Below are positions 1-64,000 of a stretch of DNA of 64,000 bases, in pieces. Made by a program: the position numbers and the translations under genes. Source of the DNA: Natrialba swarupiae (GTDB taxonomy: Archaea; Halobacteriota; Halobacteria; Halobacteriales; Natrialbaceae); NCBI RefSeq assembly GCF_008245225.1, contig NZ_VTAW01000008.1, forward strand, positions 1 through 64,000, read 5' to 3'. The notes under the pieces were generated by a model that saw only the letters and a list, made by a program, of their open reading frames with translations, was not told where the DNA came from and made no database searches. Numbering within the stretch: position 1 is the stretch's first letter; every line of letters begins with the position of its first letter.

Positions 1-420
1 CATGTGACGGAACGACGGCGAACCAGTGAATGGATCGGCTGTATGCAAGCGATTGCCGACGACTACCCGGATGCGGACTGCATCCGGGTAGTCTTGGACA
101 ACCTCAGCACGCACAATCCCGCCGCATTCTATCGATTTCACCCACCAGAGAAAGCACGCGACTATCTCGACCGGTTTGAGTTCTATTACACCCCCACACA
201 CGGAAGCTGGCTGAATATGGCCGAACTCGTCTGGAGTACGCTTCAGACACAGTGTCTCAACCGCCGAATTCCCGACGCAGCGACCCTCCGGTCGGAGGTC
301 GCTGCGTGGGAAGCCGAGCGTAATGAAACGAACGTCACGATCAACTGGCAATTCACGAATGAGAACGCTCGAACGAAGCTCCACCGCCTCTATCCGACTC
401 TCGAAGAGGTCGAGAACTAG
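1..420 (+). CDS. IS630-family transposase, C-terminal part (cut by window edge)
   Basis: The frame is open at base 1, so the N-terminus lies outside the window. The visible 138 residues match the C-terminal half of the IS630/Tc1-mariner DDE transposase domain. VVLDNLSTHN carries the second catalytic Asp (residue 32 of the visible part). GSWLNMAELVW carries the third acidic residue (Glu 74). The first catalytic Asp is not in view. The frame ends cleanly at TAG with no internal stop, so this copy may be intact. Bases 421-635 hold only the element end and the promoter side of the next gene; I see no clear terminal inverted repeat. Confidence 0.85.
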   Translation, partial: HVTERRRTSEWIGCMQAIADDYPDADCIRVVLDNLSTHNPAAFYRFHPPEKARDYLDRFEFYYTPTHGSWLNMAELVWSTLQTQCLNRRIPDAATLRSEVAAWEAERNETNVTINWQFTNENARTKLHRLYPTLEEVEN

Positions 421-635
421 TCACTCGACGCTTGGGAAGGTACTAGTACTCCGACAAGCGTCGACTGCAGGCTTGCCAAAGCACTAGGACGAGACACTGC
501 CGTGCCGGAAACAGGAGAACGACACACTGACCTGGCGAAACCCACCGGTCGGACGGAGCGCTACCGAAAACACCCTTCATCTCCGGCAACCGGAGCGTCG
601 CAACCACTAACACGATCGGCGACGACCCACCGTGT

Positions 636-1475
636 ATGACGGATCTCGCCGACCGCCGATGGCGGCTCGTCGTCGACGACGCTCGCGACGGCGCGACCCA
701 GATGGCACTCGAGGAAGTCGCCGCCCGGACTACAATCGCGGACGACCGCCGGACGGTCAGGGTTTACTCGTGGGAGCCGAGTACGCTCTCGCTGGGCTAT
801 CGTCAGGACCCAGACACTGTCGACTGGAACTACTGCGACCGTGAGGGAATCGACGTCACGCGACGCCAAACCGGTGGCGGCGGGATCTATCACGACCGGT
901 ACGCCGACATCTCCTATACGATCGTCGCGCCGGCTGACGAGGTTCCAGGGGACCTGATGGACTGTTACGCGCTGTTTTGCGAGCCGATCCTCGAGGGGCT
1001 CCGACGGATGGGGGTCGACGCGGATTTCGCAGCGGCCGAACAGGCGTCGATCTACCAACCATCGTGTTATCTCCGTGATATCAATCCAGCCCACGACGTC
1101 GTCGCGCCCGCATCGGGCGATCGCCCCGGAAAGATCAGCGGTAACGCCCAGTACCGCCAGCGTGACGTCGTTATTCAGCACGGATCGATCAGCTACGACC
1201 TCGAGCCCGAACGCCACGTCGGCGTCTTCGCGGGCGACCTCGAGCCCGAGACGTTCACCGACCGGGTGACGAGCATCCGCGAGCAGACTGGGATCGACCG
1301 TGAGGAAGCCGTTTCGACGCTCGCCCAAGCGTTGGGCGATTGGTGTGGCGCGGACGAGGGGTCGTGGCGGGAAGACGAACTCGAGGCCGCCGCGGACCTC
1401 GCAGAGGCGAAATACGGGTCGGACGCGTGGATCCGCAACCGGGAGCTCCGAGAGCAGGATGGCGGCCGACCGTGA
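636..1475 (+). CDS. lplA: Lipoate--protein ligase family protein (biotin/lipoate A/B ligase fold)
   Basis: The 279-aa protein has the landmarks of the lipoate/octanoate transferase fold: RRQTGGGGIYHD (residues 77-87) for the RRxxGGGxV(F/Y)HD signature and GKISGNAQYRQRD (165-177) with the conserved Lys 166 that binds the acyl-adenylate. Family members attach lipoate or octanoate to the E2 or GcvH lipoyl domain. Haloarchaea carry several paralogues, so the exact substrate is open. The start is an ATG about 30 nt after an A-rich stretch. It stands alone, transcribed towards the endonuclease IV gene. Confidence 0.82.
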   Translation: MTDLADRRWRLVVDDARDGATQMALEEVAARTTIADDRRTVRVYSWEPSTLSLGYRQDPDTVDWNYCDREGIDVTRRQTGGGGIYHDRYADISYTIVAPADEVPGDLMDCYALFCEPILEGLRRMGVDADFAAAEQASIYQPSCYLRDINPAHDVVAPASGDRPGKISGNAQYRQRDVVIQHGSISYDLEPERHVGVFAGDLEPETFTDRVTSIREQTGIDREEAVSTLAQALGDWCGADEGSWREDELEAAADLAEAKYGSDAWIRNRELREQDGGRP

Positions 1476-1629
1476 CCGGTGGGCGAGCGGATCGGGAGAC
1501 GGTCGACATCGTCGAGGGCTGGGACGTTTGCGGTGCAACTCGAGACGTCGGGATCGTGCCCACCGAGTAACGCACCGGTGCTCGAGACGCTCCGGTATAC
1601 CTATCACGAACCAGTACTGACGGGAGTTT

Positions 1630-2505
1630 ATGACCATGAAAGTCGGCGCACACGTCTCGATCTCCGGCTCGCGCGTCTCCTCCGACGAGGAAACGCCGCC
1701 GTACGACGACATCCGCAACGCGGTTCACCGCCAGCTCGCCTTTGGCGGCAACTGCGGACAGGTGTTTACCACCTCGCCGCAGGTCTGGGCCCAGCCCGAG
1801 ATCAGCGACGAAGCCGTCGAGGGCTTTCAGGACGAAACCGACGAGCAACTCGAGGGGCCGTGGGTGATCCACTCGGCGTACCTCGTCAACCTCTGTACGC
1901 CCAAAGAGGATCTCCGGCGCAAGTCGAAAGAGAGTATGCAGGCAGAACTCGACGCCGCCGAAACACTGGGAATTCCGTACGTCAACGTCCACCTCGGCGC
2001 GCACACCGGCGCGGGCGTCGAGGGTGGCCTCGATAACGCCGCGAGCGTCATCGACGACCTAGAGGTGCCCGACGGCGTCGAAATCCTCATCGAGTCCGAC
2101 GCGGGCAGCGGCACCAAACTCGGCGGCGAGTTCGAGCACCTCGCGGGGATCATCGAGCGCACCGAGACGGACATCGGCATCTGCATCGACACCGCCCACA
2201 CGCTCGTCGCGGGCAACGACCTCACGACGCCCGAAGCCGTCGACGAGACCGTCGGGCGCTTCGACGACGTTGTCGGACTCGAGTACCTCGAGTACATCCA
2301 CCTCAACGACTCGAAACACGACGTCGGCACGCACAAGGACGAACACGCTCACATCGGCGAGGGGTACATCGGTGAGGACGGTATGGAGGCGATCGTGAAT
2401 CATCCGGATCTGCGGGATCTGCCGTTCGCACTCGAGACGCCAACCGAGGACGGGCGCGGCTTCGCCTGGAACATCGAGACGGTCAAGGAACTCCGCGACC
2501 CGTAG
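1630..2505 (+). CDS. nfo: Endonuclease IV (AP endonuclease, xylose isomerase-like TIM barrel)
   Basis: Starts [11 protein letters not shown], the standard N-terminus of endonuclease IV, preceded by two extra codons (Met-Thr) from an upstream ATG; ATG 1636 is the alternative start. Metal-binding blocks occur in family order: [52 protein letters not shown] (split across residues 225-246), and [10 protein letters not shown]. Length (291 aa) is normal. The enzyme cleaves the backbone 5' of abasic sites in base excision repair. It is followed by an ASCH protein gene on the same strand after a 114-bp gap. Confidence 0.95.
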
Positions 2506-2619
2506 AGACTCGAGCGTTCTCGAGGGCGAGCGTGGCCGAATTGGGGGATGTGCGCTCGCACCGAACCTGGATACTGTCCAGACGACAGTATATGTGTCTC
2601 CAGTGGCAACTCATCACCC

Positions 2620-2931
2620 ATGACGCGAATCGACGCAGCCGAGTTGTTGCCGGCAGAACGGATTAGACGGAAAGCACTTCGCGGCGACATCACACAGTTG
2701 CATCGCGGGGATCCACACGCGACCGAGGGAGATACCTTCGTTATCGAGGAGACGACCTTCGAGGTCACGAACGTAGAACACCGGAAATTGGGTGAACTCA
2801 CCGACGAGGACGCCCGTGCAGAGGGATCGCCGAACCTCGAAGCGTACAAGCGTCGCATCGAGGCAACGCATGACACCGAGTGGGACGACGAGAGCGAGGC
2901 AGTGTTACACGAGTTCGAGCCGCGGTCGTGA
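2620..2931 (+). CDS. ASCH-domain (PUA-like) protein
   Basis: A 103-aa protein starting MTRIDAAELLPAERIRRKAL. The reading frame is open further upstream to 2548, but the ATG at 2620 gives the usual N-terminus. The core pattern (a short helix, then GDPHATEGDTFVIEETTFEV, then the tail LTDEDARAEGSPNLEAYKRRI) fits the small ASCH proteins of haloarchaea, in which a beta-barrel ends with an ED-A-EG-xS motif. ASCH domains are thought to bind RNA or modified bases. The molecular role of this one is unknown. Confidence 0.75.
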   Translation: MTRIDAAELLPAERIRRKALRGDITQLHRGDPHATEGDTFVIEETTFEVTNVEHRKLGELTDEDARAEGSPNLEAYKRRIEATHDTEWDDESEAVLHEFEPRS

Positions 2932-2994
2932 CCAGTTATTTCGTACTCTCCGAAGCACCGACTGACGAGCGAAATCGACTCGTTTTTACTCGAG

Positions 2995-3879
2995 ATGCGT
3001 GTATCGTCGTTCGTGCGCGAATTCTCCGAGGACTACCTCGAGCGAACCCGCGAGGGAATGTGGGACGACTCCCGCGAGGCCCTCGAAGCGCTGGCACTCG
3101 ACTCCCACGAGCGCATCCTCGACGTCGGCTGTGGCACCGGCGAGTTGAGCCGCGTCCTCGCCGAGGAGACCCCGGAGACGACCGATGTGGTCGGCTGCGA
3201 CGCCGATCCGACCCTGCTCGCGGTCGCGAGCGCCGGCGACGATCCCGTTACCGCGGTCGCCGGCGACGCCCTTCGCCTCCCGTTTCCCGACGACAGCTTC
3301 GATCTGGTCGTCTGTCAGGCGCTGCTGATCAACCTCCCCGATCCCGCCACGGCGGTCGCGGAGTTCGCTCGCGTCTCGTCGGATCTCGTCGCCGCCGTCG
3401 AACCGGACAACGCCGCCGTCGAGATCGACTCGAGCGTCGAAAGCGAGGGCAACCTCGAGCGACGGGCGCGGCGGGCGTACCTAGACGGCGTCGGGACCGA
3501 CGTCTCGCTCGGCGCCGATGCCCGCGACGCCTTCGAGGAGGCCGATATCGCGGTGGTCGAGACCCGCCAGTACGATCACGTCCGAACGATCGAACCGCCG
3601 TACTGCGAGGGGGCTCTGGAGGCGGCGCGTCGGAAGGCGACGGGTGCCGGACTGGCCGACGACCGGGAGACGATGCTCGAGGGCGAGTTGACCGAGACGG
3701 AGTACGACGATCTCCGGAGCGCGTGGCGGACGATGGGCCGGGACGTGATCGACCAGATGGGGGCACGGGAGTACCAGCGCGAGGAGACGGTCCCGTTTTT
3801 CGTCACTGTCGGTCGCGTTCGAAGCACTGATCGAACCAGTTGGGTCGACGGTTCAACCTCGACGCCCAACGATGTTTGA
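2995..3879 (+). CDS. Class I SAM-dependent methyltransferase
   Basis: 294 aa. Motif I is ILDVGCGTGE (residues 41-50). Motif II is VVGCDADPTLL, and the post-motif region is GDALRLPFPDDSFDLVVCQALL, as in the UbiE/type-11 methyltransferases. The substrate cannot be told from sequence. The C-terminal 100 residues are helical and family-specific. The last 15 residues are low-complexity. Convergent with the SUI1 gene on the other strand, 63 bp away. Confidence 0.88.
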   Translation: MRVSSFVREFSEDYLERTREGMWDDSREALEALALDSHERILDVGCGTGELSRVLAEETPETTDVVGCDADPTLLAVASAGDDPVTAVAGDALRLPFPDDSFDLVVCQALLINLPDPATAVAEFARVSSDLVAAVEPDNAAVEIDSSVESEGNLERRARRAYLDGVGTDVSLGADARDAFEEADIAVVETRQYDHVRTIEPPYCEGALEAARRKATGAGLADDRETMLEGELTETEYDDLRSAWRTMGRDVIDQMGAREYQREETVPFFVTVGRVRSTDRTSWVDGSTSTPNDV

Positions 3880-3942
3880 CAGTTTCGGGAGTAGCCGAAA
3901 TAAAAACCGATTTCGTTCGGATCCCGCGAAAGACAGAGGTTC

Positions 3943-4236
3943 CTACTCCACGTCGTAGCCGTGGTCTTGGAGCAACTCGGGGAGGCGGTCGCGGTGGTCT
4001 CCCTGTAGTTCGATCGTATCGTCGGAGACCGTGCCCCCGGCCGCCAGCGATGACTTGAGAGATGACGCGAGCGATTCTATCTTCGATTCCGGAATATCAA
4101 GCCCTGACACCAGTGTGACAGCCTTTCCGTACCGCCGTTCATCAACAGTAATCGATACCTGTTGCTGGGCTTTGTCGAGCGCATCGTGGCCGTCAAGTTC
4201 ATCCAGCAACTCGTCCAGGGAGTCATCCTCTCTCAC
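3943..4236 (-). CDS. SUI1/eIF1-family translation factor
   Basis: The core VSITVDERRYGKAVTLVSGL, then KSSLAAGGTVSDDTIELQGDHRD and RLPELLQDHGYDVE, matches archaeal SUI1 (eIF1-like) proteins. They act on the 30S subunit in start-codon selection. The frame extends to a GTG at 4281, but the AT-rich TATA-like run at about 4255-4268 sits 25-30 nt before the GTG at 4236. I therefore take 4236 as the leaderless start (97 aa, VREDDSLDELLDEL). The 15-residue upstream extension would overlap its own promoter. Confidence 0.85.
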   Translation of the reverse strand: MREDDSLDELLDELDGHDALDKAQQQVSITVDERRYGKAVTLVSGLDIPESKIESLASSLKSSLAAGGTVSDDTIELQGDHRDRLPELLQDHGYDVE

Positions 4237-4249
4237 GATGTTAACTCCA

Positions 4250-4270
4250 AGTCCCAAATTAATATATTTT
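4250..4270 (-). promoter_or_regulatory. Promoter of the SUI1 gene
   Basis: On the minus strand an AT run (aaaatatattaatt) lies 25-30 nt upstream of the GTG at 4236, the usual spacing for a TATA box of a leaderless haloarchaeal transcript. It stands out in a GC-rich background. Confidence 0.6.
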
Positions 4271-4287
4271 TGTGATAGCACTGTGTG

Positions 4288-4557
4288 ACGCTACAGAACA
4301 TCATCTTCGGGACACTCTTTGTCCACGAACTCCGAGAGTTCTCGATTGCTCACTACCGGCGCTGTCGAAACGGTTGCCCGAAGATACCCAGAAAAGCCAC
4401 CAACGACGTCCGATTTCACGAGGAAAACTTGCTATCGCCACTCAACCGAGGTGTGAGTCTTAGTTGAAGACGAATACCCACGTCGGCATCGTCTTACACA
4501 ACACCACGACCCGATCGTGAGACGTCTCCGCCGCCTTCGGCGTCTCCACGGCCAGTT
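4288..4557. other. Intergenic stretch, probable decayed coding sequence
   Basis: No intact gene. The minus strand reads a protein-like segment ending in RELSEFVDKECPEDDVL and a stop near 4300, but further up it meets an in-frame stop. The plus strand has short overlapping frames of 60-63 codons with no family match that I recognise. Composition is less GC-rich than the flanks. I read this as a decayed gene, low confidence. The palindromic repeat at 4558-4641 follows. Confidence 0.35.
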
Positions 4558-4641
4558 CATACGTTCTGCTGACCGCAGTTCAAGCGTAACCGCCGTCCGT
4601 GTCGCGGGTGCGCCGGAACTGACTGACAGCAAGCCGTATCA
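4558..4641. repeat. Dispersed palindromic repeat, copy A
   Basis: Imperfect inverted repeat of about 84 bp. The right arm reads gcgggtgcgccgg, then aactgactgacagc, then aagccgtatca. The left arm (starting catacgttctgctgacc) is its degenerate reverse complement. The right end supplies the TCA (stop codon TGA) of the DUF7095-like gene on the minus strand. Copy B at 25763-25844 has the same arms, and a half copy lies at 61348-61365. Confidence 0.65.
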
Positions 4642-5349
4642 GACCACGTCGCCGCGAACCGTCGTCCCCTCCTGGTCGGCACGCCAGGTGTGAAGTTGCT
4701 GGGCCGCCTCGGTCGCCTCCTCGCCGTCCATTCCGAGCATCTCGAGGGCATCAGAGAGCGTCGGCAGGGCAAGTTCACTCTCGCGAAGCTTTCGGAACGC
4801 CTCGTCGCTTCGGGTGCCGTCGACCCAGAGACAGACCCCGCGGGGGTCGAGCAACTGAGTGTAATCCTCGCGCAGTTTCGCCCCGCGCAGGCGCTGGGTG
4901 ACGTTGTCCTCGAAGGAGGCGTTACAGACCTCGAGGTGGACCGGTTCGTCCGTCTCGAGCAAGTGAGCCGCGAGGCACTTTTCGGGGGCAGCGTGCCCGT
5001 TCGCGTTCGCACGGAGATACTCGGGGTACGCTGTGGCCCAGTCGGCCCGGACCGACTTGCCGACGCCTTCGACCCCGTGGGAGTCCCGGAACGCGGCGTC
5101 GGGATCCTCGTTCGTCCGGCTCGAGTCGATCCCGTCGCCGACGTCCCCGCTACCGGTTGTCGCGCTGTCGTCTCGCACGAGAATGTCCTTCGTGAGGTAG
5201 ACGTCGAGCCGGTCGACGGGGTCGAGTCCCAGCGCAACGTCACCGAACGCCCACACCTCCCGGACGGGAACGGGCATCCGCTCGTTCTCGACGGCGTCGA
5301 CGATCTCTTCGAGCCGATCGACCGCCTCGGCGCGACCAAGGTCGCTCAT
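4639..5349 (-). CDS. Conserved haloarchaeal protein (DUF7095-like)
   Basis: 236 aa from MSDLGRAEAVDRLEEIVDAV; the frame runs nine codons further upstream, but ATG 5349 is the natural start. The pattern (N-terminal REVWAFGDVALGLDPVDRLDVYLTKDILV, central EKCLAAHLLETDEPVHLEVCNASFEDNVTQRL, C-terminal LRESELALPTLSDALEMLGM) is conserved among haloarchaea. The first block recalls a minimal nucleotidyltransferase-like strand pair, but I see no catalytic triad, so no function is assigned. Its stop codon lies inside palindromic repeat copy A. Confidence 0.75.
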   Translation of the reverse strand: MSDLGRAEAVDRLEEIVDAVENERMPVPVREVWAFGDVALGLDPVDRLDVYLTKDILVRDDSATTGSGDVGDGIDSSRTNEDPDAAFRDSHGVEGVGKSVRADWATAYPEYLRANANGHAAPEKCLAAHLLETDEPVHLEVCNASFEDNVTQRLRGAKLREDYTQLLDPRGVCLWVDGTRSDEAFRKLRESELALPTLSDALEMLGMDGEEATEAAQQLHTWRADQEGTTVRGDVV

Positions 5350-5416
5350 TGGCGGACGTGGGGGCTCGATGTGCAAAACCGTTTCTCAGCGCGGCGGCGA
5401 ACGGAGACCGTGGCGT

Positions 5417-5890
5417 TTACGCCGCCTTCGAGCCGTCGGTCGTCACGTACACCGTCTTCCGGACGGTCGCGTGGACGGTGCCGTCGGCGTCGACGAGGTC
5501 GACCGTGTAGTGGCGGTCGACCGACTCCGTCCCCTCGGTCTCGAGTTCGGAACGGATCGCGGCTATCTCCTCGTCGGTGATCGTAAACCGTGCGTACAGC
5601 GTGTCTCGCCCCGGCTTCTTGAACCGGATCTCCGCTTCCTTGTCCCAGACGACGTACTCGTCCCCGAGCGTTTTCAGGAGCATCATCATGTAAAACGGAT
5701 CCACAGCCCCGTAGATGCTCCCGCCGAAGGTCGTCCCCACGTAGTTTCGAGTGCGCCAGTTCAACGGCAGTTTGATCCGGATTTCCTGCCAGTCGGGTGC
5801 GACGTACGTGACGCGACCGCCGGTTCGGCGGTACGCCGGAAAGAGGTTAAACCCGATCCGGTAGAGCCGAGAACGCAGGGACGAGAGCAT
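5417..5890 (-). CDS. DUF4442 hotdog-fold thioesterase-like protein
   Basis: 157 aa. The central NYVGTTFGGSIYGAVDPFYMMMLLKTLG and the strand IRFKKPGRDTLYARFTIT fit the DUF4442 branch of hotdog proteins, thought to act as acyl-CoA thioesterases. The N-terminus (MLSSLRSRLYRIGFNLFPAYR) is typical of the branch. Substrate unknown. It lies 67 bp upstream of the DUF7095-like gene on the same strand. Confidence 0.8.
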   Translation of the reverse strand: MLSSLRSRLYRIGFNLFPAYRRTGGRVTYVAPDWQEIRIKLPLNWRTRNYVGTTFGGSIYGAVDPFYMMMLLKTLGDEYVVWDKEAEIRFKKPGRDTLYARFTITDEEIAAIRSELETEGTESVDRHYTVDLVDADGTVHATVRKTVYVTTDGSKAA

Positions 5891-6056
5891 ACGCTCGGTA
5901 CGACAACCCCCCTCGAAAGTGTTGGTAAACGGGGCGTCGGTGGCCAGGCGTTTTCCTCAAACGAGTTCCCCGGGTCGTTCCCACGGGAGATATCGAGACT
6001 GCGCCGGCTCCTGTCAAGAGATCAGGTTTTTATCGCTACCGGTCGAAGGGAGAACT

Positions 6057-6791
6057 ATGAGACACCGCGTGTTCAACGAGGACGGCAACGAAGAACTCGT
6101 CTTCGTCATGGGCTGGGGCAACCGCTGGACCCACGAGAACGTCAGTTGGCTGATCGGGAAGCTGACCGAGGCCGGCTACCGGGTCCACGCGTTCGAACTC
6201 CCGACGACCATCGAGGACTTCAAAGCCGACTGGCTCGAGCCGGTCGCCGAGTACGTCCTCGATCTCGAGGAGTACCAGCTACTCGGGCACAGCGCGGGCG
6301 CGCTCGTTGCTCAAGCGCTAGACGGCGCGGACAACCACGTCTACCTGAGCCCGTGGTGGGGGTACGGCGACGACTACCCGGATCGGCTGCTCGAGGCCGT
6401 CTCCACCGTGCCGACGACGCTCCCGTGTCTCCCGGTCGGCGAGATGGACGAGTACACGCTCGGTGAGTTGGCGACCGACCACCAGATCGCGACGACGCCG
6501 CGGTGGGTCTCGCCCGCGTTCGTCCGTGAGACCCGCCACGCCCAGCGAGAATTGCTCGCCATCGATCACGACGCCGTCGTCTTCTGTTCGCTTCGGGACC
6601 CGATGATCGACCTTCGACCTATCGGCGAACGCGTCCCTGCCGAACACGTCGTTCTCTACGACGGCGGCCACGAACTGTTTTCCTCACCGAGCAGGGACCG
6701 GTACGTCGATCTCCTCCTCGAGTCGCTCGAGGGTGGCGCAGCGATCGTCGAAGAGCAGGCTCGAGTTCCGGCCCGCTACAGTAACAACTGA
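6057..6791 (+). CDS. Alpha/beta hydrolase
   Basis: 244 aa. The nucleophile elbow GHSAG places Ser 79. Probable acid and base are Asp in CSLRDPMIDL and His in YDGGHELFSS. The start ATG at 6057 lies 25-30 nt after gttttta, consistent with a leaderless transcript, so the 46-codon upstream extension of the frame is not used. Esterase-, lipase- or peptidase-like; substrate unknown. Confidence 0.85.
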   Translation: MRHRVFNEDGNEELVFVMGWGNRWTHENVSWLIGKLTEAGYRVHAFELPTTIEDFKADWLEPVAEYVLDLEEYQLLGHSAGALVAQALDGADNHVYLSPWWGYGDDYPDRLLEAVSTVPTTLPCLPVGEMDEYTLGELATDHQIATTPRWVSPAFVRETRHAQRELLAIDHDAVVFCSLRDPMIDLRPIGERVPAEHVVLYDGGHELFSSPSRDRYVDLLLESLEGGAAIVEEQARVPARYSNN

Positions 6792-6804
6792 AACGATGTA
6801 CATA

Positions 6805-6831
6805 CCGATCGCCGATCCCTCTGGCGATCGG
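6805..6831 (+). terminator. Hairpin after the alpha/beta hydrolase gene
   Basis: Perfect 9-bp stem ccgatcgcc / ggcgatcgg with a 9-nt loop, starting 14 nt after the stop codon. There is no T tract, so the terminator role is inferred from position. Confidence 0.45.
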
Positions 6832-6878
6832 GTGTGCAATGACGTTCAGTGGCTACTATCGTGCTTTGGCACGCCTGC

Positions 6879-6924
6879 ACTGCAGGGTCGAATTCGGTGG
6901 TGTGGTTCGATTCGACCCTGCAGT
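6879..6924. repeat. Perfect 15-bp inverted repeat
   Basis: actgcagggtcgaat (6879-6893) and attcgaccctgcagt (6910-6924), separated by 16 nt. It lies between the hydrolase gene and ncsA, about 120 bp before the ncsA start. It could be a regulatory site or a remnant of a mobile end. Confidence 0.6.
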
Positions 6925-7043
6925 CGACGCCTGTCGAAGTACTATACTCCCGGGCGGTGTTCGAACGCCGAGATCGCGACGACCGAACAGTGTCCGACGG
7001 AGAGACGAAACGGTGATCCGTTCCGGTCGACAAGGACCCGTCG

Positions 7044-8003
7044 ATGGAGTGTAACCGGTGTGACGGAGAGGCGATCATGCACGCCGCCTACTCCGGTGCC
7101 CACCTCTGTGCCGATCACTTTCGTGAGTCCCTCGAGAAACGGGTCCGCCGGCGGGTTCGACGCGACGATCTGGTCCCCCACGACGCGACGCCCGACGATC
7201 CGCAGACGTGGGTTATCGGCCTCTCGGGCGGGAAAGACAGCGTCGTACTCACGCGAATCCTCCACGACACGTTCGTCGACGATCCTCGCATCGAACTCGT
7301 CGGACTGACGATCCACGAGGGGATCGAAGGCTATCGCGACAAGAGCCTCGAGGCCTGCGTCGAACTCACGGACGACCTCGAGATTCGCCACGAGGTCGTC
7401 AGCTACGAGGAGGAGTTCGGGATTCGGATGGACGACGTCGTCGAAGACGATCCCGAAAATATGGCTGCCTGCGCCTATTGCGGGGTGTTCAGACGTGACG
7501 TCCTCTCGCGATACGCCGAGACACTCGAGGCCGATCTGCTGTTGACCGGCCACAATCTCGACGACGAAGCCCAGACGGCGATGATGAACGTCCTCGAGGG
7601 AGACGTCGCCCAGATGGCCAAACACTTCGATGCGAGCCTGGGTCCGCTCACCGAACGCGAGGAAACCGACGAGTTCGTTCCGCGAGCGAAACCACTGCGT
7701 GACGTCCCCGAGAAGGAGGTCGCTCTCTACGCCCACGTCGAGGACCTGCCCGCCCACATCACCGAGTGTCCACACGCGAGCGAGGCCTACCGCGGCGAGA
7801 TCCAGCAACTGCTCTACAACCTCGAGGAGAACCATCCCGGAACGCGACACTCGATCCTCTCGGGTTACGAGGAACTCGCGTCGATCGTCGCCCGCGAGTA
7901 CAGCGGCGAGGACGGGGCAGAACTTCGCGAGTGTGCCGAGTGCGGTTCGACGACGACGCGTGAAATCTGTCGCAAGTGCTCGTTGCTCGAGTCCCTCGCC
8001 TGA
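7044..8003 (+). CDS. ncsA: tRNA 2-thiolation protein NcsA (Ctu1/TtuA-like)
   Basis: 319 aa. N-terminal zinc finger MECNRC...HLCADH; PP-loop SGGKDS (61-66) for ATP; CAYCGVFRR with catalytic or cluster-binding Cys 143 and Cys 146; LLTGHNLDDEAQT; and a C-terminal zinc finger CAECG...CRKC. This domain order is that of Ctu1/NcsA, which adenylates and thiolates the wobble uridine of tRNAs for Lys, Glu and Gln, in archaea using SAMP ubiquitin-like sulfur carriers. It is monocistronic here. Confidence 0.93.
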   Translation: MECNRCDGEAIMHAAYSGAHLCADHFRESLEKRVRRRVRRDDLVPHDATPDDPQTWVIGLSGGKDSVVLTRILHDTFVDDPRIELVGLTIHEGIEGYRDKSLEACVELTDDLEIRHEVVSYEEEFGIRMDDVVEDDPENMAACAYCGVFRRDVLSRYAETLEADLLLTGHNLDDEAQTAMMNVLEGDVAQMAKHFDASLGPLTEREETDEFVPRAKPLRDVPEKEVALYAHVEDLPAHITECPHASEAYRGEIQQLLYNLEENHPGTRHSILSGYEELASIVAREYSGEDGAELRECAECGSTTTREICRKCSLLESLA

Positions 8004-8134
8004 TACTGACGGTCTTTCTCCCGTCGGACAGCCGATCCGATCGTCGAGAACGGCAGTAGTCGCCGTCGAGTCGATCGTGTACGACGTGTCTTACACGACA
8101 GACACAACCGAGATCCGACCAGCCGTCGGACTCG

Positions 8135-8674
8135 CTATCCGTATCCGAACAAGCGGGCGGCACCGAGCAGGCCCCACGCCGCCGCGAGCAAGAGTGCGAC
8201 GTACAGGCCGTTGCCGACGCCGGAGGCGATCAAGAATCGGCGAACGGGGTACGCGCTTACTCCCGCGACCACGGTCATCAGTCCGCGGATTCCGGGGATC
8301 GCGTTCGTCGCACAGATCGCCCAGCCGCCGTAGGCGTCGAACTGACGTTCGACGAATTCGAGCCGACGCTCGCTGATACGTCCCTGGACGACGTCCGGAA
8401 GCCGCTCGAGGTAGGGCACCGTCCGACGGAGGCCGAACAGTTCCGGCGACTCCTCGTTGAATCCGCGATAGAGCGTCCACTGGCCGACGGTCGCGGCGAG
8501 GACGCAACCGAGGACTGTCGCCGTCGTCGCCGTCCGCCCCGGATCGGCCACCGTCACGTAGCCGACGAAAACGACCGGCGGCTGGAGGAGTTTTCCGACG
8601 ACGAGCCCCTCGAGATAGAAGAGGGCAACGAGTACCGGGACGCCAATCGACACCACGAGCGTCACGAGGTCCAT
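8135..8674 (-). CDS. DedA/VTT-family membrane protein
   Basis: 179 aa with about five hydrophobic segments. The motif FDAYGGWAICATNAIPGIRGLMTVVAGVSAYPVRRF corresponds to the DedA/SNARE-associated signature (F.R..G...R..PGIR....G...M....F). Members are thought to be lipid scramblases or flippases. Convergent with ncsA. A small GTGTCT/AGACAC hairpin (8086-8105) lies between the two 3' ends. Confidence 0.8.
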   Translation of the reverse strand: MDLVTLVVSIGVPVLVALFYLEGLVVGKLLQPPVVFVGYVTVADPGRTATTATVLGCVLAATVGQWTLYRGFNEESPELFGLRRTVPYLERLPDVVQGRISERRLEFVERQFDAYGGWAICATNAIPGIRGLMTVVAGVSAYPVRRFLIASGVGNGLYVALLLAAAWGLLGAARLFGYG

Positions 8675-8870
8675 CCATCACCACGTCGCATAGTTCATCG
8701 ATACGACTAATCGCGTATGTCACCTCCGATGATCGACTGGAACTCGAAGACGCCAGGGGCGGTCGACCCTCGAGTCGTTTGCACGGTTTCGAGAGCAGTA
8801 TCGCCACTTCCCCTCCGAGCCAGCGCAAAAACGGACGTCAGATGTAAACTTCGTCCAACGGTGTCCGAAG

Positions 8871-10055
8871 TTACCGGATGACGTCGACGCCGTTTTGCTT
8901 CTCGAGTTCCTCGCGGCCGCCGTCGCTCTGGGCACCGAATTCGGGTCCTGACTCGACGTTGTTACTCGCGTCGAAGTCGGACTCGTTCAGTCCCTCGATA
9001 CTCGCACGGGACTTGTCGGCCTGTTTCTGGGTCGTCGGTCCAAGAACCTGCGCGCTCTGGACGCCGGTCATAATCGCCATCACGCGGACCTTGCCCTTGT
9101 AGTTCTCCTGGATGCGCGCGCCCCAGATGACGTTCGCCGACGCCTCGAGACGTTCGGTGATGTTGTCGGCGATCCCTTCGGCCTCTTTGAGAGTGAGATC
9201 CGGTCCGCCGGTGATGTGGACGAGTCCGCCACTCGCGCCACGATAGTCGACGTCCAACAGCGGATGGTTCATCGCGTCTTTGACGACCTCGTCGGTCTTG
9301 TTCTTATCCTGTGTCTCCCCGACGAGCATCACCGCGACGCCGCCCTGATTCATGATCGTGGACATGTCCGCGTAGTCCAGGTTGATCAGTGACGGCTGGG
9401 TGATCGTCTCCGAGATTCCTTTGACGGTTTCGGCGATGATCTGGTCCATCACCGAGAACGCCTTGCCGATCGGGAGGTTCGGGACGTAATCGAGCAGCCG
9501 GTTGTTGTCGAGGACGATGATCGAGTCGGCCTGTTCGCGCAGTTTCTCGAGACCTTCCTCGGCTTTCACGGTTCGTGCCCGCTCGACGTTGAACGGCGTC
9601 GAGACCATGCCGACGACGATCGCGCCCTGTTCTTTGGCGATCTTCGAGACGACCGGAGCGGCACCGGTACCGGTCCCGCCGCCCATCCCTGCTGTAACGA
9701 AGACGAGGTCCGCATCCCCGAGGACCTCTTTGATGGTGCTCTGGGCCATCTCGGTGGCACGCTCTCCCATCGATGGATCTCCGCCTGCGCCGAGTCCGTT
9801 CGTCAGCGACTTGCCGACGAGGACCTTTGTGTCGGCTTCGATCATCTTGAGGTGCTGTTTGTCCGTGTTGACCGCCACGGTGTCGGCACCGTCGACGCCG
9901 ATGTTGTACAGCCGGTTGATCGTGTTGTTACCGGCACCGCCACAGCCGACGATGACGATCCGCGGATCGCCGAACTCGTCGCCGTCCATGTCGGCGTCCA
10001 TCTCGCGGGCTTCCTGTTCTGCGTTCTCGAGTGCGTCCTGAACGATATCCTGCAT
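8871..10055 (-). CDS. ftsZ2: Cell division protein FtsZ2
   Basis: 394 aa from [20 protein letters not shown]. The GTP-binding signature GGGTGTG is at residues 125-131, and the T7 synergy region [15 protein letters not shown] is present. The long acidic N-terminus and the Q-rich region after [15 protein letters not shown] identify the FtsZ2 branch of archaeal FtsZ. FtsZ2 acts with FtsZ1 in ring assembly and constriction. The frame has a GTG six codons upstream, but ATG 10055 follows the cdrS stop by 2 nt and is preceded by a purine-rich stretch, so the pair is translated from one mRNA. Confidence 0.97.
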
Positions 10056-10057
10056 GA

Positions 10058-10237
10058 TTACACCTTCGCCCACGTTCGTTTACCGGCCTGTTCGGTCTGC
10101 CCCTCGTACTGTTCGTTGATCATCTCTCGGACGGCCGACCGAATCGCCTCGCTTCGGTTCGGGAACTCGCCCGAGTCGACGAGCTGTTCTACCTCCTCGA
10201 TCTGCTGTTTCGGAATTCGCAGTGTCACACGCTCCAT
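10058..10237 (-). CDS. cdrS: CdrS, ribbon-helix-helix cell division regulator
   Basis: Short gene of 59 codons: [20 protein letters not shown], then [20 protein letters not shown], then a basic tail ending KRTWAKV. This is a minimal ribbon-helix-helix DNA-binding protein (strand VTLRIP, two helices, SEAIRSAVR). It stops 2 nt before ftsZ2. The small RHH protein co-transcribed with ftsZ2 is known in haloarchaea as CdrS, a regulator of cell division genes. The upstream region holds five GTCTTAC-type motifs (10256-10425) that are candidate operators. Confidence 0.93.
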
Positions 10238-10255
10238 GGTTGTATTCCCCAGTGG

Positions 10256-10425
10256 GTAAGACGTCGCGCGCCCCTGTCAGACGCAGCGTGTCTTACGCCA
10301 GAGATGCCCTTTTACGGGGTTTTTCGCCGCTTTTTCTCCTTTGTAAGACAACCGTCTTACGCGAGTAAACGGAATGTCTGCATAGGTAATAAAACTATCG
10401 TCAGACACGAGTGTTCGTGTCTTAC
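10256..10425 (-). promoter_or_regulatory. cdrS-ftsZ2 promoter with GTCTTAC/GTAAGAC motif cluster
   Basis: Motif copies: GTAAGAC 10256-10262, GTCTTAC 10290-10296, the palindrome GTAAGAC-aacc-GTCTTAC 10343-10360, and GTCTTAC 10419-10425. The last overlaps a second palindrome, AGACACGA-gtgt-TCGTGTCT (10403-10422). On the minus strand ttttatta near 10385-10395 is the best TATA box. It would start transcription near 10362, just before the central palindrome, leaving a leader of about 125 nt ahead of cdrS. Operators for CdrS and/or CdrL are inferred from this layout. Confidence 0.65.
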
Positions 10426-10430
10426 GAAGG

Positions 10431-11012
10431 TCACATATTTCGACTGTCCGACTCGAGAACGTCCGCCGCGGGCGTTCGTCGACCACAGCTCGGACAGAAC
10501 GCCCAGTCGGATCGAAGCTCGTCGCCACACTCACAGAACGACCGGTGTGTGGCCTTCTCGCCACAGTTCGGGCAGTATACGTGGTCTGCATCCACGTGTT
10601 CGCCACACTGGTTGCACTGCGTTCCGTCCGGCTCCGGTGTCGATCCCCCCCTCGCCCGGTCCGCGTCCGACGTCGTCGCATGGGTTCGCTCGTCGGACGC
10701 GTCGGTCCTCCGAGCCTCCGTCCCTTCGAGGGAGACCGTGACGTTGACATCTTGGGGCTCTCGCGTATGCGCGGGAGACTGCAAACGGGGAGCAACCGAG
10801 TCCAGTCGCTCGGCGAGCAACTCGTCGATCCGATCCTGTACGAGATCGTCGATTGCTGTCTCCGCGCGGTCACGTTCCGCCGAGTCCTGCCCGTCGGACG
10901 AGCCGCCGAGATACGATCGAAGCGCCTTGCGCATCGCTTCGCTCTTGGAGATCTCGAGCGCCTCGAGTTCCTCGACGAGGTCGTCGTCGGCGCGGAACGT
11001 GATCTTACTCAT
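10431..11012 (-). CDS. cdrL: CdrL, RHH protein with C-terminal double zinc ribbon
   Basis: 193 aa. N-terminal ribbon-helix-helix (MSKITFRADDDLVEELEALE, then ISKSEAMRKALRSYL). Then an acidic, low-complexity linker, and a C-terminal double zinc ribbon: CNQCG...YCPNCG and FCECGDEL...FCPSCG. Its position directly upstream of cdrS-ftsZ2 matches CdrL, the longer paralogue described beside CdrS. Upstream on the minus strand, gatatagg gives a TATA box. TAGGAT...ATCCTA (about 11017-11047) forms an inverted repeat that could be an operator. Confidence 0.88.
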   Translation of the reverse strand: MSKITFRADDDLVEELEALEISKSEAMRKALRSYLGGSSDGQDSAERDRAETAIDDLVQDRIDELLAERLDSVAPRLQSPAHTREPQDVNVTVSLEGTEARRTDASDERTHATTSDADRARGGSTPEPDGTQCNQCGEHVDADHVYCPNCGEKATHRSFCECGDELRSDWAFCPSCGRRTPAADVLESDSRNM

Positions 11013-11142
11013 GCGGTTAGGATACTCCCATGTTAACAGTCATCCTATATCAATCATTCTTCCGTTCATCGATCCGTACACGTTCGCCACCGTCGGGAAT
11101 GATAACCCTTATGTTTGCCAGCGGGTCTACGTTGAGGTGTAA

Positions 11143-11216
11143 CCGCCCTTAGCTCAGACTGGTAGAGCAGTCGACTGTAGATCGACTTGCCCCCCGTTCA
11201 AATCGGGGAGGGCGGA
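11143..11216 (+). tRNA. tRNA-Tyr (GTA)
   Basis: 74-nt cloverleaf. Acceptor CCGCCCT pairs with AGGGCGG with discriminator A. D-arm AGCTCAGACTGGTAGAGC; anticodon arm TCGACTGTAGATCGA with anticodon GTA at 11177-11179; T arm CCCCGTTCAAATCGGGG. No CCA is encoded. Its 3' end is the left attachment site of the element that follows; the gene stays intact because the element restores the 3' end. Confidence 0.97.
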
Positions 11217-11218
11217 CT
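11189..11218. repeat. attL core, 30-bp direct repeat (tRNA-Tyr 3' end)
   Basis: Starts gccccccgttcaaatc and ends agggcggact. Identical to 16812-16841. It covers the T arm and acceptor 3' strand of tRNA-Tyr plus two bases. Confidence 0.9.
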
Positions 11219-11292
11219 TCTTCCCAAGCCGATACCCATTCGCGGTACGGCGCTGACTTGCTTTTATACCTCTCCCACGCTCCGCGTGAGAG

Positions 11293-11307
11293 TTGGGCTT
11301 GTGACAA
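11293..11307. repeat. Short perfect palindrome ggcttgt-g-acaagcc
   Basis: Seven-base arms around one base, in the 225-bp non-coding left end of the element (11219-11443). That stretch also has a cacgc-tcc-gcgtg hairpin. Possible recombinase arm site or leader structure. Confidence 0.45.
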
Positions 11308-11443
11308 GCCACGCCCGTCCCCGTCATGCACTCCTAAGAGTTGAGAGCGCGGCATACGTCTTAGCTCTATGCGTCCCGCCAGAGCCTCCCTGAGCTACCC
11401 AAAGAGATTACTCAACCCTCCACTTACGAACGGGAGGAGCTGT

Positions 11444-11581
11444 ATGCAAGACGGAAACGAACTTGCTCCGTGTCCCCGGTGTGGAGGCCGCTACAAGCGG
11501 ATTGACCACACCAAGGCGGGGAACCTGTACATCCACCTCACAAAGGAGGGGGAGGAGCGGCGTTGTCTTGTTTCCAGATAA
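11444..11581 (+). CDS. Small zinc-finger peptide of the element (45 aa)
   Basis: MQDGNELAPCPRCGGRYKRI is followed by DHTKAGNLYIHLTKEG and ends EERRCLVSR. The CPRCG knuckle with two His and a further Cys suggests a single zinc-binding site. ATG 11444 is preceded at good spacing by gggaggag, an unusually clear Shine-Dalgarno sequence. A TATA-like ttttatacc lies near 11264. It is the only gene reading away from the tRNA on the plus strand. Small zinc-finger proteins of this type are common in haloarchaeal viruses and plasmids; function unknown. Confidence 0.7.
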   Translation: MQDGNELAPCPRCGGRYKRIDHTKAGNLYIHLTKEGEERRCLVSR

Positions 11582-11609
11582 TAGCCTCTCTCAGGTAATA
11601 CTATCATGC

Positions 11610-11730
11610 ACCCCGGAGCCCGGGTAAACTCCGTGGAGCGTCCCGGGGAGACGGGGACTCTCTACTACTCAGAAAAACAGGAACGCGCTCAGAGCGCAAA
11701 TACGGCGCTCTGGTTGGACGTGGGAGGGAG
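11610..11730 (+). repeat. Element-internal inverted duplication, left copy
   Basis: About 115 bp that align, in reverse orientation, with 13095-13215. Shared blocks include ctccgtg, a gagac-ggg block, gaacgcgctcagagcgca-like sequence and ttggacgtggg. Translated, both copies give a related peptide with a PG...Y.E...A..A.TA..LDVG pattern, which suggests decay from a common coding sequence. The plus-strand frame 11606-11806 covers this copy but then runs through the neighbour, so I do not call it a gene. Confidence 0.5.
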
Positions 11731-11732
11731 GG

Positions 11733-11948
11733 CTACTCCTCCACGGCCTCCCGGAGGGCCCGCGTCACTTGTCCGCGGTAGTGGTCATACCACACTCCGT
11801 CAATAGCGGTCCGGCGGTGAGGGACGTAGATACCGGTGGCCTCCATGAGGTCTCCGCGGAGGGCTTGGATTCTTGCGGGACGCATACCGGCCTCCCACTC
11901 CTCCAAGAGGGCTCTGGCGTCGGTCTTGGGACTCTGTTTGGCGGTCAT
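11733..11948 (-). CDS. Element protein of unknown function (71 aa)
   Basis: MTAKQSPKTDARALLEEWEA, then GMRPARIQALRGDLMEATGI and a C-terminal region ending TRALREAVEE. Basic and acidic helices alternate, and it could be a small DNA-binding protein, but I recognise no family. ATG 11948 is preferred to the TTG two codons upstream. AT-rich boxes (attaaaag, tatataaaag) lie 15-30 nt upstream, so it probably has its own promoter. Last gene of the minus-strand cluster. Confidence 0.65.
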   Translation of the reverse strand: MTAKQSPKTDARALLEEWEAGMRPARIQALRGDLMEATGIYVPHRRTAIDGVWYDHYRGQVTRALREAVEE

Positions 11949-11984
11949 ATCCAAGATACCTTTTATATACTTTTAATAGGTTGA

Positions 11985-12185
11985 CTACCCCCGGAGGAGG
12001 CGGTTCAACTCCTCCGTCCGGCTTTCACGTCGGGGAGGAACGGGCGCGGGGTCTCCAAACAAGTAGTCCGGGAGGTCCTCACCACAAGAGGAGCACGTCT
12101 TACTCAGAGGGCTCTTGGCTGTGGTGGAGAACGACCCTCTCATGGGGACGCTGGCCCGACACTCCGGGCATTTGGGGACAGTCAT
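11985..12185 (-). CDS. Zinc-ribbon protein of the element (66 aa)
   Basis: Two CxxC knuckles: PKCPECRAS near the N-terminus and KTCSSCGEDLPDYLF after a 22-residue spacer. Then a proline/arginine-rich tail ending RTEELNRLLRG. This is a classic zinc ribbon. The ATG overlaps the TGA of the upstream 197-aa gene by 4 bp, so translation is probably coupled. Function unknown. Confidence 0.75.
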   Translation of the reverse strand: MTVPKCPECRASVPMRGSFSTTAKSPLSKTCSSCGEDLPDYLFGDPAPVPPRRESRTEELNRLLRG

Positions 12186-12775
12186 AGATTGGCGTCGTCA
12201 ATGTGGGTGAGTGTTGGGTGGTCCGGCTTGCCCTTGCCGTCAGACTTGCTCACGGCCTCCGTGGGCGTTCCAAGCTCAGCGTCCAAATGTTTCAACAGCA
12301 TGTCCCCGGGGGAGTCCTCAGCGCCCTCCTCCGGCTCATAGGACGGCTCACTGTCAGACTTGGAGACCGGAGCCGTGGGGTTGCCACGGACACGGTTGAG
12401 AGTTGACCCACTCTCCGTAATAGCGGAGTTGACGGCTTTCTCCACGTCTCCACCGGGCTCAGAGCCCTCTACGTCGTCCGGGAGGTTGGACCCGTCCCCG
12501 GCCAGATACGTCCGAACGACCTCCCACACCTCCTCCGGGAGTAGCTCTTGGAGGTCTTGTGGGTCGTAGGTGTTGGCCTCCGCCTTGGTCTCCTCCACAT
12601 CCTCAATGGAGCCGACACCGCCCTCCTCCGCCTTGGAGAGTTTGGTGTCAATCATGGCCTCCACATCGGACTTGGATACTACCTCAAAGTCCTCAAGGAC
12701 CTCAGAGAACGTATCCACAAGCTCTCCCATAGTAAAGTCGGTGGAGTTGGACTTGTTGAGCTTGTGGCGGCTCAT
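12182..12775 (-). CDS. Acidic element protein with three VSKSD repeats (197 aa)
   Basis: Begins MSRHKLNKSNSTDFTMGELV. A helical N-terminal third is followed by long acidic, probably disordered linkers. The short motif VSKSD occurs three times: VVSKSDVEAMIDTKL, APVSKSDSEPSY and AVSKSDGKGKPD. No family recognised. It could be a partition-, replication- or structural-type adaptor, but no function is claimed. The ATG overlaps the TGA of the upstream 80-aa gene by 4 bp, and its own TGA overlaps the next ATG. Confidence 0.72.
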   Translation of the reverse strand: MSRHKLNKSNSTDFTMGELVDTFSEVLEDFEVVSKSDVEAMIDTKLSKAEEGGVGSIEDVEETKAEANTYDPQDLQELLPEEVWEVVRTYLAGDGSNLPDDVEGSEPGGDVEKAVNSAITESGSTLNRVRGNPTAPVSKSDSEPSYEPEEGAEDSPGDMLLKHLDAELGTPTEAVSKSDGKGKPDHPTLTHIDDANL

Positions 12776-13014
12776 GCGTCCACCCCAAGGCGCTCCGTAA
12801 CGGCCTCCGAAAACTCCTCCGCGGGAGCAACGCCAGCGTCCTCCGCCAGCTTGGCAACGGCCTCAATGGCCCGCTCTGTGTCCTCCCGGTTGAGGTCTCC
12901 CTCAAGGCCAAGGACCTCCCGGAAAAAGGCGTCCCACGGCGTTCCTCTTGGACGTTCAGCGTCCATCATAGCTTTCGTATCGGATTTTAGGGAGATAGTC
13001 GTATAGTCAGACAT
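12772..13014 (-). CDS. Small RHH/antitoxin-like protein of the element (80 aa)
   Basis: MSDYTTISLKSDTKAMMDAE, then RPRGTPWDAFFREVLGLEGD and a helical C-terminus. The strand TTISLKSDTK followed by helices and the GTPWDAFFREVL element resembles the small ribbon-helix-helix/VapB-like proteins of haloarchaea and their plasmids, which often control copy number or an operon. No toxin partner is next to it. The frame stays open upstream to 13239, but that part overlaps the duplicated non-coding block. First gene of the four-gene operon. Confidence 0.72.
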   Translation of the reverse strand: MSDYTTISLKSDTKAMMDAERPRGTPWDAFFREVLGLEGDLNREDTERAIEAVAKLAEDAGVAPAEEFSEAVTERLGVDA

Positions 13015-13350
13015 TGTAATCACTCTATGATTAGTGCTCCAATTAGATAAGCAAGAGGCGTACAAAAATCCACACATAGGGCATCTACTCTCCGTTTGCG
13101 GGCCAATTCCCTCTTGCCCCACGTCCAATCTGGGGGCCGTGTGCGCGTTCTCAGAGCGTTTGTGTTCGTCTCCGTATGATTGGCCTCCCGGAGTCTCCAA
13201 TACTACACGGAGCGTTATCGGAACTCTCCTTGGGAGCATAGGGTGGGCACTCTCCGCACCACCTACGGGGTAAGAAAATCTGAGGGGTTGGACATAAGAT
13301 ACACAGAGGGAGGAGAGAGATAGTATAGTAGTAAAGAATAGAGTATAGTA
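13015..13350. other. Non-coding stretch between primase and small-protein operon
   Basis: Holds the right copy of the internal inverted duplication (about 13095-13215). Next to the primase 3' end is an AT-rich run with repeated agtatagta (about 13320-13352), which on the minus strand reads as a pyrimidine-rich tract and may terminate the primase transcript. The promoter for the small-protein operon should lie near 13025-13050 (attagataag and flanking AT-rich bases). No intact gene seen. Confidence 0.5.
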
Positions 13351-14781
13351 TTACAGACTATCAGGGATGTATAGGTCACTCAACCCAGTATCCACGTATT
13401 GAGTAGGGAACCCCGGAGATTTTCTGTCCTCAAGGGCTCCCGTTCGGACAAGGAGATGGAGAGCCCTCCTCACCCGGCGCTTTACGCTGGCCCCTTTGGC
13501 GTATCCGCGGGCTACCATATCGGTCTCCATTATATCTTGAACGGTGTATTGCTCCCGGTCTATGAGTATGAGGACGTTGTAGACCTCCCGGACTGACTCC
13601 AAGCTTACCGTTGGCCGTCCCCCGTTCTCTCTGGCGTCCTCCATGAACGCCCGCATGAGGTCCCGGTCAAAGGCCTCCACGTCAAGGAGCGCGGTCTTGC
13701 GGACTGTGGTGGCCACGTAGTCCTTTCTCCGCATTTTGGACTCAGAGCCCTCTACACGTCCCTCCCGGTCACGGTAGGCTTGGAGGAGCGCTCCCGTGGT
13801 GGCCTCATCAAATCGCCACAAGAGGAGGAGCCGGGCGGTGGCCATGTCGGCCTCACTCACGGAGTGATAGTCGTAGTCCCGGGGGAGGAGGTCAGAGAGG
13901 AGCCGGTCCAATTTCTCAGAGCGCTCACGTACCTCTTTGAGCGTCATACCTACGTCGTTTGTAGTCTCCGCGGGGTCGTCGGGGAGGCCAGCAACTTGGA
14001 GCGGCTCCACCTGTTGTCCTCCTTTCACTGTAGAGCCCTCTGAGTTGGAGCCGGGGAGTAGCTCCTTTGGGAGGTCCTCCTCACTCAGAGGAGCTATTGG
14101 GGTGTCCTTCGTGAGGTGGTACACTCCACCGGAGGGGTGTACGCTCCCCGGGAGAACAACATACCAGTTGGAGGCGCGGACCTCTCCCGCTCCATGGAGG
14201 TCTCCCGTCGCCTTGCTGTTGGCCACCTCCCCGTCATTACGGTAGGTGAGGTGATAGCCCCGGGCGGAGCCGGAGGTCACGGTGAGAGTCTCCGGGAGGT
14301 CCTCTGGCGGGAGTCGTTCGGGGTCGTCAATGTCCACAAAGAGGAGTCCCTCCGTCCCGTGCTCCTCCCGTCCGGCGTAGAGACAAAATCCCCGCTCACC
14401 TCCCGTGGAGAGGGCTCTTACCGCCTCCTCTGGCGTGTGGAGGAGAGCCCTCCCCGGAGGGGAGTCCAACTTAATCCCGCGGGAGGCTATGGCCGGGAGC
14501 TTGCCCTCTTGGTCCAAAGGCATGAGCCGGAGGTCTGACCACCCCTCTACGGCCAGTCGGTCAAGGTAGTCCTCCAAGAGAACCGCCCGGTCCTCCGCGG
14601 AGGTGTTACAGGTGCAAACGGGGTTGGAGTGGCTACAACCCTCAGAGACGCCCGCATTTGTCCCGTGGAGGCCTCCCGGTATGGTAGTGGTATGATTGGT
14701 CTCTTGCCTCCCGAAAATGCTCTCCGGGGACGTAGGGGCGTCTACGGGGCTATCAGGTTCCGTGTGTGAATTGTCGGTCAT
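13351..14781 (-). CDS. Bifunctional primase-polymerase (Prim-Pol/AEP) replication protein
   Basis: 476 aa. The AEP core is clear: LLFVDIDDPERLP with the metal-binding DxD (Asp 150, Asp 152), then SGSARGYHLTYRNDGEV, and the family block GAGEVRASNWYVVLPGSVHP, whose His and following Gly-Val-Tyr complete the nucleotide site. The C-terminal third is helical with a winged-helix look (SLESVREVYNVLILI, GASVKRRVRRALHLLVRTGAL), probably DNA-binding. A Cys-rich N-terminal spot (VCTCNTS) is present. Such proteins start replication of haloarchaeal plasmids and viruses. Its ATG sits 1 bp from a perfect 9-bp inverted repeat. Confidence 0.85.
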   Translation of the reverse strand: MTDNSHTEPDSPVDAPTSPESIFGRQETNHTTTIPGGLHGTNAGVSEGCSHSNPVCTCNTSAEDRAVLLEDYLDRLAVEGWSDLRLMPLDQEGKLPAIASRGIKLDSPPGRALLHTPEEAVRALSTGGERGFCLYAGREEHGTEGLLFVDIDDPERLPPEDLPETLTVTSGSARGYHLTYRNDGEVANSKATGDLHGAGEVRASNWYVVLPGSVHPSGGVYHLTKDTPIAPLSEEDLPKELLPGSNSEGSTVKGGQQVEPLQVAGLPDDPAETTNDVGMTLKEVRERSEKLDRLLSDLLPRDYDYHSVSEADMATARLLLLWRFDEATTGALLQAYRDREGRVEGSESKMRRKDYVATTVRKTALLDVEAFDRDLMRAFMEDARENGGRPTVSLESVREVYNVLILIDREQYTVQDIMETDMVARGYAKGASVKRRVRRALHLLVRTGALEDRKSPGFPTQYVDTGLSDLYIPDSL

Positions 14782-14782
14782 A

Positions 14783-14809
14783 TCTCATTGGAGGAGTCAA
14801 CCAATGAGA
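14783..14809. repeat. Inverted repeat tctcattgg/ccaatgaga at the primase start
   Basis: Perfect 9-bp arms with a 9-nt loop, abutting the ATG of the primase gene. A third copy of the half-site, ctcattgg, occurs at 14911-14918. Candidate operator for the primase or an iteron of the origin. Confidence 0.6.
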
Positions 14810-15053
14810 CACGGAGGAGAGCCCGTTCAGCTTATGCTTGAGCGTCCCGTAAGGAGGAGTGAGGTTCCAAGGCCTCCTCAACAGGGTTTTCCGGGGCCCC
14901 CACCCCGGGTCTCATTGGATTGACTTGGTAGAGCTACGGGCTCCGTTGTATTTAGCATAACCGGCGGTGTAGAGGGCTCTACATCCATAATATGTAGAAA
15001 TTGGTGTCGCAGTTGGCGATACCCTCTTGCTGATTGACCTCTAAGGGTAGAGT

Positions 15054-15173
15054 ACGGGTCACGGACCCTCCAAGGCCCCTCCCGGAGCAAAATACACAGG
15101 TACAATGGCCCGGTGGGAAAGGAGACGGGCAAGAATCCGTCCCCGGTGGCCTTGGAGGGTTCTGGAGACCCGT
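15054..15173. repeat. Long imperfect inverted repeat
   Basis: Left arm acgggtc (15054-15060) + accctccaaggcc (15065-15077). Right arm ggccttggagggt (15148-15160) + gacccgt (15167-15173). Perfect 13-bp inner and 7-bp outer arms, 70-nt loop that itself holds a small hairpin. Confidence 0.7.
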
Positions 15174-15392
15174 ATGCTTTCACTCCAAGCCAACACCGGC
15201 CCGTTGGAAAGGTTGTTTTGCATGGCTGGCAACGTCGTCGGAGCCTCCCGGGGTTGATACACCGGGTCCCCCGCTCCGGTCGTTGCCTCTATACAATGAA
15301 TACCCGCCAGTGTTCCCTCAGAGCGCCGTATCCGGCCCGTATTGAGCCGGGAGTGACTCCAAGAGTGATTAGTCGTCCCTACCCGGCATGTG

Positions 15393-15405
15393 AAATTTTA
15401 AATAA
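15393..15405 (+). promoter_or_regulatory. TATA box of the 54-aa membrane protein gene
   Basis: aaattttaaataa ends 21 nt before the ATG at 15427, giving a leaderless transcript by usual archaeal spacing. Confidence 0.55.
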
Positions 15406-15426
15406 TCTGAATACCGTTCTCTGGGC

Positions 15427-15591
15427 ATGGTCTCCACAGCCACAAAAATCACTGGCGTATTCATTGTTATCGCCGTGATACTATGGTATGCCTCCCTGTC
15501 AGTGACAGAGAACACCATTGTGCAAGCGGCGGTATTACTTGGAGTCGGAGTAGTGATACCGACGCTTATCAACGAAATAAGGAGTGAGTAA
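15427..15591 (+). CDS. Small two-span membrane protein of the element (54 aa)
   Basis: MVSTATKITGVFIVIAVILW, then YASLSVTENTIVQAAVLLGV and GVVIPTLINEIRSE. Two hydrophobic segments (about residues 8-24 and 31-47) joined by a short polar loop; the C-terminus NEIRSE is charged. Start supported by the TATA box at 15393-15405. Small double-span proteins of this form are frequent in haloarchaeal proviruses and plasmids. Function unknown. It is the only gene between the primase and the integrase and lies on the opposite strand. Confidence 0.72.
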   Translation: MVSTATKITGVFIVIAVILWYASLSVTENTIVQAAVLLGVGVVIPTLINEIRSE

Positions 15592-15699
15592 GCTCCCTCC
15601 AAATTAGGGTCCCGGGAACGCCCGGCGTTCAAGGGGGTTGGGTCCCGGTCGTTGCTAAACGGGGATAGATAATAAAGATATTTGATACCTTAGAGGGCT

Positions 15700-16722
15700 C
15701 TACACGTGCTCAAGCCATGAGCGGCGTTGCTCCATTTTCTCCTCCTCCGTCATTTCGTTGTAGTGCTTATCTAAGATGTCCCTTGAGGCGTTTACCCGGT
15801 CACTCACCACGTCTACAGGGACCTCCTCCCGGAGCATGTGTGTGATAGCTCCACGCCTCACGTCGTGAGGAGAGACCGCGGAGGGACACTTGCTTGCTAC
15901 AACTCCCTTGGAGGCGGGTTCACATTCAGAGGGGTCTCTACCGATTGGACACTCTCCCCACTCACATGGACGGGTGGACCGGTAGGTGATACCCCGCATT
16001 GAGGACTTTGCCAGCCTCCCGTTGGACGTAGCAAGTAGGGGCTCACGTCCGTATTCGTCCGTCACGTCCGGGCGGGAGTGTTCTATCCAATCCTCTACTA
16101 CCTCACACACTTGAGGGGAGAGTGCTACGAACCGCTCCCCCTTTTTGCGGTTCTTGAGATTGGTTCCGTCCTCTGGCCGGTGACGGACCTCAAGAGCCTC
16201 CTTGTCGGGATAATAGTCCTCCACGTCAAGGGAGTGGAGGCTCCCCATGCGGAGGCCCGTATGCCACATTAGCTCCAAGAGGACGTGCTTGAGAGAGGCG
16301 TACTCAAATCGGCGGAGGCGGGCCAGCATATCCCGGGCGTCCTCCGTCTCAAGGAGACGCTCCCGTTGGTCCTCCCCTTCCGACAAATTGGGTATGAGGA
16401 GCTTGTCGTGGAGACCGGGCTCCACCGCGTCAATCCGCTCAAGGAACTTGAGGAAAACACGGAGTGTCTGTAGTTGAGTCCGCAAGGAGACGTTGTTGAG
16501 GTCTCCGTCGTCACGTCGCCAGAGGCGGAATTGGTGGAGCTTGCGCCCCGTGAGGTCGTTGAGGTTGTCTATCCGCTCCTCCTCCTCACACCAACGGAGG
16601 AAATGCACAAGGCGGTAGTAGTGGGCGTCAAGGGTGTTTTGCGATACGTCGGTGCTACGCTCCCGGAGATAGAGGTCAACAGCCTCCTCCGGGCGGATTG
16701 GTTCAAGGTCCGTGGTTGTCAT
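15700..16722 (-). CDS. Tyrosine recombinase/integrase of the element
   Basis: 340 aa from MTTTDLEPIRPEEAVDLYLR. N-terminal SAM-like core-binding domain (about 10-110), then the catalytic domain with HTGLRMGSLHSL (Arg 158), SPHDVRRGAITHML (His 286, Arg 289) and the nucleophile Tyr 321 in DKHYNEMT. A cysteine-containing insertion, CEWGECPIGRDPSECEP with a further Cys near 279, may bind zinc and is seen in haloarchaeal phage-type integrases. The frame is open far upstream, but ATG 16722 gives the family N-terminus. It lies beside attR. Confidence 0.92.
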   Translation of the reverse strand: MTTTDLEPIRPEEAVDLYLRERSTDVSQNTLDAHYYRLVHFLRWCEEEERIDNLNDLTGRKLHQFRLWRRDDGDLNNVSLRTQLQTLRVFLKFLERIDAVEPGLHDKLLIPNLSEGEDQRERLLETEDARDMLARLRRFEYASLKHVLLELMWHTGLRMGSLHSLDVEDYYPDKEALEVRHRPEDGTNLKNRKKGERFVALSPQVCEVVEDWIEHSRPDVTDEYGREPLLATSNGRLAKSSMRGITYRSTRPCEWGECPIGRDPSECEPASKGVVASKCPSAVSPHDVRRGAITHMLREEVPVDVVSDRVNASRDILDKHYNEMTEEEKMEQRRSWLEHV

Positions 16723-16750
16723 GGTTGGTTCTCCACGGAGCACATGCGGA

Positions 16751-16841
16751 GACTGTAGGTCGGCTTGTGAGCCGCCGTAAGGCGGCGAAAGAGCCAAGCG
16801 GAGCTTGGCGCGCCCCCCGTTCAAATCGGGGAGGGCGGACT
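16751..16841 (+). repeat. attR with interrupted tRNA-Tyr copy
   Basis: The 30-bp core at 16812-16841 repeats the tRNA-Tyr 3' end exactly. Upstream, gactgtaggtcggcttg (16751-16767) matches the anticodon arm of tRNA-Tyr at 15 of 17 positions. The two parts are separated by about 44 bp holding two perfect hairpins: gccgcc-gtaa-ggcggc (16771-16786) and gccaagc-gga-gcttggc (16793-16809). So the element carries a tRNA-Tyr 3' half broken in the variable region. Confidence 0.75.
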
Positions 16842-16861
16842 CGTTTTCCAGCCGATTTGTG

Positions 16862-16992
16862 GTCGACTGTAGATCGACTTGTCCCCCGTCCTCGTGAGCG
16901 AAGCGAACGAGGGCTCGGAAGTCGCAGGCCCACGCAGCCGAGCGAAGCGAGGTGAGTGGGAACGCCTTCCATCTGTCCAAATCGGGAAGGGG
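16862..16992 (+). pseudogene. Second broken tRNA-Tyr fragment (older integration scar)
   Basis: Bases 16862-16889 match tRNA-Tyr 11170-11197 at 27 of 28 positions (anticodon arm to T stem). After an 84-bp insertion the match resumes at about 16975-16992 (ccaaatcgggaagggg, degenerate). The insertion contains cctcgt/acgagg and gagcgaagcga repeats. It lies on the chromosomal side of attR, so it predates or is independent of the present element. Confidence 0.65.
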
Positions 16993-17111
16993 ATATCTAC
17001 CTTCCTGTCGAAGTATAGCAAACACCAATAGTGGCGTTTACAGGCGCGAAAAGGCGTCAAATGGCTCTTTCGCGTTCGTGCGGGTAGGACAAATTCGGAG
17101 TGGAGTGTGGT

Positions 17112-17361
17112 TCAAGTCGCGGGTGTACGCCTGCTGGCGAACTCGAGAAATCCGTCCGAGCCACACTGCTTGGCGATCGAGCGCAAGGTTCCGGTGGGGT
17201 CCTCGGATTTCATCCGGACGGTTACGATACGGACTCGTCGGTTTCCGGGCGTTCGTACCGGTGTTTCAGGTGACTCCCCGTCCGCCCAGCTCGTCGAAAC
17301 CCGTGGTTCTGCAGGACGTTCGCAATTTCACGTCCGGAAAACGACGTCCGGGTTCTCCCAT
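17112..17361 (-). pseudogene. hicA-like (YcfA) toxin pseudogene, frameshifted
   Basis: Minus-strand frame reads TSFSGREIANVLQNHGF, then RRAGRTGSHLKHRYERPETD, the conserved HicA core with the catalytic His in GSHLK. A one-base shift near 17230 is needed to continue into RIVTVRMKSEDPTGTLRSIA and KQCGSDGFLEFASRR before the stop. A second shift separates the ATG at 17361 from the core. HicA proteins are mRNA interferases paired with HicB; no HicB gene is visible on either side. Decayed remnant next to the integration hotspot. Confidence 0.7.
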
Positions 17362-17382
17362 TGGTCGACGTTTAGCGGAGTA

Positions 17383-18072
17383 CTAGTTGGTGTTGATCCG
17401 GGACATGATCTCCCCGAGGAAGGTGTCGTAATCACGCGTCTGCAGGTAGACGGTTCCGGGTCCGGTAAACGTCACGACGTACCCTTCACCGCTCAACATC
17501 GTCTTCTTCAGTCCGCCGACGCGGTGTGCGTTGAACTCGACCGATTCGTCCCACGCGACGGAGTGACCGGCGTCGACGGTCAGCCGCTCTCCGGGCTCTA
17601 GCTCCTGCTCGAGGATGCCGCCGTAGCTCCCGATGAACAGTTCGCCCGTGCCGCTGGCCTCGAGGAAGAAGAGTCCTTTTCCACCGAGTATCGAATCGAG
17701 TCCTCCCGAGGCTGAATCGGTGGAAATACCCGTTTCGTTCGCGACGTACGACCCCGACTGGACGTAGACGGATTCCGAATCCAGGCTGACTCCCGTGACG
17801 TCTCCCGGTTGCGTGTGTGCAAAGCGGACCGTCTGCCCGTTGGCGGTCGCAGTGAACGTGTTCCGGAACAGCGTTTCACCGCTGAGGACGGAGTTTTTCA
17901 CCGACGAGAGCAGCCCGTCGGAACTGCTGTGGGTTTCCATCTCGACGTGCTCGCTGTAAGACATCATGGAGCCGGCTTCGACAGTTATCCGTTCACCAGA
18001 GTCGAGGTTCGCCGAGACGATGGTGTAGGACGGGTCGTGTGTGAATTCATACTTCATTTGACTAATATCCAT
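17383..18072 (-). CDS. AIM24/TIGR00266-family protein
   Basis: 229 aa. Repeated beta-rich segments: YTIVSANLDSGERITVEAGS, SGSYVANETGIS, LFFLEASGTGELFIGSYG and the C-terminal YVVTFTGPGTVYLQTRD. These are characteristic of the AIM24/TIGR00266 family (double-stranded beta-helix-like). Role unknown. Start is ATG 18072 or ATG 18057 (MKYEFTHDPSYT), and the second fits the family N-terminus well. Upstream AT-rich bases allow either. Confidence 0.85.
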   Translation of the reverse strand: MDISQMKYEFTHDPSYTIVSANLDSGERITVEAGSMMSYSEHVEMETHSSSDGLLSSVKNSVLSGETLFRNTFTATANGQTVRFAHTQPGDVTGVSLDSESVYVQSGSYVANETGISTDSASGGLDSILGGKGLFFLEASGTGELFIGSYGGILEQELEPGERLTVDAGHSVAWDESVEFNAHRVGGLKKTMLSGEGYVVTFTGPGTVYLQTRDYDTFLGEIMSRINTN

Positions 18073-18312
18073 TTAGAATACAATACCAAATACATTTCTG
18101 TCGTGAGTGGTAGCCAGATCGTCTCGTACCTGCCGACGTCGTTCGTGGACGAGCGGGGTCAGTAGCGCGTAAACGTCATCATACCAACGCCATCAAGATT
18201 CGCCGATAGTATAGCAGCCACTGAACTCGTTGTACACCGATCGCTGAGCCACCACGAAAGCCGACTGCACATGCTGGCCAGTTTCTTTTGACGCGCTGTT
18301 GATAGACGGGGT

Positions 18313-18688
18313 GTGAGCGAGGAGAATCCGACCGTCGACCGCACACAGGACCGGGCCGAACGGCGAAGAGTCGACGCGCGGGTCACGCCGAATCGATTCT
18401 CGAGGACCGTCTCGGCGATCTCGAGTATCCCATCAGAAGCGAAGAGATCCCGGCGGAGTACGGCAACGAGCCGATCGACTTCCCGAACGAAACGGAGTCG
18501 TTCGGAAGCGTCTTCGATCGATTCGCCGGCGAGCAATACGATAGTCCAGCGGAGGTCCGCGAGGCGGTCTACGGGGAGATCACGGGCGAGGCGGGCGATC
18601 ACCACGAGGCGAACCCGGAACGCGAATCGAGCACCTCGACGAGGAGAAGCAGGTGTCGCTCGGCGAGAGCGGGAGCGACACGCTCTAA
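18313..18688 (+). pseudogene. Conserved haloarchaeal protein (DUF5789/DUF2795-like), frameshifted
   Basis: Three frames are needed. The N-terminus VSEENPTVDRTQDRAERRR runs in one frame. Then ESILEDRLGDLEYPIRSEEI, PAEYGNEPIDFPNETESFGS and VFDRFAGEQYDSPAEVREAV run in the next. Finally RIEHLDEEKQVSLGESGSDTL and a stop run in a third. Together they give the usual small acidic haloarchaeal protein with an EYP...S.EE...YG...I..PN..ES pattern. So this copy has two frameshifts: a pseudogene, unless the assembly has errors. Confidence 0.6.
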
Positions 18689-18787
18689 GGGGCCAGAGGA
18701 GCGGTCCGCGGCGTCGGACGATCCCCGCGTCATCCCCTGGATTGTGAGAGCAGAACCGATTTACGTCAGCGACGTCTGTCCTCGCAT

Positions 18788-19399
18788 ATGGATTACGAGT
18801 CGAGTCTCGACCGAGCGATGGACGACGTCCCCGACATCGGGGGCGACGAACAACGGTTACAGATCCCCGACGCGCAGATGCAGAAAGACGGCGCGTTTAC
18901 GCGGTTTACAAACCTCGACGAGATCGCCGACGTCCTCTCACGGGAGGACGAACACCTTCACCGGTTCGTCCAGCGTGAGATGGGGACTAGCGGGAAACTC
19001 GAGGACGGACGTGGGCGGTACAACGGGACGTTCTCCGAGTCAGACTTCGACGCGGCGATCGACGCCTACGTCGACGAATACGTCCTCTGTTCGGAGTGTG
19101 GGCTGCCCGACACCCGTCTCGTTCGCGAGGACCGAACGCCGATGCTTCGCTGTGACGCCTGTGGTGCGTTCCGACCGGTGACCAAGCGGTCGACGAGCAG
19201 CCAGCAACAACAACAGGCCGACGCCGTCGAGGAGGGCAAAACCTACACCGTCGAGATCACCGGCACCGGACGAAAGGGCGACGGGGTCGCGGAGAAGGGG
19301 AGCTACACGATTTTCGTCCCCGGTGCCGACGAGGGCGACGTCGTCGAAATCTACATCAAGAACATCTCCGGCAACCTCGCGTTCGCTCGACTCGCTTGA
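18788..19399 (+). CDS. eif2b: Translation initiation factor aIF2 beta with C-terminal TRAM domain
   Basis: 203 aa. The N-terminal and core domains (RLQIPDAQMQKDGAFTRFTN, KLEDGRGRYNGTFSESDF) lead to the zinc-binding C4 domain CSECGLPDT...LRCDACGAFRPV of aIF2 beta. A Gln run and then a TRAM domain (YTVEITGTGRKGDGVAEKGS, then TIFVPGADEGDVVEI) follow. The TRAM fusion is usual for haloarchaeal aIF2 beta. It forms the ternary initiation complex with the alpha and gamma subunits. TATA-like atttac lies about 27 nt before the ATG. Confidence 0.95.
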   Translation: MDYESSLDRAMDDVPDIGGDEQRLQIPDAQMQKDGAFTRFTNLDEIADVLSREDEHLHRFVQREMGTSGKLEDGRGRYNGTFSESDFDAAIDAYVDEYVLCSECGLPDTRLVREDRTPMLRCDACGAFRPVTKRSTSSQQQQQADAVEEGKTYTVEITGTGRKGDGVAEKGSYTIFVPGADEGDVVEIYIKNISGNLAFARLA

Positions 19400-19419
19400 A
19401 CGAGTATCAAAGCGCTGCC

Positions 19420-19447
19420 CCCTGAGGCGGACTTCCGTCCGTCAGGG
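19420..19447 (+). terminator. Hairpin after aIF2 beta
   Basis: ccctga-gg-cggac-ttcc-gtccg-tcaggg: eleven paired bases with a two-base bulge, starting 21 nt after the stop. No T tract; role inferred from position. Confidence 0.5.
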
Positions 19448-19558
19448 CGAACATACCCGCGATCCGTCTCCAGGTGCGCCGGTTGGGGCGGTCGTCCGCA
19501 CGAATCGGCGACGATCCGGACCGCGAATCTAAAGTCGAATTGGGCTAGTTACACGCAC

Positions 19559-20245
19559 GTGGGAGTTTCGTTCGATCTCTTTGGAACGCTCGTCACCGCG
19601 GATAGACCGGCGGAGCCGGCGAGAGCCGTCGCGTCCGAACTCGAGGACCGCGACGTTCCGGTTCCCGACGACTGGACGGCGGCCTACGGCGAGTGCCACG
19701 TCGACGCGCCCAACGGCGCGGAGGTTCCCCTGCCGGCACACGTCGCACACGGCCTCGCGAGCCGAGGCGTCGATGCACCCGGAAGCGTGATCAGGCGGGC
19801 GGTCGTCGCTGCGTTCGATCCGGCGGTCGAGACGAATCCCGGCGCACTCAAGGCGGTCGACGCCGCCCGCAATCGGGGATCAGTGGCGATCTGTTCGAAC
19901 TGTAGCGTTCCGGAGTTAGTGGGACGAACGCTCGTCAGGTCCGCGTTTGAGCGCGACGACTTCGACGCAATCGTGACGAGCGTCGGCTGTGGGTGGCGCA
20001 AACCCAGCGCCGAGATATTCGAACTGACAGCGGAGGTCCTCGACGTCGAGCCGGACGATCTCGTCCACGTCGGCGACGACCCGCGGACCGACGGTGGCGT
20101 CGAGCGCGTCGGCGGAACCGCGTTGCTCCTCGAGGAGACGTCCCTGGAGACGGTCCCAAAGCGGCTGGCCGAGCGAACGAGCGGGGACGGACGGGTCGAC
20201 GACGAACAGTCCGAGAGAAGACGGGCCGGCGGAGGGGACCCGTGA
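19559..20245 (+). CDS. HAD-superfamily hydrolase at the head of the cobalamin cluster
   Basis: 228 aa from GTG. Motif I FDLFGTLV (nucleophile Asp 6; the position two residues on is Phe, as in haloacid-dehalogenase-type members), motif II ICSNCSVPEL, motif III Lys in WRKPSAEIF, motif IV VHVGDDPRTDGG. A phosphatase function is likely. Its place 71 bp upstream of cbiB on the same strand suggests a step in cobalamin side-chain or nucleotide-loop chemistry, for example a phosphatase, but this is inference. Confidence 0.82.
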   Translation: MGVSFDLFGTLVTADRPAEPARAVASELEDRDVPVPDDWTAAYGECHVDAPNGAEVPLPAHVAHGLASRGVDAPGSVIRRAVVAAFDPAVETNPGALKAVDAARNRGSVAICSNCSVPELVGRTLVRSAFERDDFDAIVTSVGCGWRKPSAEIFELTAEVLDVEPDDLVHVGDDPRTDGGVERVGGTALLLEETSLETVPKRLAERTSGDGRVDDEQSERRRAGGGDP

Positions 20246-20318
20246 CTGCCGGCGGTCGAATCGTCGGTTGGCCGGAATCGAGACGCCGGAGACGACCGAG
20301 ACGACGGAGGGCCGGGCG

Positions 20319-21365
20319 GTGGCGCTGACGACGCTCGCGTTGCTCGCGTTCGCGTTCAGTCTCGACTTGCTCGTCGGCGAACCACGAAACGCCGCTCACC
20401 CGGTCGCCTGGTTCGGACGACTCGTCGGCGCGGTCGATAGAGAGTGGAGTGCCGACGAACGCCGGCAGCGCTTCGTTGGCGTCGGAATCGCGTTCGTCTT
20501 CCCGCTCGTTCCCGCCGTGATCGCCGGCGGACTCGTCTCACTCGGACTCGCCGTGGAGCCACTCGTCGGCGCGGTCGTCGCGGGCGTCGTCCTCTTTCTG
20601 ACGATCAGCCTCCGGTCGTTGCTCGAGCTCACGGGGGAGGTCGTCGCAGCGACCGACGGTGACCTCGAGACGGCCCGTGAGCGAGTTCGCGGGCTCGTCG
20701 GACGCGACGCGTCGGCGCTTTCGCCCGGCGAGCTTCGAAGTGCGGCCGTCGAGAGCGCGGCCGAGAACCTGTCTGACGGACTGGTCGCGACGATGCTCCC
20801 GTTTGCCCTGCTCGCGCCGGTTTCGTTGCCGCTCGCGGCGGCGGCTGCAGCGTGGGTGAAGGGAGTCAACACGCTCGATTCGATGCTCGGCTATCCGTCG
20901 AAGCCGATCGGAACCGCGAGCGCTCGCCTCGACGACGCAGTGATGTGGATTCCCTCCCGGCTCACGGCGGGCGCGATCGCCGTCGCGGCCGGGGATCCAC
21001 TGGCGCTCCGGCGGGCTCGATCCTGTGCGAAGACGACGAGTTCGCCGAACGCCGGCTGGCCGATGGCGACGATCGCACACGTCCTCTCGGTTCGGTTGGT
21101 GAAACCCGACGTCTACGAGTTGAATCCCGCTCGTGAGTTACCCAGCGTCGAGGACGGGAAGCGGGCGCTGACCGTCGTCGGTTTAGCGGCTGTCGTCGCA
21201 GTCCTGATCGCGGCTGTGGGCGCGATCGTGATCGAGGCCATCGCAGGGGGACTCGAGAGTTCGACGCTCGAGACCCCCGTTAGCGTTGCCGTCCAACAGC
21301 TCGAGTCAGTCGCGACGTCAGAGGCTGAACTGCTCTCTCGAGGGGCCGTGGTGGTGGAACCGTGA
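20319..21365 (+). CDS. cbiB: Adenosylcobinamide-phosphate synthase CbiB
   Basis: 348 aa, polytopic membrane protein. Signature LDLLVGEPRNAAHPVAWFGRLVGAVD near the N-terminus, then AENLSDGLVATMLPFALLAPVSLP and NTLDSMLGYPSKPIGTASARLDD, all diagnostic for CbiB/CobD-type amide-bond synthases. It attaches (R)-1-amino-2-propanol phosphate to adenosylcobyric acid. Start taken at GTG 20319; the frame stays open upstream into the HAD gene, but those residues are low-complexity. Its TGA overlaps the next start by 4 bp. Confidence 0.92.
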   Translation: MALTTLALLAFAFSLDLLVGEPRNAAHPVAWFGRLVGAVDREWSADERRQRFVGVGIAFVFPLVPAVIAGGLVSLGLAVEPLVGAVVAGVVLFLTISLRSLLELTGEVVAATDGDLETARERVRGLVGRDASALSPGELRSAAVESAAENLSDGLVATMLPFALLAPVSLPLAAAAAAWVKGVNTLDSMLGYPSKPIGTASARLDDAVMWIPSRLTAGAIAVAAGDPLALRRARSCAKTTSSPNAGWPMATIAHVLSVRLVKPDVYELNPARELPSVEDGKRALTVVGLAAVVAVLIAAVGAIVIEAIAGGLESSTLETPVSVAVQQLESVATSEAELLSRGAVVVEP

Positions 21366-22120
21366 TCCGCCGTTGGCTTCGTGCGATTCGCGGTGGATTC
21401 GCGTTTCTGACGCGATTTCCGGTCGGGAGCCGGGAGGGCGACTGGACGGCGTTTCGTTCGACGCCCGCCGCGTTCCCGGTGGTGGGTCTCGTCGGCGGAG
21501 CGATCGCGGCGCTCCCCCTGCTTGCGGCCGACGTGCTGGCACCGGCGACCGTCGGGTTCGGCTATCTGCTCGCGATCTACCTCGTAATGGGGATCAATCA
21601 TCTCGACGGAGTCGCAGATCTGGGCGATGCGTTCGTCGTTCACGGCGACGCCGAGCGCCGGCGGGAAGTGTTGAAGGATACGACGACCGGCGTCGGCGCG
21701 TTGCTCGCACTCTCGGTCGTCGTCGCCGGCGTCGCCCTCGGGGGGGTCGGACTCGCGAGAATGGCTCCGCTCGAGGCGGTTGCCGTCGCCGTCGCGGTCG
21801 AGGTCGGGGCGAAACTCGGGATGGCGACGATGGCCGCGTTCGGGGCGGCGAGTCACGACGGGATGGGGCGGCAGTTCACCGACTCGTCGACGGTCGGCGG
21901 CTACCTCCCGGCCGCGGTCGTCGTGGTCGTCGGCGCGACACTCGTCTGGCCCCACCCCGCCGTGATCGGTCTCTGCGGTGCGATCGCGGGCGTCGGCCTG
22001 CCCTGGTACTGGGCGAACCGCAACCTGGACGGGATCAGCGGAGACGTCTTCGGCGCGGCCAACGAGATCGGCCGCGTCGTCGGTCTCCACGTGGGGGTGA
22101 TCGCGTGGACGCTATCGTGA
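21362..22120 (+). CDS. cobS: Cobalamin synthase CobS (adenosylcobinamide-GDP ribazoletransferase)
   Basis: 252 aa with several membrane spans. N-terminal RGGFAFLTRFPVG, and the metal-binding NHLDGVADLGDAFVVHGD motif followed by VLKDTTTGVGALLAL, are the CobS signatures. It joins adenosylcobinamide-GDP and alpha-ribazole (phosphate) at the membrane. GTG start inside the cbiB stop (GTGA overlap). Its 3' end overlaps cobY by 16 bp. Confidence 0.93.
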   Translation: MIRRWLRAIRGGFAFLTRFPVGSREGDWTAFRSTPAAFPVVGLVGGAIAALPLLAADVLAPATVGFGYLLAIYLVMGINHLDGVADLGDAFVVHGDAERRREVLKDTTTGVGALLALSVVVAGVALGGVGLARMAPLEAVAVAVAVEVGAKLGMATMAAFGAASHDGMGRQFTDSSTVGGYLPAAVVVVVGATLVWPHPAVIGLCGAIAGVGLPWYWANRNLDGISGDVFGAANEIGRVVGLHVGVIAWTLS

Positions 22121-22734
22121 TGTGTGGCGGCGAGGGGACGCGCCTCGAGAGCGCTCACGAGAAGCCGCTTCACCCGATCGCCGGGGTTCCGATGATCGAC
22201 CGCGTAATCGCGGCGCTGGCGGCGGCGGATCGCGTCGAGACGATCGTCGCCGCGGTCTCGCCGAACGCGCTCGAGACGCGGAACCATCTCGAGGACGGCG
22301 ATCACGGGGGATTCGAGTCCGAAGGGGAACCCGACAGCACGCTCGAGGTCGTCGACACGCCGGGCGATGGTTACGTCACCGACCTGCAGGCGCTCCTCGA
22401 CCGACCTGACCTCGAGACGCCCGTTCTCACGGTCGCGGCCGACCTGCCGTTGCTCGAGGGAGACGTCCTCGACGGAATTCTCTCGGCGTACAGCGACAGC
22501 GACGCCTCGTGGACGGTCTGCGTTCCGCAGGCACTCAAACAGCGACTCGGCGCGAGCGTCGAGTCGCGGTACGACGCGACCGATCGCCCCGTGCCGACCG
22601 GGGTCAACGTCGTCGGCACCGACGGTAGATCTATGACACACGTACACGACGACTACCGACTCGCAGTCAACGTGAACCGACTCGAAGACGCCGAACTCGC
22701 GACCCGTCTGCTCGACCGGCAGGAGGGGGACTGA
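22105..22734 (+). CDS. cobY: Adenosylcobinamide-phosphate guanylyltransferase CobY
   Basis: 209 aa. The N-terminus VDAIVMCGGEGTRLESAHEKPL is the nucleotidyltransferase signature (GGxGTR...EKPL). LTVAADLPLLEGDVL holds the metal-binding Asp. CobY is the archaeal replacement for bacterial CobU/CobP. It transfers GMP to adenosylcobinamide-phosphate. The GTG at 22105 gives the conserved N-terminus; ATG 22120 is too late because it would cut into the signature. Confidence 0.92.
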   Translation: MDAIVMCGGEGTRLESAHEKPLHPIAGVPMIDRVIAALAAADRVETIVAAVSPNALETRNHLEDGDHGGFESEGEPDSTLEVVDTPGDGYVTDLQALLDRPDLETPVLTVAADLPLLEGDVLDGILSAYSDSDASWTVCVPQALKQRLGASVESRYDATDRPVPTGVNVVGTDGRSMTHVHDDYRLAVNVNRLEDAELATRLLDRQEGD

Positions 22735-22735
22735 G

Positions 22736-23791
22736 ATGCGCCTGCTTTTGCCCGCGGGGACGACCGAAACGGCGCTGATCGACGGGATCAGCGCGGCCGG
22801 GGCGACGCCGGAGTTGATGGTCCAGACGCCGTCGGCGGACGTCGAGATCCTCGAGTACGGGGAGCCGACGACCGCACCGGTGACGCCGGTGAGTCCGACG
22901 GGCTGTCCGACACCCGCGGCGGTGACCCGCGCCGTCCGCGAAGTGATCGACTTCGACTGCGTCGTGATCGACGCCGGCCTCGCCCGGTCGACGGGCGCGC
23001 CCACGGTCGACCTCGGCGTCGAAGCCGGCGAGGACGTCCGCGAATTCGAGGCCGTCCCGGACGCCGCGGCGGTCTTCGATCGCGCCCACGGCTTCGGCTC
23101 GAGCCTGCCCGACGACGAAATCGTGATCGGCGAAACCGTCCCCGGCGGGACGACGACGGCCCTCGGCGTCCTCACCGCGCTCGGCGAACCCGCCAGCGTC
23201 TCCTCGTCGCTCCCGGAGAACCCGCTCGAACGCAAACGGCGCGTCGTCGACGACGCTCTCGAGGCGAGCGATCTCGAGGCTGGCGACTGCGCCGGAGACC
23301 CCCTCGCCGCGGTCCGGGCCGTCGGCGATCCGGTCCAGACGACCGCCACGGGGATCGCCGCGGGTGCACTCGAGTCCGGTACCCGAGTCACGCTCGCCGG
23401 GGGCACGCAGATGGTCGCCGTCGCTGCTCTCCTCCGCCACGCGGACGTCGACGCGCCGCTGTCGATCGCCACGACGTCGTTCGTCGCGGACGAACAGGGC
23501 GATCGACTCGAGCGGGCCTGCGACCGACTCGACTGCAAGCTGACCGTGACCGATCCCGGCTTCGACGAGGGCGATCACGTCGCGATGGAGCGCTACTGCG
23601 CCGGCGAGGCGAAAGAGGGCGTCGCGATGGGCGGGGCGCTCTCGATCGTTCCCGACGGCGAGATGGGAGCGGTTCGGGACCGACTCGAGGTCGTCTGTGA
23701 TCGGCTCGGGATCGACGCGAACGGGGCCTCCCCCGCCGTCGGGGACGATCCCGAATCGGAACCGAGGGCGGAGGCGGATCGTGAACCCTGA
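22736..23791 (+). CDS. cobT: CobT-like nicotinate-nucleotide phosphoribosyltransferase (TIGR00303)
   Basis: 351 aa. MRLLLPAGTTETALIDGISA starts the protein. VIGETVPGGTTTALGVLTALG and RVTLAGGTQMVAVAALLRH are typical of the archaeal TIGR00303 branch of CobT. Members activate the lower-ligand base to its alpha-riboside phosphate. The C-terminal tail is acidic and low-complexity. It begins one base after the cobY stop and overlaps cobD by 11 bp. Confidence 0.88.
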   Translation: MRLLLPAGTTETALIDGISAAGATPELMVQTPSADVEILEYGEPTTAPVTPVSPTGCPTPAAVTRAVREVIDFDCVVIDAGLARSTGAPTVDLGVEAGEDVREFEAVPDAAAVFDRAHGFGSSLPDDEIVIGETVPGGTTTALGVLTALGEPASVSSSLPENPLERKRRVVDDALEASDLEAGDCAGDPLAAVRAVGDPVQTTATGIAAGALESGTRVTLAGGTQMVAVAALLRHADVDAPLSIATTSFVADEQGDRLERACDRLDCKLTVTDPGFDEGDHVAMERYCAGEAKEGVAMGGALSIVPDGEMGAVRDRLEVVCDRLGIDANGASPAVGDDPESEPRAEADREP

Positions 23792-24833
23792 GTCGATCCG
23801 TGCCGCGAGTCGGGTCCCCCACGGCGGCGAGACCGATCCCGACGTGCTCGATTTCTCGGCGAATACGAACCCCCGAACGCCGAAGGGCGTCGAAGAACTC
23901 TACGCGGCCGCACTCGAGGGGTCCCGCCGGTACCCCGACGACGACTATCCCACGTTTCGGGCCGCCGCGGCCGAATTCGTCGACTGTAGTCCCGAACGAG
24001 TGGTTCCGACGCCCGGCGGACTGGCGGCGATCAGACTCGCGATGGAGATCACACTCGAACCCGACGACGAGGCATTGGTCCCCTACCCGAGTTTCGGCGA
24101 GTACGCTCGCGAGGTTCGCCTCCAGGGGGCGAGGCCGCGGTTCGTTCGATACGACGAACTGACCGAGTTGCGCACCGCGGCCCTCGAGTCCGCCGCGCTG
24201 GCGGTGGTCTGTACGCCGAACAACCCGACCGGCGACGCGGCCGATCCAGACGCACTCGCCGCATTCGCCGATCGCTGTGGGGACGCCGGAACGACGCTGC
24301 TCGTCGACGAGGCCTTCCTGGGCTTCACGGATCTACCGTCGGCTGCGGGATTCGAGCGGGAGAACGTGATCGTCGCACGTTCGCTCACCAAGCTGTTCGG
24401 CCTGCCGGGGCTGCGGGCCGGCTTCGCCGTGGCGACCGAAGACCGCAGAGACACACTCGAGACGGCCCGGCGAACGTGGTCGCTCGGAACGCCGGCCGCT
24501 CGAGTCGGCGCACACTGCCTGCGGGACGGCGAGTTCGTCGCGGAAACCCGCGATCACGTCGAACGCGAGCGCGAGCGGATACGCGAGGCACTCGAGCGAC
24601 GGTTCGACGTTCATCCCTCGGACGCGCCCTTCCTCCTCTGTGACGTCGGCGACCAAAACGTCGACGAGCTCCTCGAGTCGGCACGTGAGAGGGGCGTCGC
24701 GATCCGCGACGCGACGACGTTCCGGGGCCTCGACGCCCACGTTCGCGTCGCAATCAAGGATCGAGAGAGAAACGACCGGCTGCTCGGTGCGCTGGGCGTC
24801 GGCGAATCGACCGATCGACACGGACACAAATGA
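23781..24833 (+). CDS. cobD: L-threonine-O-3-phosphate decarboxylase CobD (PLP enzyme)
   Basis: 350 aa from GTG. Fold-type I PLP enzyme close to histidinol-phosphate aminotransferase: LDFSANTNPRTPKGVEELYA, VVCTPNNPTGD, LLVDEAFLGFTD, and the PLP lysine in IVARSLTKLFGLPGLRAGF. In a cobalamin operon this fits CobD, which makes (R)-1-amino-2-propanol phosphate for CbiB. A HisC role is less likely here. Start overlaps cobT by 11 bp. Confidence 0.85.
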   Translation: MNPESIRAASRVPHGGETDPDVLDFSANTNPRTPKGVEELYAAALEGSRRYPDDDYPTFRAAAAEFVDCSPERVVPTPGGLAAIRLAMEITLEPDDEALVPYPSFGEYAREVRLQGARPRFVRYDELTELRTAALESAALAVVCTPNNPTGDAADPDALAAFADRCGDAGTTLLVDEAFLGFTDLPSAAGFERENVIVARSLTKLFGLPGLRAGFAVATEDRRDTLETARRTWSLGTPAARVGAHCLRDGEFVAETRDHVERERERIREALERRFDVHPSDAPFLLCDVGDQNVDELLESARERGVAIRDATTFRGLDAHVRVAIKDRERNDRLLGALGVGESTDRHGHK

Positions 24834-24945
24834 GGTCAAAGGGTGAGAAACGAATGAGGAGGACGAACGACGCGATCCGAAACCGAACGACTGCGAGCGA
24901 GAATTGGACGAGCGAAACGAGTGTGGACGACGGAGGGCAGAACCG

Positions 24946-25764
24946 GTGACCGACGGCGACCGCGCGTACCGGGCGACCCGACGCGACGGCGTCCTCCGTG
25001 TCGGACAGCCGGGCGCGGAGTGGTTCTCGAGTGGCTGGAACGGCGGCCGGCGACGCGTCGACTGCGCCTACAACGTCTCGGTTCCCGACGGCTGGAACCG
25101 GACGGATCTCGAGTCGTACGCCGACGACCGGCTCGAGCGTGCCGAATTCGGCCGACTCGAGGGAACCGCTGCAGGGTACAACCGTGACGGGAGCGTCGGA
25201 CGGAACGACGACCCGCTCGTCCTGTTCACCGGCGTGGATCTCGAGCACGCCCGCGGCGCGCGGCGTGGCTCGGTGACGGTCTACGCGACGGCCGGGCTCT
25301 CGAACCCGGCGGCGTTGCCGATGGATCCGGCTGGCGGATTGTCCCCCACCGAATCCGACGCGGAGTCGGCGGCCGATCCCTCCTTCACCGGCGCGGGAAC
25401 CGTCAACCTGATCGTCGGTACGACGCGGGCGCTCGCCCCCGGCGCGCTGGCGAACCTGCTCGCGGTCGCCGTCGAGGCGAAAACCACGACGCTGCTCGGG
25501 GAGACCGGGTTTCCCGGAACGACGACCGACGCCGTCGTCGTCGGCCACGATCCGGACGGATCGAGGGCCGAATTCTCGGGGAGCGCAACGCCAGTCGGCG
25601 CGGCAACCCGAGCCTGCGTCCGGGAGGCCGTCCGAGCGTCGCTCCGGTCGCGGTACGGAGACGGAACGGAGATTCCGGAGTCGGTCGCGGACGCCGAACA
25701 CGGCATCTCGACGGATCGACGGGCGCGGGTGTTTCGCCCGCTCCTCGAGGGCAACGGAGACTGA
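24946..25764 (+). CDS. cbiZ: Adenosylcobinamide amidohydrolase CbiZ
   Basis: 272 aa. VLFTGVDLEHARGARRGSVTVYATAGLSNPA, TVNLIVGTTRALAPGALANLLAVAVEAK and GFPGTTTDAVVVG match CbiZ, which cleaves the aminopropanol side chain of salvaged (pseudo)cobinamides so they can be rebuilt. GTG 24946 follows ggaggg at good spacing. A 31-codon frame (24854-24949) in the gap after cobD overlaps this start and could be a leader peptide. The TGA is the first base group of palindromic repeat copy B. Confidence 0.88.
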   Translation: MTDGDRAYRATRRDGVLRVGQPGAEWFSSGWNGGRRRVDCAYNVSVPDGWNRTDLESYADDRLERAEFGRLEGTAAGYNRDGSVGRNDDPLVLFTGVDLEHARGARRGSVTVYATAGLSNPAALPMDPAGGLSPTESDAESAADPSFTGAGTVNLIVGTTRALAPGALANLLAVAVEAKTTTLLGETGFPGTTTDAVVVGHDPDGSRAEFSGSATPVGAATRACVREAVRASLRSRYGDGTEIPESVADAEHGISTDRRARVFRPLLEGNGD

Positions 25765-25844
25765 TACGGTCTGCTGTACCGGTGTCCCGGCGCACCCGCA
25801 ACCCCTGGGCGGGTGCGCCGGAACCGACTGACAGTAAACCGTAC
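25763..25844. repeat. Dispersed palindromic repeat, copy B
   Basis: Left arm gatacggtctgctgtaccgg then cggcgcacccgc. Right arm gcgggtgcgccgg, then aaccgactgacag, then taaaccgtac. The inner 12-bp arms are perfect. It starts within the cbiZ stop codon, as copy A ends in the stop codon of its neighbour. May work as a terminator for the cobalamin operon. Confidence 0.7.
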
Positions 25845-25900
25845 GAACCGGAGGACGGGAACTCGATGGGGACGATCGAACCGGAGGACGGGAACCCGAT
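25844..25900. repeat. Short direct repeat, period 33 bp
   Basis: cgaaccggaggacgggaac plus five bases at 25844 and again at 25877 with one mismatch in 24. Directly after palindromic repeat copy B. Confidence 0.6.
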
Positions 25901-25973
25901 CCGCATCTGCCTCACTGTGGAGGGGGTTCTGGCTACAGTACGGTTAACCGACACCGGTCCCAACGTACGGTCG

Positions 25974-26381
25974 ATGACCGGGGACGACCCCACGCCGATC
26001 CGCTCGCTCGCGGTTTCAGCCGACGACGTCGCGGACGCGTACGCGTACTCCCACGAGAATCCGGGCCGGGCGATCCTCCGGGTGACCCCGCCGTTTCACG
26101 GCCGAATGCGCGCGCGAATTCACGTCTATCGGGTCGACGACGCGGCGCTGACCGACGCGGTCCACGTCCCACCCGAAGAGCTCCTCGAGGACGACGTCGT
26201 CGCCGCCTATCCGAGCCTCGAGGACGCACTCGTAACCGATTCGGAGACCGAGGAGGTTCGCACGCGCCACGCCGAAGCCGTCGACGCCTGGCGCTCGAGG
26301 GCACGCGAGTCGATCGTCGACGCGGTCGAACTCGAGATCGGCGACGAACCCCACCGCGTCGACGTCAAACGGCTCGGCTAG
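25974..26381 (+). CDS. Conserved haloarchaeal protein of unknown function
   Basis: 135 aa: MTGDDPTPIRSLAVSADDVA, then AILRVTPPFHGRMRARIHVY and LEDDVVAAYPSLEDALVT. The RVTPPFxGRMRARxH block is conserved in a haloarchaea-only family (possibly DUF8009). Cytosolic, acidic; no function assigned. ATG 25974 is chosen over upstream frame extensions because ggttaacc sits about 28 nt before it. Confidence 0.72.
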   Translation: MTGDDPTPIRSLAVSADDVADAYAYSHENPGRAILRVTPPFHGRMRARIHVYRVDDAALTDAVHVPPEELLEDDVVAAYPSLEDALVTDSETEEVRTRHAEAVDAWRSRARESIVDAVELEIGDEPHRVDVKRLG

Positions 26382-26484
26382 CGGCTTCGATCGGGAGAAT
26401 CGTCCACGTCAGCGGCTATTCGGACCACTTTCACTTTCACCACGGACGGATCGGTTTGACGTACTGATAGTCCAACGAACGCGT

Positions 26485-26688
26485 ATGACACTGATCGTCG
26501 ATCGAGGTGCCGGCCACCAGCGCACGGACGACGGTTCGACCCTCGAGAACGAAACGGAACGAAAACGCATCGACGTCACCGACTTACACGCCGCGGGCAT
26601 CGAGGAGTTCGTCGAAGAGAGCGTCGACACCGAGTACGTCTCGCTCGAACAGCGCGGCGCACGGACCTACCTCGTACTCGAGGAGTAA
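26485..26688 (+). CDS. Small hypothetical protein (67 aa)
   Basis: MTLIVDRGAGHQRTDDGSTL, then ENETERKRIDVTDLHAAGIE and EFVEESVDTEYVSLEQRGAR. Acidic, with no cysteine, no hydrophobic span and no recognised family. Strong third-position GC bias and a clean start 23 nt after an AT-containing box support that it is a gene. Confidence 0.6.
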   Translation: MTLIVDRGAGHQRTDDGSTLENETERKRIDVTDLHAAGIEEFVEESVDTEYVSLEQRGARTYLVLEE

Positions 26689-26718
26689 CGTCGATTCGCC
26701 TGGCGGAGCGCCGTCACG

Positions 26719-27258
26719 TCATCGAGTCCGAATCCACTCGCAGAGTCGCTCGGGGAGGTCGTCGCGCGTCTCTGTGTCGACCGCGAACCGGTCGACGTCC
26801 GACCGCCGCTTCACTGCGCCGAGAACGCCGTCCGTCGGTCCCGCTTTGATCGCGGCTACCACCGGTACCGACGAGTCGAGCGCCGAGCGAGTCGCCTCGA
26901 CGAAGCGCTCGCTCTCGAGTTGCATTGGGGCGATCTCGTCGATTACGAGACAGTCGACGTCGGTCCGATCGACGGCGTCGACGAGGGCGACCGCGGACAG
27001 CCGATCGACGGCCGACACGTCGACACGGTACGTTCCGACGCGAGGGCCCGACTCGAACCGGACGTGGGCCATCACCGCACGCTCGTCACCGCCGACTCGA
27101 ACGATCTCGAAGCCGACCCGATCGCCGCCCTCGCGAATCTCCGGACACGAGAGTCCGTCTATCGAGTAACCATCCTCCCGAAGCGAGGCGGCGGTTCGCT
27201 CGAGAGCGGTCGTCTTGCCGCTTCGAGGTGGTCCGACGAGGAGTGCGTTGGCTGGCAC
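26719..27258 (-). CDS. THEP1-family nucleoside-triphosphatase
   Basis: 179 aa from GTG 27258: VPANALLVGPPRSGKTTALE. Walker A GPPRSGKTT (9-17), Walker B CLVIDEIAPMQLES, and RVGTYRVDVSAVDRL fit the THEP1/DUF265 NTPases, which hydrolyse ATP and GTP slowly; role unknown. The frame is open to ATG 27345, but that start would overlap the divergent gene's own ATG (CATG at 27343-27346), and the family begins right at the P-loop strand. A TATA-like cgaaattag lies near 27290-27300. Confidence 0.8.
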   Translation of the reverse strand: MPANALLVGPPRSGKTTALERTAASLREDGYSIDGLSCPEIREGGDRVGFEIVRVGGDERAVMAHVRFESGPRVGTYRVDVSAVDRLSAVALVDAVDRTDVDCLVIDEIAPMQLESERFVEATRSALDSSVPVVAAIKAGPTDGVLGAVKRRSDVDRFAVDTETRDDLPERLCEWIRTR

Positions 27259-27343
27259 GGGTTCGATCGAATCCGTGGACCCGCCGGGGCTAATTTCGTT
27301 CGGTCCCCCGGAGTTTTTCACCGCGCTCGGTGGAGGGCGTGGC

Positions 27344-28390
27344 ATGACTCGATCGACTGACGAGAGCCGAGACGGTGGGCGACGACCGGCGACGCATTCG
27401 GCATCGACGCGGCGGCGAGTCCTCGAGGGTACCGCTTGGGTCTCCCTCGGAATCGTGGGGACGGCGGGCGGAGTCGGTGCGACTGAGGACGCTCGATCCC
27501 CCGAATCGGACATCGCCACAGCCGGACGGAGTCGGCGGGACGATTCCGTCGGTGATCTCCCGCTCTTCGATGCCCACACGCACGTGATCCCCGAGGAGAC
27601 GCTGGATCGTCCGCCGCTGGACGCCGACGGACTCGTCGACTGGATGGACGAGGTCGGTGTCGACCGCGCCGTCGTGCTCGCGCTCGACTCGCCCGAGAGC
27701 TACCCGGTTCAGGCCTCGAGCTGGTGGGTACTCGAGGAAGCCGAGGCGTACCCGGACCGGCTCGCTCCGTTCTGTACCGTCGATCCGCGGACGCTGGTGT
27801 ACGGCGACGAGCCCGTCGAGAACCTGATCGAACGGTACGTCGAACGGGGGGCCCGCGGCTTCGGTGAGTTGAAAGCCGGACTCCCGATCGACGACTCGCG
27901 CCTCGAGACGCTCTACGAGTACTGTGCCGAGTACGACCTGCCGATCCTGTTTCACACCGACGAGAAGGCGATGATGGACGAGGTCGGTCTCCCTCGACTC
28001 GAGGACGTGTTGGCCTCGTATCCGGAGGTCGACTTCCTCGCGCATGCCCACGCCTGGTGGGCACACATCTCCGCGGACGTGAGCTGGGAGGATCGTGGTG
28101 GGTACCCGGACGGGCCGATCGAACCGGGCGGTCGAGTGGCCGAACTACTGGAAACGTACGACAACGTCTACGGCGACCTCGGCGGCCACTCCGGCTGGAA
28201 CGCGCTCACGCGGGACGAGGCGTACGCCCAGGAGTTCCTCGAGGAGCACTCGGATCAGCTGGTCTTCGGGACGGATTACATCTATCCCGGTCAGTCGATC
28301 GACCACTTCGAGCTATTCGACCGGTTCGACCTCGAGCGCGAGGCGTGGGCCGACCTCAGGTATCGGAATCTCGAGTCCGTGCTTCGATGA
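27344..28390 (+). CDS. Tat-exported amidohydrolase (amidohydrolase-2 family)
   Basis: 348 aa. Twin-arginine signal: STRRRVLEGTAWVSLGIVGT then AGGVGA, cleavage near residue 46. The mature domain has DAHTHVIPEE (HxH metal site), LFHTDEK, DFLAHAHAWW and a late Asp in VFGTDYIYPG, so a TIM-barrel metal-dependent hydrolase or decarboxylase of the amidohydrolase-2 type. Substrate unknown. gagttttt lies about 28 nt before the ATG, supporting a leaderless start. Confidence 0.85.
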   Translation: MTRSTDESRDGGRRPATHSASTRRRVLEGTAWVSLGIVGTAGGVGATEDARSPESDIATAGRSRRDDSVGDLPLFDAHTHVIPEETLDRPPLDADGLVDWMDEVGVDRAVVLALDSPESYPVQASSWWVLEEAEAYPDRLAPFCTVDPRTLVYGDEPVENLIERYVERGARGFGELKAGLPIDDSRLETLYEYCAEYDLPILFHTDEKAMMDEVGLPRLEDVLASYPEVDFLAHAHAWWAHISADVSWEDRGGYPDGPIEPGGRVAELLETYDNVYGDLGGHSGWNALTRDEAYAQEFLEEHSDQLVFGTDYIYPGQSIDHFELFDRFDLEREAWADLRYRNLESVLR

Positions 28391-28424
28391 ACCACGGACC
28401 AGCGGGTGGGAAACGCGTCGAGCG

Positions 28425-28631
28425 TCACCGCAATCGGCGGTACGCCCGGAGTACGACCGAGACGGCGGTGCCGAAGCCCGGAACCCGCGAGGAGATTACG
28501 GCCGCGCCGACCAGGAGGGCACCGCTCCTGTGACGCCCCTTCGAGAACTCCATCGCGGCGTCGAGAAGCGTCGTGACGACGCCCGCGTTTTTCAGCAGTT
28601 TCGTTCGATCGCGCGTGGCTGTCGTGGACAT
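28425..28631 (-). CDS. Small conserved haloarchaeal protein (68 aa)
   Basis: MSTTATRDRTKLLKNAGVVT, then TLLDAAMEFSKGRHRSGALL and VGAAVISSRVPGFGTAVSVV. One likely membrane helix (about 38-60) and a basic C-terminus LRAYRRLR. Conserved small haloarchaeal membrane-associated protein, no function known. The frame extends 28 codons upstream without support. Confidence 0.65.
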   Translation of the reverse strand: MSTTATRDRTKLLKNAGVVTTLLDAAMEFSKGRHRSGALLVGAAVISSRVPGFGTAVSVVLRAYRRLR

Positions 28632-28701
28632 ACCGACCGAGACGGGTACTGGTCGGAAACGGTTCCCGCTTGCGTACGCCGCGTCAGCTGGTGGTGCAGG
28701 G

Positions 28702-29430
28702 TCACGAGAGTACACGACGAACGATCGACTCCGGCATCGCCGTCAGGAACCAGGCGACCAGCCGCCACCGGCGAGTGACGTACACGTGATCGCGGCGCTT
28801 GCGAATCGCTCGGGCGATCTGAGCGGCCGCGGTTTCGGGCGAGGCCACCCAGAACAGGTCGTCGTCATCTCCCATCGCCATCTCGGTGTCGACGAACCCC
28901 GGCTCGACGGTCGTGATCGATATCTCGGTCTCGCGTGTCGCCTGTCGGTTTCGAAGCCCCTCGAGGTAGGTCGAGACGAACGCCTTCGAGGCGTTGTACG
29001 CGGGTGCGCCGGGATTGCCAAACCTCGCAGCGACGGAGGAGATGCCGACGAGGTGGCCGCCGCCGCGGGAGTCGAAGTGGTCCATCGCCGCCGTCGCAAT
29101 TGCGGTAAAGCCACGGACGTTGACGTCGATCGTCTCCCGCTCTGGACCCCACTCGAGGTCACGGTTCAGGTGGCCGACGCCGGCGCTGATCACGACGAGG
29201 TCGACCGACCCCATCGCCGAGACGAGTTCGGCGAACGCCTCGCGGGCGTCTGCGGCGTTCGTGACGTCCATCGTCGCGACGTACGCCTTCGTCGGCAACT
29301 CGGAGCCGATCCCGGTCAGCCGTTCCCGGCGGCGAGCCGCCAGTCCGATCTCGTACCCCTCCGCGGAGAGCTCCCGAGCCAGCGCCTCGCCGATTCCCGA
29401 CGACGCGCCGACGATGATCGCTCGCTGCAT
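28702..29430 (-). CDS. Short-chain dehydrogenase/reductase
   Basis: 242 aa from MQRAIIVGASSGIGEALARE. TGxxxGIG-type motif GASSGIG (8-14), NAG-like ISAGVGH, catalytic Ser in GISSVAARF, and YNASK (Tyr, Lys). C-terminal third has a hydrophobic end (WRLVAWFLTAMPESI). Classical SDR; substrate unknown. Confidence 0.88.
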   Translation of the reverse strand: MQRAIIVGASSGIGEALARELSAEGYEIGLAARRRERLTGIGSELPTKAYVATMDVTNAADAREAFAELVSAMGSVDLVVISAGVGHLNRDLEWGPERETIDVNVRGFTAIATAAMDHFDSRGGGHLVGISSVAARFGNPGAPAYNASKAFVSTYLEGLRNRQATRETEISITTVEPGFVDTEMAMGDDDDLFWVASPETAAAQIARAIRKRRDHVYVTRRWRLVAWFLTAMPESIVRRVLS

Positions 29431-29540
29431 ACGCCCTCGTTTTCGAACGGGCGACATAACGGTGCTGATCGGGTACGCGACCCGACGGCACACGGTATCT
29501 GGTGTACGCCCGTCGGTCGCCCGCTATTGGTTGGCGGTCC

Positions 29541-29552
29541 AATACATATATG
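29541..29552 (+). promoter_or_regulatory. TATA box of the gene at 29577
   Basis: aatacatatatg, the only AT-rich run nearby, ends 24 nt before the start codon. Confidence 0.6.
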
Positions 29553-29576
29553 GGCGTTCTCGAGAGAGCGTCGTGT

Positions 29577-30305
29577 ATGTCCCCGCGACCTCCCCTCCGA
29601 TCCGGCTTCGATGGCGGGCGCTCACGACTCGCCCTCGATAGCGGGCGCTTCCGGCTCGCTTTCGGTTGTGTCGTCGTCGCGATGATGCTCGCGGCCAGCA
29701 CCGTCGGTTTCGCCGGCACGCCGTCGCTGTCCGCGACCGAGTTCGATCCCGAAACCGACCACGACGAACTCACGAGTGGCCCGAGCATTCACGATGCGGA
29801 TGGCGCCAGTCCCCCGAGCGACGACGTCCGCGACGCGTTCGCGGCCGCTGCCGCCGACGGTCACTACGAAGGGACGATCGAGAACGCGTCCGACCGGTAC
29901 ACGTTCCTCGGCGACGAGCGATACGAGTTCGTCCGCTTCGAGGGGACGTTCTACGAGTTCGCCGCCGACATCGACGGTGATCGGGTCGTGATCGACGCCG
30001 AGGAACGCGACCCACAATCGATCGCCGACGAACTCGCGGTCGACTTCGCGGACGCTCCCGACCCCATTCAGGAGACGATCGAAACCGGCGAACCGGTCGA
30101 GCTTACCGGTGACACTCCGGGGCGGATGATCGTCGTCGACGACGGTACCTACTACGTGGTGACGCTCGGACCGCCACACCACGGCTCGAGCGGGGTCGGG
30201 TTGACGTTCCTCGCGGGCGTTGCGATCCTCGGCGGCGGTCTGCTGATCGTCGGAATCGGCGTCGTCGGAGGGCTCTGGCTTCGTCGCCGTCGTCGTGGGA
30301 CCTGA
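29577..30305 (+). CDS. Exported membrane-anchored protein of unknown function
   Basis: 242 aa. N-terminal hydrophobic segment FGCVVVAMMLAASTVGFAGT (signal or anchor), an acidic beta-rich domain (DRYTFLGDERYEFVRFEGTF), and a C-terminal span GLTFLAGVAILGGGLLIVGI followed by RRRRRGT. So the domain probably faces outside with the C-terminus in the cytosol. A clear TATA box (tacatata, about 29543-29550) lies 27-33 nt before ATG 29577. No family recognised. Confidence 0.75.
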   Translation: MSPRPPLRSGFDGGRSRLALDSGRFRLAFGCVVVAMMLAASTVGFAGTPSLSATEFDPETDHDELTSGPSIHDADGASPPSDDVRDAFAAAAADGHYEGTIENASDRYTFLGDERYEFVRFEGTFYEFAADIDGDRVVIDAEERDPQSIADELAVDFADAPDPIQETIETGEPVELTGDTPGRMIVVDDGTYYVVTLGPPHHGSSGVGLTFLAGVAILGGGLLIVGIGVVGGLWLRRRRRGT

Positions 30306-30426
30306 GCACTCACGCGGTCTGCTGTCGCCATCCCTGATCACGAAGAGTGAAACGAGCGAGGGAGTCAAGCGACCGCCAGCTGCGAGCAACGACAGGACTT
30401 TGACTCGATACGCCATCCGATCGGGT

Positions 30427-30912
30427 ATGGTCGAGGCCGTCGCCGTTCTCGCGGTCGCGTTGCTCGTCGCCGGAATCGTCGGGACACTGATCCCGCTCGT
30501 CCCTGGCGGTCTGCTCTCCCTGTCGGGACTCTACCTCTACTGGTGGCACACCGGATTCACCGAGCCGGGGCCGATCGCACTCGGCGTCCTCACCGCGCTG
30601 GGCCTCCTGACGCTCCTCGCCGAGTTCTTCGGCGGCTCTGCCGCCGCGAAAGCCGGCGGTGCCTCCTGGCGTACGACGGGTGCGGCCGCGCTCGTCGGCA
30701 TCGTCCTCATGATCGTCACCGGCCCGCTGGGGCTGCTGGTCGGCCTCTTCGGGACCGTCTTCGCCCTCGAGTACGTCAGAAACGGCGAACTCGAGCGAAG
30801 CGCTCGATCGGCGCTCTACGCGACGGTCGGCATCCTGGCGTCGACGGCGGTGCAGTTTCTGCTGGCGCTGTCGATCCTGCTCGGGTTCGCCGTCGCCGTC
30901 GTCGTGCTGTGA
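30427..30912 (+). CDS. DUF456-family membrane protein
   Basis: 161 aa, about four to five membrane spans. LIPLVPGGLLSLSGLYLYWW, AEFFGGSAAAKAGGASWRTT (Gly-rich loop) and GPLGLLVGLFGTVFALEYV are the DUF456 landmarks. The Gly-zipper-like GGSAAAKAGG loop is typical. Function unknown. Confidence 0.85.
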   Translation: MVEAVAVLAVALLVAGIVGTLIPLVPGGLLSLSGLYLYWWHTGFTEPGPIALGVLTALGLLTLLAEFFGGSAAAKAGGASWRTTGAAALVGIVLMIVTGPLGLLVGLFGTVFALEYVRNGELERSARSALYATVGILASTAVQFLLALSILLGFAVAVVVL

Positions 30913-30968
30913 ACCGTTCGGGCTGTGCTGTCTGTCGACGGCGTGGGGAGACGTTTCCGAGTGATCGA

Positions 30969-31043
30969 CCACCGTCAGCGCGGAGTCGGAGAACCACCGT
31001 CAGCGCGGAGTCGGAGAACCACCGCCAGCGCGGAGTCGGAGAA
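30969..31043 (+). repeat. Three tandem 25-bp repeats
   Basis: Unit ccaccgtcagcgcggagtcggagaa, shortened here to ccaccgtcagcgcggagtcg plus gagaa, at 30969, 30994 and 31019 (third with one change), then a partial ccaccg. Lies upstream of the 54-aa gene, and the last partial unit is next to its promoter region. Confidence 0.75.
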
Positions 31044-31092
31044 CCACCGACTCCGGGAAAACACTGACGTTCTGGCCCGCGTTCGCACGGGT

Positions 31093-31257
31093 ATGGAGTG
31101 TTCCGAAGACGACTGCGACCGGCCCGCGGCGGTCGAGTTGCACGTTCCCTGGGACGAAAACCGCCTCGTCTGTGCACCCCACGCTCGCGTTCTCGGTCAG
31201 CAAGACGGGGTCGTCGCCGATCCACACCCCGACAGCGCCGACGACCTTCTCGAGTGA
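31093..31257 (+). CDS. Small Cys/His protein (54 aa)
   Basis: MECSEDDCDRPAAVELHVPW, then DENRLVCAPHARVLGQQDGV and VADPHPDSADDLLE. Cys 3, Cys 8 and the CAPH group could form one zinc site. A conserved haloarchaeal small protein; function unknown. ATG 31093 is about 30 nt after gggaaaac. Confidence 0.7.
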   Translation: MECSEDDCDRPAAVELHVPWDENRLVCAPHARVLGQQDGVVADPHPDSADDLLE

Positions 31258-31382
31258 CGAGTGCGATTCCAGTTCGCGTCAGAAGTACCGATACTTTTCG
31301 AAAAATGACTGTATCGTTCCCGTATCGTTATCAGTACACAAAGATTATGCCCGAATGTAGTCGTGTATCGCTCGAGCATTGT

Positions 31383-32252
31383 ATGAGATACGAGAGACGG
31401 ACGCTGTTGAAGGGATCGACGCTTGCGGGTGCGAGCGTGCTGGGTCTGCCGGCGACGGTCGCCTCGAGGCGAGCGGCGGCTGACGCGGAGAATCGGGTCG
31501 CCGGGACGGTGTCGTACTTCGGCGAACCCGTCGAGGACGCCGTCGTCTCCCTCGAGGGAGTCGACGAGACGACCGACGAGGACGGCCGCTATAAGGTGGC
31601 CACCGACGCGGACGAGGCGCGTCTCGCGGTCGAGGCCCCCGGGTACGCCGAGTGGTCGAGAGAAATCGATTTCGCAGACGACGAGGCAGTGACGGTGAAC
31701 GCCTCGCTCGGACGTGCGTGGGGGGACGAAACAGGTGAACTCCGCGTCTACGCGACGGAACCCGAGGGCGGATCGGGAATTCCGTGTCGAATCACCGCCT
31801 ACGGCGACGAGGTCTATCAGGCGGACGCCCCGGAAGGGGGCATTCCCGACTCCGGCAGCTGGGACCGTGGGCTCAGGGTGAGCGAAGGCTGGTGGGAGGT
31901 CCGGATCACCGACGCCGCCGGCTACGACGACGGCTACGACGAGGTGTACGTCGAGGCGGGCGAGACCGAACTCGCGTGGGCCAAACTCGAGGAAGGTGAT
32001 GCCACGATCCCTGCCACGGGCCGGGTGTTCGGTCGAGTCGTCGACGAGCAAACCCAACCCGTCGAGAACGCGACGGTACGAATCGCCGGGGAACAAGTGC
32101 CGGTCGACGACGATGGGACGTTTGACGTCGACCGGGAACACGGCCAGCACGCCGTCGAGGCCGAGGCACCCGGCTACCGGCCGCTACGCGGTGGCGTACT
32201 CGTCAGGTTCGGTCGGGAGACGGAACTGATCGTTCCACTCGAGTCGGAGTAA
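31383..32252 (+). CDS. Tat-exported protein with two carboxypeptidase-regulatory-like (Ig) domains
   Basis: 289 aa. Twin-arginine signal MRYERRTLLKGSTLAGASVL with a cleavage region near AAA-DA (residues 32-34). Two beta-sandwich CarboxypepD_reg-like repeats follow: RVAGTVSYFGEPVEDAVVSL...YAEWSREIDF and GRVFGRVVDEQTQPVENATV...APGYRPL. Between them is a beta domain with a paired aromatic motif (GYDDGYDEVYVEAG). Likely an extracellular binding or structural protein. Confidence 0.82.
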   Translation: MRYERRTLLKGSTLAGASVLGLPATVASRRAAADAENRVAGTVSYFGEPVEDAVVSLEGVDETTDEDGRYKVATDADEARLAVEAPGYAEWSREIDFADDEAVTVNASLGRAWGDETGELRVYATEPEGGSGIPCRITAYGDEVYQADAPEGGIPDSGSWDRGLRVSEGWWEVRITDAAGYDDGYDEVYVEAGETELAWAKLEEGDATIPATGRVFGRVVDEQTQPVENATVRIAGEQVPVDDDGTFDVDREHGQHAVEAEAPGYRPLRGGVLVRFGRETELIVPLESE

Positions 32253-32305
32253 CGATCTCGATCCCCGTCGAACCGGTAGACGTTCGATCTCGAGGAGCAT
32301 CGATC

Positions 32306-33463
32306 TCAACCGGGGAGCCATCCTGCGCGTTCGATAATCACGAGGACGACGACCGACGTCCCGAGGACGACGGCAGCGCTGACGAACAGCGAGTCGTACG
32401 TGAACCCGGACTCGAGGAACAGGCCGAGTGCGAACGAACCGAGCGACTGGACCAGCATCCAGACCGAACTGAAGACGGCGTAGGCACTGGCCCGAGCGGA
32501 GTCGGGGAGCGTCGCGAGGAGGTAAGTGTCGACGGCGGGAAACAGCGCGTGGACGACGAATCCGATGAGTGCGGAAATGGCGATCAGGGCGACGAACCCC
32601 TGGGCAGCCGTCAACAGGAGCAAGCACGCCGAGAACGCGCCGACGATCCCGAGCAGGTACGGGACCTGTGGAAGTCTATCCGCCAGGTCACCGCCGAAGT
32701 AGAACGCGGGGACGCCGGCCGCGAAGACGATCGTGAGCATGGTGCCGGCCGCCTGCGGGGAGAGACCTTTCGATTGCATGTACAGTTCGTAGAAGTTGAA
32801 CACGCCCTGCCAGACGAACGAAGCCAGCCCCGCAATCGCGAGTGCTGCCACGATGATGCGCCACTCCGAGAGCGCACCGGCGACGAAATCACGGTCCGCT
32901 TCGCCCGCCGTCGGCATCTCGGTCCGCCTCGAAACGACCCCGGTGTAGACCGTCACTACCGCAGCGCCGACGGCGATCGTCCACAGCGAGAGTCGCCAGT
33001 CGATCAGGAGCGTGAGGACGACGAACGGCGCTGCGATCACCGCAGCGATCTGACTGGCGGTTCCGTGGATCCCTACGACCCGACCGACGCGGTCGGGGTA
33101 CAGCTCGCTCAACAGCGGGTTCGCCGAGACGAAGTAGATGCCGGAGGCGATACCCATGAAGAAGGCCCCGACCATGAGCTGGGGCACCGTCGTCGACGTG
33201 GCGGCGATCGACGACGAAACCGCAAGAACGACACCGGAGCCGATCACGACGTGGTGTCTCGGGACTTTCGTGAGGATCCACCCGGTCGGAAGTCGGAGGG
33301 AGGCGCTCCCGATCCACGCGAGCGTAGCGATGAGACCGGCCGTCGCCTCGCCGATCCCGAACTCCGCGATAAAGACGTCGAGAAGCGGTGCAAAGATGAT
33401 TCTGGCGAGATTGAGGAAGAAGACGAGTGCACAGAGAGACGCGAACAGACGAGCGCGGGCCAC
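32306..33463 (-). CDS. MFS transporter
   Basis: 385 aa, about twelve membrane spans. The first cytosolic loop after TM2 carries LRLPTGWILTKVPRHHV (the A-like G-x-L-x-D-R-x-G motif, degenerate) and ELYPDRVGRVVGIHGTAS follows TM4. Fits the nitrate/oxalate-like MFS group loosely. Substrate unknown. Confidence 0.85.
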   Translation of the reverse strand: MARARLFASLCALVFFLNLARIIFAPLLDVFIAEFGIGEATAGLIATLAWIGSASLRLPTGWILTKVPRHHVVIGSGVVLAVSSSIAATSTTVPQLMVGAFFMGIASGIYFVSANPLLSELYPDRVGRVVGIHGTASQIAAVIAAPFVVLTLLIDWRLSLWTIAVGAAVVTVYTGVVSRRTEMPTAGEADRDFVAGALSEWRIIVAALAIAGLASFVWQGVFNFYELYMQSKGLSPQAAGTMLTIVFAAGVPAFYFGGDLADRLPQVPYLLGIVGAFSACLLLLTAAQGFVALIAISALIGFVVHALFPAVDTYLLATLPDSARASAYAVFSSVWMLVQSLGSFALGLFLESGFTYDSLFVSAAVVLGTSVVVLVIIERAGWLPG

Positions 33464-33591
33464 GGCCTACGTTTCCGACAGGCGCTATCAAGGGTTCCGA
33501 AACCGGAACGTTCCACCCCCAATCCGGACCGCGGATCGAGTCCCCCCACAACGGCGACGTTTGGGGCCTCGAGACGGCTGTGTAACTCCCG

Positions 33592-35319
33592 TTAGCTGTG
33601 GGTGTAGTACGCGACCGTCTCCCCGTCCGCTTCGTCCACCGGACGGTCGATCCGGGCGAACCCGACTCGCACGAACTGGACCAGCTCGTCGGCCTCGAGG
33701 TCGGCGACGCCGGGTTCGGCCCGTCCGGTGACGTCGCCGTCCATCGTCCGCATTTGGACGGGGACGCTCTCGCGGGCGGGAACCCAGTGTACGACGTCGA
33801 CGTCGCCCTCGCGGACCACGTCGATCTCCTCGCCGGTGTACTGGAGGACATCTCGGGTGTACTGGAAACAGCCCAGTCCCTTGAGCCAGACGCGCTCCTC
33901 TCGGTCCGGGACGTCCTCGGGCTCGAGCAACACGGAGTCGCCGACGGGGATCTCGCGGACGCCCCGATCCTCGTAGTCGGGGTGCACCGGCGGGTTGGCC
34001 TCCTCGGGTGGGCTGCCGCCGAGGGGAAGCTGGTTGCCGTCGCGGACGAGGAACCGTCGATCGGTCTCGTCGTCGATTAGATCTCGGTTATTAGCGTAGA
34101 CGGCGCTCATCGCGAGGTCGACGTCGCTGCTCGAGGTACCCAGTCCGATCATCGACTCGACGATGGCCTCGCCGCGGATACCCCGCCGGCGGAGACTCTT
34201 CAGCGTCGGTGCCCGAGGGTCGTCCCAGCCGTCGAGTTCGCCCTCGGCGATCAGTTCCGAAATCGTGGAGGTGCTCATCTTCACGTCGTAGGCGTCGACC
34301 TGGACGTGGCCCCAGTGGACGACTTCGGGGTACTCCCAGCCGAAGTAGTCGTAGACGAACCCCTGTCGTTTCGCCGAATCCTGGAGATCGATGCCGCGGA
34401 TAATGTGGGTGATGCCGAGCAGATGGTCGTCGATCCCCGACTGGAAGTCGAGCATCGGCCAGCAGCGGTACTCGCTGGCCTCCTCGCGGGGGTGGGGTGT
34501 GTCGATCATCCGGAAGGCGACCCAGTCACGCAAGGCGGGGTTTTTGTGTTCGATGTCGGTTTTCACCCGGAGGACCATCTCGCCGCTCTCGTACTCGCCG
34601 TCGATCATCGCCTCGAACTCGGAGAGTACCGTTTCGGGATCCTTGTCGCGGTTCGGCGACGGCTCCCCGGCGTTTTTCAGCTCGCTGAACTCCTCGCCCG
34701 GCAGATCGCAGGTGTAGGCCCCGCCCATCTCGATTAGTTCGCGGGCGTGGTCGTAGTAGGTCTCGAGGCGGTCGCTCGCCCGATAGACGTCGTCGGGCTC
34801 GAAGCCGAGATACTCGAGATCCTCGAGGATGGCATCGTATGCCTCGAGATCCGGCCGCTTCGTTTCCGGGTCGGTGTCGTCGAAGCGGACGCAGAACCAG
34901 CCGTCGTAGCGCTCGCGGTAGCTGCCGATGACGGCGGGCATCCGGGCGTGGCCGACGTGCCAGGGGCCGTTGGGATTGGGCGCACAGCGCATCCGGACCT
35001 CGTCGTACTCCTCCGGGTTGGGCAGCGAGGGAAGGTCGTGTTCGTCCGCTTCGTCCTCGGCCTCGATCTCTTCGAGTTCCTCGGGTGCGAGGTCCTCGAG
35101 GCGGGCGCGTTTTTCCTCGTACGAGAGGTCGTTGACTCGAGCGATGACGCCGCCGATGACGCCCGGAATCTCGTCACCGTGGGGGCGGAAGTCCGGATTT
35201 TCGCCCATCAGCGGCCCCATAATCGCACCGACATCGGCGTCGCTCTCGTGTTTGACGGCGTTCAACAGCGCGTGTTTCTCGGCCTCGCGCTCGACGCGCT
35301 CTCGTAGATCGTCGTTCAT
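33592..35319 (-). CDS. gltX: Glutamyl-tRNA synthetase (archaeal type)
   Basis: 575 aa from MNDDLRERVEREAEKHALLN. Archaeal N-terminal helical domain; HIGH motif PNPNGPWHVGHARM; KMSKS motif VKMSTSTISEL; C-terminal anticodon-binding beta-barrels. It charges tRNA-Glu, and in haloarchaea also tRNA-Gln, whose Glu is then amidated. The frame runs 44 codons further upstream without support. Confidence 0.96.
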   Translation of the reverse strand: MNDDLRERVEREAEKHALLNAVKHESDADVGAIMGPLMGENPDFRPHGDEIPGVIGGVIARVNDLSYEEKRARLEDLAPEELEEIEAEDEADEHDLPSLPNPEEYDEVRMRCAPNPNGPWHVGHARMPAVIGSYRERYDGWFCVRFDDTDPETKRPDLEAYDAILEDLEYLGFEPDDVYRASDRLETYYDHARELIEMGGAYTCDLPGEEFSELKNAGEPSPNRDKDPETVLSEFEAMIDGEYESGEMVLRVKTDIEHKNPALRDWVAFRMIDTPHPREEASEYRCWPMLDFQSGIDDHLLGITHIIRGIDLQDSAKRQGFVYDYFGWEYPEVVHWGHVQVDAYDVKMSTSTISELIAEGELDGWDDPRAPTLKSLRRRGIRGEAIVESMIGLGTSSSDVDLAMSAVYANNRDLIDDETDRRFLVRDGNQLPLGGSPPEEANPPVHPDYEDRGVREIPVGDSVLLEPEDVPDREERVWLKGLGCFQYTRDVLQYTGEEIDVVREGDVDVVHWVPARESVPVQMRTMDGDVTGRAEPGVADLEADELVQFVRVGFARIDRPVDEADGETVAYYTHS

Positions 35320-35587
35320 TGGCCGTTGGTATTCGTGCCCGAACCAAAACCCCCGCGGTGTCGGCCCGCGACTCGAGGGGGTCGACGACCCGTTTCGATC
35401 GTGAGTTCGCGGTCGAGCCCATACAACGCGTCGTCGCCAAACAGGTTTCACATCCCCTGGAGACTGTCAAGCGAACGGACGGGGTAGACGTTGAACCAGT
35501 TCGCCATACTCACACTCGAGAGCCCAGCACGGCTGTTCAGGGGAATTCGTAAACTGTAGCGCTATAGCCGTTAACAACAACAGTTCT

Positions 35588-36241
35588 CTACCCAGGTCCG
35601 AAGGCCGCGATATCGGCACCCACTGTCGCCAGTGCGTCGGCGGGGTTCGGGTCGCTGTCTGCCAGATGCGCATACCGGTGGTCCGGAACCCTCGAGAGTG
35701 CCGCCGCGACGGCCTCGCTGTAGGTCTCGACGCCCGGTTCCGTCGGCTCGTCGCCACCCCAGACGTCCCGGATGACCGTCATCGAATCGATGCGCACCTC
35801 TAACCTGCGTGGCTCGTAGCGAGCCAGTAGTTCGGCGAGTCCGAGCTGGAGGGCGACGTATTCAGCGGTGTTGTTCCCCGTACGGGAGCCCACGGGGCGG
35901 CCGAGACGGGCGAGTTGCTCCCCCGAAGCGTCCACGATGACGGCGCCCGCTCCTGCGGGGCCGGGGTTGCCGCGTGAACTCCCGTCGACGTAGAGGACGA
36001 AGCCGTCGCTCGTCGACTCGGGGACGGATGGCCGGGTGAGTCCAGACTCGAGCAGGGACTCGAGCGCCCGACGCAACTCGTCCCGGGACGTCCCGGGGTC
36101 GAATAGCCCGCCGTAGCCGGGGACGGCGTCGTCGATGGCGTCGGTGGCGGCCGCCACCTCGTAGCCGACGCCCGCGAGAACCTCGTCGACGAGGGTGGCG
36201 AGCGGCGAGCGGTGTTCGGCCGGGAGGGGATCGTCGGTCAC
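35588..36241 (-). CDS. rnhA: Ribonuclease HI
   Basis: 217 aa from GTG. Catalytic carboxylates: Asp 86 in YVDGSSRGNPGPAGAGAV, Glu 127 in NNTAEYVAL, Asp 152 in RIDSMTVI, and Asp 202 in DPNPADALA. The N-terminal 80 residues form an extra helical domain seen in haloarchaeal RNase HI. It removes RNA from RNA:DNA hybrids. The frame is open to 36400, but the upstream part is low-complexity. Confidence 0.88.
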   Translation of the reverse strand: MTDDPLPAEHRSPLATLVDEVLAGVGYEVAAATDAIDDAVPGYGGLFDPGTSRDELRRALESLLESGLTRPSVPESTSDGFVLYVDGSSRGNPGPAGAGAVIVDASGEQLARLGRPVGSRTGNNTAEYVALQLGLAELLARYEPRRLEVRIDSMTVIRDVWGGDEPTEPGVETYSEAVAAALSRVPDHRYAHLADSDPNPADALATVGADIAAFGPG

Positions 36242-36709
36242 GTCACGTGCACCCTCGATCTTCGGTTCGAGGCCCTCAGACGGTCTGCGATGACTGATTT
36301 CCGGTCGCTCGCCCGCCGTTTGGCGGTCGGCCGGGACAGACTCAGAGCAGTCCGTAACACACCCTCGAGCCCGGACGATCCCACTGGTTGGTCGCACCAC
36401 TCCATACAGATCCTCGGTGGTCGAGCGGGATAATTCCTGTCGGTGCCACCGGTAGCAGGTCAGTTTGAATCGGGCGGCTCCTCGAGATCGTGCAAGGAGT
36501 GCACAAACGGCCAGCGGAACGTTGAAACTATAGATACATCGAAAGTCACCCAGTGTTATTCTGAATCGGACACTATCTGACTAACTGTTGCTAGGTAGTG
36601 AGGTGTTTGAGCCACTATGACGAATTTGCGGACATATGGATGTTTTCCACTGAGATTTGAAGACAAGTTCGGAATGCTTATCCGTGTACTCCTGCTTTGA
36701 TGTATTGTA
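36242..36709. other. Intergenic region upstream of cspA
   Basis: No gene seen in about 470 bp. The right half (36510-36709) is much more AT-rich than the rest of the window and carries the cspA promoter (cttatccg about 30 nt before the start). It also probably encodes a long leader or upstream control region; cold-shock genes often have these. Confidence 0.5.
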
Positions 36710-36904
36710 ATGGCAAACGGTAACGTTGATTTCTTCAACGACACAGGCGGCTACGGTTTCATTTCGACGGACGACGCGGACGATGACGTATTCTTCCACA
36801 TGGAAGACGTCGGCGGCCCGGACCTCGAAGAAGGCACCGAGATCGAATTCGACATCGAACAGGTCCCCAAGGGTCCACGCGCGACGAACGTCGTCCGCAA
36901 CTAA
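36710..36904 (+). CDS. cspA: Cold-shock protein (CspA family)
   Basis: 64 aa: MANGNVDFFNDTGGYGFIST and DDVFFHMEDVGGPDLEEGTE. RNP1-like GGYGFIS and RNP2-like DVFFHM motifs of the OB-fold cold-shock domain are intact; the protein is very acidic, as in haloarchaea. RNA chaperone or antiterminator. Confidence 0.96.
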   Translation: MANGNVDFFNDTGGYGFISTDDADDDVFFHMEDVGGPDLEEGTEIEFDIEQVPKGPRATNVVRN

Positions 36905-37056
36905 TTCCCGCTTCATTGTCGCTTCGGCGACCGTGAATGACGGTTTCATTTCTGAACGCGTACGGCTCAGTTCCGGAAGCGACATCTCGTCACCTGTACT
37001 GAGCGGTCGCCACGTTCCTAGACCAATCAGAATCTCGAGGGACAACCACCGAGCGG

Positions 37057-38127
37057 TCAGTAGCCGCGCTCGATGAGGTAGTCCGCGATCTCGAACAGCA
37101 GATCTCGAGCCTCGTTGTCCGGCAGGACCTCGAGTCGGTTCTTGCCTCGATCGACGAGGTCGCGGGCCATCTCGTTGGCGTAGCCGATCGAGCCCGCCTC
37201 CTCGAGTTTGGCGACGGCCTCGTCGATTTCGGCTTCGGTGACGGCGTCGACGTCGGTCGTATCGATTAGGTTCTCGACGTCGACGCCCTGCTCGCGGGCG
37301 TGGACCGTGATCAGCGTCTGTTTGTTCTCGACGAGATCGCTTCCCCGTTGTTTGCCGAGTTTCTCGCTGGGAACGGTCAGATCGAGGACGTCGTCTTGAA
37401 TCTGGAACGCACAGCCGACGTCGAGTCCGTAGCCGTAGAGTGCGTCGACAGTTTCGTCGTCGGCACCCATCAGGACGGCCGGCAGACACGCCGACGCCGC
37501 GTACAGGACGGCCGTTTTCTGCTCGACCATCTCGAGGTACTCCTCGGGTGAGACGTCCTCGCGCTCCTCGAAGGTGACGTCCAGCGACTGGCCCTCACAG
37601 ATCTTCGTACACGTCGTCGCGAGGATGTCGAGTGCCTCGACCGTCCGCTGGGGGTCGGCACCGGCGTCGAGCATGATCTCGAACGCCTTCGAGTAGAGCG
37701 TATCCCCCGCGAGGATCGCCGTCTCGAGGTCGTAGGCCTTGTGGACCGCGGGGACGCCCCGCCGGAGGTCGTCGTCGTCCATAATGTCGTCGTGGATCAG
37801 GGTAAACGACTGGATGACCTCGACGCTGACTGCTGCGTTCATAATGTCGATGGTCGCAGGTGTCTCACCCGGCTCGCCGCGGTTCAGCGTGGGAAACTCC
37901 CGATAGTCTCCCTCGAGCGGTGGGACATCGGCTAGGGCCTCGCCGGTCGTGAGCAACACGGTCGGACGGAGGCGCTTCCCGCCGGCGTCGAGTAAGTATC
38001 GCGACGCCTCGTAGAGCCGTTCGGGGCGACCGATCGGCAACTCCTCGGGAATCGCCTCGTTGACTCGCTCCCGGCGTTTGCGGACTGCCTCGAGCACCGC
38101 TTCTTCCCGTGCCTTGGGACTCGTCAT
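37057..38127 (-). CDS. idsA: Polyprenyl (farnesyl/geranylgeranyl) diphosphate synthase IdsA
   Basis: 356 aa from MTSPKAREEAVLEAVRKRRE. First Asp-rich motif IHDDIMDDDD (residues 111-120), second FQIQDDVLD (241-249), GGKRLRP near 49-55, KTAVLYAAS. It makes C15/C20 isoprenoid diphosphates for archaeal ether lipids. Its start is one base from the RNase J stop, so they form one transcript; ipk and mvk of the same pathway lie upstream beyond an insertion. Confidence 0.95.
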   Translation of the reverse strand: MTSPKAREEAVLEAVRKRRERVNEAIPEELPIGRPERLYEASRYLLDAGGKRLRPTVLLTTGEALADVPPLEGDYREFPTLNRGEPGETPATIDIMNAAVSVEVIQSFTLIHDDIMDDDDLRRGVPAVHKAYDLETAILAGDTLYSKAFEIMLDAGADPQRTVEALDILATTCTKICEGQSLDVTFEEREDVSPEEYLEMVEQKTAVLYAASACLPAVLMGADDETVDALYGYGLDVGCAFQIQDDVLDLTVPSEKLGKQRGSDLVENKQTLITVHAREQGVDVENLIDTTDVDAVTEAEIDEAVAKLEEAGSIGYANEMARDLVDRGKNRLEVLPDNEARDLLFEIADYLIERGY

Positions 38128-38128
38128 A

Positions 38129-39481
38129 TCAGTCGACAATCTGGATGAGGTTACCGTTTCGCGTGACGTGGAGGTCCCGTCCCATCTGGTAGCCCTCGTT
38201 CTCACAGAGGGTGACGTAGCTCGAGAAGCCGCTCAGATCCTGGTGGGCCGGAATGACGTGCTGTGGCTGGAGGGCATCGAGCATCTCGTAGTGGCCCTCC
38301 TGGTTGAGGTGCCCGGAGACGTGGATGTCGTCGTAGATGCGGGCCCCCTGCATTCCCAGCAGCTTTTCGGCCTGGTAGCGCTGTCCCTCGTTTGTCGGTT
38401 CGGGAATCACTCGCGCGGAGAAGACGACCTTGTCGCCGTCGTCCAGTTCGTACGGCGTCTCGCCGCGGGCCATTCGAGTGAGCATCGCTCGTGGCTCACC
38501 CTGATGGCCGGTGACGACGGGCAGGAAGTTCTCTTTCCCTTCGTTCATGATCCGTTTGAACGTCCGGTCGACCGATTTTCGGTGGCCGAACATCCCCAGG
38601 TCGCTGGGGAAGTCGACGAAGTCGAGTCGTTCCGCGGTTCCAGAGTACTTCTCCATCGACCGGCCGAGCAAGACGGGCTGGCGGCCGATGTCCTTGGCGA
38701 ACTCGACGAGGGAAGTGACCCTGGCGATATGGCTCGAGAACGTCGTGGCGACGATCCCGCCGTCGTAGTCCTCCATGCTGTAGAGGACGTCCCGGAGGTG
38801 TTCACGGGCGACGTTCTCGCTGGGCGTGCGGCCCTTCTTGCCCGCGTTGGTACAGTCCTCGATGTAACACAGCACCCCGTTGCCTTCGCGGCCGATCTCG
38901 CGAAAGCGCTCCATGTCGATCGGATCGCCGATGACGGGCGAGTGGTCCATACGCTTGTCGAGACCGTAGACGATTGCGCCCTCTGGCGTGTGGAGAACCG
39001 GGTTGATGGCGTCGATGATCGAGTGGGTGACGTTGACGAACTCGAGGTCAACCTTGCCGGAGTCACCGATGGACATCGTCTCGCCGGCGTCCATCTTGAT
39101 CAGGTCGTTCTCGACGCCGAACTTCTGTTCGCCCTCAATCTGCTGTTTGACGAGTTCGATCGTAAACGGCGTCGCGACGATCGGTGCGTTGTACCGGTGT
39201 GCAAGCTTCGAGATGGCTCCGATGTGATCGAGGTGACCGTGGGTCGGCACGATGGCCTGGACGTCGCCCTCGAGATCGGACATGATCCGGTCGTCCGGGA
39301 TCGCACCCATGTCGATCAGGTCGAGACTGTGCATTCGCTCGGTTTCGACGTTGTCGTGGATCAGAACCTGCGAGAGGTTCAGTCCCATGTCGAAGATGAC
39401 GACGTCGTCACCGGCACGGACGGCAGTCATCTGCCGCCCGACCTCTTCGTATCCGCCTATCGTTGCGATTTCGATTTCCAT
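38129..39481 (-). CDS. rnj: Ribonuclease J
   Basis: 450 aa from [20 protein letters not shown]. Metallo-beta-lactamase motif HGHLDHIG (81-88), beta-CASP motifs ([41 protein letters not shown]). Archaeal RNase J, a 5'-3' exoribonuclease. The gene is usually in one operon with mvk, ipk and idsA. Confidence 0.96.
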
Positions 39482-39880
39482 AGTTCGTAGCACTGAAAGC
39501 CGCGTGGTGGACTCTCATCGAAACGGTCCGCGGACTCCCGGTTGTGCGGCCCCGGCATCTCACAGCGCGTCGGCCATCCCGCTATGCGCCCGGGAGGTCG
39601 TCCTCCGGATCGACTCAGGATAAGTCCGTGAGTCTCGAGCGCACTTGCCCGCGGGTTCTCGCTACGCGTACCTACACGCCCGGGTGTTAAAAACACAGTG
39701 GGTTGGCTACCGACTGGAGAGCGGGTCGACCACGACCCGATCGTCGCCCACTGTCGAGAAGTGACCACACGTTTTCATACTGTTCAATTTGTACCCTAGA
39801 TTTTCATTCTTGGATGGTTCTTCACACACTCAGTTCCGAAATGCGAAGCTTTCTAAACTTCCGTTCGAAAGCGCCAGGTG
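39482..39880. other. Intergenic region between rnj and the APC transporter
   Basis: About 400 bp without a gene. On the minus strand the strongest TATA-like box is tttttaac (about 39686-39696), 200 nt before rnj, so rnj may have a long leader, or its own promoter after an operon break. The right 100 bp are AT-rich and hold the promoter of the plus-strand transporter (ttctaaac about 30 nt before 39881). Confidence 0.45.
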
Positions 39881-42199
39881 ATGACGAAGGATCTCGAGCG
39901 AGACCTGGGGCTGTTCGCCGTAATCGCGATCAGTATGGGCGCGATGATCGGGAGCGGGATCTTCATTCTCCCCGGGATCGCGATGGCGGAGGCGGGGCCG
40001 GCCGTCATTGTGGCGTTCGTGATCGCCGCAATTCTCGTGGTCCCGGCCGCGTTGAGCATCGCCGAACTCGGGACGGCGATGCCCGAGGCCGGCGGAGACT
40101 ACGTGTTCATCGAACGCGGTCTCGGACCGTCGTTCGGAACGATCGCCGGGCTCGGGACCTGGCTCATGCTGATGTTGAAGGGGTCGCTCGCACTCTACGG
40201 CGGGATGTTCTACATCAACTTCATCTACCAGCTGCCGACGTGGGATCTCGCCGTCCCCGTAATCGGCGCGACACTTCCGATTCCCGGCGTTCGTGCCCTC
40301 GGAATTACGTTCGCGCTGATTCTCATCGCAGTCAATCTCGTCGGTGTGAAACAGACCGGCGGGCTCCAGCTCGTGATGGTGATCGTTATGCTGATCATCC
40401 TCTCGGGGTTCGTCGCCGGCTCGATCGTCCAGGTCGAGGGCGCGAACTTCGAGGGCTTCTTCGACGATGGAATCGACGGCATTCTCACGGCAACCGCGCT
40501 CGTGTTGGTTTCTTACGCGGGTGTGACGAAGGTCGCGGCCGTCGCCGAGGAGATCGAAAACCCTGGTCGGAATCTCCCGCTCGGACTGCTCGGCTCGCTG
40601 ACCGCGACGAGCTTTCTCTACGCGTTGATCGTGTTCGTCCTCGTCGGCGTGATGGACGGCGACCAGCTCGCCGACACTGAAGAGCCGATGGCGGAGGCGA
40701 CCCAGATCCTGTTCGGCGGGATGACGGCGTCGGTCCCGGGACTCGGTAGCGGCGTCCCGATCGGTTTTCTCGCAGTGATTACGATCATCCTCGCCGCGTT
40801 GCTCGCACTCGTCAGCACCGCCAACGCGGGAATTCTGACGGCCTCTCGATATCCGCTCGCGCTCAGCCGTGACGACCTCTTCTTGAAGAAATTCGAGTAT
40901 ATCCACCCGCGATTCAACACGCCCTCGGTCGCGATCCTCACGACCGGTGCAGTCATCGTCTTCATCGTCGCCACCCAGGAAGTCGACGAGATCGCGAAGA
41001 TGGCCGGCGCGTTCCAGATTCTCGTCTACATCCTCGTCTGTGGCGCGTTAATCGCCTTCCGGGAGCGCGACCTCGAGTGGTACGATCCCGACTTCTTTAC
41101 GCCCGGCTACCCCTGGGTCCAGCTGTTCGGGATCGTCTCGGGCGTCTTCATCATCTCACAGATGGAGATCCGTGAGATCGCCGGCTCGATCGGGATCGTC
41201 ATCGTCGGCTTCCTCTGGTTCAAACTTTACGCCCAGAAACGGATCGAACGCGAAGGCGTCGCGAAGGGACTCGCCCGCCGCGAGACCGGCCGGCAGTTCG
41301 TCCGGGACACCGAAGAACAGCTCGAACGCACGGATCAGTTCGAGGTGTTGATCCCGATCAGACAGGACGTCACTCGCGAACAGGAAGACGCCCTGATCCA
41401 GATGGCGGCACCGATCGTTCAACGGCGTGGCGGTCGCATCCGCGTCGTTCGTTTCGACGAAGTGCCCGACCAGGTGCCACTCGACACCGCCGCCGCCGAA
41501 CTCTCCGAGGCCGACGTCGAGTTCGAAGAGCGCACAGACGAACTCGTTCGCTACCTCGAGGTGCCCGTCGAGGTTGGCGAGATCGTCAGCCACGATACTC
41601 GACACGCGGTTGTCAACTTCGCCGAGCGAACGGGTTCGGACCTCGTCCTCGCCCGCCAGGAAGCGACGAGTCGCCTCGGAACGCTGTTCGGCCGGGACAC
41701 CGACTGGATCATGGATCACGCGCCGTGTGACGTCGTCTTCGTCCAGCACGAACAGCGCGTCGACGTCGACGAGATCGCGGTCGTCACGGACCGAAGCCCG
41801 TTCAACGATCCGCTCAAGGTCGAACTCGCCGACGCGATGGCGGACGTCCTCGGCGCGCGTCTCCGCTTCCTCTTTGCCGTCTCCGAGGACGCGCCCGAGG
41901 AACTGATCGGAACGATCGAGGAGTACCACGACGAACTCGACGACCTCTGTACCGTTCCCGTCGAGTCGACGATCGTCCGCGCGGACGACGAGGTCGACGA
42001 TCTGTCGCGCGAACTCGAGTCCTCGGATATCGTCATGCTGAGCACGGTCACCCACCGCCGGCTTCCCGACCTGGTGGTCGAACAGCGCTCCGATCGCATC
42101 GCCGCCGCGATCGAACAGCCGGTGTTGCTCGTCCACTCCAAGAAGACCCGCCGCGGATCGTTCCTGCGCCCGATCCTCGAGCGCGTCCTGTTCGATTGA
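39881..42199 (+). CDS. APC-family permease fused to C-terminal UspA-like domains
   Basis: 772 aa. The N-terminal half is a twelve-span APC permease (FAVIAISMGAMIGSGIFILP, PEAGGDYVFIERGLGP, ALLALVSTANAGILTASRYP). Soluble C-terminal half has two universal-stress-like domains: one from FEVLIPIRQDV to DVVFVQ, one from DEIAVVTDRSPFN to VLLVHSKK. Likely amino-acid or cation transporter with a nucleotide- or stress-sensing cytosolic part. ATG 39881 or GTG 39878. Confidence 0.9.
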   Translation: MTKDLERDLGLFAVIAISMGAMIGSGIFILPGIAMAEAGPAVIVAFVIAAILVVPAALSIAELGTAMPEAGGDYVFIERGLGPSFGTIAGLGTWLMLMLKGSLALYGGMFYINFIYQLPTWDLAVPVIGATLPIPGVRALGITFALILIAVNLVGVKQTGGLQLVMVIVMLIILSGFVAGSIVQVEGANFEGFFDDGIDGILTATALVLVSYAGVTKVAAVAEEIENPGRNLPLGLLGSLTATSFLYALIVFVLVGVMDGDQLADTEEPMAEATQILFGGMTASVPGLGSGVPIGFLAVITIILAALLALVSTANAGILTASRYPLALSRDDLFLKKFEYIHPRFNTPSVAILTTGAVIVFIVATQEVDEIAKMAGAFQILVYILVCGALIAFRERDLEWYDPDFFTPGYPWVQLFGIVSGVFIISQMEIREIAGSIGIVIVGFLWFKLYAQKRIEREGVAKGLARRETGRQFVRDTEEQLERTDQFEVLIPIRQDVTREQEDALIQMAAPIVQRRGGRIRVVRFDEVPDQVPLDTAAAELSEADVEFEERTDELVRYLEVPVEVGEIVSHDTRHAVVNFAERTGSDLVLARQEATSRLGTLFGRDTDWIMDHAPCDVVFVQHEQRVDVDEIAVVTDRSPFNDPLKVELADAMADVLGARLRFLFAVSEDAPEELIGTIEEYHDELDDLCTVPVESTIVRADDEVDDLSRELESSDIVMLSTVTHRRLPDLVVEQRSDRIAAAIEQPVLLVHSKKTRRGSFLRPILERVLFD

Positions 42200-42317
42200 T
42201 CGGTCCGCACGCTTCTTCGATCCTCGGGAGAGGCCGCTGGATCCCCCGATCTTCGACGGTTTCTGAGCTGGGGTACCGTTCAGAAAGCATTTAGGTTCGA
42301 CCGAAAACGTCGGTAGT

Positions 42318-42974
42318 ATGCCTTCCAGACGGTCGATCGTCGCGGGCTGTTGTGCCGTCGCGATCGCGGGGTGTCTGGACGAAGACAGCCCGGAATCGGA
42401 ACCCGGGTCGACGGACGATGACGACACCGACGATTCCCCGAACGACGTCTCGGAACCCACGTACCGGACCCTCGAGGAGGAACGGAAACGAGGGCAGGCG
42501 GAGGCGATCAGCGCGTCGAAATCCGAGTGGGACAGGTGGGTCGAGTACCAGTCGGACGACGACGAAGTCCGGTACGTCGGTGCCAAAGGTCCCTCGAGCA
42601 ACGTCGACCCCGACGAGTACGACCAGGAACCGCCCGACCGCGACCTGGAGTTCGAGACGACGCCCTGGGATCGCTGGAAGCACATTCGGGCGAACGACGT
42701 CGCAGGGGAGGCCGCACTCGAGGCGGTGACAGCCGAATTAGGGATCGAACACGTCAGCCGACCGATAGCAGTCAGCCAGGATCCAGCGGATCGCCGGACG
42801 GCCGTACGCGTCGAGACCGTCGTCGACGGCGACGGAGACATCATCGACGGTGAGTCGACCGATATCGACGCGGTCGCGGCGGCGACGCCGAAATCCGTCG
42901 ACGTCACCTACGAACTGGACGAACAAACCTTCGAAACCACTCGCGAGGTCTTCGCGGAGTATCGAACGATGTGA
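42318..42974 (+). CDS. Tat-type lipoprotein of unknown function
   Basis: 218 aa. MPSRRSIVAGCCAVAIAGCL: twin-arginine signal with lipobox IAGC. Acidic linker (DDDDTDDSPND) then a single soluble domain (KSEWDRWVEYQSDDDEVRYV, LEAVTAELGIEHVSRPIAVS). No recognised family. A TATA-like catttag lies about 30 nt before the ATG. Confidence 0.75.
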   Translation: MPSRRSIVAGCCAVAIAGCLDEDSPESEPGSTDDDDTDDSPNDVSEPTYRTLEEERKRGQAEAISASKSEWDRWVEYQSDDDEVRYVGAKGPSSNVDPDEYDQEPPDRDLEFETTPWDRWKHIRANDVAGEAALEAVTAELGIEHVSRPIAVSQDPADRRTAVRVETVVDGDGDIIDGESTDIDAVAAATPKSVDVTYELDEQTFETTREVFAEYRTM

Positions 42975-42993
42975 CTCGAGTGAACGACCGACG

Positions 42994-43746
42994 TTACTGT
43001 TCGACAGTAGTGATCGTCGTTCCCGGCTCCTCGCCCGCGAGAAACGCCTCGAGATCCTCGAGCCCGAAGATCGACGCCTCGGCCTCGAGTGCGAGCAACG
43101 CCCGGACCTTCGCGGCCATGCCGCCGGTGACGTCGGTCGCGTCGCTCTCGCCGAGAACGCCCGCGGCGTCCTCGAACGCCGCGATTTCGTCGATCACCTC
43201 GTCGCTCTCGTCGAGGACGCCCGGCACCGTCGAACAGAGGCCGATCCGGTCGGCCTCGAGGTCGCGGGCCAGTGTGGCGACGAGTTCGTCGCCGCTGACG
43301 ACCGTCGCTCCCGCGCCAGCGTGGGCGACGAGGTCGCCGTGGAGGACGGGGACGAACCCTTCGCCGACCAGCGTCTCGACCTGCCCGGTCGGTAACGCGA
43401 GCCGGCCGTTCCCGTCCCGGTGTGCCGCCGAAAACGGGTGGACCGGTACGGCCGACACGTCGCGCTCGAGCAGTCGCTTGCGGACGAACCCGTTCAGGGT
43501 TCGCATCGCACCGTGGATATCACCGATCGCCGCGACGTCCCGGGTTCCCTCGGTCGTACTCACACCGTGTTCGCTGGCGTTGTGATGGCCGAAGCTCCCG
43601 CCGCCGTGGACGACGACGAGGCCCTCGAGCCCGTCATCCAGCGCGTTCGAGATCGCGTCGGCTGCGGACGCGAGCGCCTCGCCGTCGACGGTTTCGGGGC
43701 GTTCCTTGTCGGTGATCGCGCTCCCACCGAGTTTGAGGACGATCAT
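42994..43746 (-). CDS. ipk: Isopentenyl phosphate kinase
   Basis: 250 aa. Amino-acid-kinase fold: KLGGSAITDK (5-14), VVHGGGSFGHH (45-55, with the catalytic-region His of IPK), GDLVAHAGAGATVVSGDEL, and DATDVTGGMAAKVRALL. It phosphorylates isopentenyl phosphate to IPP in the archaeal mevalonate pathway. ATG overlaps the mvk TGA by 4 bp. Confidence 0.95.
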   Translation of the reverse strand: MIVLKLGGSAITDKERPETVDGEALASAADAISNALDDGLEGLVVVHGGGSFGHHNASEHGVSTTEGTRDVAAIGDIHGAMRTLNGFVRKRLLERDVSAVPVHPFSAAHRDGNGRLALPTGQVETLVGEGFVPVLHGDLVAHAGAGATVVSGDELVATLARDLEADRIGLCSTVPGVLDESDEVIDEIAAFEDAAGVLGESDATDVTGGMAAKVRALLALEAEASIFGLEDLEAFLAGEEPGTTITTVEQ

Positions 43747-44726
43747 TCGAGTCGTTTCACCCCCGTTTCGGCCAGTTCTGCGCGGAACGCCTCTTGACAG
43801 CCGGGCGTAAACGACAGCGCGGTCTCGGCCTCCGGCGTGGGATCGAGCGCGACGATACAGCCGCCACCGCCTGCACCCGTCAGCTTCGCACCCAGCGCGC
43901 CGGCGTCTCGGGCCGCCCAGACCATCGTATCGAGCGAGCGCGAGGAGACGCCCAGTGCCGACAGCAGTCCGTGGTTGAAGTTCATCAGGTCGCCGACCTC
44001 CTCGAGGTCGTCGTCGACGAGCGCCTCCTCGCCGTTTCTGACGACGTCGCCGATCGCCTCGACCGTGTCGGCGGCGAAGTCGTACTCCTCGCGGAGGGAT
44101 CGAACGCCCGAGACCAGTTCGCCGGTGTCGCCCGCACCGCCGTCGAACCCGATGACAATCGGCACGTCGGGCGATTCGGTCGGCCGACAATCGTCCCCCT
44201 CGACCCGGACCGCACCGCCGGTCGCCGAGCAGAACGTGTCCGCACGCGAGGCCTGTCCCTCCTGGACTTCGTACTCAGTCCGGTAGGCTCGGTCGGCGAG
44301 TTCGTCGGACTCGAGGGTAGTTCCCAGCGCACGCGTGCCGGCGTCGATGGCGGCGACGGCGACCGCGGCCGACGAGCCGAGACCCGCTCCGAGCGGGATG
44401 TCGCTTTCGATGGTCACGTCGAATCCGACCTCGTCGCCGGTCACGTCACGGACCTGTTCGATCGCGCTGTCGACGTACTGCGTCGCCGCCGTCACCAGCG
44501 ACTCCGAGACGTCGACGTCGGGTCGATCGTCCGCGGCCGCCCCGTACTCGACCGTGAACCCGTCCAGGCTGAGATCCTCCGCGTGGACCCGTAGCTTGCC
44601 GTCCGACCGCTGTTCGACCTCGACCTGCGCTCGCCGTTCGATCGCACACAGCACGGCTGGTTCGTCGTAGACAACCGCGTGCTCCCCGAACAGATAGACC
44701 TTGCCGGGAGCGCTCGAGCGTGTCAT
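43743..44726 (-). CDS. mvk: Mevalonate kinase
   Basis: 327 aa. GHMP kinase: SAPGKVYLFGEHAVVY (5-20), the ATP loop PLGAGLGSSAAVAVAAI (111-127), and the C-terminal motif KLTGAGGGGCIVAL. Converts mevalonate to 5-phosphomevalonate. A TATA box (ctattaac, minus strand, 44751-44758) is 25-32 nt before the ATG, so a leaderless transcript starts here and continues into ipk. Confidence 0.96.
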   Translation of the reverse strand: MTRSSAPGKVYLFGEHAVVYDEPAVLCAIERRAQVEVEQRSDGKLRVHAEDLSLDGFTVEYGAAADDRPDVDVSESLVTAATQYVDSAIEQVRDVTGDEVGFDVTIESDIPLGAGLGSSAAVAVAAIDAGTRALGTTLESDELADRAYRTEYEVQEGQASRADTFCSATGGAVRVEGDDCRPTESPDVPIVIGFDGGAGDTGELVSGVRSLREEYDFAADTVEAIGDVVRNGEEALVDDDLEEVGDLMNFNHGLLSALGVSSRSLDTMVWAARDAGALGAKLTGAGGGGCIVALDPTPEAETALSFTPGCQEAFRAELAETGVKRLE

Positions 44727-44750
44727 AGCCGGCCGTTCGCACGACGACGG

Positions 44751-44758
44751 TTAATAGC
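44751..44758 (-). promoter_or_regulatory. TATA box of mvk-ipk
   Basis: ctattaac on the minus strand, 25-32 nt before the mvk ATG. The divergent lipoprotein gene at 44883 has its own box (ggtataact, near 44850) in the same 156-bp gap. Confidence 0.65.
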
Positions 44759-44882
44759 TGTCTTCTCGAGTCACCGTCGAATTCGGTCGAAACGGTTCGG
44801 AATACAAGTACGTTTCGGCGACTTGCCGGCCGGCGGAGTCGACGATTCGGTATAACTCCCCGCCGTTCGATGCTCGAGACGA

Positions 44883-46169
44883 ATGCGAACGCCAAACCGA
44901 CTCGAGAATTCGGGTAGACGGCGACTGCTCCGGGCGGTCGGCGCGGGACTCGCCGCGGGGACGAGTGCGTCGACCGCGGGCTGTCTCGCCTCGATGCCCA
45001 CCCTCGGCCAGCAGATCAGATACGCCGACGTCGACGTCCCCACGTCCGGCGAGCCGATCTACCGCGAGTGGATCCCCGCGCGCTCGGCGCTCGAGCACGC
45101 CGACGGCGGGTGGCGAACCGTCCGCTACGCGACGCCGAACGCGATGGGCGAGGACGTCGTCGGAGCGACCGATCCGCTCCCCGAGCAGGTTCTGAGAGCG
45201 CGCCTCGACTACCTCGGCGTCGGCTACGACACCTACGATCACGTTCTGAGCGTCGGCCCGGTCACCGTCTGTCTCGGCTCGTTCGACGCGGCGACGGTCC
45301 GTGACACCGTTCTGGAAACCGGCTACGAGGAACGCGGAGACTACGCGGGGTACGACCTGTTCGAACGAACCGACCTCACGCGCGGCGTCGCCGTCCGCGA
45401 CGGAGCCGTGCTGTTTCGGCACAGGGCGAACGCGTCGGGACCGCTCGAGCCCGCGGATCTCGAGGTCGTGATCGACGCCGAAGCCGGACGGGTTCCGCGT
45501 CGCGCCGACGAGGACGACGATTTCGACGCGGTCGTTCGTGCGACCGGCTCTCATCCCACCGTCCAACTGTTCGAGGGCTGGGGACCGATCGTTCGGGACC
45601 TCTCGGAGGGGTTCGCCGCCCGGAGTTCGTCGATGGCCTACGCCTACGACGAGGAGTACGTCTACCACCGGACCGTCTGTCGCTTCGAGGCGAGTGCGGG
45701 GCTCACGGCTCGAGAGGTCGAGGACGTCCTCACCCGGCAGAACAGGGTCGTAGAGGCAGACGGGGTCGAGGTCGTGATCGACGAGCCGTTTCTGTGGGTC
45801 GATCTGCGAGAGAGCCACGAGGAGTTCCGATCGCGCGTCGGCGACGACCGACGGTATCCTCAGATCACGTGGGGCGTCTCCGTCGACGGCGACGGAACGG
45901 AATTCACCCTACGCCACGACGGCGGCGATCCCGTCGACACCGACCGCCTGACGCTCTATCTCGACTCCCGGTCCCGCGTCGATCCCGGAATCGCCCCCCA
46001 GTTCGACGACGAGTTCGGCGTCCTCGAGCCGGGCGACTCACTGACCGTCGACTCGTTCGAGGGTGACCGAGACGACTCCGTCGCGCTGCTGTACAGCCCG
46101 CCGGAGACGAACGACGGAACCGTGATGGTCAGGTTCGTCCCCGAGCGCGTCGCTCAGAACGGTGAGTGA
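44883..46169 (+). CDS. Tat-type lipoprotein of unknown function (428 aa)
   Basis: Twin-arginine signal GRRRLLRAVGAGLAAGTSAS with lipobox STAGCL. The soluble part has repeated beta-alpha segments (DHVLSVGPVTVCLGSFDAAT, GRVPRRADEDDDFDAVVRAT) and a C-terminal beta domain. A haloarchaea-specific surface lipoprotein; no function assigned. Supported start: TATA box about 30 nt upstream. Confidence 0.75.
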   Translation: MRTPNRLENSGRRRLLRAVGAGLAAGTSASTAGCLASMPTLGQQIRYADVDVPTSGEPIYREWIPARSALEHADGGWRTVRYATPNAMGEDVVGATDPLPEQVLRARLDYLGVGYDTYDHVLSVGPVTVCLGSFDAATVRDTVLETGYEERGDYAGYDLFERTDLTRGVAVRDGAVLFRHRANASGPLEPADLEVVIDAEAGRVPRRADEDDDFDAVVRATGSHPTVQLFEGWGPIVRDLSEGFAARSSSMAYAYDEEYVYHRTVCRFEASAGLTAREVEDVLTRQNRVVEADGVEVVIDEPFLWVDLRESHEEFRSRVGDDRRYPQITWGVSVDGDGTEFTLRHDGGDPVDTDRLTLYLDSRSRVDPGIAPQFDDEFGVLEPGDSLTVDSFEGDRDDSVALLYSPPETNDGTVMVRFVPERVAQNGE

Positions 46170-46272
46170 GTTGTGTCTCTCGAGTGCCGGTCCGACGGTC
46201 TCGTTTGCCGTGGTGGCCACACCGATACCCCCGCGTGGAGTCGGTCCGTCGGTCGAAGCGATTATAGGGCGA

Positions 46273-46635
46273 ATGTCCGATCGAGTAGCCGTGAGTGAGG
46301 ATCCGCCCCTCGAGGCCGTCGTTTCCCTGCTCGACGACGAGTACGCCCGCGCGATCCTCGAAGCCACGCGTACCGAACCCATGTCCGCCAACGAACTGAC
46401 CGACCGCTGTGACGCCGCGCTGTCGACCGTCTGTCGCCGACTCGAGGCACTCGAGGACGCGAACCTCGTCCGCGAGCGGACCCGACCGCGACCCGACGGC
46501 CACCACGACACGATCTACGTCGCGACGCTCGAGGAAGTTCGCTTCCGCCTCGATGAGGACGGCTTCTCGTTCGACCTCCATCGGCGCGATGAGGACGCCG
46601 CCGATCGCCTCCAGCGGCTGTGGGGTGATCTCTGA
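46273..46635 (+). CDS. Winged-helix (ArsR/MarR-like) regulator
   Basis: 120 aa from ATG 46273, or 114 aa from GTG 46291. gattatagg at about 46258-46266 would place the transcript start near 46290, which favours the GTG. The fold is clear: LEAVVSLLDDEYARAILEAT, MSANELTDRCDAALSTVCRR, LEALEDANLVRERTRPRPDG. The gene directly after it (no gap) encodes a three-span membrane protein; this pair recurs in haloarchaea. The ligand is unknown. Confidence 0.8.
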   Translation: MSDRVAVSEDPPLEAVVSLLDDEYARAILEATRTEPMSANELTDRCDAALSTVCRRLEALEDANLVRERTRPRPDGHHDTIYVATLEEVRFRLDEDGFSFDLHRRDEDAADRLQRLWGDL

Positions 46636-46947
46636 ATGCTCGAGGCGATCCGTCCGATCGAACTCGTCGTGGGCCTGCTCGCGGCGGGCGCGACGGTCAT
46701 CGGGCTCTACATCGGCTACCAGGCGTTCCGGGCGTGGGGTCGCCACCGCGATCCGTCGATGCGGTATCTCGCCCTCGGATTGATCCTGCTGACGGCAGTC
46801 ACCTACTCGACGTCGTTCGTCGGCACGGCGTTGATCCACCTGCGCCTGCTCTCGCTCCCCCAGCAAGACTGGTTCTGGCTCGCCGTCCACGCCTCGCAGT
46901 TTGCGGGCCTGGCGCTGATCGCCTACGCACTCCATCGTCGACCCTGA
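46636..46947 (+). CDS. Three- or four-span membrane protein (DUF7521-like)
   Basis: 103 aa: LEAIRPIELVVGLLAAGATV, then IGLYIGYQAFRAWGRHRDPS and a TM pair around LALGLILLTAVTYSTSFVGT. ATG abuts the stop of the upstream regulator gene. Conserved in haloarchaea next to winged-helix genes. Possible sensor partner; inferred only. Confidence 0.75.
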   Translation: MLEAIRPIELVVGLLAAGATVIGLYIGYQAFRAWGRHRDPSMRYLALGLILLTAVTYSTSFVGTALIHLRLLSLPQQDWFWLAVHASQFAGLALIAYALHRRP

Positions 46948-47059
46948 CCGCCTACGCGACCTTCTGGTTCGACGCCGTCCGGCCCCTCTTCGGTCCTCTC
47001 CCCACCTCGAGTCGCTCCGGGTAGTCGGACTTATGCCCGTGTCGTTCGAACGCGGCCGT

Positions 47060-47989
47060 ATGTCCCTCGTGCTGCCGAGCGAACTCGTCGTCGACCGCTT
47101 TCTGCCGACGGTGCGAGCGATGCTCGCGATGCGACTCGCCGACCGCGGGCTGACCCAACGGGAGATCGCCGCCGAACTCGGCGTCACCCAGGCCGCGGTC
47201 AGCAAGTACGTAAGCGGCGAGAGCGGCGGTGACGACCGCTTCCGGGACGACCCCGAGACGGTCGCGACGGTCGAGCGGATCGCCGACGGCTTGGCGAGCG
47301 GCGAGATGGACGGCTACGACGCGCTCGCGGACCTTCTCTCGCTCGTCCACAGCCTCGAGGACCGCGGGCCAATCTGTGAACTCCACGAGGAGGAGATGCC
47401 CGAACTCCGCGGGCTGGGCTGTGATCTGTGCGTCCGCGGGCTCGATCCCGACCTGCGCGCCGAGCGCGACGTCCTGACGAACGTCCGGGCGGCCGCACGG
47501 ACCCTCGCCTCGACCCCCGGGATGGCCGACGTCGTGCCAAACGTCGGAACGAACGTCGGGATGGCCCTGCCCGACGCCAGCGACGAGACCGACGTCGCGG
47601 CCGTTCCCGGACGGATTTACGCCATGGGCGGCCGGATCGAGATCCCCGCCAACCCCGAGTTCGGCGCGTCGAAACACGTCGCCACCGCGATCCTCGCGGC
47701 TCGAGCGACCGATCCCGACGTCCAGGGTGCGGTCAACGTCGCCACCGACGACGCGTTGCTCGATGCCGCCCGCGAGCGCGGCATCGATCCCCTCGAGTTC
47801 GACGCCGACTACGAGGATCGGGCCACGCATCTCAGCGATCGGTTCGGAGAACGCGGCTCGGTTCCGCAGGTCGCCTACCACCGCGGCGCGTTCGGTATCG
47901 AACCCGCGACGTACGTCTTCGGTGCGACGGCCACCGACGCCGCCGAGCGCGTCGCCGCGTTGCTCGAGGCGTCGACGTCGAGTCGGTGA
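47060..47989 (+). CDS. thiR: Thiamine biosynthesis regulator ThiR (HTH + ThiN domain)
   Basis: 309 aa from MSLVLPSELVVDRFLPTVRA. N-terminal helix-turn-helix LTQREIAAELGVTQAAVSKY; the C-terminal 170 residues (RDVLTNVRAAARTLASTPGM, VVPNVGTNVGMALPDASD, GRIYAMGGRIEIPANPEFGA) form a ThiN-like domain that binds thiamine phosphate. This fusion is known as the archaeal thiamine regulator ThiR. acttat about 30 nt before 47060 marks the promoter. Confidence 0.88.
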   Translation: MSLVLPSELVVDRFLPTVRAMLAMRLADRGLTQREIAAELGVTQAAVSKYVSGESGGDDRFRDDPETVATVERIADGLASGEMDGYDALADLLSLVHSLEDRGPICELHEEEMPELRGLGCDLCVRGLDPDLRAERDVLTNVRAAARTLASTPGMADVVPNVGTNVGMALPDASDETDVAAVPGRIYAMGGRIEIPANPEFGASKHVATAILAARATDPDVQGAVNVATDDALLDAARERGIDPLEFDADYEDRATHLSDRFGERGSVPQVAYHRGAFGIEPATYVFGATATDAAERVAALLEASTSSR

Positions 47990-48075
47990 TCCGTCGGTCG
48001 TCTCGAACCGACCCCTGACTCGAGTTCCGGTACCACCAGCGTCATATCGCTCGTTCAGAAATACCCGGTATCGGA

Positions 48076-49281
48076 ATGGGTCGTTCAAACGGACCGCTGA
48101 TCGGGATGCTGGTCGTCGTTCTCGCGGTCGTCGCGTTCAGCGTCGGCGGCGCGATGGTCGTCGACCAGCTCGAGGACGACCCCGATCCGGACGAACTCGT
48201 CGCCGACGTCGTCGACGACCACGGCGGGATCGAGACGCTCCAGGCTACCGAACGATCCGAGCACGAACTCCACCACGTCGACGACGACGAGCCGACCGTC
48301 GTCGCCACGGACGCGCGCGTCGAGTTGCGTCCCCCCGACCATCGCCGGACGGAAATCGTCTCGAAGACCGGCTCCGCGGACGTCCCGGACGTCACGGTGG
48401 TCAACGACTCCACGCGAATCAACTACATCGCTGACGACGATCGAGTGATCGTCGACGACGACAGCGATTGGGAGGCAATCCAGTACTCGCCGGAGACGTT
48501 CCTCGAGTCGACCGAACCCGAGTACGTCGGAACGGACACCGTCGACGGTCGCGAGACACACGTCGTCGAGATTCACGCAGTGGAGAACGCGACCGACGAC
48601 GGCGGACTCGGAGTGCTGGTCGGCGACACCGAGTACGTCCTCGGATCGGCGGACGACGTCGACGCAGCGAACGTCACGACGACGGTGACCTGGTGGATCG
48701 ACGTCGAGGCGACGTACCCGATCAAAGAGCAGGTCGTGACGGAGTACGACGAGCCGCGCCAGCACGCCCTCGAGCGCGAGCGGACGGTTCGGACCGTCAC
48801 CTACGAGGACGTTCGGTTCGACGAGCCGATTCCGGACGACCGGTTCGCGTTCGATCCGCCGGCCGGAACCGACGTCGTCGAACCCATCGACTCGGTCGAG
48901 GTCTCGACGATCGACGAGGCAGACGACGCCGTCCCGTTTTCCGTTTCGGAGCCGACGCTTCCCGACGGCTACGAACTGGTCATCGTGACGGCGAGTGAGT
49001 TCGATGGCGACGCGACCGTTCAGTTTCTCTACCGCGACGGGGACAGCCTCGAGGACGACGAGATCCTGGGTCGGATCACCGAACGACCGCCGGCGTACGA
49101 CCCCGAAGACGTCGACAGGGACGGCGTCGGCGACGTCGACGGCGCGTTCGTCTCGACCCCGATGGGGACGACACTCGTCTGGCACTGTGGCGACGTTCGG
49201 TACGAACTCACGCCTGACGTCGACGACGGCGGCGAGGAACTCGCTCTCGAGGCGGCCGAGTCGATGGGCTGTCCGGCGTGA
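48076..49281 (+). CDS. Membrane-anchored LolA/DUF4367-like protein
   Basis: 401 aa. N-terminal membrane anchor (GPLIGMLVVVLAVVAFSVGG), then a lipoprotein-carrier-like beta domain (TEIVSKTGSADVPDVTVVND, WEAIQYSPETFLEST) and a C-terminal DUF4367-like domain (VSEPTLPDGYELVIVTASEF, ATVQFLYRDGDSLE). Outside-facing, function unknown. Confidence 0.8.
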   Translation: MGRSNGPLIGMLVVVLAVVAFSVGGAMVVDQLEDDPDPDELVADVVDDHGGIETLQATERSEHELHHVDDDEPTVVATDARVELRPPDHRRTEIVSKTGSADVPDVTVVNDSTRINYIADDDRVIVDDDSDWEAIQYSPETFLESTEPEYVGTDTVDGRETHVVEIHAVENATDDGGLGVLVGDTEYVLGSADDVDAANVTTTVTWWIDVEATYPIKEQVVTEYDEPRQHALERERTVRTVTYEDVRFDEPIPDDRFAFDPPAGTDVVEPIDSVEVSTIDEADDAVPFSVSEPTLPDGYELVIVTASEFDGDATVQFLYRDGDSLEDDEILGRITERPPAYDPEDVDRDGVGDVDGAFVSTPMGTTLVWHCGDVRYELTPDVDDGGEELALEAAESMGCPA

Positions 49282-49332
49282 GGACTCGAGAGTCGTCGTC
49301 AAATCTCCGGAACCCGGGTACAACAGTCCGTC

Positions 49333-49458
49333 TCAGAACAGTCCGACGGCCAGCCGGTACGGGATCCCGATCGCGAAGATCGCGATCAACGCCGCCGTCG
49401 CACCGAGGACGGCGGGCGGGAGCGTCCCTTCGTCGAACTGGAACAGGATGTCGTTCAT
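49333..49458 (-). CDS. 41-aa single-span membrane peptide
   Basis: MNDILFQFDEGTLPPAVLGA, then TAALIAIFAIGIPYRLAVGL and F before TGA. One hydrophobic span (about 15-38). It sits after the 3' end of the rpsB operon, on the same strand, with its start 115 bp below the rpsB stop. Coding potential is suggested by a clean frame with no rare codons. Conserved position in other haloarchaea was not tested. Confidence 0.55.
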   Translation of the reverse strand: MNDILFQFDEGTLPPAVLGATAALIAIFAIGIPYRLAVGLF

Positions 49459-49572
49459 ACCAGGGCTCTCGAGGGCATTCACCTAACTCCTTCGCTCTCC
49501 ACACGTCGCCACCGCTCGAGGAACGAACACAGTACGCGAAAACGGCCGAAACGATATCGAAATCGAACCGGG

Positions 49573-50373
49573 TTAGACGACGCTCTCGAAGTCGTCGAGC
49601 GAGTACGATGGCTCGGCACCGCGGCGGTCGAGAACCTCGTTCGCGAGCAGCCAGTAGACGACCGAGAGGGCCTTTCGACCCTTGTTGTTCGTCGGGACGA
49701 CGAGGTCGACGTTGCTGGTCTGGTTGTTCGAGTCACACATCGCGATGACGGGAATACCTACCGTGATCGCCTCCTTGACCGCCTGGGCGTCACCGATGGG
49801 GTCAGTAACGACGACCACGTCGGGTTCGATGTAGCCGTCGTACTTCGGGTTCGTCAGCGTGCCGGGGATAAAGCGGCCCGTGCGGGCTCGAGCGCCGACC
49901 GCTTCCGCGAACTTCTCGGCGGGGAAGCGACCGTACTGGCGACTCGAGGTGACGAGGATCTGTTCGGGTGAGTAGTTCGCGAGGAAGTCCGCAGCCGTTC
50001 GGATACGGCCGTCGGTCTTCGAGACGTCGAGGACGTAGAGGCCGTCGGTCCGGACGCGGTGGATGAACCGCTCCATATCCTTGGTCTTCTGCTGGGTCCC
50101 GATGTGAGCACCGGCACCGAGGTAGTCCTCGACGGGGATCAGCAGGTCGGCTTCCTCGTCGCTCATGACGTCGTCGTCGAGCGTCGGTCCTGCGTCCTCG
50201 TCGGGTTCGGCGTCGGCGTCGGCCCCCTCGGCCTCGGCGTCGGCGGACTGTTCGTCTACTGGCTCGACGTCCTCGTTGGGTTCGGCGGCGGGGCCAGCCC
50301 CTTCGGCTGGCTCCTCGTCGATCTCCTCCTCGGCGGCGTCGAGCCCTTCTTGGGTTGCGTCGTTGTCGGTCAT
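49573..50373 (-). CDS. rpsB: 30S ribosomal protein uS2
   Basis: 266 aa. The first 80 residues are an acidic, low-complexity extension typical of haloarchaeal uS2. The core [40 protein letters not shown] and [20 protein letters not shown] is standard. ATGA overlap with the eno stop. Confidence 0.97.
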
Positions 50374-51581
50374 GTCGCGTCGTCTGCGATTCTGATGAGC
50401 TCGTTCAGTTTTGCGGTTCGCTCGCCGCCGACGGCACCCGTCTTGATGAAGGGTGCGTCGGTCGCGACGGCGAGGTGTGCGATCGTCGTATCCTCGGTCT
50501 CGCCCGAGCGGTGGGAGATGACCGAGTCGTAGCCGTTCTCGGTCGCGAGTTCGATCGCGTCGAACGCGTCGGTCAGCGTCCCGATCTGGTTTGGCTTGAT
50601 GAGGATGCTGTTTGCCGCGTCGATCTCGATTCCTTCCGCCAGCCGATCGGTGTTGGTGACGAACAGGTCGTCACCGCAGATCAGCGTTCTGTCGCCGACT
50701 TCGTCCGTCAGTTCGGCGAAGGCCTCGTAGTCGTTCTCGTCGAGTGGGTCCTCGACGTATGCGAGATCGTACTCGCGGACGAGGTCGGCGATATATTCGA
50801 TCTGCTCGGCCGTATCGCGGCTGATGTCCGCGGACTCGTACTCGTACGTTTCGGAGTCGGCGTCGTACATCTCGGCGGCCGCGACGTCGAGACCAAAGCG
50901 GATCTCGAAGCCGACCTCGTCTTCGACCGTCGAGACGGCTTCGTCGACGATCTCGAACGCCTCCTCGTCGTCGACCGACGGTGCCCATGCGCCCTCGTCG
51001 CCTTTGCCCGACGGAACGCCGCGTTCCTCGAGTAAGTCTGCGACTTCGCCGTGGACGGCTGCGTTGGCGAAGACGGCGTCTTCGACGCTCGGTGCGCCGA
51101 CGGGCGCGGCGAGGAACTCCTGGATGTCGGTCGCGTCCGCGGCGTGTTCGCCGCCGCCGACGACGTTCCCGAGCGGCGTCGGGAAGTTCCGGCCACGGAA
51201 CGCACCGCCTAAGTGCTGGAACAGCGGTGCGCCAAGCACGTCGGCACCCGCCTTCGCGGCGGCCATCGAGATGGCGACTGCGCTGTTGGCACCGATCTCC
51301 GAGAAGTCGTCGGTGCCGTCGGCGGCCCGCAGGATCGAGTCGACTTCACGCTGGTTGCCGGCGTAGGCCTCTCCGACGAGTCGCGGGACGGCGTGTTCGC
51401 GGGCCGCAGCGATCGCCTCGGTCGGCGCTCGTTCGATCGCTTCGAACTCACCCGTGCTCGCGCCACTCGGCGCGGCCGCACGGCCGAATCCGCCGCTTTC
51501 GGTGAGTACGTCCGCCTCGACCGTCGGATTTCCTCGCGAGTCGAGGATGCGCCTGAGCCGGACGTCGGTGATGAGCGTCAT
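50370..51581 (-). CDS. eno: Enolase
   Basis: 403 aa. [29 protein letters not shown], Mg ligands in the [19 protein letters not shown] and [10 protein letters not shown] regions, and [16 protein letters not shown] are enolase motifs. It converts 2-phosphoglycerate to phosphoenolpyruvate. In haloarchaea it sits inside this ribosomal operon. Confidence 0.97.
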
Positions 51582-51763
51582 TGGAATCGCTCCCCCCGGT
51601 TGACGGTAAACGGCAACACGCCGGCGTCGTACTCTTCGGCGGCGATCAGGATCGGCTGGGTCTGGTCGGTCTCGATCAACACCGGTGCACCGTAGGACAC
51701 CTGAAGTGCCCGCGCACCGAGGATTCGTGCCTTCTCGTAGCGATTGTGGTGTTGCTGTTGCAT
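51578..51763 (-). CDS. rpoK: RNA polymerase subunit RpoK (omega/Rpb6)
   Basis: 61 aa. [20 protein letters not shown] is the Rpb6/RpoK signature. ATGA-type overlap with eno. Confidence 0.96.
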
Positions 51764-51764
51764 G

Positions 51765-51959
51765 TTACTGGTACGGCGAGACGACGTCGACTAAGTCGGT
51801 GTGACTGACGAGCATGCGCCGACAGCAGTAGCGCTCGACGCCGAGTTCGTCAAGGACCTCCTTTGGGTCCTCCTCGCCCTCGTTCGCTCGCTCGTCGAAC
51901 TCTTCCCAGTGTTCGCCGACGACAGTGCCACAGGTGAAACACCGAACCGGTACCATCAT
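51765..51959 (-). CDS. rpoN: RNA polymerase subunit RpoN (Rpb10)
   Basis: 64 aa. [20 protein letters not shown] and [11 protein letters not shown] give the atypical zinc-binding CxxC...CC of Rpb10/RpoN. One base from rpoK. Confidence 0.97.
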
Positions 51960-51971
51960 ACTTGTCTCACC

Positions 51972-52370
51972 TCAGCGGTACGATTTCTGGTAACGTGCCC
52001 GAGCGCCCGGGCCGCCCCACTTTTTCGGTTCGGACTGGCGAACGTCGTTGACCAGCAGCGAGCGATCGAACTCCATGAACGCATCACGGAGTTCGGCGTC
52101 GTTCGTGTGCTGGACGATCCCGCGAGCGATGGCGGTGCGGACGGCGTCCGCTTGCCCGGCGATACCGCCACCCTCGACGCGAACGTCGATGTCCATCTCG
52201 TCGCGCAGATCATCACCGGCGATACGGAACGGCTCGAGCATCTTGAGCCGGGACATCTCCGGTTCGACCAGTTCGACCGGTTTCGAGTCGATTCGGACGC
52301 GGCCCTCGCCCTCGCGTACGGTGGCGCGGGCGACGGCGGTCTTCTTCTTGCCGCTCGTGTTCGTTACCAT
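51972..52370 (-). CDS. rpsI: 30S ribosomal protein uS9
   Basis: 132 aa. [40 protein letters not shown], and C-terminal [14 protein letters not shown], the last two residues matching the decoding-site tail of uS9. Overlaps uL13 by 7 bp. Confidence 0.97.
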
Positions 52371-52813
52371 GTGACGTTAGCACCGAGTTGTTCGCTCACT
52401 TCGTGTAGGTGGACGAAGCGGATGTTCGAGAGTCGATCCAGCGACGTATCCTCGAGGATCTCGGCCTCGCGGTCGTCATCTCGCTCGTAGGGATTACCGA
52501 CGTAAACGCGGACGTTCTCGAACGCCTCGCGGCCACGGGGCTTCTTGTACGGAAGCATGCCTCGTACCGAACGCTTGAAGATCGTGTCCGGACGTCGCGG
52601 GTAGTACGGCCCGCTGTCGGAGCCGAGCTGGAGCCGCGTTCGGTAGGTCTCGAAGACGTCTTCCTTGCCGCCGGTGATGACGGCGTCTTCGGCGTTGACG
52701 ATGGCGATGCGCTCGCCGGCGAGTGCACGCTGTGCGACCTCGCTGGCGACGCGGCCGAGGATACAGTCACGAGCGTCGACGACGACGTCCGCGTCGAACT
52801 CGGCGACGCTCAT
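52364..52813 (-). CDS. rplM: 50S ribosomal protein uL13
   Basis: 149 aa. [40 protein letters not shown] and [16 protein letters not shown] are the uL13 motifs. ATGA overlap with eL18. Confidence 0.97.
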
Positions 52814-53163
52814 CGGATCACCCGCACGTTGGATCCGTCTGGATTCTCTTCGAGCACTTGCTCGAGCGGTACTGGTTCGCCGACCTGTTCGATCTTGGTC
52901 TCCGCCGAGGACGAAAAGTCGACGGCCGCGACGGTGACGTTCTTCTGTAGCGCGCCGGATCCCAGCACTTTGCCGGGAACGACGACGGTCTCTTCTTCGC
53001 GTGCGTACCGCTCGATGCGGCCCAGGTTCACCTCTGCGTGGGTGCGCCGGGGCTTCTCGAGTCGATCCGCGACATCTCGCCAGACGTCGGCGTCCTCGCT
53101 GCGGGACGTCGACTTCAGCTCGGCGATGAGATCGGTGAGCCTCGGATTAGTCTTGCTACTCAT
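52810..53163 (-). CDS. rpl18e: 50S ribosomal protein eL18
   Basis: 117 aa from [40 protein letters not shown] and [20 protein letters not shown] fit eL18. Frame extends upstream through the tRNA-Leu scar; ATG 53163 is the family start. Confidence 0.95.
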
Positions 53164-53237
53164 AGATTTCCTCCAACTGCAGTGAACGCTCGGGGAGATC
53201 GTCCTCGAGCGGTCGTGGAATCGGTCCGACAGAAGTG

Positions 53238-53260
53238 ATGCAGGGAGCAGGATTTGAACC
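53238..53260. repeat. Att-like duplicate of the tRNA-Leu 3' end
   Basis: 23 bp (atgcagggagcaggatttg then aacc) identical to 53364-53386, the last 22 bp of tRNA-Leu plus one base. The two copies flank about 103 bp of unrelated sequence. This is the footprint of an element that integrated at tRNA-Leu and was then lost or deleted. Confidence 0.7.
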
Positions 53261-53364
53261 GCCGGGAGACGATCGGTCTCGCATGCGCTCGACCGCTTCG
53301 ACTCCCGTGGCTCAAACCTGCACATTCCATTTTCGCGGCTCTTCGGTCGGTCGAGCCGGAAAAA

Positions 53365-53449
53365 TGCAGGGAGCAGGATTTGAACCTGCGGACTCCTACG
53401 AGACAGCGCCCTGAACGCTGCGCCGTTGGCCAGACTTGGCTATCCCTGC
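53365..53449 (-). tRNA. tRNA-Leu (CAG)
   Basis: 85-nt class II tRNA: acceptor GCAGGGA pairs with TCCCTGC, discriminator A; anticodon loop TTCAGGG with CAG; long variable arm; T arm GCAGGTTCAAATCCTGC. No CCA encoded. Lies in the operon between rpoD and eL18. Confidence 0.96.
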
Positions 53450-53577
53450 TCGCACTTCCAGATACCCGTCGCCCCTTCAAACCCCTTTCGATTCCAGTGG
53501 ACGAACCGCCGTCGGTCTCGTCGCTGACGGCGCCGGCAAGCGGTTCGCGTCGGTCGGGTCGGGGGCGTCGGTTCATT

Positions 53578-54327
53578 TTAAAGCTGTACTGCCTCTTCGA
53601 GTTCGGTCGCGCGCGCTTCGATCGTCTCCGCAGCACGCGTAACCAGTTCCTCGACCGTGAACGAGCCGTCGGTCTCGACGTGGAAGACGAAGGCGTTCGG
53701 GACGTCTTCGATTGCGACCTCCTGGTCTGGATACCGGTTCGTGAGGTCGTGGTCGAACTCGCTCGTCGGAACGAGTTCGCCGTCGTCTTCGATCACGCCG
53801 CGAACGATCCGTTCGTCGGGTTCTTCGAACTCCGGCACGTCGCCGACGACCTCCACGCGTTGAAGGTGTCGGTAGCCGACCGCCACACCGCCCTGGTGTT
53901 TGGCGTGGTTCTTTCCGCGGTCGAGAACGACTTCCGCCTCGGCCTCGAGACGTTGTCCGTCTTTGAGATCGATGATCGGAACGTTCTCGTCGGCGGGCTG
54001 AACTAAGCTGTCACTCGAGACGAGATTGCCCGAGTAGGCGGTCGCCGGTCCTTCGACGTCGATCGAGAGCGTGACGGTGTCGTCCTCGACGAACTCGCCG
54101 ACCGGCGGCGTCGTCAACGGAACGAGTCCGAGTCGCAAGGCGAGTTGCTCGTCGAACATAACCGACGAGTTCTCGACGAACCTGACGGTGTCGATCGCCA
54201 TGGTCGGCACGTCGGCGATCATCGCCCGACGGATGCCGTTTGCGAACGCGGGCGTCACGCCGCGGACGAGAAATCTGGCTTCTCGATCCTCGCGTTCGAC
54301 GAACTCGACGTCGTACTCCTCTGTCAT
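53578..54327 (-). CDS. rpoD: RNA polymerase subunit RpoD (Rpb3/alpha-like)
   Basis: 249 aa. [40 protein letters not shown], then the insertion domain and the C-terminal [16 protein letters not shown]. No Fe-S cysteine cluster is visible. Standard haloarchaeal RpoD. Confidence 0.97.
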
Positions 54328-54331
54328 GGAT

Positions 54332-54721
54332 CTAGTAGCCGCCTTTGCCTTTCGGTGCGCGCGATCCGTCGTGTGGGATCGGAGTCACGTCCTCGATGCG
54401 ACCGATTTCGATGCCCGAACGGGCCAGCGCACGAATCGTCGCCTGCGCGCCGGGACCGGGGGACTTCTGGAGATTGCCGCCTGGGCCGCGAACGCGGACG
54501 TGTAGGCCCGTGATGCCAGCCGCTTTGACCTCGTCGGCGACGGACTCGGCCATCTGCATCGCCGCGTACGGCGACGCCTCGTCACGGTTCTGTTTGACCG
54601 CCGTCCCGCCGGAGGACTTCGCGATCGTCTCCGCGCCCGTGAGATCGGTGACGGTCATGACGGTGTTGTTGAACGATGCGTGCACGTGGGCGACTCCCCA
54701 CTTGTCGTCGTCCTGGCTCAT
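54332..54721 (-). CDS. rpsK: 30S ribosomal protein uS11
   Basis: 129 aa. [60 protein letters not shown] and the tail [13 protein letters not shown] are characteristic. Confidence 0.98.
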
Positions 54722-54722
54722 G

Positions 54723-55244
54723 TTATTGTCCCTCCGCTCGTTCCGGGTGGAGTTCGTCCGCGAGCGGACTGTTCTCCTCGAACTCGATGCGGTCTTCCTC
54801 GTCGACGTCGACGACGTACGACGGGATTCGGTTGCGCTGTCCGTCGATGACGATGTGGCCGTGCGAGATGAACTGGCGGGCCTGCTGGGTCGTGTTCGCG
54901 AGTCCCTTTCGGTAGACGACCGTCTGGAGACGACGCTCTAAGACGTCCTCGACCTCGAGGCCGAGAATGTCGCCGAGTTCGTCCGCTTCGTCGAGGATGC
55001 CGACGCGTTTGAGCCGACCGAGGAACTCCTCGGAGCGGCGGATGACGGTCTCGTCGCCCTGGGGCTGACCGAGTAGGTCTCGAGCCTCGCGGCGGTAGGA
55101 GCGTAGCTCGGACTGTGCACGCCAGAGTTCCTCCTTGTTCGCGAGCCCGTACCGGTCGACCAGCGAGTGTTCGCTCGCGATGCGCTCGCCTTGATACGGA
55201 TGGTTCGGCGTCTCGTACAGTTTGGTGTTCGTTCCGAGTGGCAT
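54723..55244 (-). CDS. rpsD: 30S ribosomal protein uS4
   Basis: 173 aa. [40 protein letters not shown], and S4 RNA-binding domain [20 protein letters not shown]. One base gap to uS11; the ATG overlaps the uS13 stop. Confidence 0.97.
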
Positions 55245-55765
55245 TATTCGTCATCCTCCTCGGCGGCAGCTTCCTCCGCCTGTTCCTCCCGGATCTCCTC
55301 GACGTTGACGCCGATCGTCCCTTCAGTTCGGCCGGTGGACTTGGTTCGCTGTCCGCGGACCTTCTGTCCGCGCTTGTGGCGAACGCCTTTGTAGGAGTCG
55401 ATCATCTTCATCCGGTTGATGTCGTGTTGACGGGTCAACTGGAGATCGTTGCCGGTCTCGTGGCTCGTCTCGCCGGTGTAGAAGTCCGCCTGGCGGTTGT
55501 TGAGCCAGTTAGGAACTTCGTCGGCGTAGTTCTCGACGAGCGTGACGACCTCGTCGATCACGTCGTCCTCGAGTCGACCGAACGTCGCCGTCCGATCGAC
55601 ACCCGCTTCCTCGGCGATGATTCGGGCGGTTCGTCGACCGATCCCGTTCATCTCCGAGAGCGAGCGCTCGACGGACTTCGTCCCATCGAGGTCAGTCTGA
55701 CCGATGCGGACGAAGTACCGAAGGTCTTCGTCGTCCTGTTGTTCTTGAGGGTCTTCCTCGCTCAT
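55244..55765 (-). CDS. rpsM: 30S ribosomal protein uS13
   Basis: 173 aa. [35 protein letters not shown], and the basic [20 protein letters not shown] near the C-terminus. First protein gene of the operon; tRNA-Ser precedes it. Confidence 0.97.
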
Positions 55766-55838
55766 GTGTCGTGTATCTGTGTCTGGTCTGCGCGCGTTGC
55801 AACGTCGGCTGACGGAAACATCAGCCTCGTGTATCCGA

Positions 55839-55921
55839 CGTCGTGGCGGGGATTCGAACCCCGGAGGCTTGACGCCACATGGTTAGCAACCATGCGCCTT
55901 GGGCCGCTTGGCTACCACGAC
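55839..55921 (-). tRNA. tRNA-Ser (GCT)
   Basis: Class II tRNA of 83 nt: acceptor GTCGTGG pairs with CCACGAC, discriminator G; anticodon loop TTGCTAA with GCT; T arm CCGGGGTTCGAATCCCCG. Immediately upstream of the uS13 operon on the same strand. Confidence 0.95.
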
Positions 55922-56069
55922 ACCGTGTCTCTATCATCGCCCTCGCGGACTCGGGGACCGCGTCCCCTACACGTATCGTACTCAAACGTACCCCGGTCGG
56001 GTACTTAAGCGCAACGAAACTCCCGGACCGATGGAACTTATTATCCGTCGATCGAGTAACAGTTCGTAG

Positions 56070-57098
56070 ATGTCTCGCGCTCGAGGGGCCACCCGACTCG
56101 TGGTCGCGATCCTCGGTATTGCGGCGGTCGCGATCGCAGCAGCGACGATCTCCTCTACCGTCGAGTACGGCGGGGACGGTGATCCCGGCGAGGTGGGGCC
56201 GGAGGGTATACCGGTCGAGGAAACGGGAGAGCCGGCGCTCGAGATGCCGCTGTTTCTCGAATTGCTCGTGGTCGCCCTCGTAATTCTCGCCGTCGCAGTC
56301 GTCGTCTGGTACCTCGTGACTCAGTACGAAGTGATCGCGAAACGGTTTGCGGTCGCGTTCGTGCTCCTGTTGCTCACCGGCGCGTTCGTGTACCTGCTCG
56401 GTCGGCTCGGCGTGTTGAACCCCGAGGCGCTGGAATCGCCGCCACCACCTCCCGAAGGGACACCCGGCGACGGCGATCCGGGCGACGGCGAGGGCACCCA
56501 ACAGCCGTTCCCGATCGGCCCGTTGTTCTTCGTGATCACGGCGCTTGCAGTTGGGCTGGCCGTCGCGCTCGCCTGGACCGGCGGGAAGCGTCGGGCGTAC
56601 GCGAGCGAGGAGGGTGCCGACGGAGTCGACGAAGCCCCCACCGAGCAGTCCCACGCCGCAGTCGGCGCGGCCGCCGGTCGTGCCGCCGAACGGATCGAAA
56701 CGAGCCGCGACGTCGACAACGAGATCTACCGTGCCTGGCTCGAGATGACTCGACCGCTCGAGGTTGACCGCCCGGAGACGAGCACACCGGGGGAGTTCGC
56801 AGGTGCGGCGGTCGAGGCAGGACTCGCCCGGGAGGACGTCGACCAGCTTACGTCGCTGTTCGAAGACGTTCGGTACGGTCACGCGGAGACGACCGACGAG
56901 ATGGAATCCCGTGCGATCGCCGTACTGCGCCGAATCGAAGACGAGTACGCGGACGTCACCTCGGAATCGATCGCGGACGCAGGCCCGGAATTCAGCGCCA
57001 ACGTGGGCCCCGAGCCCAGCGTCGACGCCAGCCCCGATTCGACCGACGATGCCGGTCTCGAGTCGCCATCCGAAGACGAACCGGGTGATCGACGGTGA
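56070..57098 (+). CDS. DUF4129-domain membrane protein
   Basis: 342 aa. Three to four membrane spans (1: LVVAILGIAAVAIAAATIS; 2: FLELLVVALVILAVAVVVWY; 3: FAVAFVLLLLTGAFVYLLGR; 4: LFFVITALAVGLAVALAW) and a cytosolic DUF4129 domain (IYRAWLEMTRPLEVDRPETS, then TPGEFAGAAVEAGLAREDVD). DUF4129 genes go with DUF58 and MoxR ATPase genes in a proposed complex-assembly system. Overlaps the next gene by 4 bp. Confidence 0.85.
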   Translation: MSRARGATRLVVAILGIAAVAIAAATISSTVEYGGDGDPGEVGPEGIPVEETGEPALEMPLFLELLVVALVILAVAVVVWYLVTQYEVIAKRFAVAFVLLLLTGAFVYLLGRLGVLNPEALESPPPPPEGTPGDGDPGDGEGTQQPFPIGPLFFVITALAVGLAVALAWTGGKRRAYASEEGADGVDEAPTEQSHAAVGAAAGRAAERIETSRDVDNEIYRAWLEMTRPLEVDRPETSTPGEFAGAAVEAGLAREDVDQLTSLFEDVRYGHAETTDEMESRAIAVLRRIEDEYADVTSESIADAGPEFSANVGPEPSVDASPDSTDDAGLESPSEDEPGDRR

Positions 57099-59089
57099 GC
57101 GATCGGCCGGAAGGCGGGAGAGTCAGACCGATCCCCGTCGTGGCCACCGTCCTCGCGTTCGTCGGTGGAATCGCTGTTCTCGCCGGACTCGGGACGCTGA
57201 CGCTGACGCAGGCCTCGGTCGGTATCATCGGAGCCATCTCGTTGATCGCCGCGTTCGTGAGTTTTACTCACCGGCGCGACGCTCGTCAGTACCGGTCGAC
57301 GCCGGACCCCGAACGGCGAACCCCGGCGTCGATTCCCGGCGGCCGCCTTACCGATGCGATCGCGCAGTTCAACTCCCGCGAGGTCGGCCGGAGCTACGTA
57401 ACCCGTCGGAGCGTCAACGGGCTTCGATCCGCCGTGACGGCAGTTCTTACACGATTCCAGGGACGGTCCGAGGAGGAGGCGTCCGCGGCGATCGACGACG
57501 GCTCCTGGACCGAGGACCCGATCGCGAGCGCGTTTCTCTCGGAGGACATCGATTCGCCACCCCAGTCGGTTCGCGATCGGATCACCGACCGGATCGGCCG
57601 CGACGATCCGTATCGCCGCGGCATTCGACGAACCGCGGTCGAGATCGCCCGAATCGGCTACGGCGAACTGGGCGGACGACCGACCCCCGAGAACGTTCCG
57701 ATCGAAAACCGGGACGCGACGGGAAGCCGCGTCGACGCACGAACCACGGATCGACGCCTCGAGGCCGGAAGCGTACACGAGCTTCCAATGCGACCGACCG
57801 GCCACTGGACCGGGGTCGGAGTGGTTGCGCTGGTCGCGATCGGCATCGGAACGTTCGCCGAACTCTCGGCGCTGGTCCTCGCCGGCGTCGTCGGGATCGG
57901 CTACGCCGGGTTCGCGTACCTGAGTTCGCCGCCGTCGCCGACACTCGAGATCGAACGGACGCTGAGCGACGACGATCCGGAGCCGGGAGACGAGATCGAC
58001 GTCGTGGTCTCCGTTAGGAACGTCGGATCGGGGCCGATTCTCGATCTCCGATACGTCGACGGCGTGCCCGCCGACTTGCGCGTCATCGAGGGCACTGCCA
58101 GGATCGGAACGGCGCTTCGACCCGGCGAGACCGCCACGCTCGAGTACGGGTTGACGGTCACCACTGGAACCCACGAGTTCGATCCGGCGCTCGTCGTCAC
58201 GCGGGACCTCTCGCGGTCGGCCGAACGCGCCCACTACGTCGGCGCACCGACGACGATCGTCTGCGAACCGGTGTTTCGCCCGATCGACGCCCCCGTCCCG
58301 TTACAGGCAGCGACGACCCGGTTCACCGGCCGACTCACGACCTCCACCGGCGGCTCCGGCACCGAGTTCCACTCCGTTCGGGAGTACCGGCGAAACGACC
58401 CGCTCAACAGAATCGACTGGAATCGACACGCCCGGACGGGAGAACTCGCGACCATCGAGTTCCACCAGGAGCGTGCCGCCCGCGTGTTCGTCCTCGTCGA
58501 CGCGCGGAAAGCCGCCTACGTCGCACCGTCTACCGGCGCTGTCCACGCGGTCGAACGCTCGACCGACGCGGCGGCGAGGATCGCGGCGACGTTGCTCGAG
58601 TCCGGGGATACGGTCGGCCTCGGGGCGATCGGTCCGACCTCGCGCGCCGAGCGAGGGGAGGAAGACATCTGTTGGCTCCCGCCCGCGTCCGGGAGTCGCC
58701 ACCGGATACAGCTTCGCGAGACGCTTGCAACTCATCCGCAGTTTTCGCCAGTCGCTCCGTCGCGGGATGGCCGGTGGGTGAGCCAGCTTCGAACCCTTCG
58801 GCGACGACTGTCGGCCGAAACGCAGATCGTCCTGTTGACTCCGCTAGCCGATCGCGCAAGCCTCGTCATCGCTCGACGGTTGGCCTCTCACGGTCACGCG
58901 GTGACCGTCGTGAGCCCCGATCCGACCGCCGAGGAGACGACGGGCCAACAACTCGCACGGGTGGCCAGACGGGTCCGGCGGTTCGATCTCCAGCGATCCG
59001 GTATCCCGGTCGTCGACTGGGGACGAACCGATTCGATCGACGAGCTGTTCGCCCGATACGAGGCGACGATCGCCGGTGGTCGACGATGA
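57095..59089 (+). CDS. DUF58 protein with N-terminal membrane region (DUF7269-like fused to DUF58)
   Basis: 664 aa. First part (1-200) has a two-span membrane hairpin and a soluble region (RSYVTRRSVNGLRSAVTAVL) as in a separate small gene (DUF7269-like) of other haloarchaea. The second part starts near MRPTGHWTGVGVVALVAIGI and has the DUF58 landmarks: SVRNVGSGPILDLRYVDGVP, FHSVREYRRNDPLNRIDWNR and the vWA-like HQERAARVFVLVDARKAAYV. No start signal or stop separates the two, so this is a fused gene unless a deletion joined them. Confidence 0.82.
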   Translation: MSDRPEGGRVRPIPVVATVLAFVGGIAVLAGLGTLTLTQASVGIIGAISLIAAFVSFTHRRDARQYRSTPDPERRTPASIPGGRLTDAIAQFNSREVGRSYVTRRSVNGLRSAVTAVLTRFQGRSEEEASAAIDDGSWTEDPIASAFLSEDIDSPPQSVRDRITDRIGRDDPYRRGIRRTAVEIARIGYGELGGRPTPENVPIENRDATGSRVDARTTDRRLEAGSVHELPMRPTGHWTGVGVVALVAIGIGTFAELSALVLAGVVGIGYAGFAYLSSPPSPTLEIERTLSDDDPEPGDEIDVVVSVRNVGSGPILDLRYVDGVPADLRVIEGTARIGTALRPGETATLEYGLTVTTGTHEFDPALVVTRDLSRSAERAHYVGAPTTIVCEPVFRPIDAPVPLQAATTRFTGRLTTSTGGSGTEFHSVREYRRNDPLNRIDWNRHARTGELATIEFHQERAARVFVLVDARKAAYVAPSTGAVHAVERSTDAAARIAATLLESGDTVGLGAIGPTSRAERGEEDICWLPPASGSRHRIQLRETLATHPQFSPVAPSRDGRWVSQLRTLRRRLSAETQIVLLTPLADRASLVIARRLASHGHAVTVVSPDPTAEETTGQQLARVARRVRRFDLQRSGIPVVDWGRTDSIDELFARYEATIAGGRR

Positions 59090-59763
59090 GCGAGGTCCAG
59101 AGCGCCGACTCGGCGGACGCCAGCGCGGCTCGAACCGCCGGAGAGGGAGACGAACGCCGGAAAGAAGCGGACTCGAACGAAGATGCAGACGGTACTCCGC
59201 GGGCTGAAGACGGTGCCCGCGAACGGTCCCTCGAGTCCGACGGTATCACTCGGCGGCCGACAGTCGTCGCCAGTACCGTCGCACTCGCCGCCGTCGCGCT
59301 CGCGCTGGTGATCGTCGCCTCGGCTTCGCTCACAGGGGGCGGGGTCGTCCTCGCCGGTGGCCTCGCGCTCGCCTGGGGGCTGATCGGGCCCGTCCCCGGG
59401 AGCAGACGGTGGCTCGTCGACGCCGGATCGCTCGCCACGTTCGCCGGCGTCGTCGTCTCGGGACTCGAGGGGGCGCTCGTCGAACCGACGCTGGTCGCGA
59501 CAGTGTGTACCGTCGTCGCGTGGGATCTCGCCGGAAGCGCGATCGATCTCGGCGACCAGCTCGGCCGCGAAGCCGACACGCGGCGGCTCGAGGGGGTTCA
59601 CGCGGTCTCGAGCGTTCTGGTCGGGCTGGCAACGATGGCGATCGGCTACGGGACGTTCGTGTCGGCGGCCGACGGTCAGCCCGTCGCCGCGGTGGCGTTG
59701 CTGTTGCTCGCGGGTACACTTGCAACGATCGCGCTGGGGATCCGTCGAAGCTGGCGTGGGTGA
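59086..59763 (+). CDS. Membrane protein of the DUF58 cluster (DUF7519-like)
   Basis: 225 aa. Acidic N-terminal 55 residues then about six short hydrophobic spans (VVASTVALAAVALALVIVAS, WLVDAGSLATFAGVVVSGLE, VAALLL-type end). ATG overlaps the DUF58 TGA by 4 bp. It is the third gene of this cluster. No MoxR ATPase gene is in the window downstream, where moaA lies on the other strand. Confidence 0.75.
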   Translation: MSEVQSADSADASAARTAGEGDERRKEADSNEDADGTPRAEDGARERSLESDGITRRPTVVASTVALAAVALALVIVASASLTGGGVVLAGGLALAWGLIGPVPGSRRWLVDAGSLATFAGVVVSGLEGALVEPTLVATVCTVVAWDLAGSAIDLGDQLGREADTRRLEGVHAVSSVLVGLATMAIGYGTFVSAADGQPVAAVALLLLAGTLATIALGIRRSWRG

Positions 59764-59838
59764 TCGGTTCGTGCCTCGCCGGTTCCGGACGGCGAAAATA
59801 TCGGGTCAGGGGCGGACGGAGTCGACCGACGTCCCAGA

Positions 59839-60843
59839 TCAGGCCGGCAAGTCGAGATACTCGTCGTTGAGTTCCCACTCGCCGTCGCCGTTTCGGATCA
59901 TATACTCTCCGTAGTAGGGAACGCGGTTCGCGACGACCTCGCGGAACGCCTCGCGAATTTCGGGTTTGGTCATCTCGCCCATCGACTTGAGATCGTCGTT
60001 GCGGTTCAGACAGCCCTTCAGATAACCCTCGTGGGTGACCCGCACCCGATGGCAGTTCGCACAGAACGTCGGGTTCTCGACCGGGTCGACGATCTCGACC
60101 ATCCCCCGACCGGCGTTCTCCGACGACGAGCGCTCCGCGTCGTCCGCCGCGATCCAGTAGCGCTTGCGGTCGTGCATCTCCCGGTGTTCGACCTCGTCGG
60201 CTTGCTCCTCGAGCCAGCCGTGGACGCGTTCGATGTCGACGTTCCACTCCGGCTTGCCCGTCAGTTCGGGCATGTACTCGATGAGCTGTAACTGGAGGCC
60301 GTCGTTCTCGGCGACGTGGTCGACCATCTCCGGCACGTAGCCGGCGGTGTGCTCGAAGACGACCATGTTGAGCTTTACCGGGTCGAGTCCCGCCTCGAGG
60401 GCGGCATCGACGCCCTCGAGTACCTTCTCGTAGGCACCGCTTTTCGTGACGGCGGCGAAATCTTCGGGGTCGAGGGCGTCCTGAGAGACGTTGACTCGCT
60501 CGAGTCCGGCCTCGACGAGGTCCTCGGCGCGGCCCGGAAGGAAGGTACCGTTGGTCGTCAGCGAGACCTCCATCTGGTCGGGCGTGCGTGCGATGATCTC
60601 TTCTAAGTCCTGTCGGAGCATCGGCTCGCCGCCGGTGAACTTGACCGCATCGACGTCGAACTCCGCGGCGACCTCGAGAAAGCGCACGACGTCGTCGGTC
60701 TCCATCTCGTCGTCCTGGGGGTCCATCGGTCCGCGAGTATCTCCGAGTCCCTCGTTGTGGCAGTAGACACAGTCGAAGTTACACCGATCTGTAAGAGAGA
60801 CGCGGACGCCGGTAACCTCGCGTCCGAAATCGTCGGTGAGCAT
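59839..60843 (-). CDS. moaA: GTP 3',8-cyclase MoaA
   Basis: 334 aa. Radical SAM cluster CNFDCVYC (Cys 21, 25, 28), [14 protein letters not shown], and C-terminal second cluster with [20 protein letters not shown] and GCLNRN. First step of molybdenum cofactor synthesis with MoaC. agtttaag on the minus strand about 30 nt before the start is the TATA box. Confidence 0.95.
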
Positions 60844-61109
60844 GTAAATCGGTTGCAGCCGGATCCGCTTAAACTCGCCGGATATATCGGAGGTTCGTAA
60901 CCAATTTCAGTTTCCCCACGGACCGTGATCCGAGTGGACAGATCCCCAGACCCAAAACATCAAAGATTTATTATTTTGTATCGGTCCTCGACTCGAGTCG
61001 GTCGGCCCACGCGAGACGGACGACACCGACGACGGCGTGGTCGGGCAGACGCGACCGATACACAGGCGTCGGCAGAAGACCTACCCCCTCGAGTCGCAAA
61101 CGACACACC

Positions 61110-61322
61110 ATGGACGACGACATGCTCGACGATCAGCGACGGCTCGTCGAACTCATCGAAGAGGAGGGGTGGGACGTCACCGACCTCGAGATTTCGGCCT
61201 ACGACAGCCCGTGGTCCGACGAGGACGATCCCGAGGCGACGGTGACGATCACGGCTCGAAAACCGTACGAGAGCGACGGAGAGGGAGGTGAAGACGACGA
61301 GAATCCGTTCCGTTTTAAGTAG
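61110..61322 (+). CDS. Small acidic conserved protein (70 aa)
   Basis: MDDDMLDDQRRLVELIEEEG, then WDVTDLEISAYDSPWSDEDD and PEATVTITARKPYESDGEGG. Two-strand core plus acidic ends; conserved in haloarchaea, function unknown. The region before it (60844-61109) has a marked AT-rich run (atttattatttt, about 60963-60978) that is too far upstream (about 135 nt) to be a leaderless promoter. Confidence 0.65.
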   Translation: MDDDMLDDQRRLVELIEEEGWDVTDLEISAYDSPWSDEDDPEATVTITARKPYESDGEGGEDDENPFRFK

Positions 61323-61347
61323 ACGATTTCGCCGACGGTCTTCAGAC

Positions 61348-61365
61348 GGACAGCAGACCGTATCA
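61348..61365 (-). repeat. Half copy of the dispersed palindromic repeat
   Basis: ggacagcagaccgtatca equals the outer end of copies A and B. It lies 80 bp below the rtcB stop, which itself reads TGATACGG, the same outer bases. Confidence 0.5.
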
Positions 61366-61444
61366 GACGGATTGTTATCGCGTGGTACCGGTTATCGCCC
61401 GGACGAGGTCGTCGATCACCGATACCGAACGACGGCGGTCCGTA

Positions 61445-62911
61445 TCAGCCCTTGATGTTACAGATGGGGAACGTTCGCGCCACCTTGTCGCCGATGCCCA
61501 GCGCGTCCGAGATGCGAACGACCTCGTCGACGTCCTTGTAGACGCCGGGGGCCTCCTCGGCGATCGTCGCGCCCGACTGCGCTTTCACGTAGATCCGATC
61601 CTGCTCCTCGAGTGCGTCCTGGACGTCGCCGCCCCAGTACTCGTTTTTCGCCTGCGTGCGGCTCATCAGTCGGCCGGCGCCGTGGGCCGTCGAGCCGAAC
61701 GTGAGGTCCATCGAGTTCTCGCCACCGCGCAGGACGTAGCTGCCCGCGCCCATGCTGCCGGGGATGATCACCGGCTGACCGACGTCGCGGTACGCGTTTG
61801 GAACGTCGGGGTGGCCCGCGGGGAACGCTCGCGTTGCGCCTTTGCGGTGGACGTAGAGCTCTCGGTCCTCACCACCCACGGTATGGGTCTCCTTTTTGGC
61901 GATATTGTGGGCCACGTCGTACAGTAGCTCCATCTCCATTTCCTCCCACGGCCGATCGAAGACGCGCTCGAAGACCTGCCGCGTGCGGTGCATGATCAGC
62001 TGGCGGTTGACCCACGCGAAATTGATCGCGGCGTTCATCGCCCCGTAGTAGTCTTCTGCGAGCTGTGAGCCGGCAGGTGCGGCCGCGAGCTCCTTGTCCG
62101 GCAACTGATCCAGCAGGCCCTGATGTTGCTGCTCGATCTTGCGCAGGTAGTCGTTACACGTCTGGTGACCCAGTCCGCGCGAGCCACAGTGGATGAGGAC
62201 GACGATCTGGTCCTTCTCGAGACCAAAGGCTGCACCCACCTCCTCGTCGAACACGTCCGTCACGCGCTGGACCTCGAGGAAGTGGTTGCCCGACCCCAGC
62301 GAACCGATCTGGTTCTTGCCGCGGTCTTTGGCCTTCTGGCTGATCTTGTCCGCGTCGGCACCCGCGCGAACCCCCTCGTCCTCGCAGTGCAGCAGGTCTC
62401 CCTCGACTGCGTGACCGTTCTCGAGAGCCCAGTCGACGCCTCGTTCCAGAATTTCCTCGACGGTGTCGACGCCGGACTCGACGATGCCGCCACCACCGAG
62501 ACCTGACGGAATATTGGTAAAGAGGGAGTCAACGAGTTCCTCCTCGCGGCCCTGCAGGTCGTCGTACGTGAGATTCGTCCGCATCATCCGGACGCCGCAA
62601 TTGATATCGTATCCGACAGATCCGGGCGAGATACAGCCATCTTCGGCGTCGATCGCGCCGACCCCACCGACCGGGAAGCCGTAGCCCTGGTGGCCGTCGG
62701 GCATACAGATCGCGTAGTTCGTGATCCCCGGCAGATGGGTCGTGTTTTTGATCTGCTCGAGTGTCTTGTCCTCTTTGATCTCCTCGAGAAGCGCTTCGCT
62801 TGCGAACACTCGCGCAGGTGCGCGCATGTCCCCCTCCGGGGGAATCTCCCAGACGTACTCACGCACTCTCTCGAGCGTGATGCCGTCGGCGTCGAACGTG
62901 ACGTTGCTCAT
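61445..62911 (-). CDS. rtcB: tRNA-splicing/RNA ligase RtcB
   Basis: 488 aa from MSNVTFDADGITLERVREYV. GYDINCGVRMMR with the metal-binding Cys 105, HCGSRGLGHQ, VHRKGATRAFPAGH and the guanylylated-His region SMGAGSYVLRG...FGSTAHGAGR. It joins 2',3'-cyclic phosphate and 5'-OH ends in tRNA maturation. Uninterrupted: no intein, unlike several archaeal homologues. Confidence 0.96.
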   Translation of the reverse strand: MSNVTFDADGITLERVREYVWEIPPEGDMRAPARVFASEALLEEIKEDKTLEQIKNTTHLPGITNYAICMPDGHQGYGFPVGGVGAIDAEDGCISPGSVGYDINCGVRMMRTNLTYDDLQGREEELVDSLFTNIPSGLGGGGIVESGVDTVEEILERGVDWALENGHAVEGDLLHCEDEGVRAGADADKISQKAKDRGKNQIGSLGSGNHFLEVQRVTDVFDEEVGAAFGLEKDQIVVLIHCGSRGLGHQTCNDYLRKIEQQHQGLLDQLPDKELAAAPAGSQLAEDYYGAMNAAINFAWVNRQLIMHRTRQVFERVFDRPWEEMEMELLYDVAHNIAKKETHTVGGEDRELYVHRKGATRAFPAGHPDVPNAYRDVGQPVIIPGSMGAGSYVLRGGENSMDLTFGSTAHGAGRLMSRTQAKNEYWGGDVQDALEEQDRIYVKAQSGATIAEEAPGVYKDVDEVVRISDALGIGDKVARTFPICNIKG

Positions 62912-63033
62912 ACGCGACACTCCGACCGCGACGATGAAAGATGTTCGTCTCTCCGGTCAGTTCGTTTCCAGTTCGGATCTGTCTCACGGACGGTAGCGAC
63001 TGGCACACGTTGCGTCGGAGTCGACCGGCGGGA

Positions 63034-64000
63034 TCAGTCGGCCTCCGTCGGCGTCGCATCCGCGCGCTCGAGGTTACTCTCGAGGCGCTCGAGGTGACTG
63101 TCCACCGCGTAGGGGCCGCTCCCCGTAATGAGAACTGCCGAGGCCATCCCGAACAGTGCGACGTGGGCGAGAACGGGGTCGTCGGGGAGGGCAAACAGCG
63201 TCAGCGTGAACATGCCGATCGCCGTCGCCGCGCTCGCGCGGGTGAAAACGCCGAATAGCAGCGCCAGTCCGAGCGCGGTTTCGGCCAGCCCAGCACCCAG
63301 CACCCACAACTCCGGCGCGACGGGGATGACAGCGGTGAGGTCGTACCGGTCGACGACCGAGAGCGCGAGTCCCGGCTGAAGGATCTTCTGGGTCACGCCG
63401 AGGAAGACGAACGTCGCCCCCAGCCCGATCCGCAGGATCGTCGGTAGAAACCGCTCTGTGGAGTCGATCCGCGACCGAAACGCTCGCGCGCGATCGTGGA
63501 TCGGATCGAGCCGCCGGGAGAGCGTTCCCGGCGATCCCGCCACTCGCCCGAGGACGTGGTCGGCACTCGGCCGTCCGGCCCCGATCAACGCAATCGCTGT
63601 GAATCCGCCGACGAACTCGAGTTGTAACAGCAACGTCGGCCAGATCGCGACGCCGACGAGATAGACGGCGAGGCCGAGAAGGGCAACGAGGCGGGTCGCG
63701 AGCCCGAACAGCAACAGGAACCCGAGCCCGACCTGGAGGATCCGAAACTCGACCTCGACGGCCGGACTGACGAAGTAGCCGCCGAATCCGGCACCGATCA
63801 GCGGGATGCCAATCGAGATCCGCAAGAGCCAGGGGACGTACTCGACGTACTCCCGCATCGCGGACCGAAACGCCGCGAGGTCACGCTGGAGTGGCCGAAA
63901 CGCGAGGTAGCCGGCGACGACGGCGAGGACGACGACGGCACCGCTCACCAGCGGCCCGACGACGGCGGGATCGGCCAGCGCGTCGCCGAGAAACTCCGAG
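63034..64000 (-). CDS. DoxX-family membrane protein, N-terminus outside the window
   Basis: At least 321 residues; the frame is open through base 64000. Two DoxX-like membrane modules: WLLRISIGIPLIGAGFGGYF...LGLAVYLVGVAIWPT and ILRIGLGATFVFLGVTQKIL...ALLFGVFTRASAATAIGMFT. Eight or more spans. Family members are thought to affect respiratory or redox functions; exact role unknown. GTG 63948 is an internal alternative, but the upstream frame fits the family. Confidence 0.82.
   Translation of the reverse strand, partial: SEFLGDALADPAVVGPLVSGAVVVLAVVAGYLAFRPLQRDLAAFRSAMREYVEYVPWLLRISIGIPLIGAGFGGYFVSPAVEVEFRILQVGLGFLLLFGLATRLVALLGLAVYLVGVAIWPTLLLQLEFVGGFTAIALIGAGRPSADHVLGRVAGSPGTLSRRLDPIHDRARAFRSRIDSTERFLPTILRIGLGATFVFLGVTQKILQPGLALSVVDRYDLTAVIPVAPELWVLGAGLAETALGLALLFGVFTRASAATAIGMFTLTLFALPDDPVLAHVALFGMASAVLITGSGPYAVDSHLERLESNLERADATPTEAD

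Follow-up and report, generated by a model that had tools for sequence, protein, structure and literature searches.

The cluster of GTCTTAC/GTAAGAC heptads found in front of cdrS-ftsZ2 in the window (the whole stretch of 64,000 nucleotides of Natrialba swarupiae DNA analysed here) is a real and deeply conserved operator array, which in our estimation, at a probability of roughly 0.9, is a ribbon-helix-helix (RHH) operator of the Cdr system. It lies in the 193-bp intergenic region between cdrL and cdrS. The cdrS gene (10058–10237, minus strand) encodes an RHH regulator of 59 amino acids (Pfam PF01402, 33 bits) and is followed by ftsZ2 (8871–10055, minus strand; PF00091 and PF12327), while cdrL (10431–11012, minus strand) encodes a protein with an N-terminal RHH domain, a CdrL middle region and a double zinc ribbon (PF24252 and PF12773; profile E 3.7e-83), the RHH_1 score of the N-terminal domain falling slightly under the Pfam cut-off. 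These matches bore out the gene calls of an earlier note on this DNA, according to which both CdrS and CdrL are encoded at the locus. A cdrS gene was present in all 145 of the haloarchaeal genomes sampled. Upstream of cdrL lies a tRNA-Tyr gene (11143–11217, plus strand), beside which a probable integrated element was noticed (11143–16900); partial tRNA-Tyr copies occur within it at 16812–16856 and 16862–16889, and a tyrosine-integrase-like open reading frame (15700–17028, minus strand) is located in the same region.

Five exact copies of the heptad were located at 10256–10262 (−), 10290–10296 (+), 10343–10349 (−), 10354–10360 (+) and 10419–10425 (+), exactly where the earlier note had placed them. 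As only 0.04 copies would be expected in the 193-bp gap, with a maximum of two in 20,000 first-order Markov simulations, and as any 7-mer at all reached five or more copies in just 6 of 3,000 simulated gaps (about 0.2%), a chance origin of the cluster is unlikely, even with the word chosen post hoc. The core of the array is the palindrome GTAAGAC-AACC-GTCTTAC (10343–10360, minus strand), whose two heptads, set at an 11-bp pitch, follow closely on the predicted transcription start site, confirming the arrangement with a 4-bp spacer described previously. The predicted TATA box of the cdrS-ftsZ2 promoter, TTTTATTA (10387–10394, minus strand), lies about 30 bp upstream of it. Since a block of 100% A+T, corresponding to the TATA box position, was seen 29–32 bp before the start of the palindrome in 98 aligned promoters, the first base of the palindrome is expected to lie only a few bases from the predicted start site. 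Upstream of the TATA box, an imperfect inverted repeat (10398–10427, minus strand) combines GTAAGAC (10419–10425) with GTCTGAC (10400–10406), the heptad type of the CdrS regulon considered below; the second palindrome reported there is thus present, but its arms are 13 nt long, 92% complementary and 4 nt apart (10398–10410 and 10415–10427), rather than the 8 bp claimed. Within the leader, and read in the cdrS sense, a mid heptad, GTAAGAC, occurs at −59 from the ATG (10290–10296, minus strand) and a start-proximal heptad, GTCTTAC, at −25 (10256–10262, minus strand), together with a further CdrS-type heptad, GTCTGAC, at −45 (10276–10282, minus strand), which was recognised from the sequence and the leader alignment and is conserved mainly in Natrialbaceae. 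Separately from the array, a GGGGAA block at −13 to −8 of cdrS (10245–10250, minus strand) was conserved across haloarchaea; it differs from a standard Shine-Dalgarno sequence.

Conservation of the array was assessed in cdrS upstream DNA gathered from named GTDB genomes and from numbered genomes, among which 139 distinct haloarchaeal loci were counted. The palindrome was exact in 134 of these, the −25 heptad in 131, the mid heptad in 112 and the upstream heptad in 103, the position of the last differing between families. Relative to the cdrS ATG the heptads kept a common register (GTAAGAC at about −188 or GTCTTAC at about −170, the palindrome at −123/−112, GTAAGAC at −59 and GTCTTAC at −25) in every haloarchaeal family sampled, and the leader was poorly conserved outside them. 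Conservation of the 7-mer in related cdrS promoters, on which the earlier note had staked its proposal, therefore held; the TAGGAT/ATCCTA pair that it had pointed out at the cdrL promoter did not fare as well: of 128 distinct cdrL promoters, only that of this window contains the pair. In all loci examined the array stood directly upstream of the RHH gene cdrS, as an autoregulatory RHH operator does, and RHH proteins, already put forward as readers of the heptads, are their likely readers.

Within genomes the palindrome proved to be close to unique. Of 141 haloarchaeal genomes, 135 contained GTAAGAC-N3-5-GTCTTAC, each of them exactly once; the reversed control had no match, and the matches compared among those listed adjoin the cdrS positions. 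In the 4.2-Mb genome of the window, a pattern search found no other place where two inverted copies of the 7-mer stand 30 bp or less apart, and the exact palindrome of the window was not found in viral contigs. The scan by which a regulon was to be found thus gives exactly one site per genome, so that the GTAAGAC form has no regulon, and the GTAAGAC palindrome was rejected as the CdrS regulon motif. Such a distribution would fit a factor with one target.

The promoters bound by CdrS elsewhere carry a closely similar heptad. CdrS ChIP targets in Haloferax volcanii include ftsZ1, dacZ and hisB (PMC8406309, Table 1), and the first two promoters were scored in 30 haloarchaea with shuffled controls. 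Two heptads at an 11-bp pitch were found directly upstream of the BRE/TATA elements of ftsZ1 in 26/30 genomes at a threshold of at least 12 of 14 matches and in 30/30 at a threshold of at least 11; a heptad pair at the same pitch lay upstream of the BRE/TATA elements of dacZ in 13/30 and 18/30, respectively, and the shuffles gave 0 for both. For hisB, one of the three genome-wide matches outside cdrS in G040, a Haloferax whose cdrS locus is 83% identical over 2 kb to that of Hfx. marinum, lay in the divergent hisB promoter, where the published CdrS site is reported to be present on both strands (PMC8406309). The two further CdrS-type pairs of this genome (L315 and L317) could be among the ChIP sites that were published without annotation. 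No box was conserved in the psmB promoters, and psmB was dropped as a candidate for a conserved target of CdrS. A degenerate pattern, GTMWGAC-N4-GTCWKAC, had 100 matches across 44 genomes, compared with 3 for its reversed control, some 40 of the 100 being cdrS itself. The CdrS regulon thus uses GTCWGAC heptads, spaced at the 11-bp pitch of the palindrome, and from the targets and the positions we infer that GTCWGAC-N4-GTCWGAC is the published CdrS motif. The palindrome at 10343–10360 shares the pitch but not the heptad, GTAAGAC and GTCTTAC each departing from GTCWGAC by one change; in the window, GTCTGAC is confined to the secondary sites at 10276–10282 and 10400–10406. The strict use of GTAAGAC, not GTCWGAC, at the haloarchaeal sites suggests a different reader or an altered affinity.

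CdrS-type pairs were also found upstream of the TATA box of cdrL, in 49 of 69 loci outside Natrialbaceae (for example L060, L129 and L138; shuffles 0) and in 5 of 38 in a set dominated by Natrialbaceae, and no such pair is present in the window. In most haloarchaea CdrS therefore qualifies as a candidate activator of cdrL, and, with its boxes in front of that gene in the majority of haloarchaea outside Natrialbaceae, CdrS and CdrL may form a closed feedback loop.

Older arrays exist outside the haloarchaea. In the cdrS leaders of outgroup genomes of the same phylum, which from their place in it probably include methanogens, GTCAGAC/GTCTGAC (GTCWGAC) heptads take the place of GTAAGAC, and, under a tolerant heptad definition, the distances between heptad pairs peaked only at 11, 22 and 33 bp (43, 37 and 25 pairs against 0.7–0.9 expected for each), a phasing that reflects the DNA helix. 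In L200, L201, L202 and L207 the last heptad of the array is GTCATAC, which has the GTA-type half-site of haloarchaea and is possibly an intermediate form. CdrL is restricted to Halobacteria according to the literature, and a search of six outgroup genomes gave no clear cdrL, with one marginal match at E 9.7e-4. As the heptad and its pitch are shared by methanogen cdrS and by ftsZ1, dacZ, hisB and cdrL, the cluster is best regarded as an RHH operator derived from a CdrS operator.

An initial hypothesis, prompted by the CdrL ChIP signal at this promoter only, was that the array is simply the operator of CdrL, and this was weakened both by the outgroup arrays and by haloarchaea without cdrL. A CdrL profile search of 145 genomes gave matches at E 1e-24 or better in 138 and background values of about 1e-4 in the other seven (G001, G002, G007, G026, G093, G136 and G138); no cdrL-like frame better than E 3e-4 was seen at the cdrL-less loci examined. 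The literature ascribes cdrL to every sequenced member of the Halobacteria, which these seven genomes contradict. Since they are spread over six genera in four families, cdrL was probably lost several times independently. The tRNA-Tyr gene that flanks cdrL in the window and in G059 was also sought at the cdrL-less loci of all these genomes but G007: at five of the six it stands a few hundred bp ahead of cdrS without an intervening cdrL, and at the sixth, that of G026, it was not detected. In all seven cdrL-less genomes both the palindrome and the −25 site are exact, so that a reader other than CdrL is likely; the palindrome is thus not tied to the presence of cdrL, and, conversely, the six genomes without an exact palindrome of 3–5-bp spacing all carry the gene. 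The remaining heptads behaved differently. The exact upstream heptad was present in 1/7 cdrL-less genomes against 102/132 with CdrL (Fisher 0.001), and the exact mid heptad in 1/7 against 111/132 (Fisher 0.0002), which hints that CdrL may use these two sites. A within-family permutation of this rarity gave p values of 0.008 (upstream) and 0.04 (mid), which became 0.017 and 0.12 once one congener was removed; with the test weak for the mid site, an assignment of the two sites as specific to CdrL was kept as suggestive only.

A stricter version of the initial hypothesis holds that CdrL alone recognises GTAAGAC in haloarchaea, that no sharing with CdrS takes place, and that the cdrL-less genomes keep the array because the loss was recent or another RHH protein has taken over. 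It would explain the rarity of the upstream and mid heptads where cdrL has been lost, and the replacement of GTC by GTA in both outer half-sites. Residues 3, 5 and 7, which we take, from the example of NikR and further RHH proteins, to be the DNA-contact residues of CdrS and CdrL, read R-T-R in 177/177 CdrS and K-T-R in 149/150 CdrL sequences, and the K3 of CdrL in place of the R3 of CdrS likewise agrees with a separate specificity. Chromatin immunoprecipitation points the same way: with CdrL-FLAG in Halobacterium salinarum a reproducible signal was obtained only at the cdrS-ftsZ2 promoter (PMC7439475), in agreement with one palindrome per genome, and ChIP-seq of N-terminally FLAG-tagged, plasmid-expressed CdrS in Hfx. 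volcanii produced a list of 18 sites that lacks the cdrS promoter (PMC8406309). The intact palindrome and −25 site in seven of seven cdrL-less genomes, the retention of cdrL in all six genomes lacking the exact palindrome and the homologous arrays in outgroups without cdrL nevertheless argue against it, and it is considered unlikely, if still worth weighing.

Those outgroup arrays and cdrL-less haloarchaea, together with a pitch equal to, and a heptad nearly equal to, those of CdrS boxes, could instead be explained if CdrS were the sole reader, the CdrL ChIP signal being either indirect, through recruitment by CdrS, or due to another element. Recruitment by CdrS, however, should also mark the other CdrS targets, whereas CdrL was seen at the cdrS-ftsZ2 promoter only, and the cdrS promoter is missing from the CdrS ChIP list; this reading is accordingly improbable. 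Both that omission and the retention of the array in the absence of cdrL would be accounted for by a further conserved regulator, distinct from CdrS and CdrL alike, that reads the GTAAGAC form. No candidate for it was found, though; the array resembles CdrS boxes in heptad and pitch, and at the locus itself every genome encodes CdrS as the RHH regulator. Such a factor is considered very improbable.

The repeats were also considered as hairpins of the mRNA leader, formed by the palindrome and by pairing of the mid with the −25 heptad, rather than as DNA sites. The leader of the window folds better than its shuffles (z −2.06), as do 28 leaders on average (mean z −4.05, or −2.77 without the palindrome, with mononucleotide shuffles); the fixed orientation of the heptads would allow the arms to pair, and post-transcriptional control of ftsZ2 has been reported. 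Inverted repeats, however, tend to fold more stably than shuffles. Compensatory base-pair changes were not found in the leader alignment, in which the heptad columns are invariant (covariation term −0.05), no Rfam match was obtained, and the −25 site is kept in 19 of 21 loci that lack the mid site. Neither the exact 11-bp DNA phasing in outgroups nor the heptads at untranscribed positions, upstream of the TATA box here and of the BRE at ftsZ1, dacZ and cdrL, would be expected of an RNA element. The RNA-level reading was therefore set aside, the leader folding well yet showing no covariation, and is the least probable of the alternatives considered.

The best single model is one of dual reading, to which we would give even odds: autoregulation by CdrS is ancestral, and CdrL was added as a reader in haloarchaea. 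The cluster would constitute an operator array for RHH dimers. Its ancestor would be the array that takes up the cdrS leader of methanogens, through which CdrS would regulate its own gene; in haloarchaea this would have been reduced to one fixed palindrome and single heptads, the outer half-sites having passed from GTC to GTA. CdrS would bind the cluster and so, in genomes that encode it, would CdrL, an RHH protein specific to haloarchaea. The palindrome, once occupied so close behind the start site, would restrain or adjust the transcription of cdrS-ftsZ2; direct binding of CdrS at the array, and the geometry of the dimers on it, are what we infer. More tentatively, and with somewhat less than even confidence, the phased CdrS array may be ancestral to Halobacteriota, with CdrL, through its K-for-R reading head, later competing for the slightly re-coded sites in a closed loop that sets the balance of FtsZ1 and FtsZ2. 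CdrS autoregulation, as suggested in the earlier note, is favoured by the methanogen arrays at cdrS, but the published CdrS ChIP list does not contain that promoter. As to the possible repression loop proposed there, it is by its position that the palindrome downstream of the predicted start site suggests repression, just as sites upstream of the BRE at ftsZ1 and dacZ suggest activation, and published FtsZ1 CRISPRi and overexpression data indicate activation by CdrS. The expression data for ftsZ2 are, however, mixed: CdrS overexpression left FtsZ2 at about 0.7-fold, which its authors judged very little difference, and deletion of cdrS in Hbt. salinarum lowered ftsZ2 mRNA 1.3- to 2.2-fold, opposite to simple autorepression.

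The means by which archaea adjust the amounts of their division proteins are still an open question; CdrS and CdrL are the regulators known from haloarchaea, and the array would let the protein levels feed back on themselves. The operator sequence for the cdrS-ftsZ2 promoter is spelled out in the text of neither PMC8406309 nor PMC7439475; what is gained here is a base-level operator code and a predicted loop, running from CdrS to cdrL and from CdrS/CdrL to cdrS-ftsZ2. Species that lost cdrL provide a natural experiment, and the methanogen arrays would allow the same circuit to be tested without CdrL.

Among known systems, the CdrS regulon sites of Hfx. volcanii (Liao et al. 2021, PMC8406309) are alike in regulator and organism group, but consist of GTCWGAC pairs at an 11-bp pitch at the listed ftsZ1, dacZ and hisB promoters, whereas the cdrS heptads are GTAAGAC/GTCTTAC and are found both downstream of the predicted start site and upstream of the TATA box. 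The CdrL binding region of Hbt. salinarum (Darnell et al. 2020, PMC7439475) is the same intergenic region and, like the palindrome, is a single target per genome; the main text of that study gives neither a motif nor a position of binding at the level of bases, and the palindrome also persists in genomes without cdrL. The closest sequence relative of CdrS in the PDB is NikR, whose Escherichia coli operator, GTATGA-N16-TCATAC (PMC7055735), is likewise bound by an RHH protein and has a similar half-site starting with GTA, but its half-sites are 22 bp apart from start to start, its binding is nickel-dependent, and it forms no phased array of multiple heptads. In the RelB operator relO and Arc-type operators (PMC2812701), RHH dimers sit side by side on one face of the DNA at a spacing of about one turn and autoregulate their own operon; these operators are built of hexad repeats in 12-bp half-sites in a toxin-antitoxin context, whereas the cdrS array is built of heptads at an 11-bp pitch upstream of a division operon.
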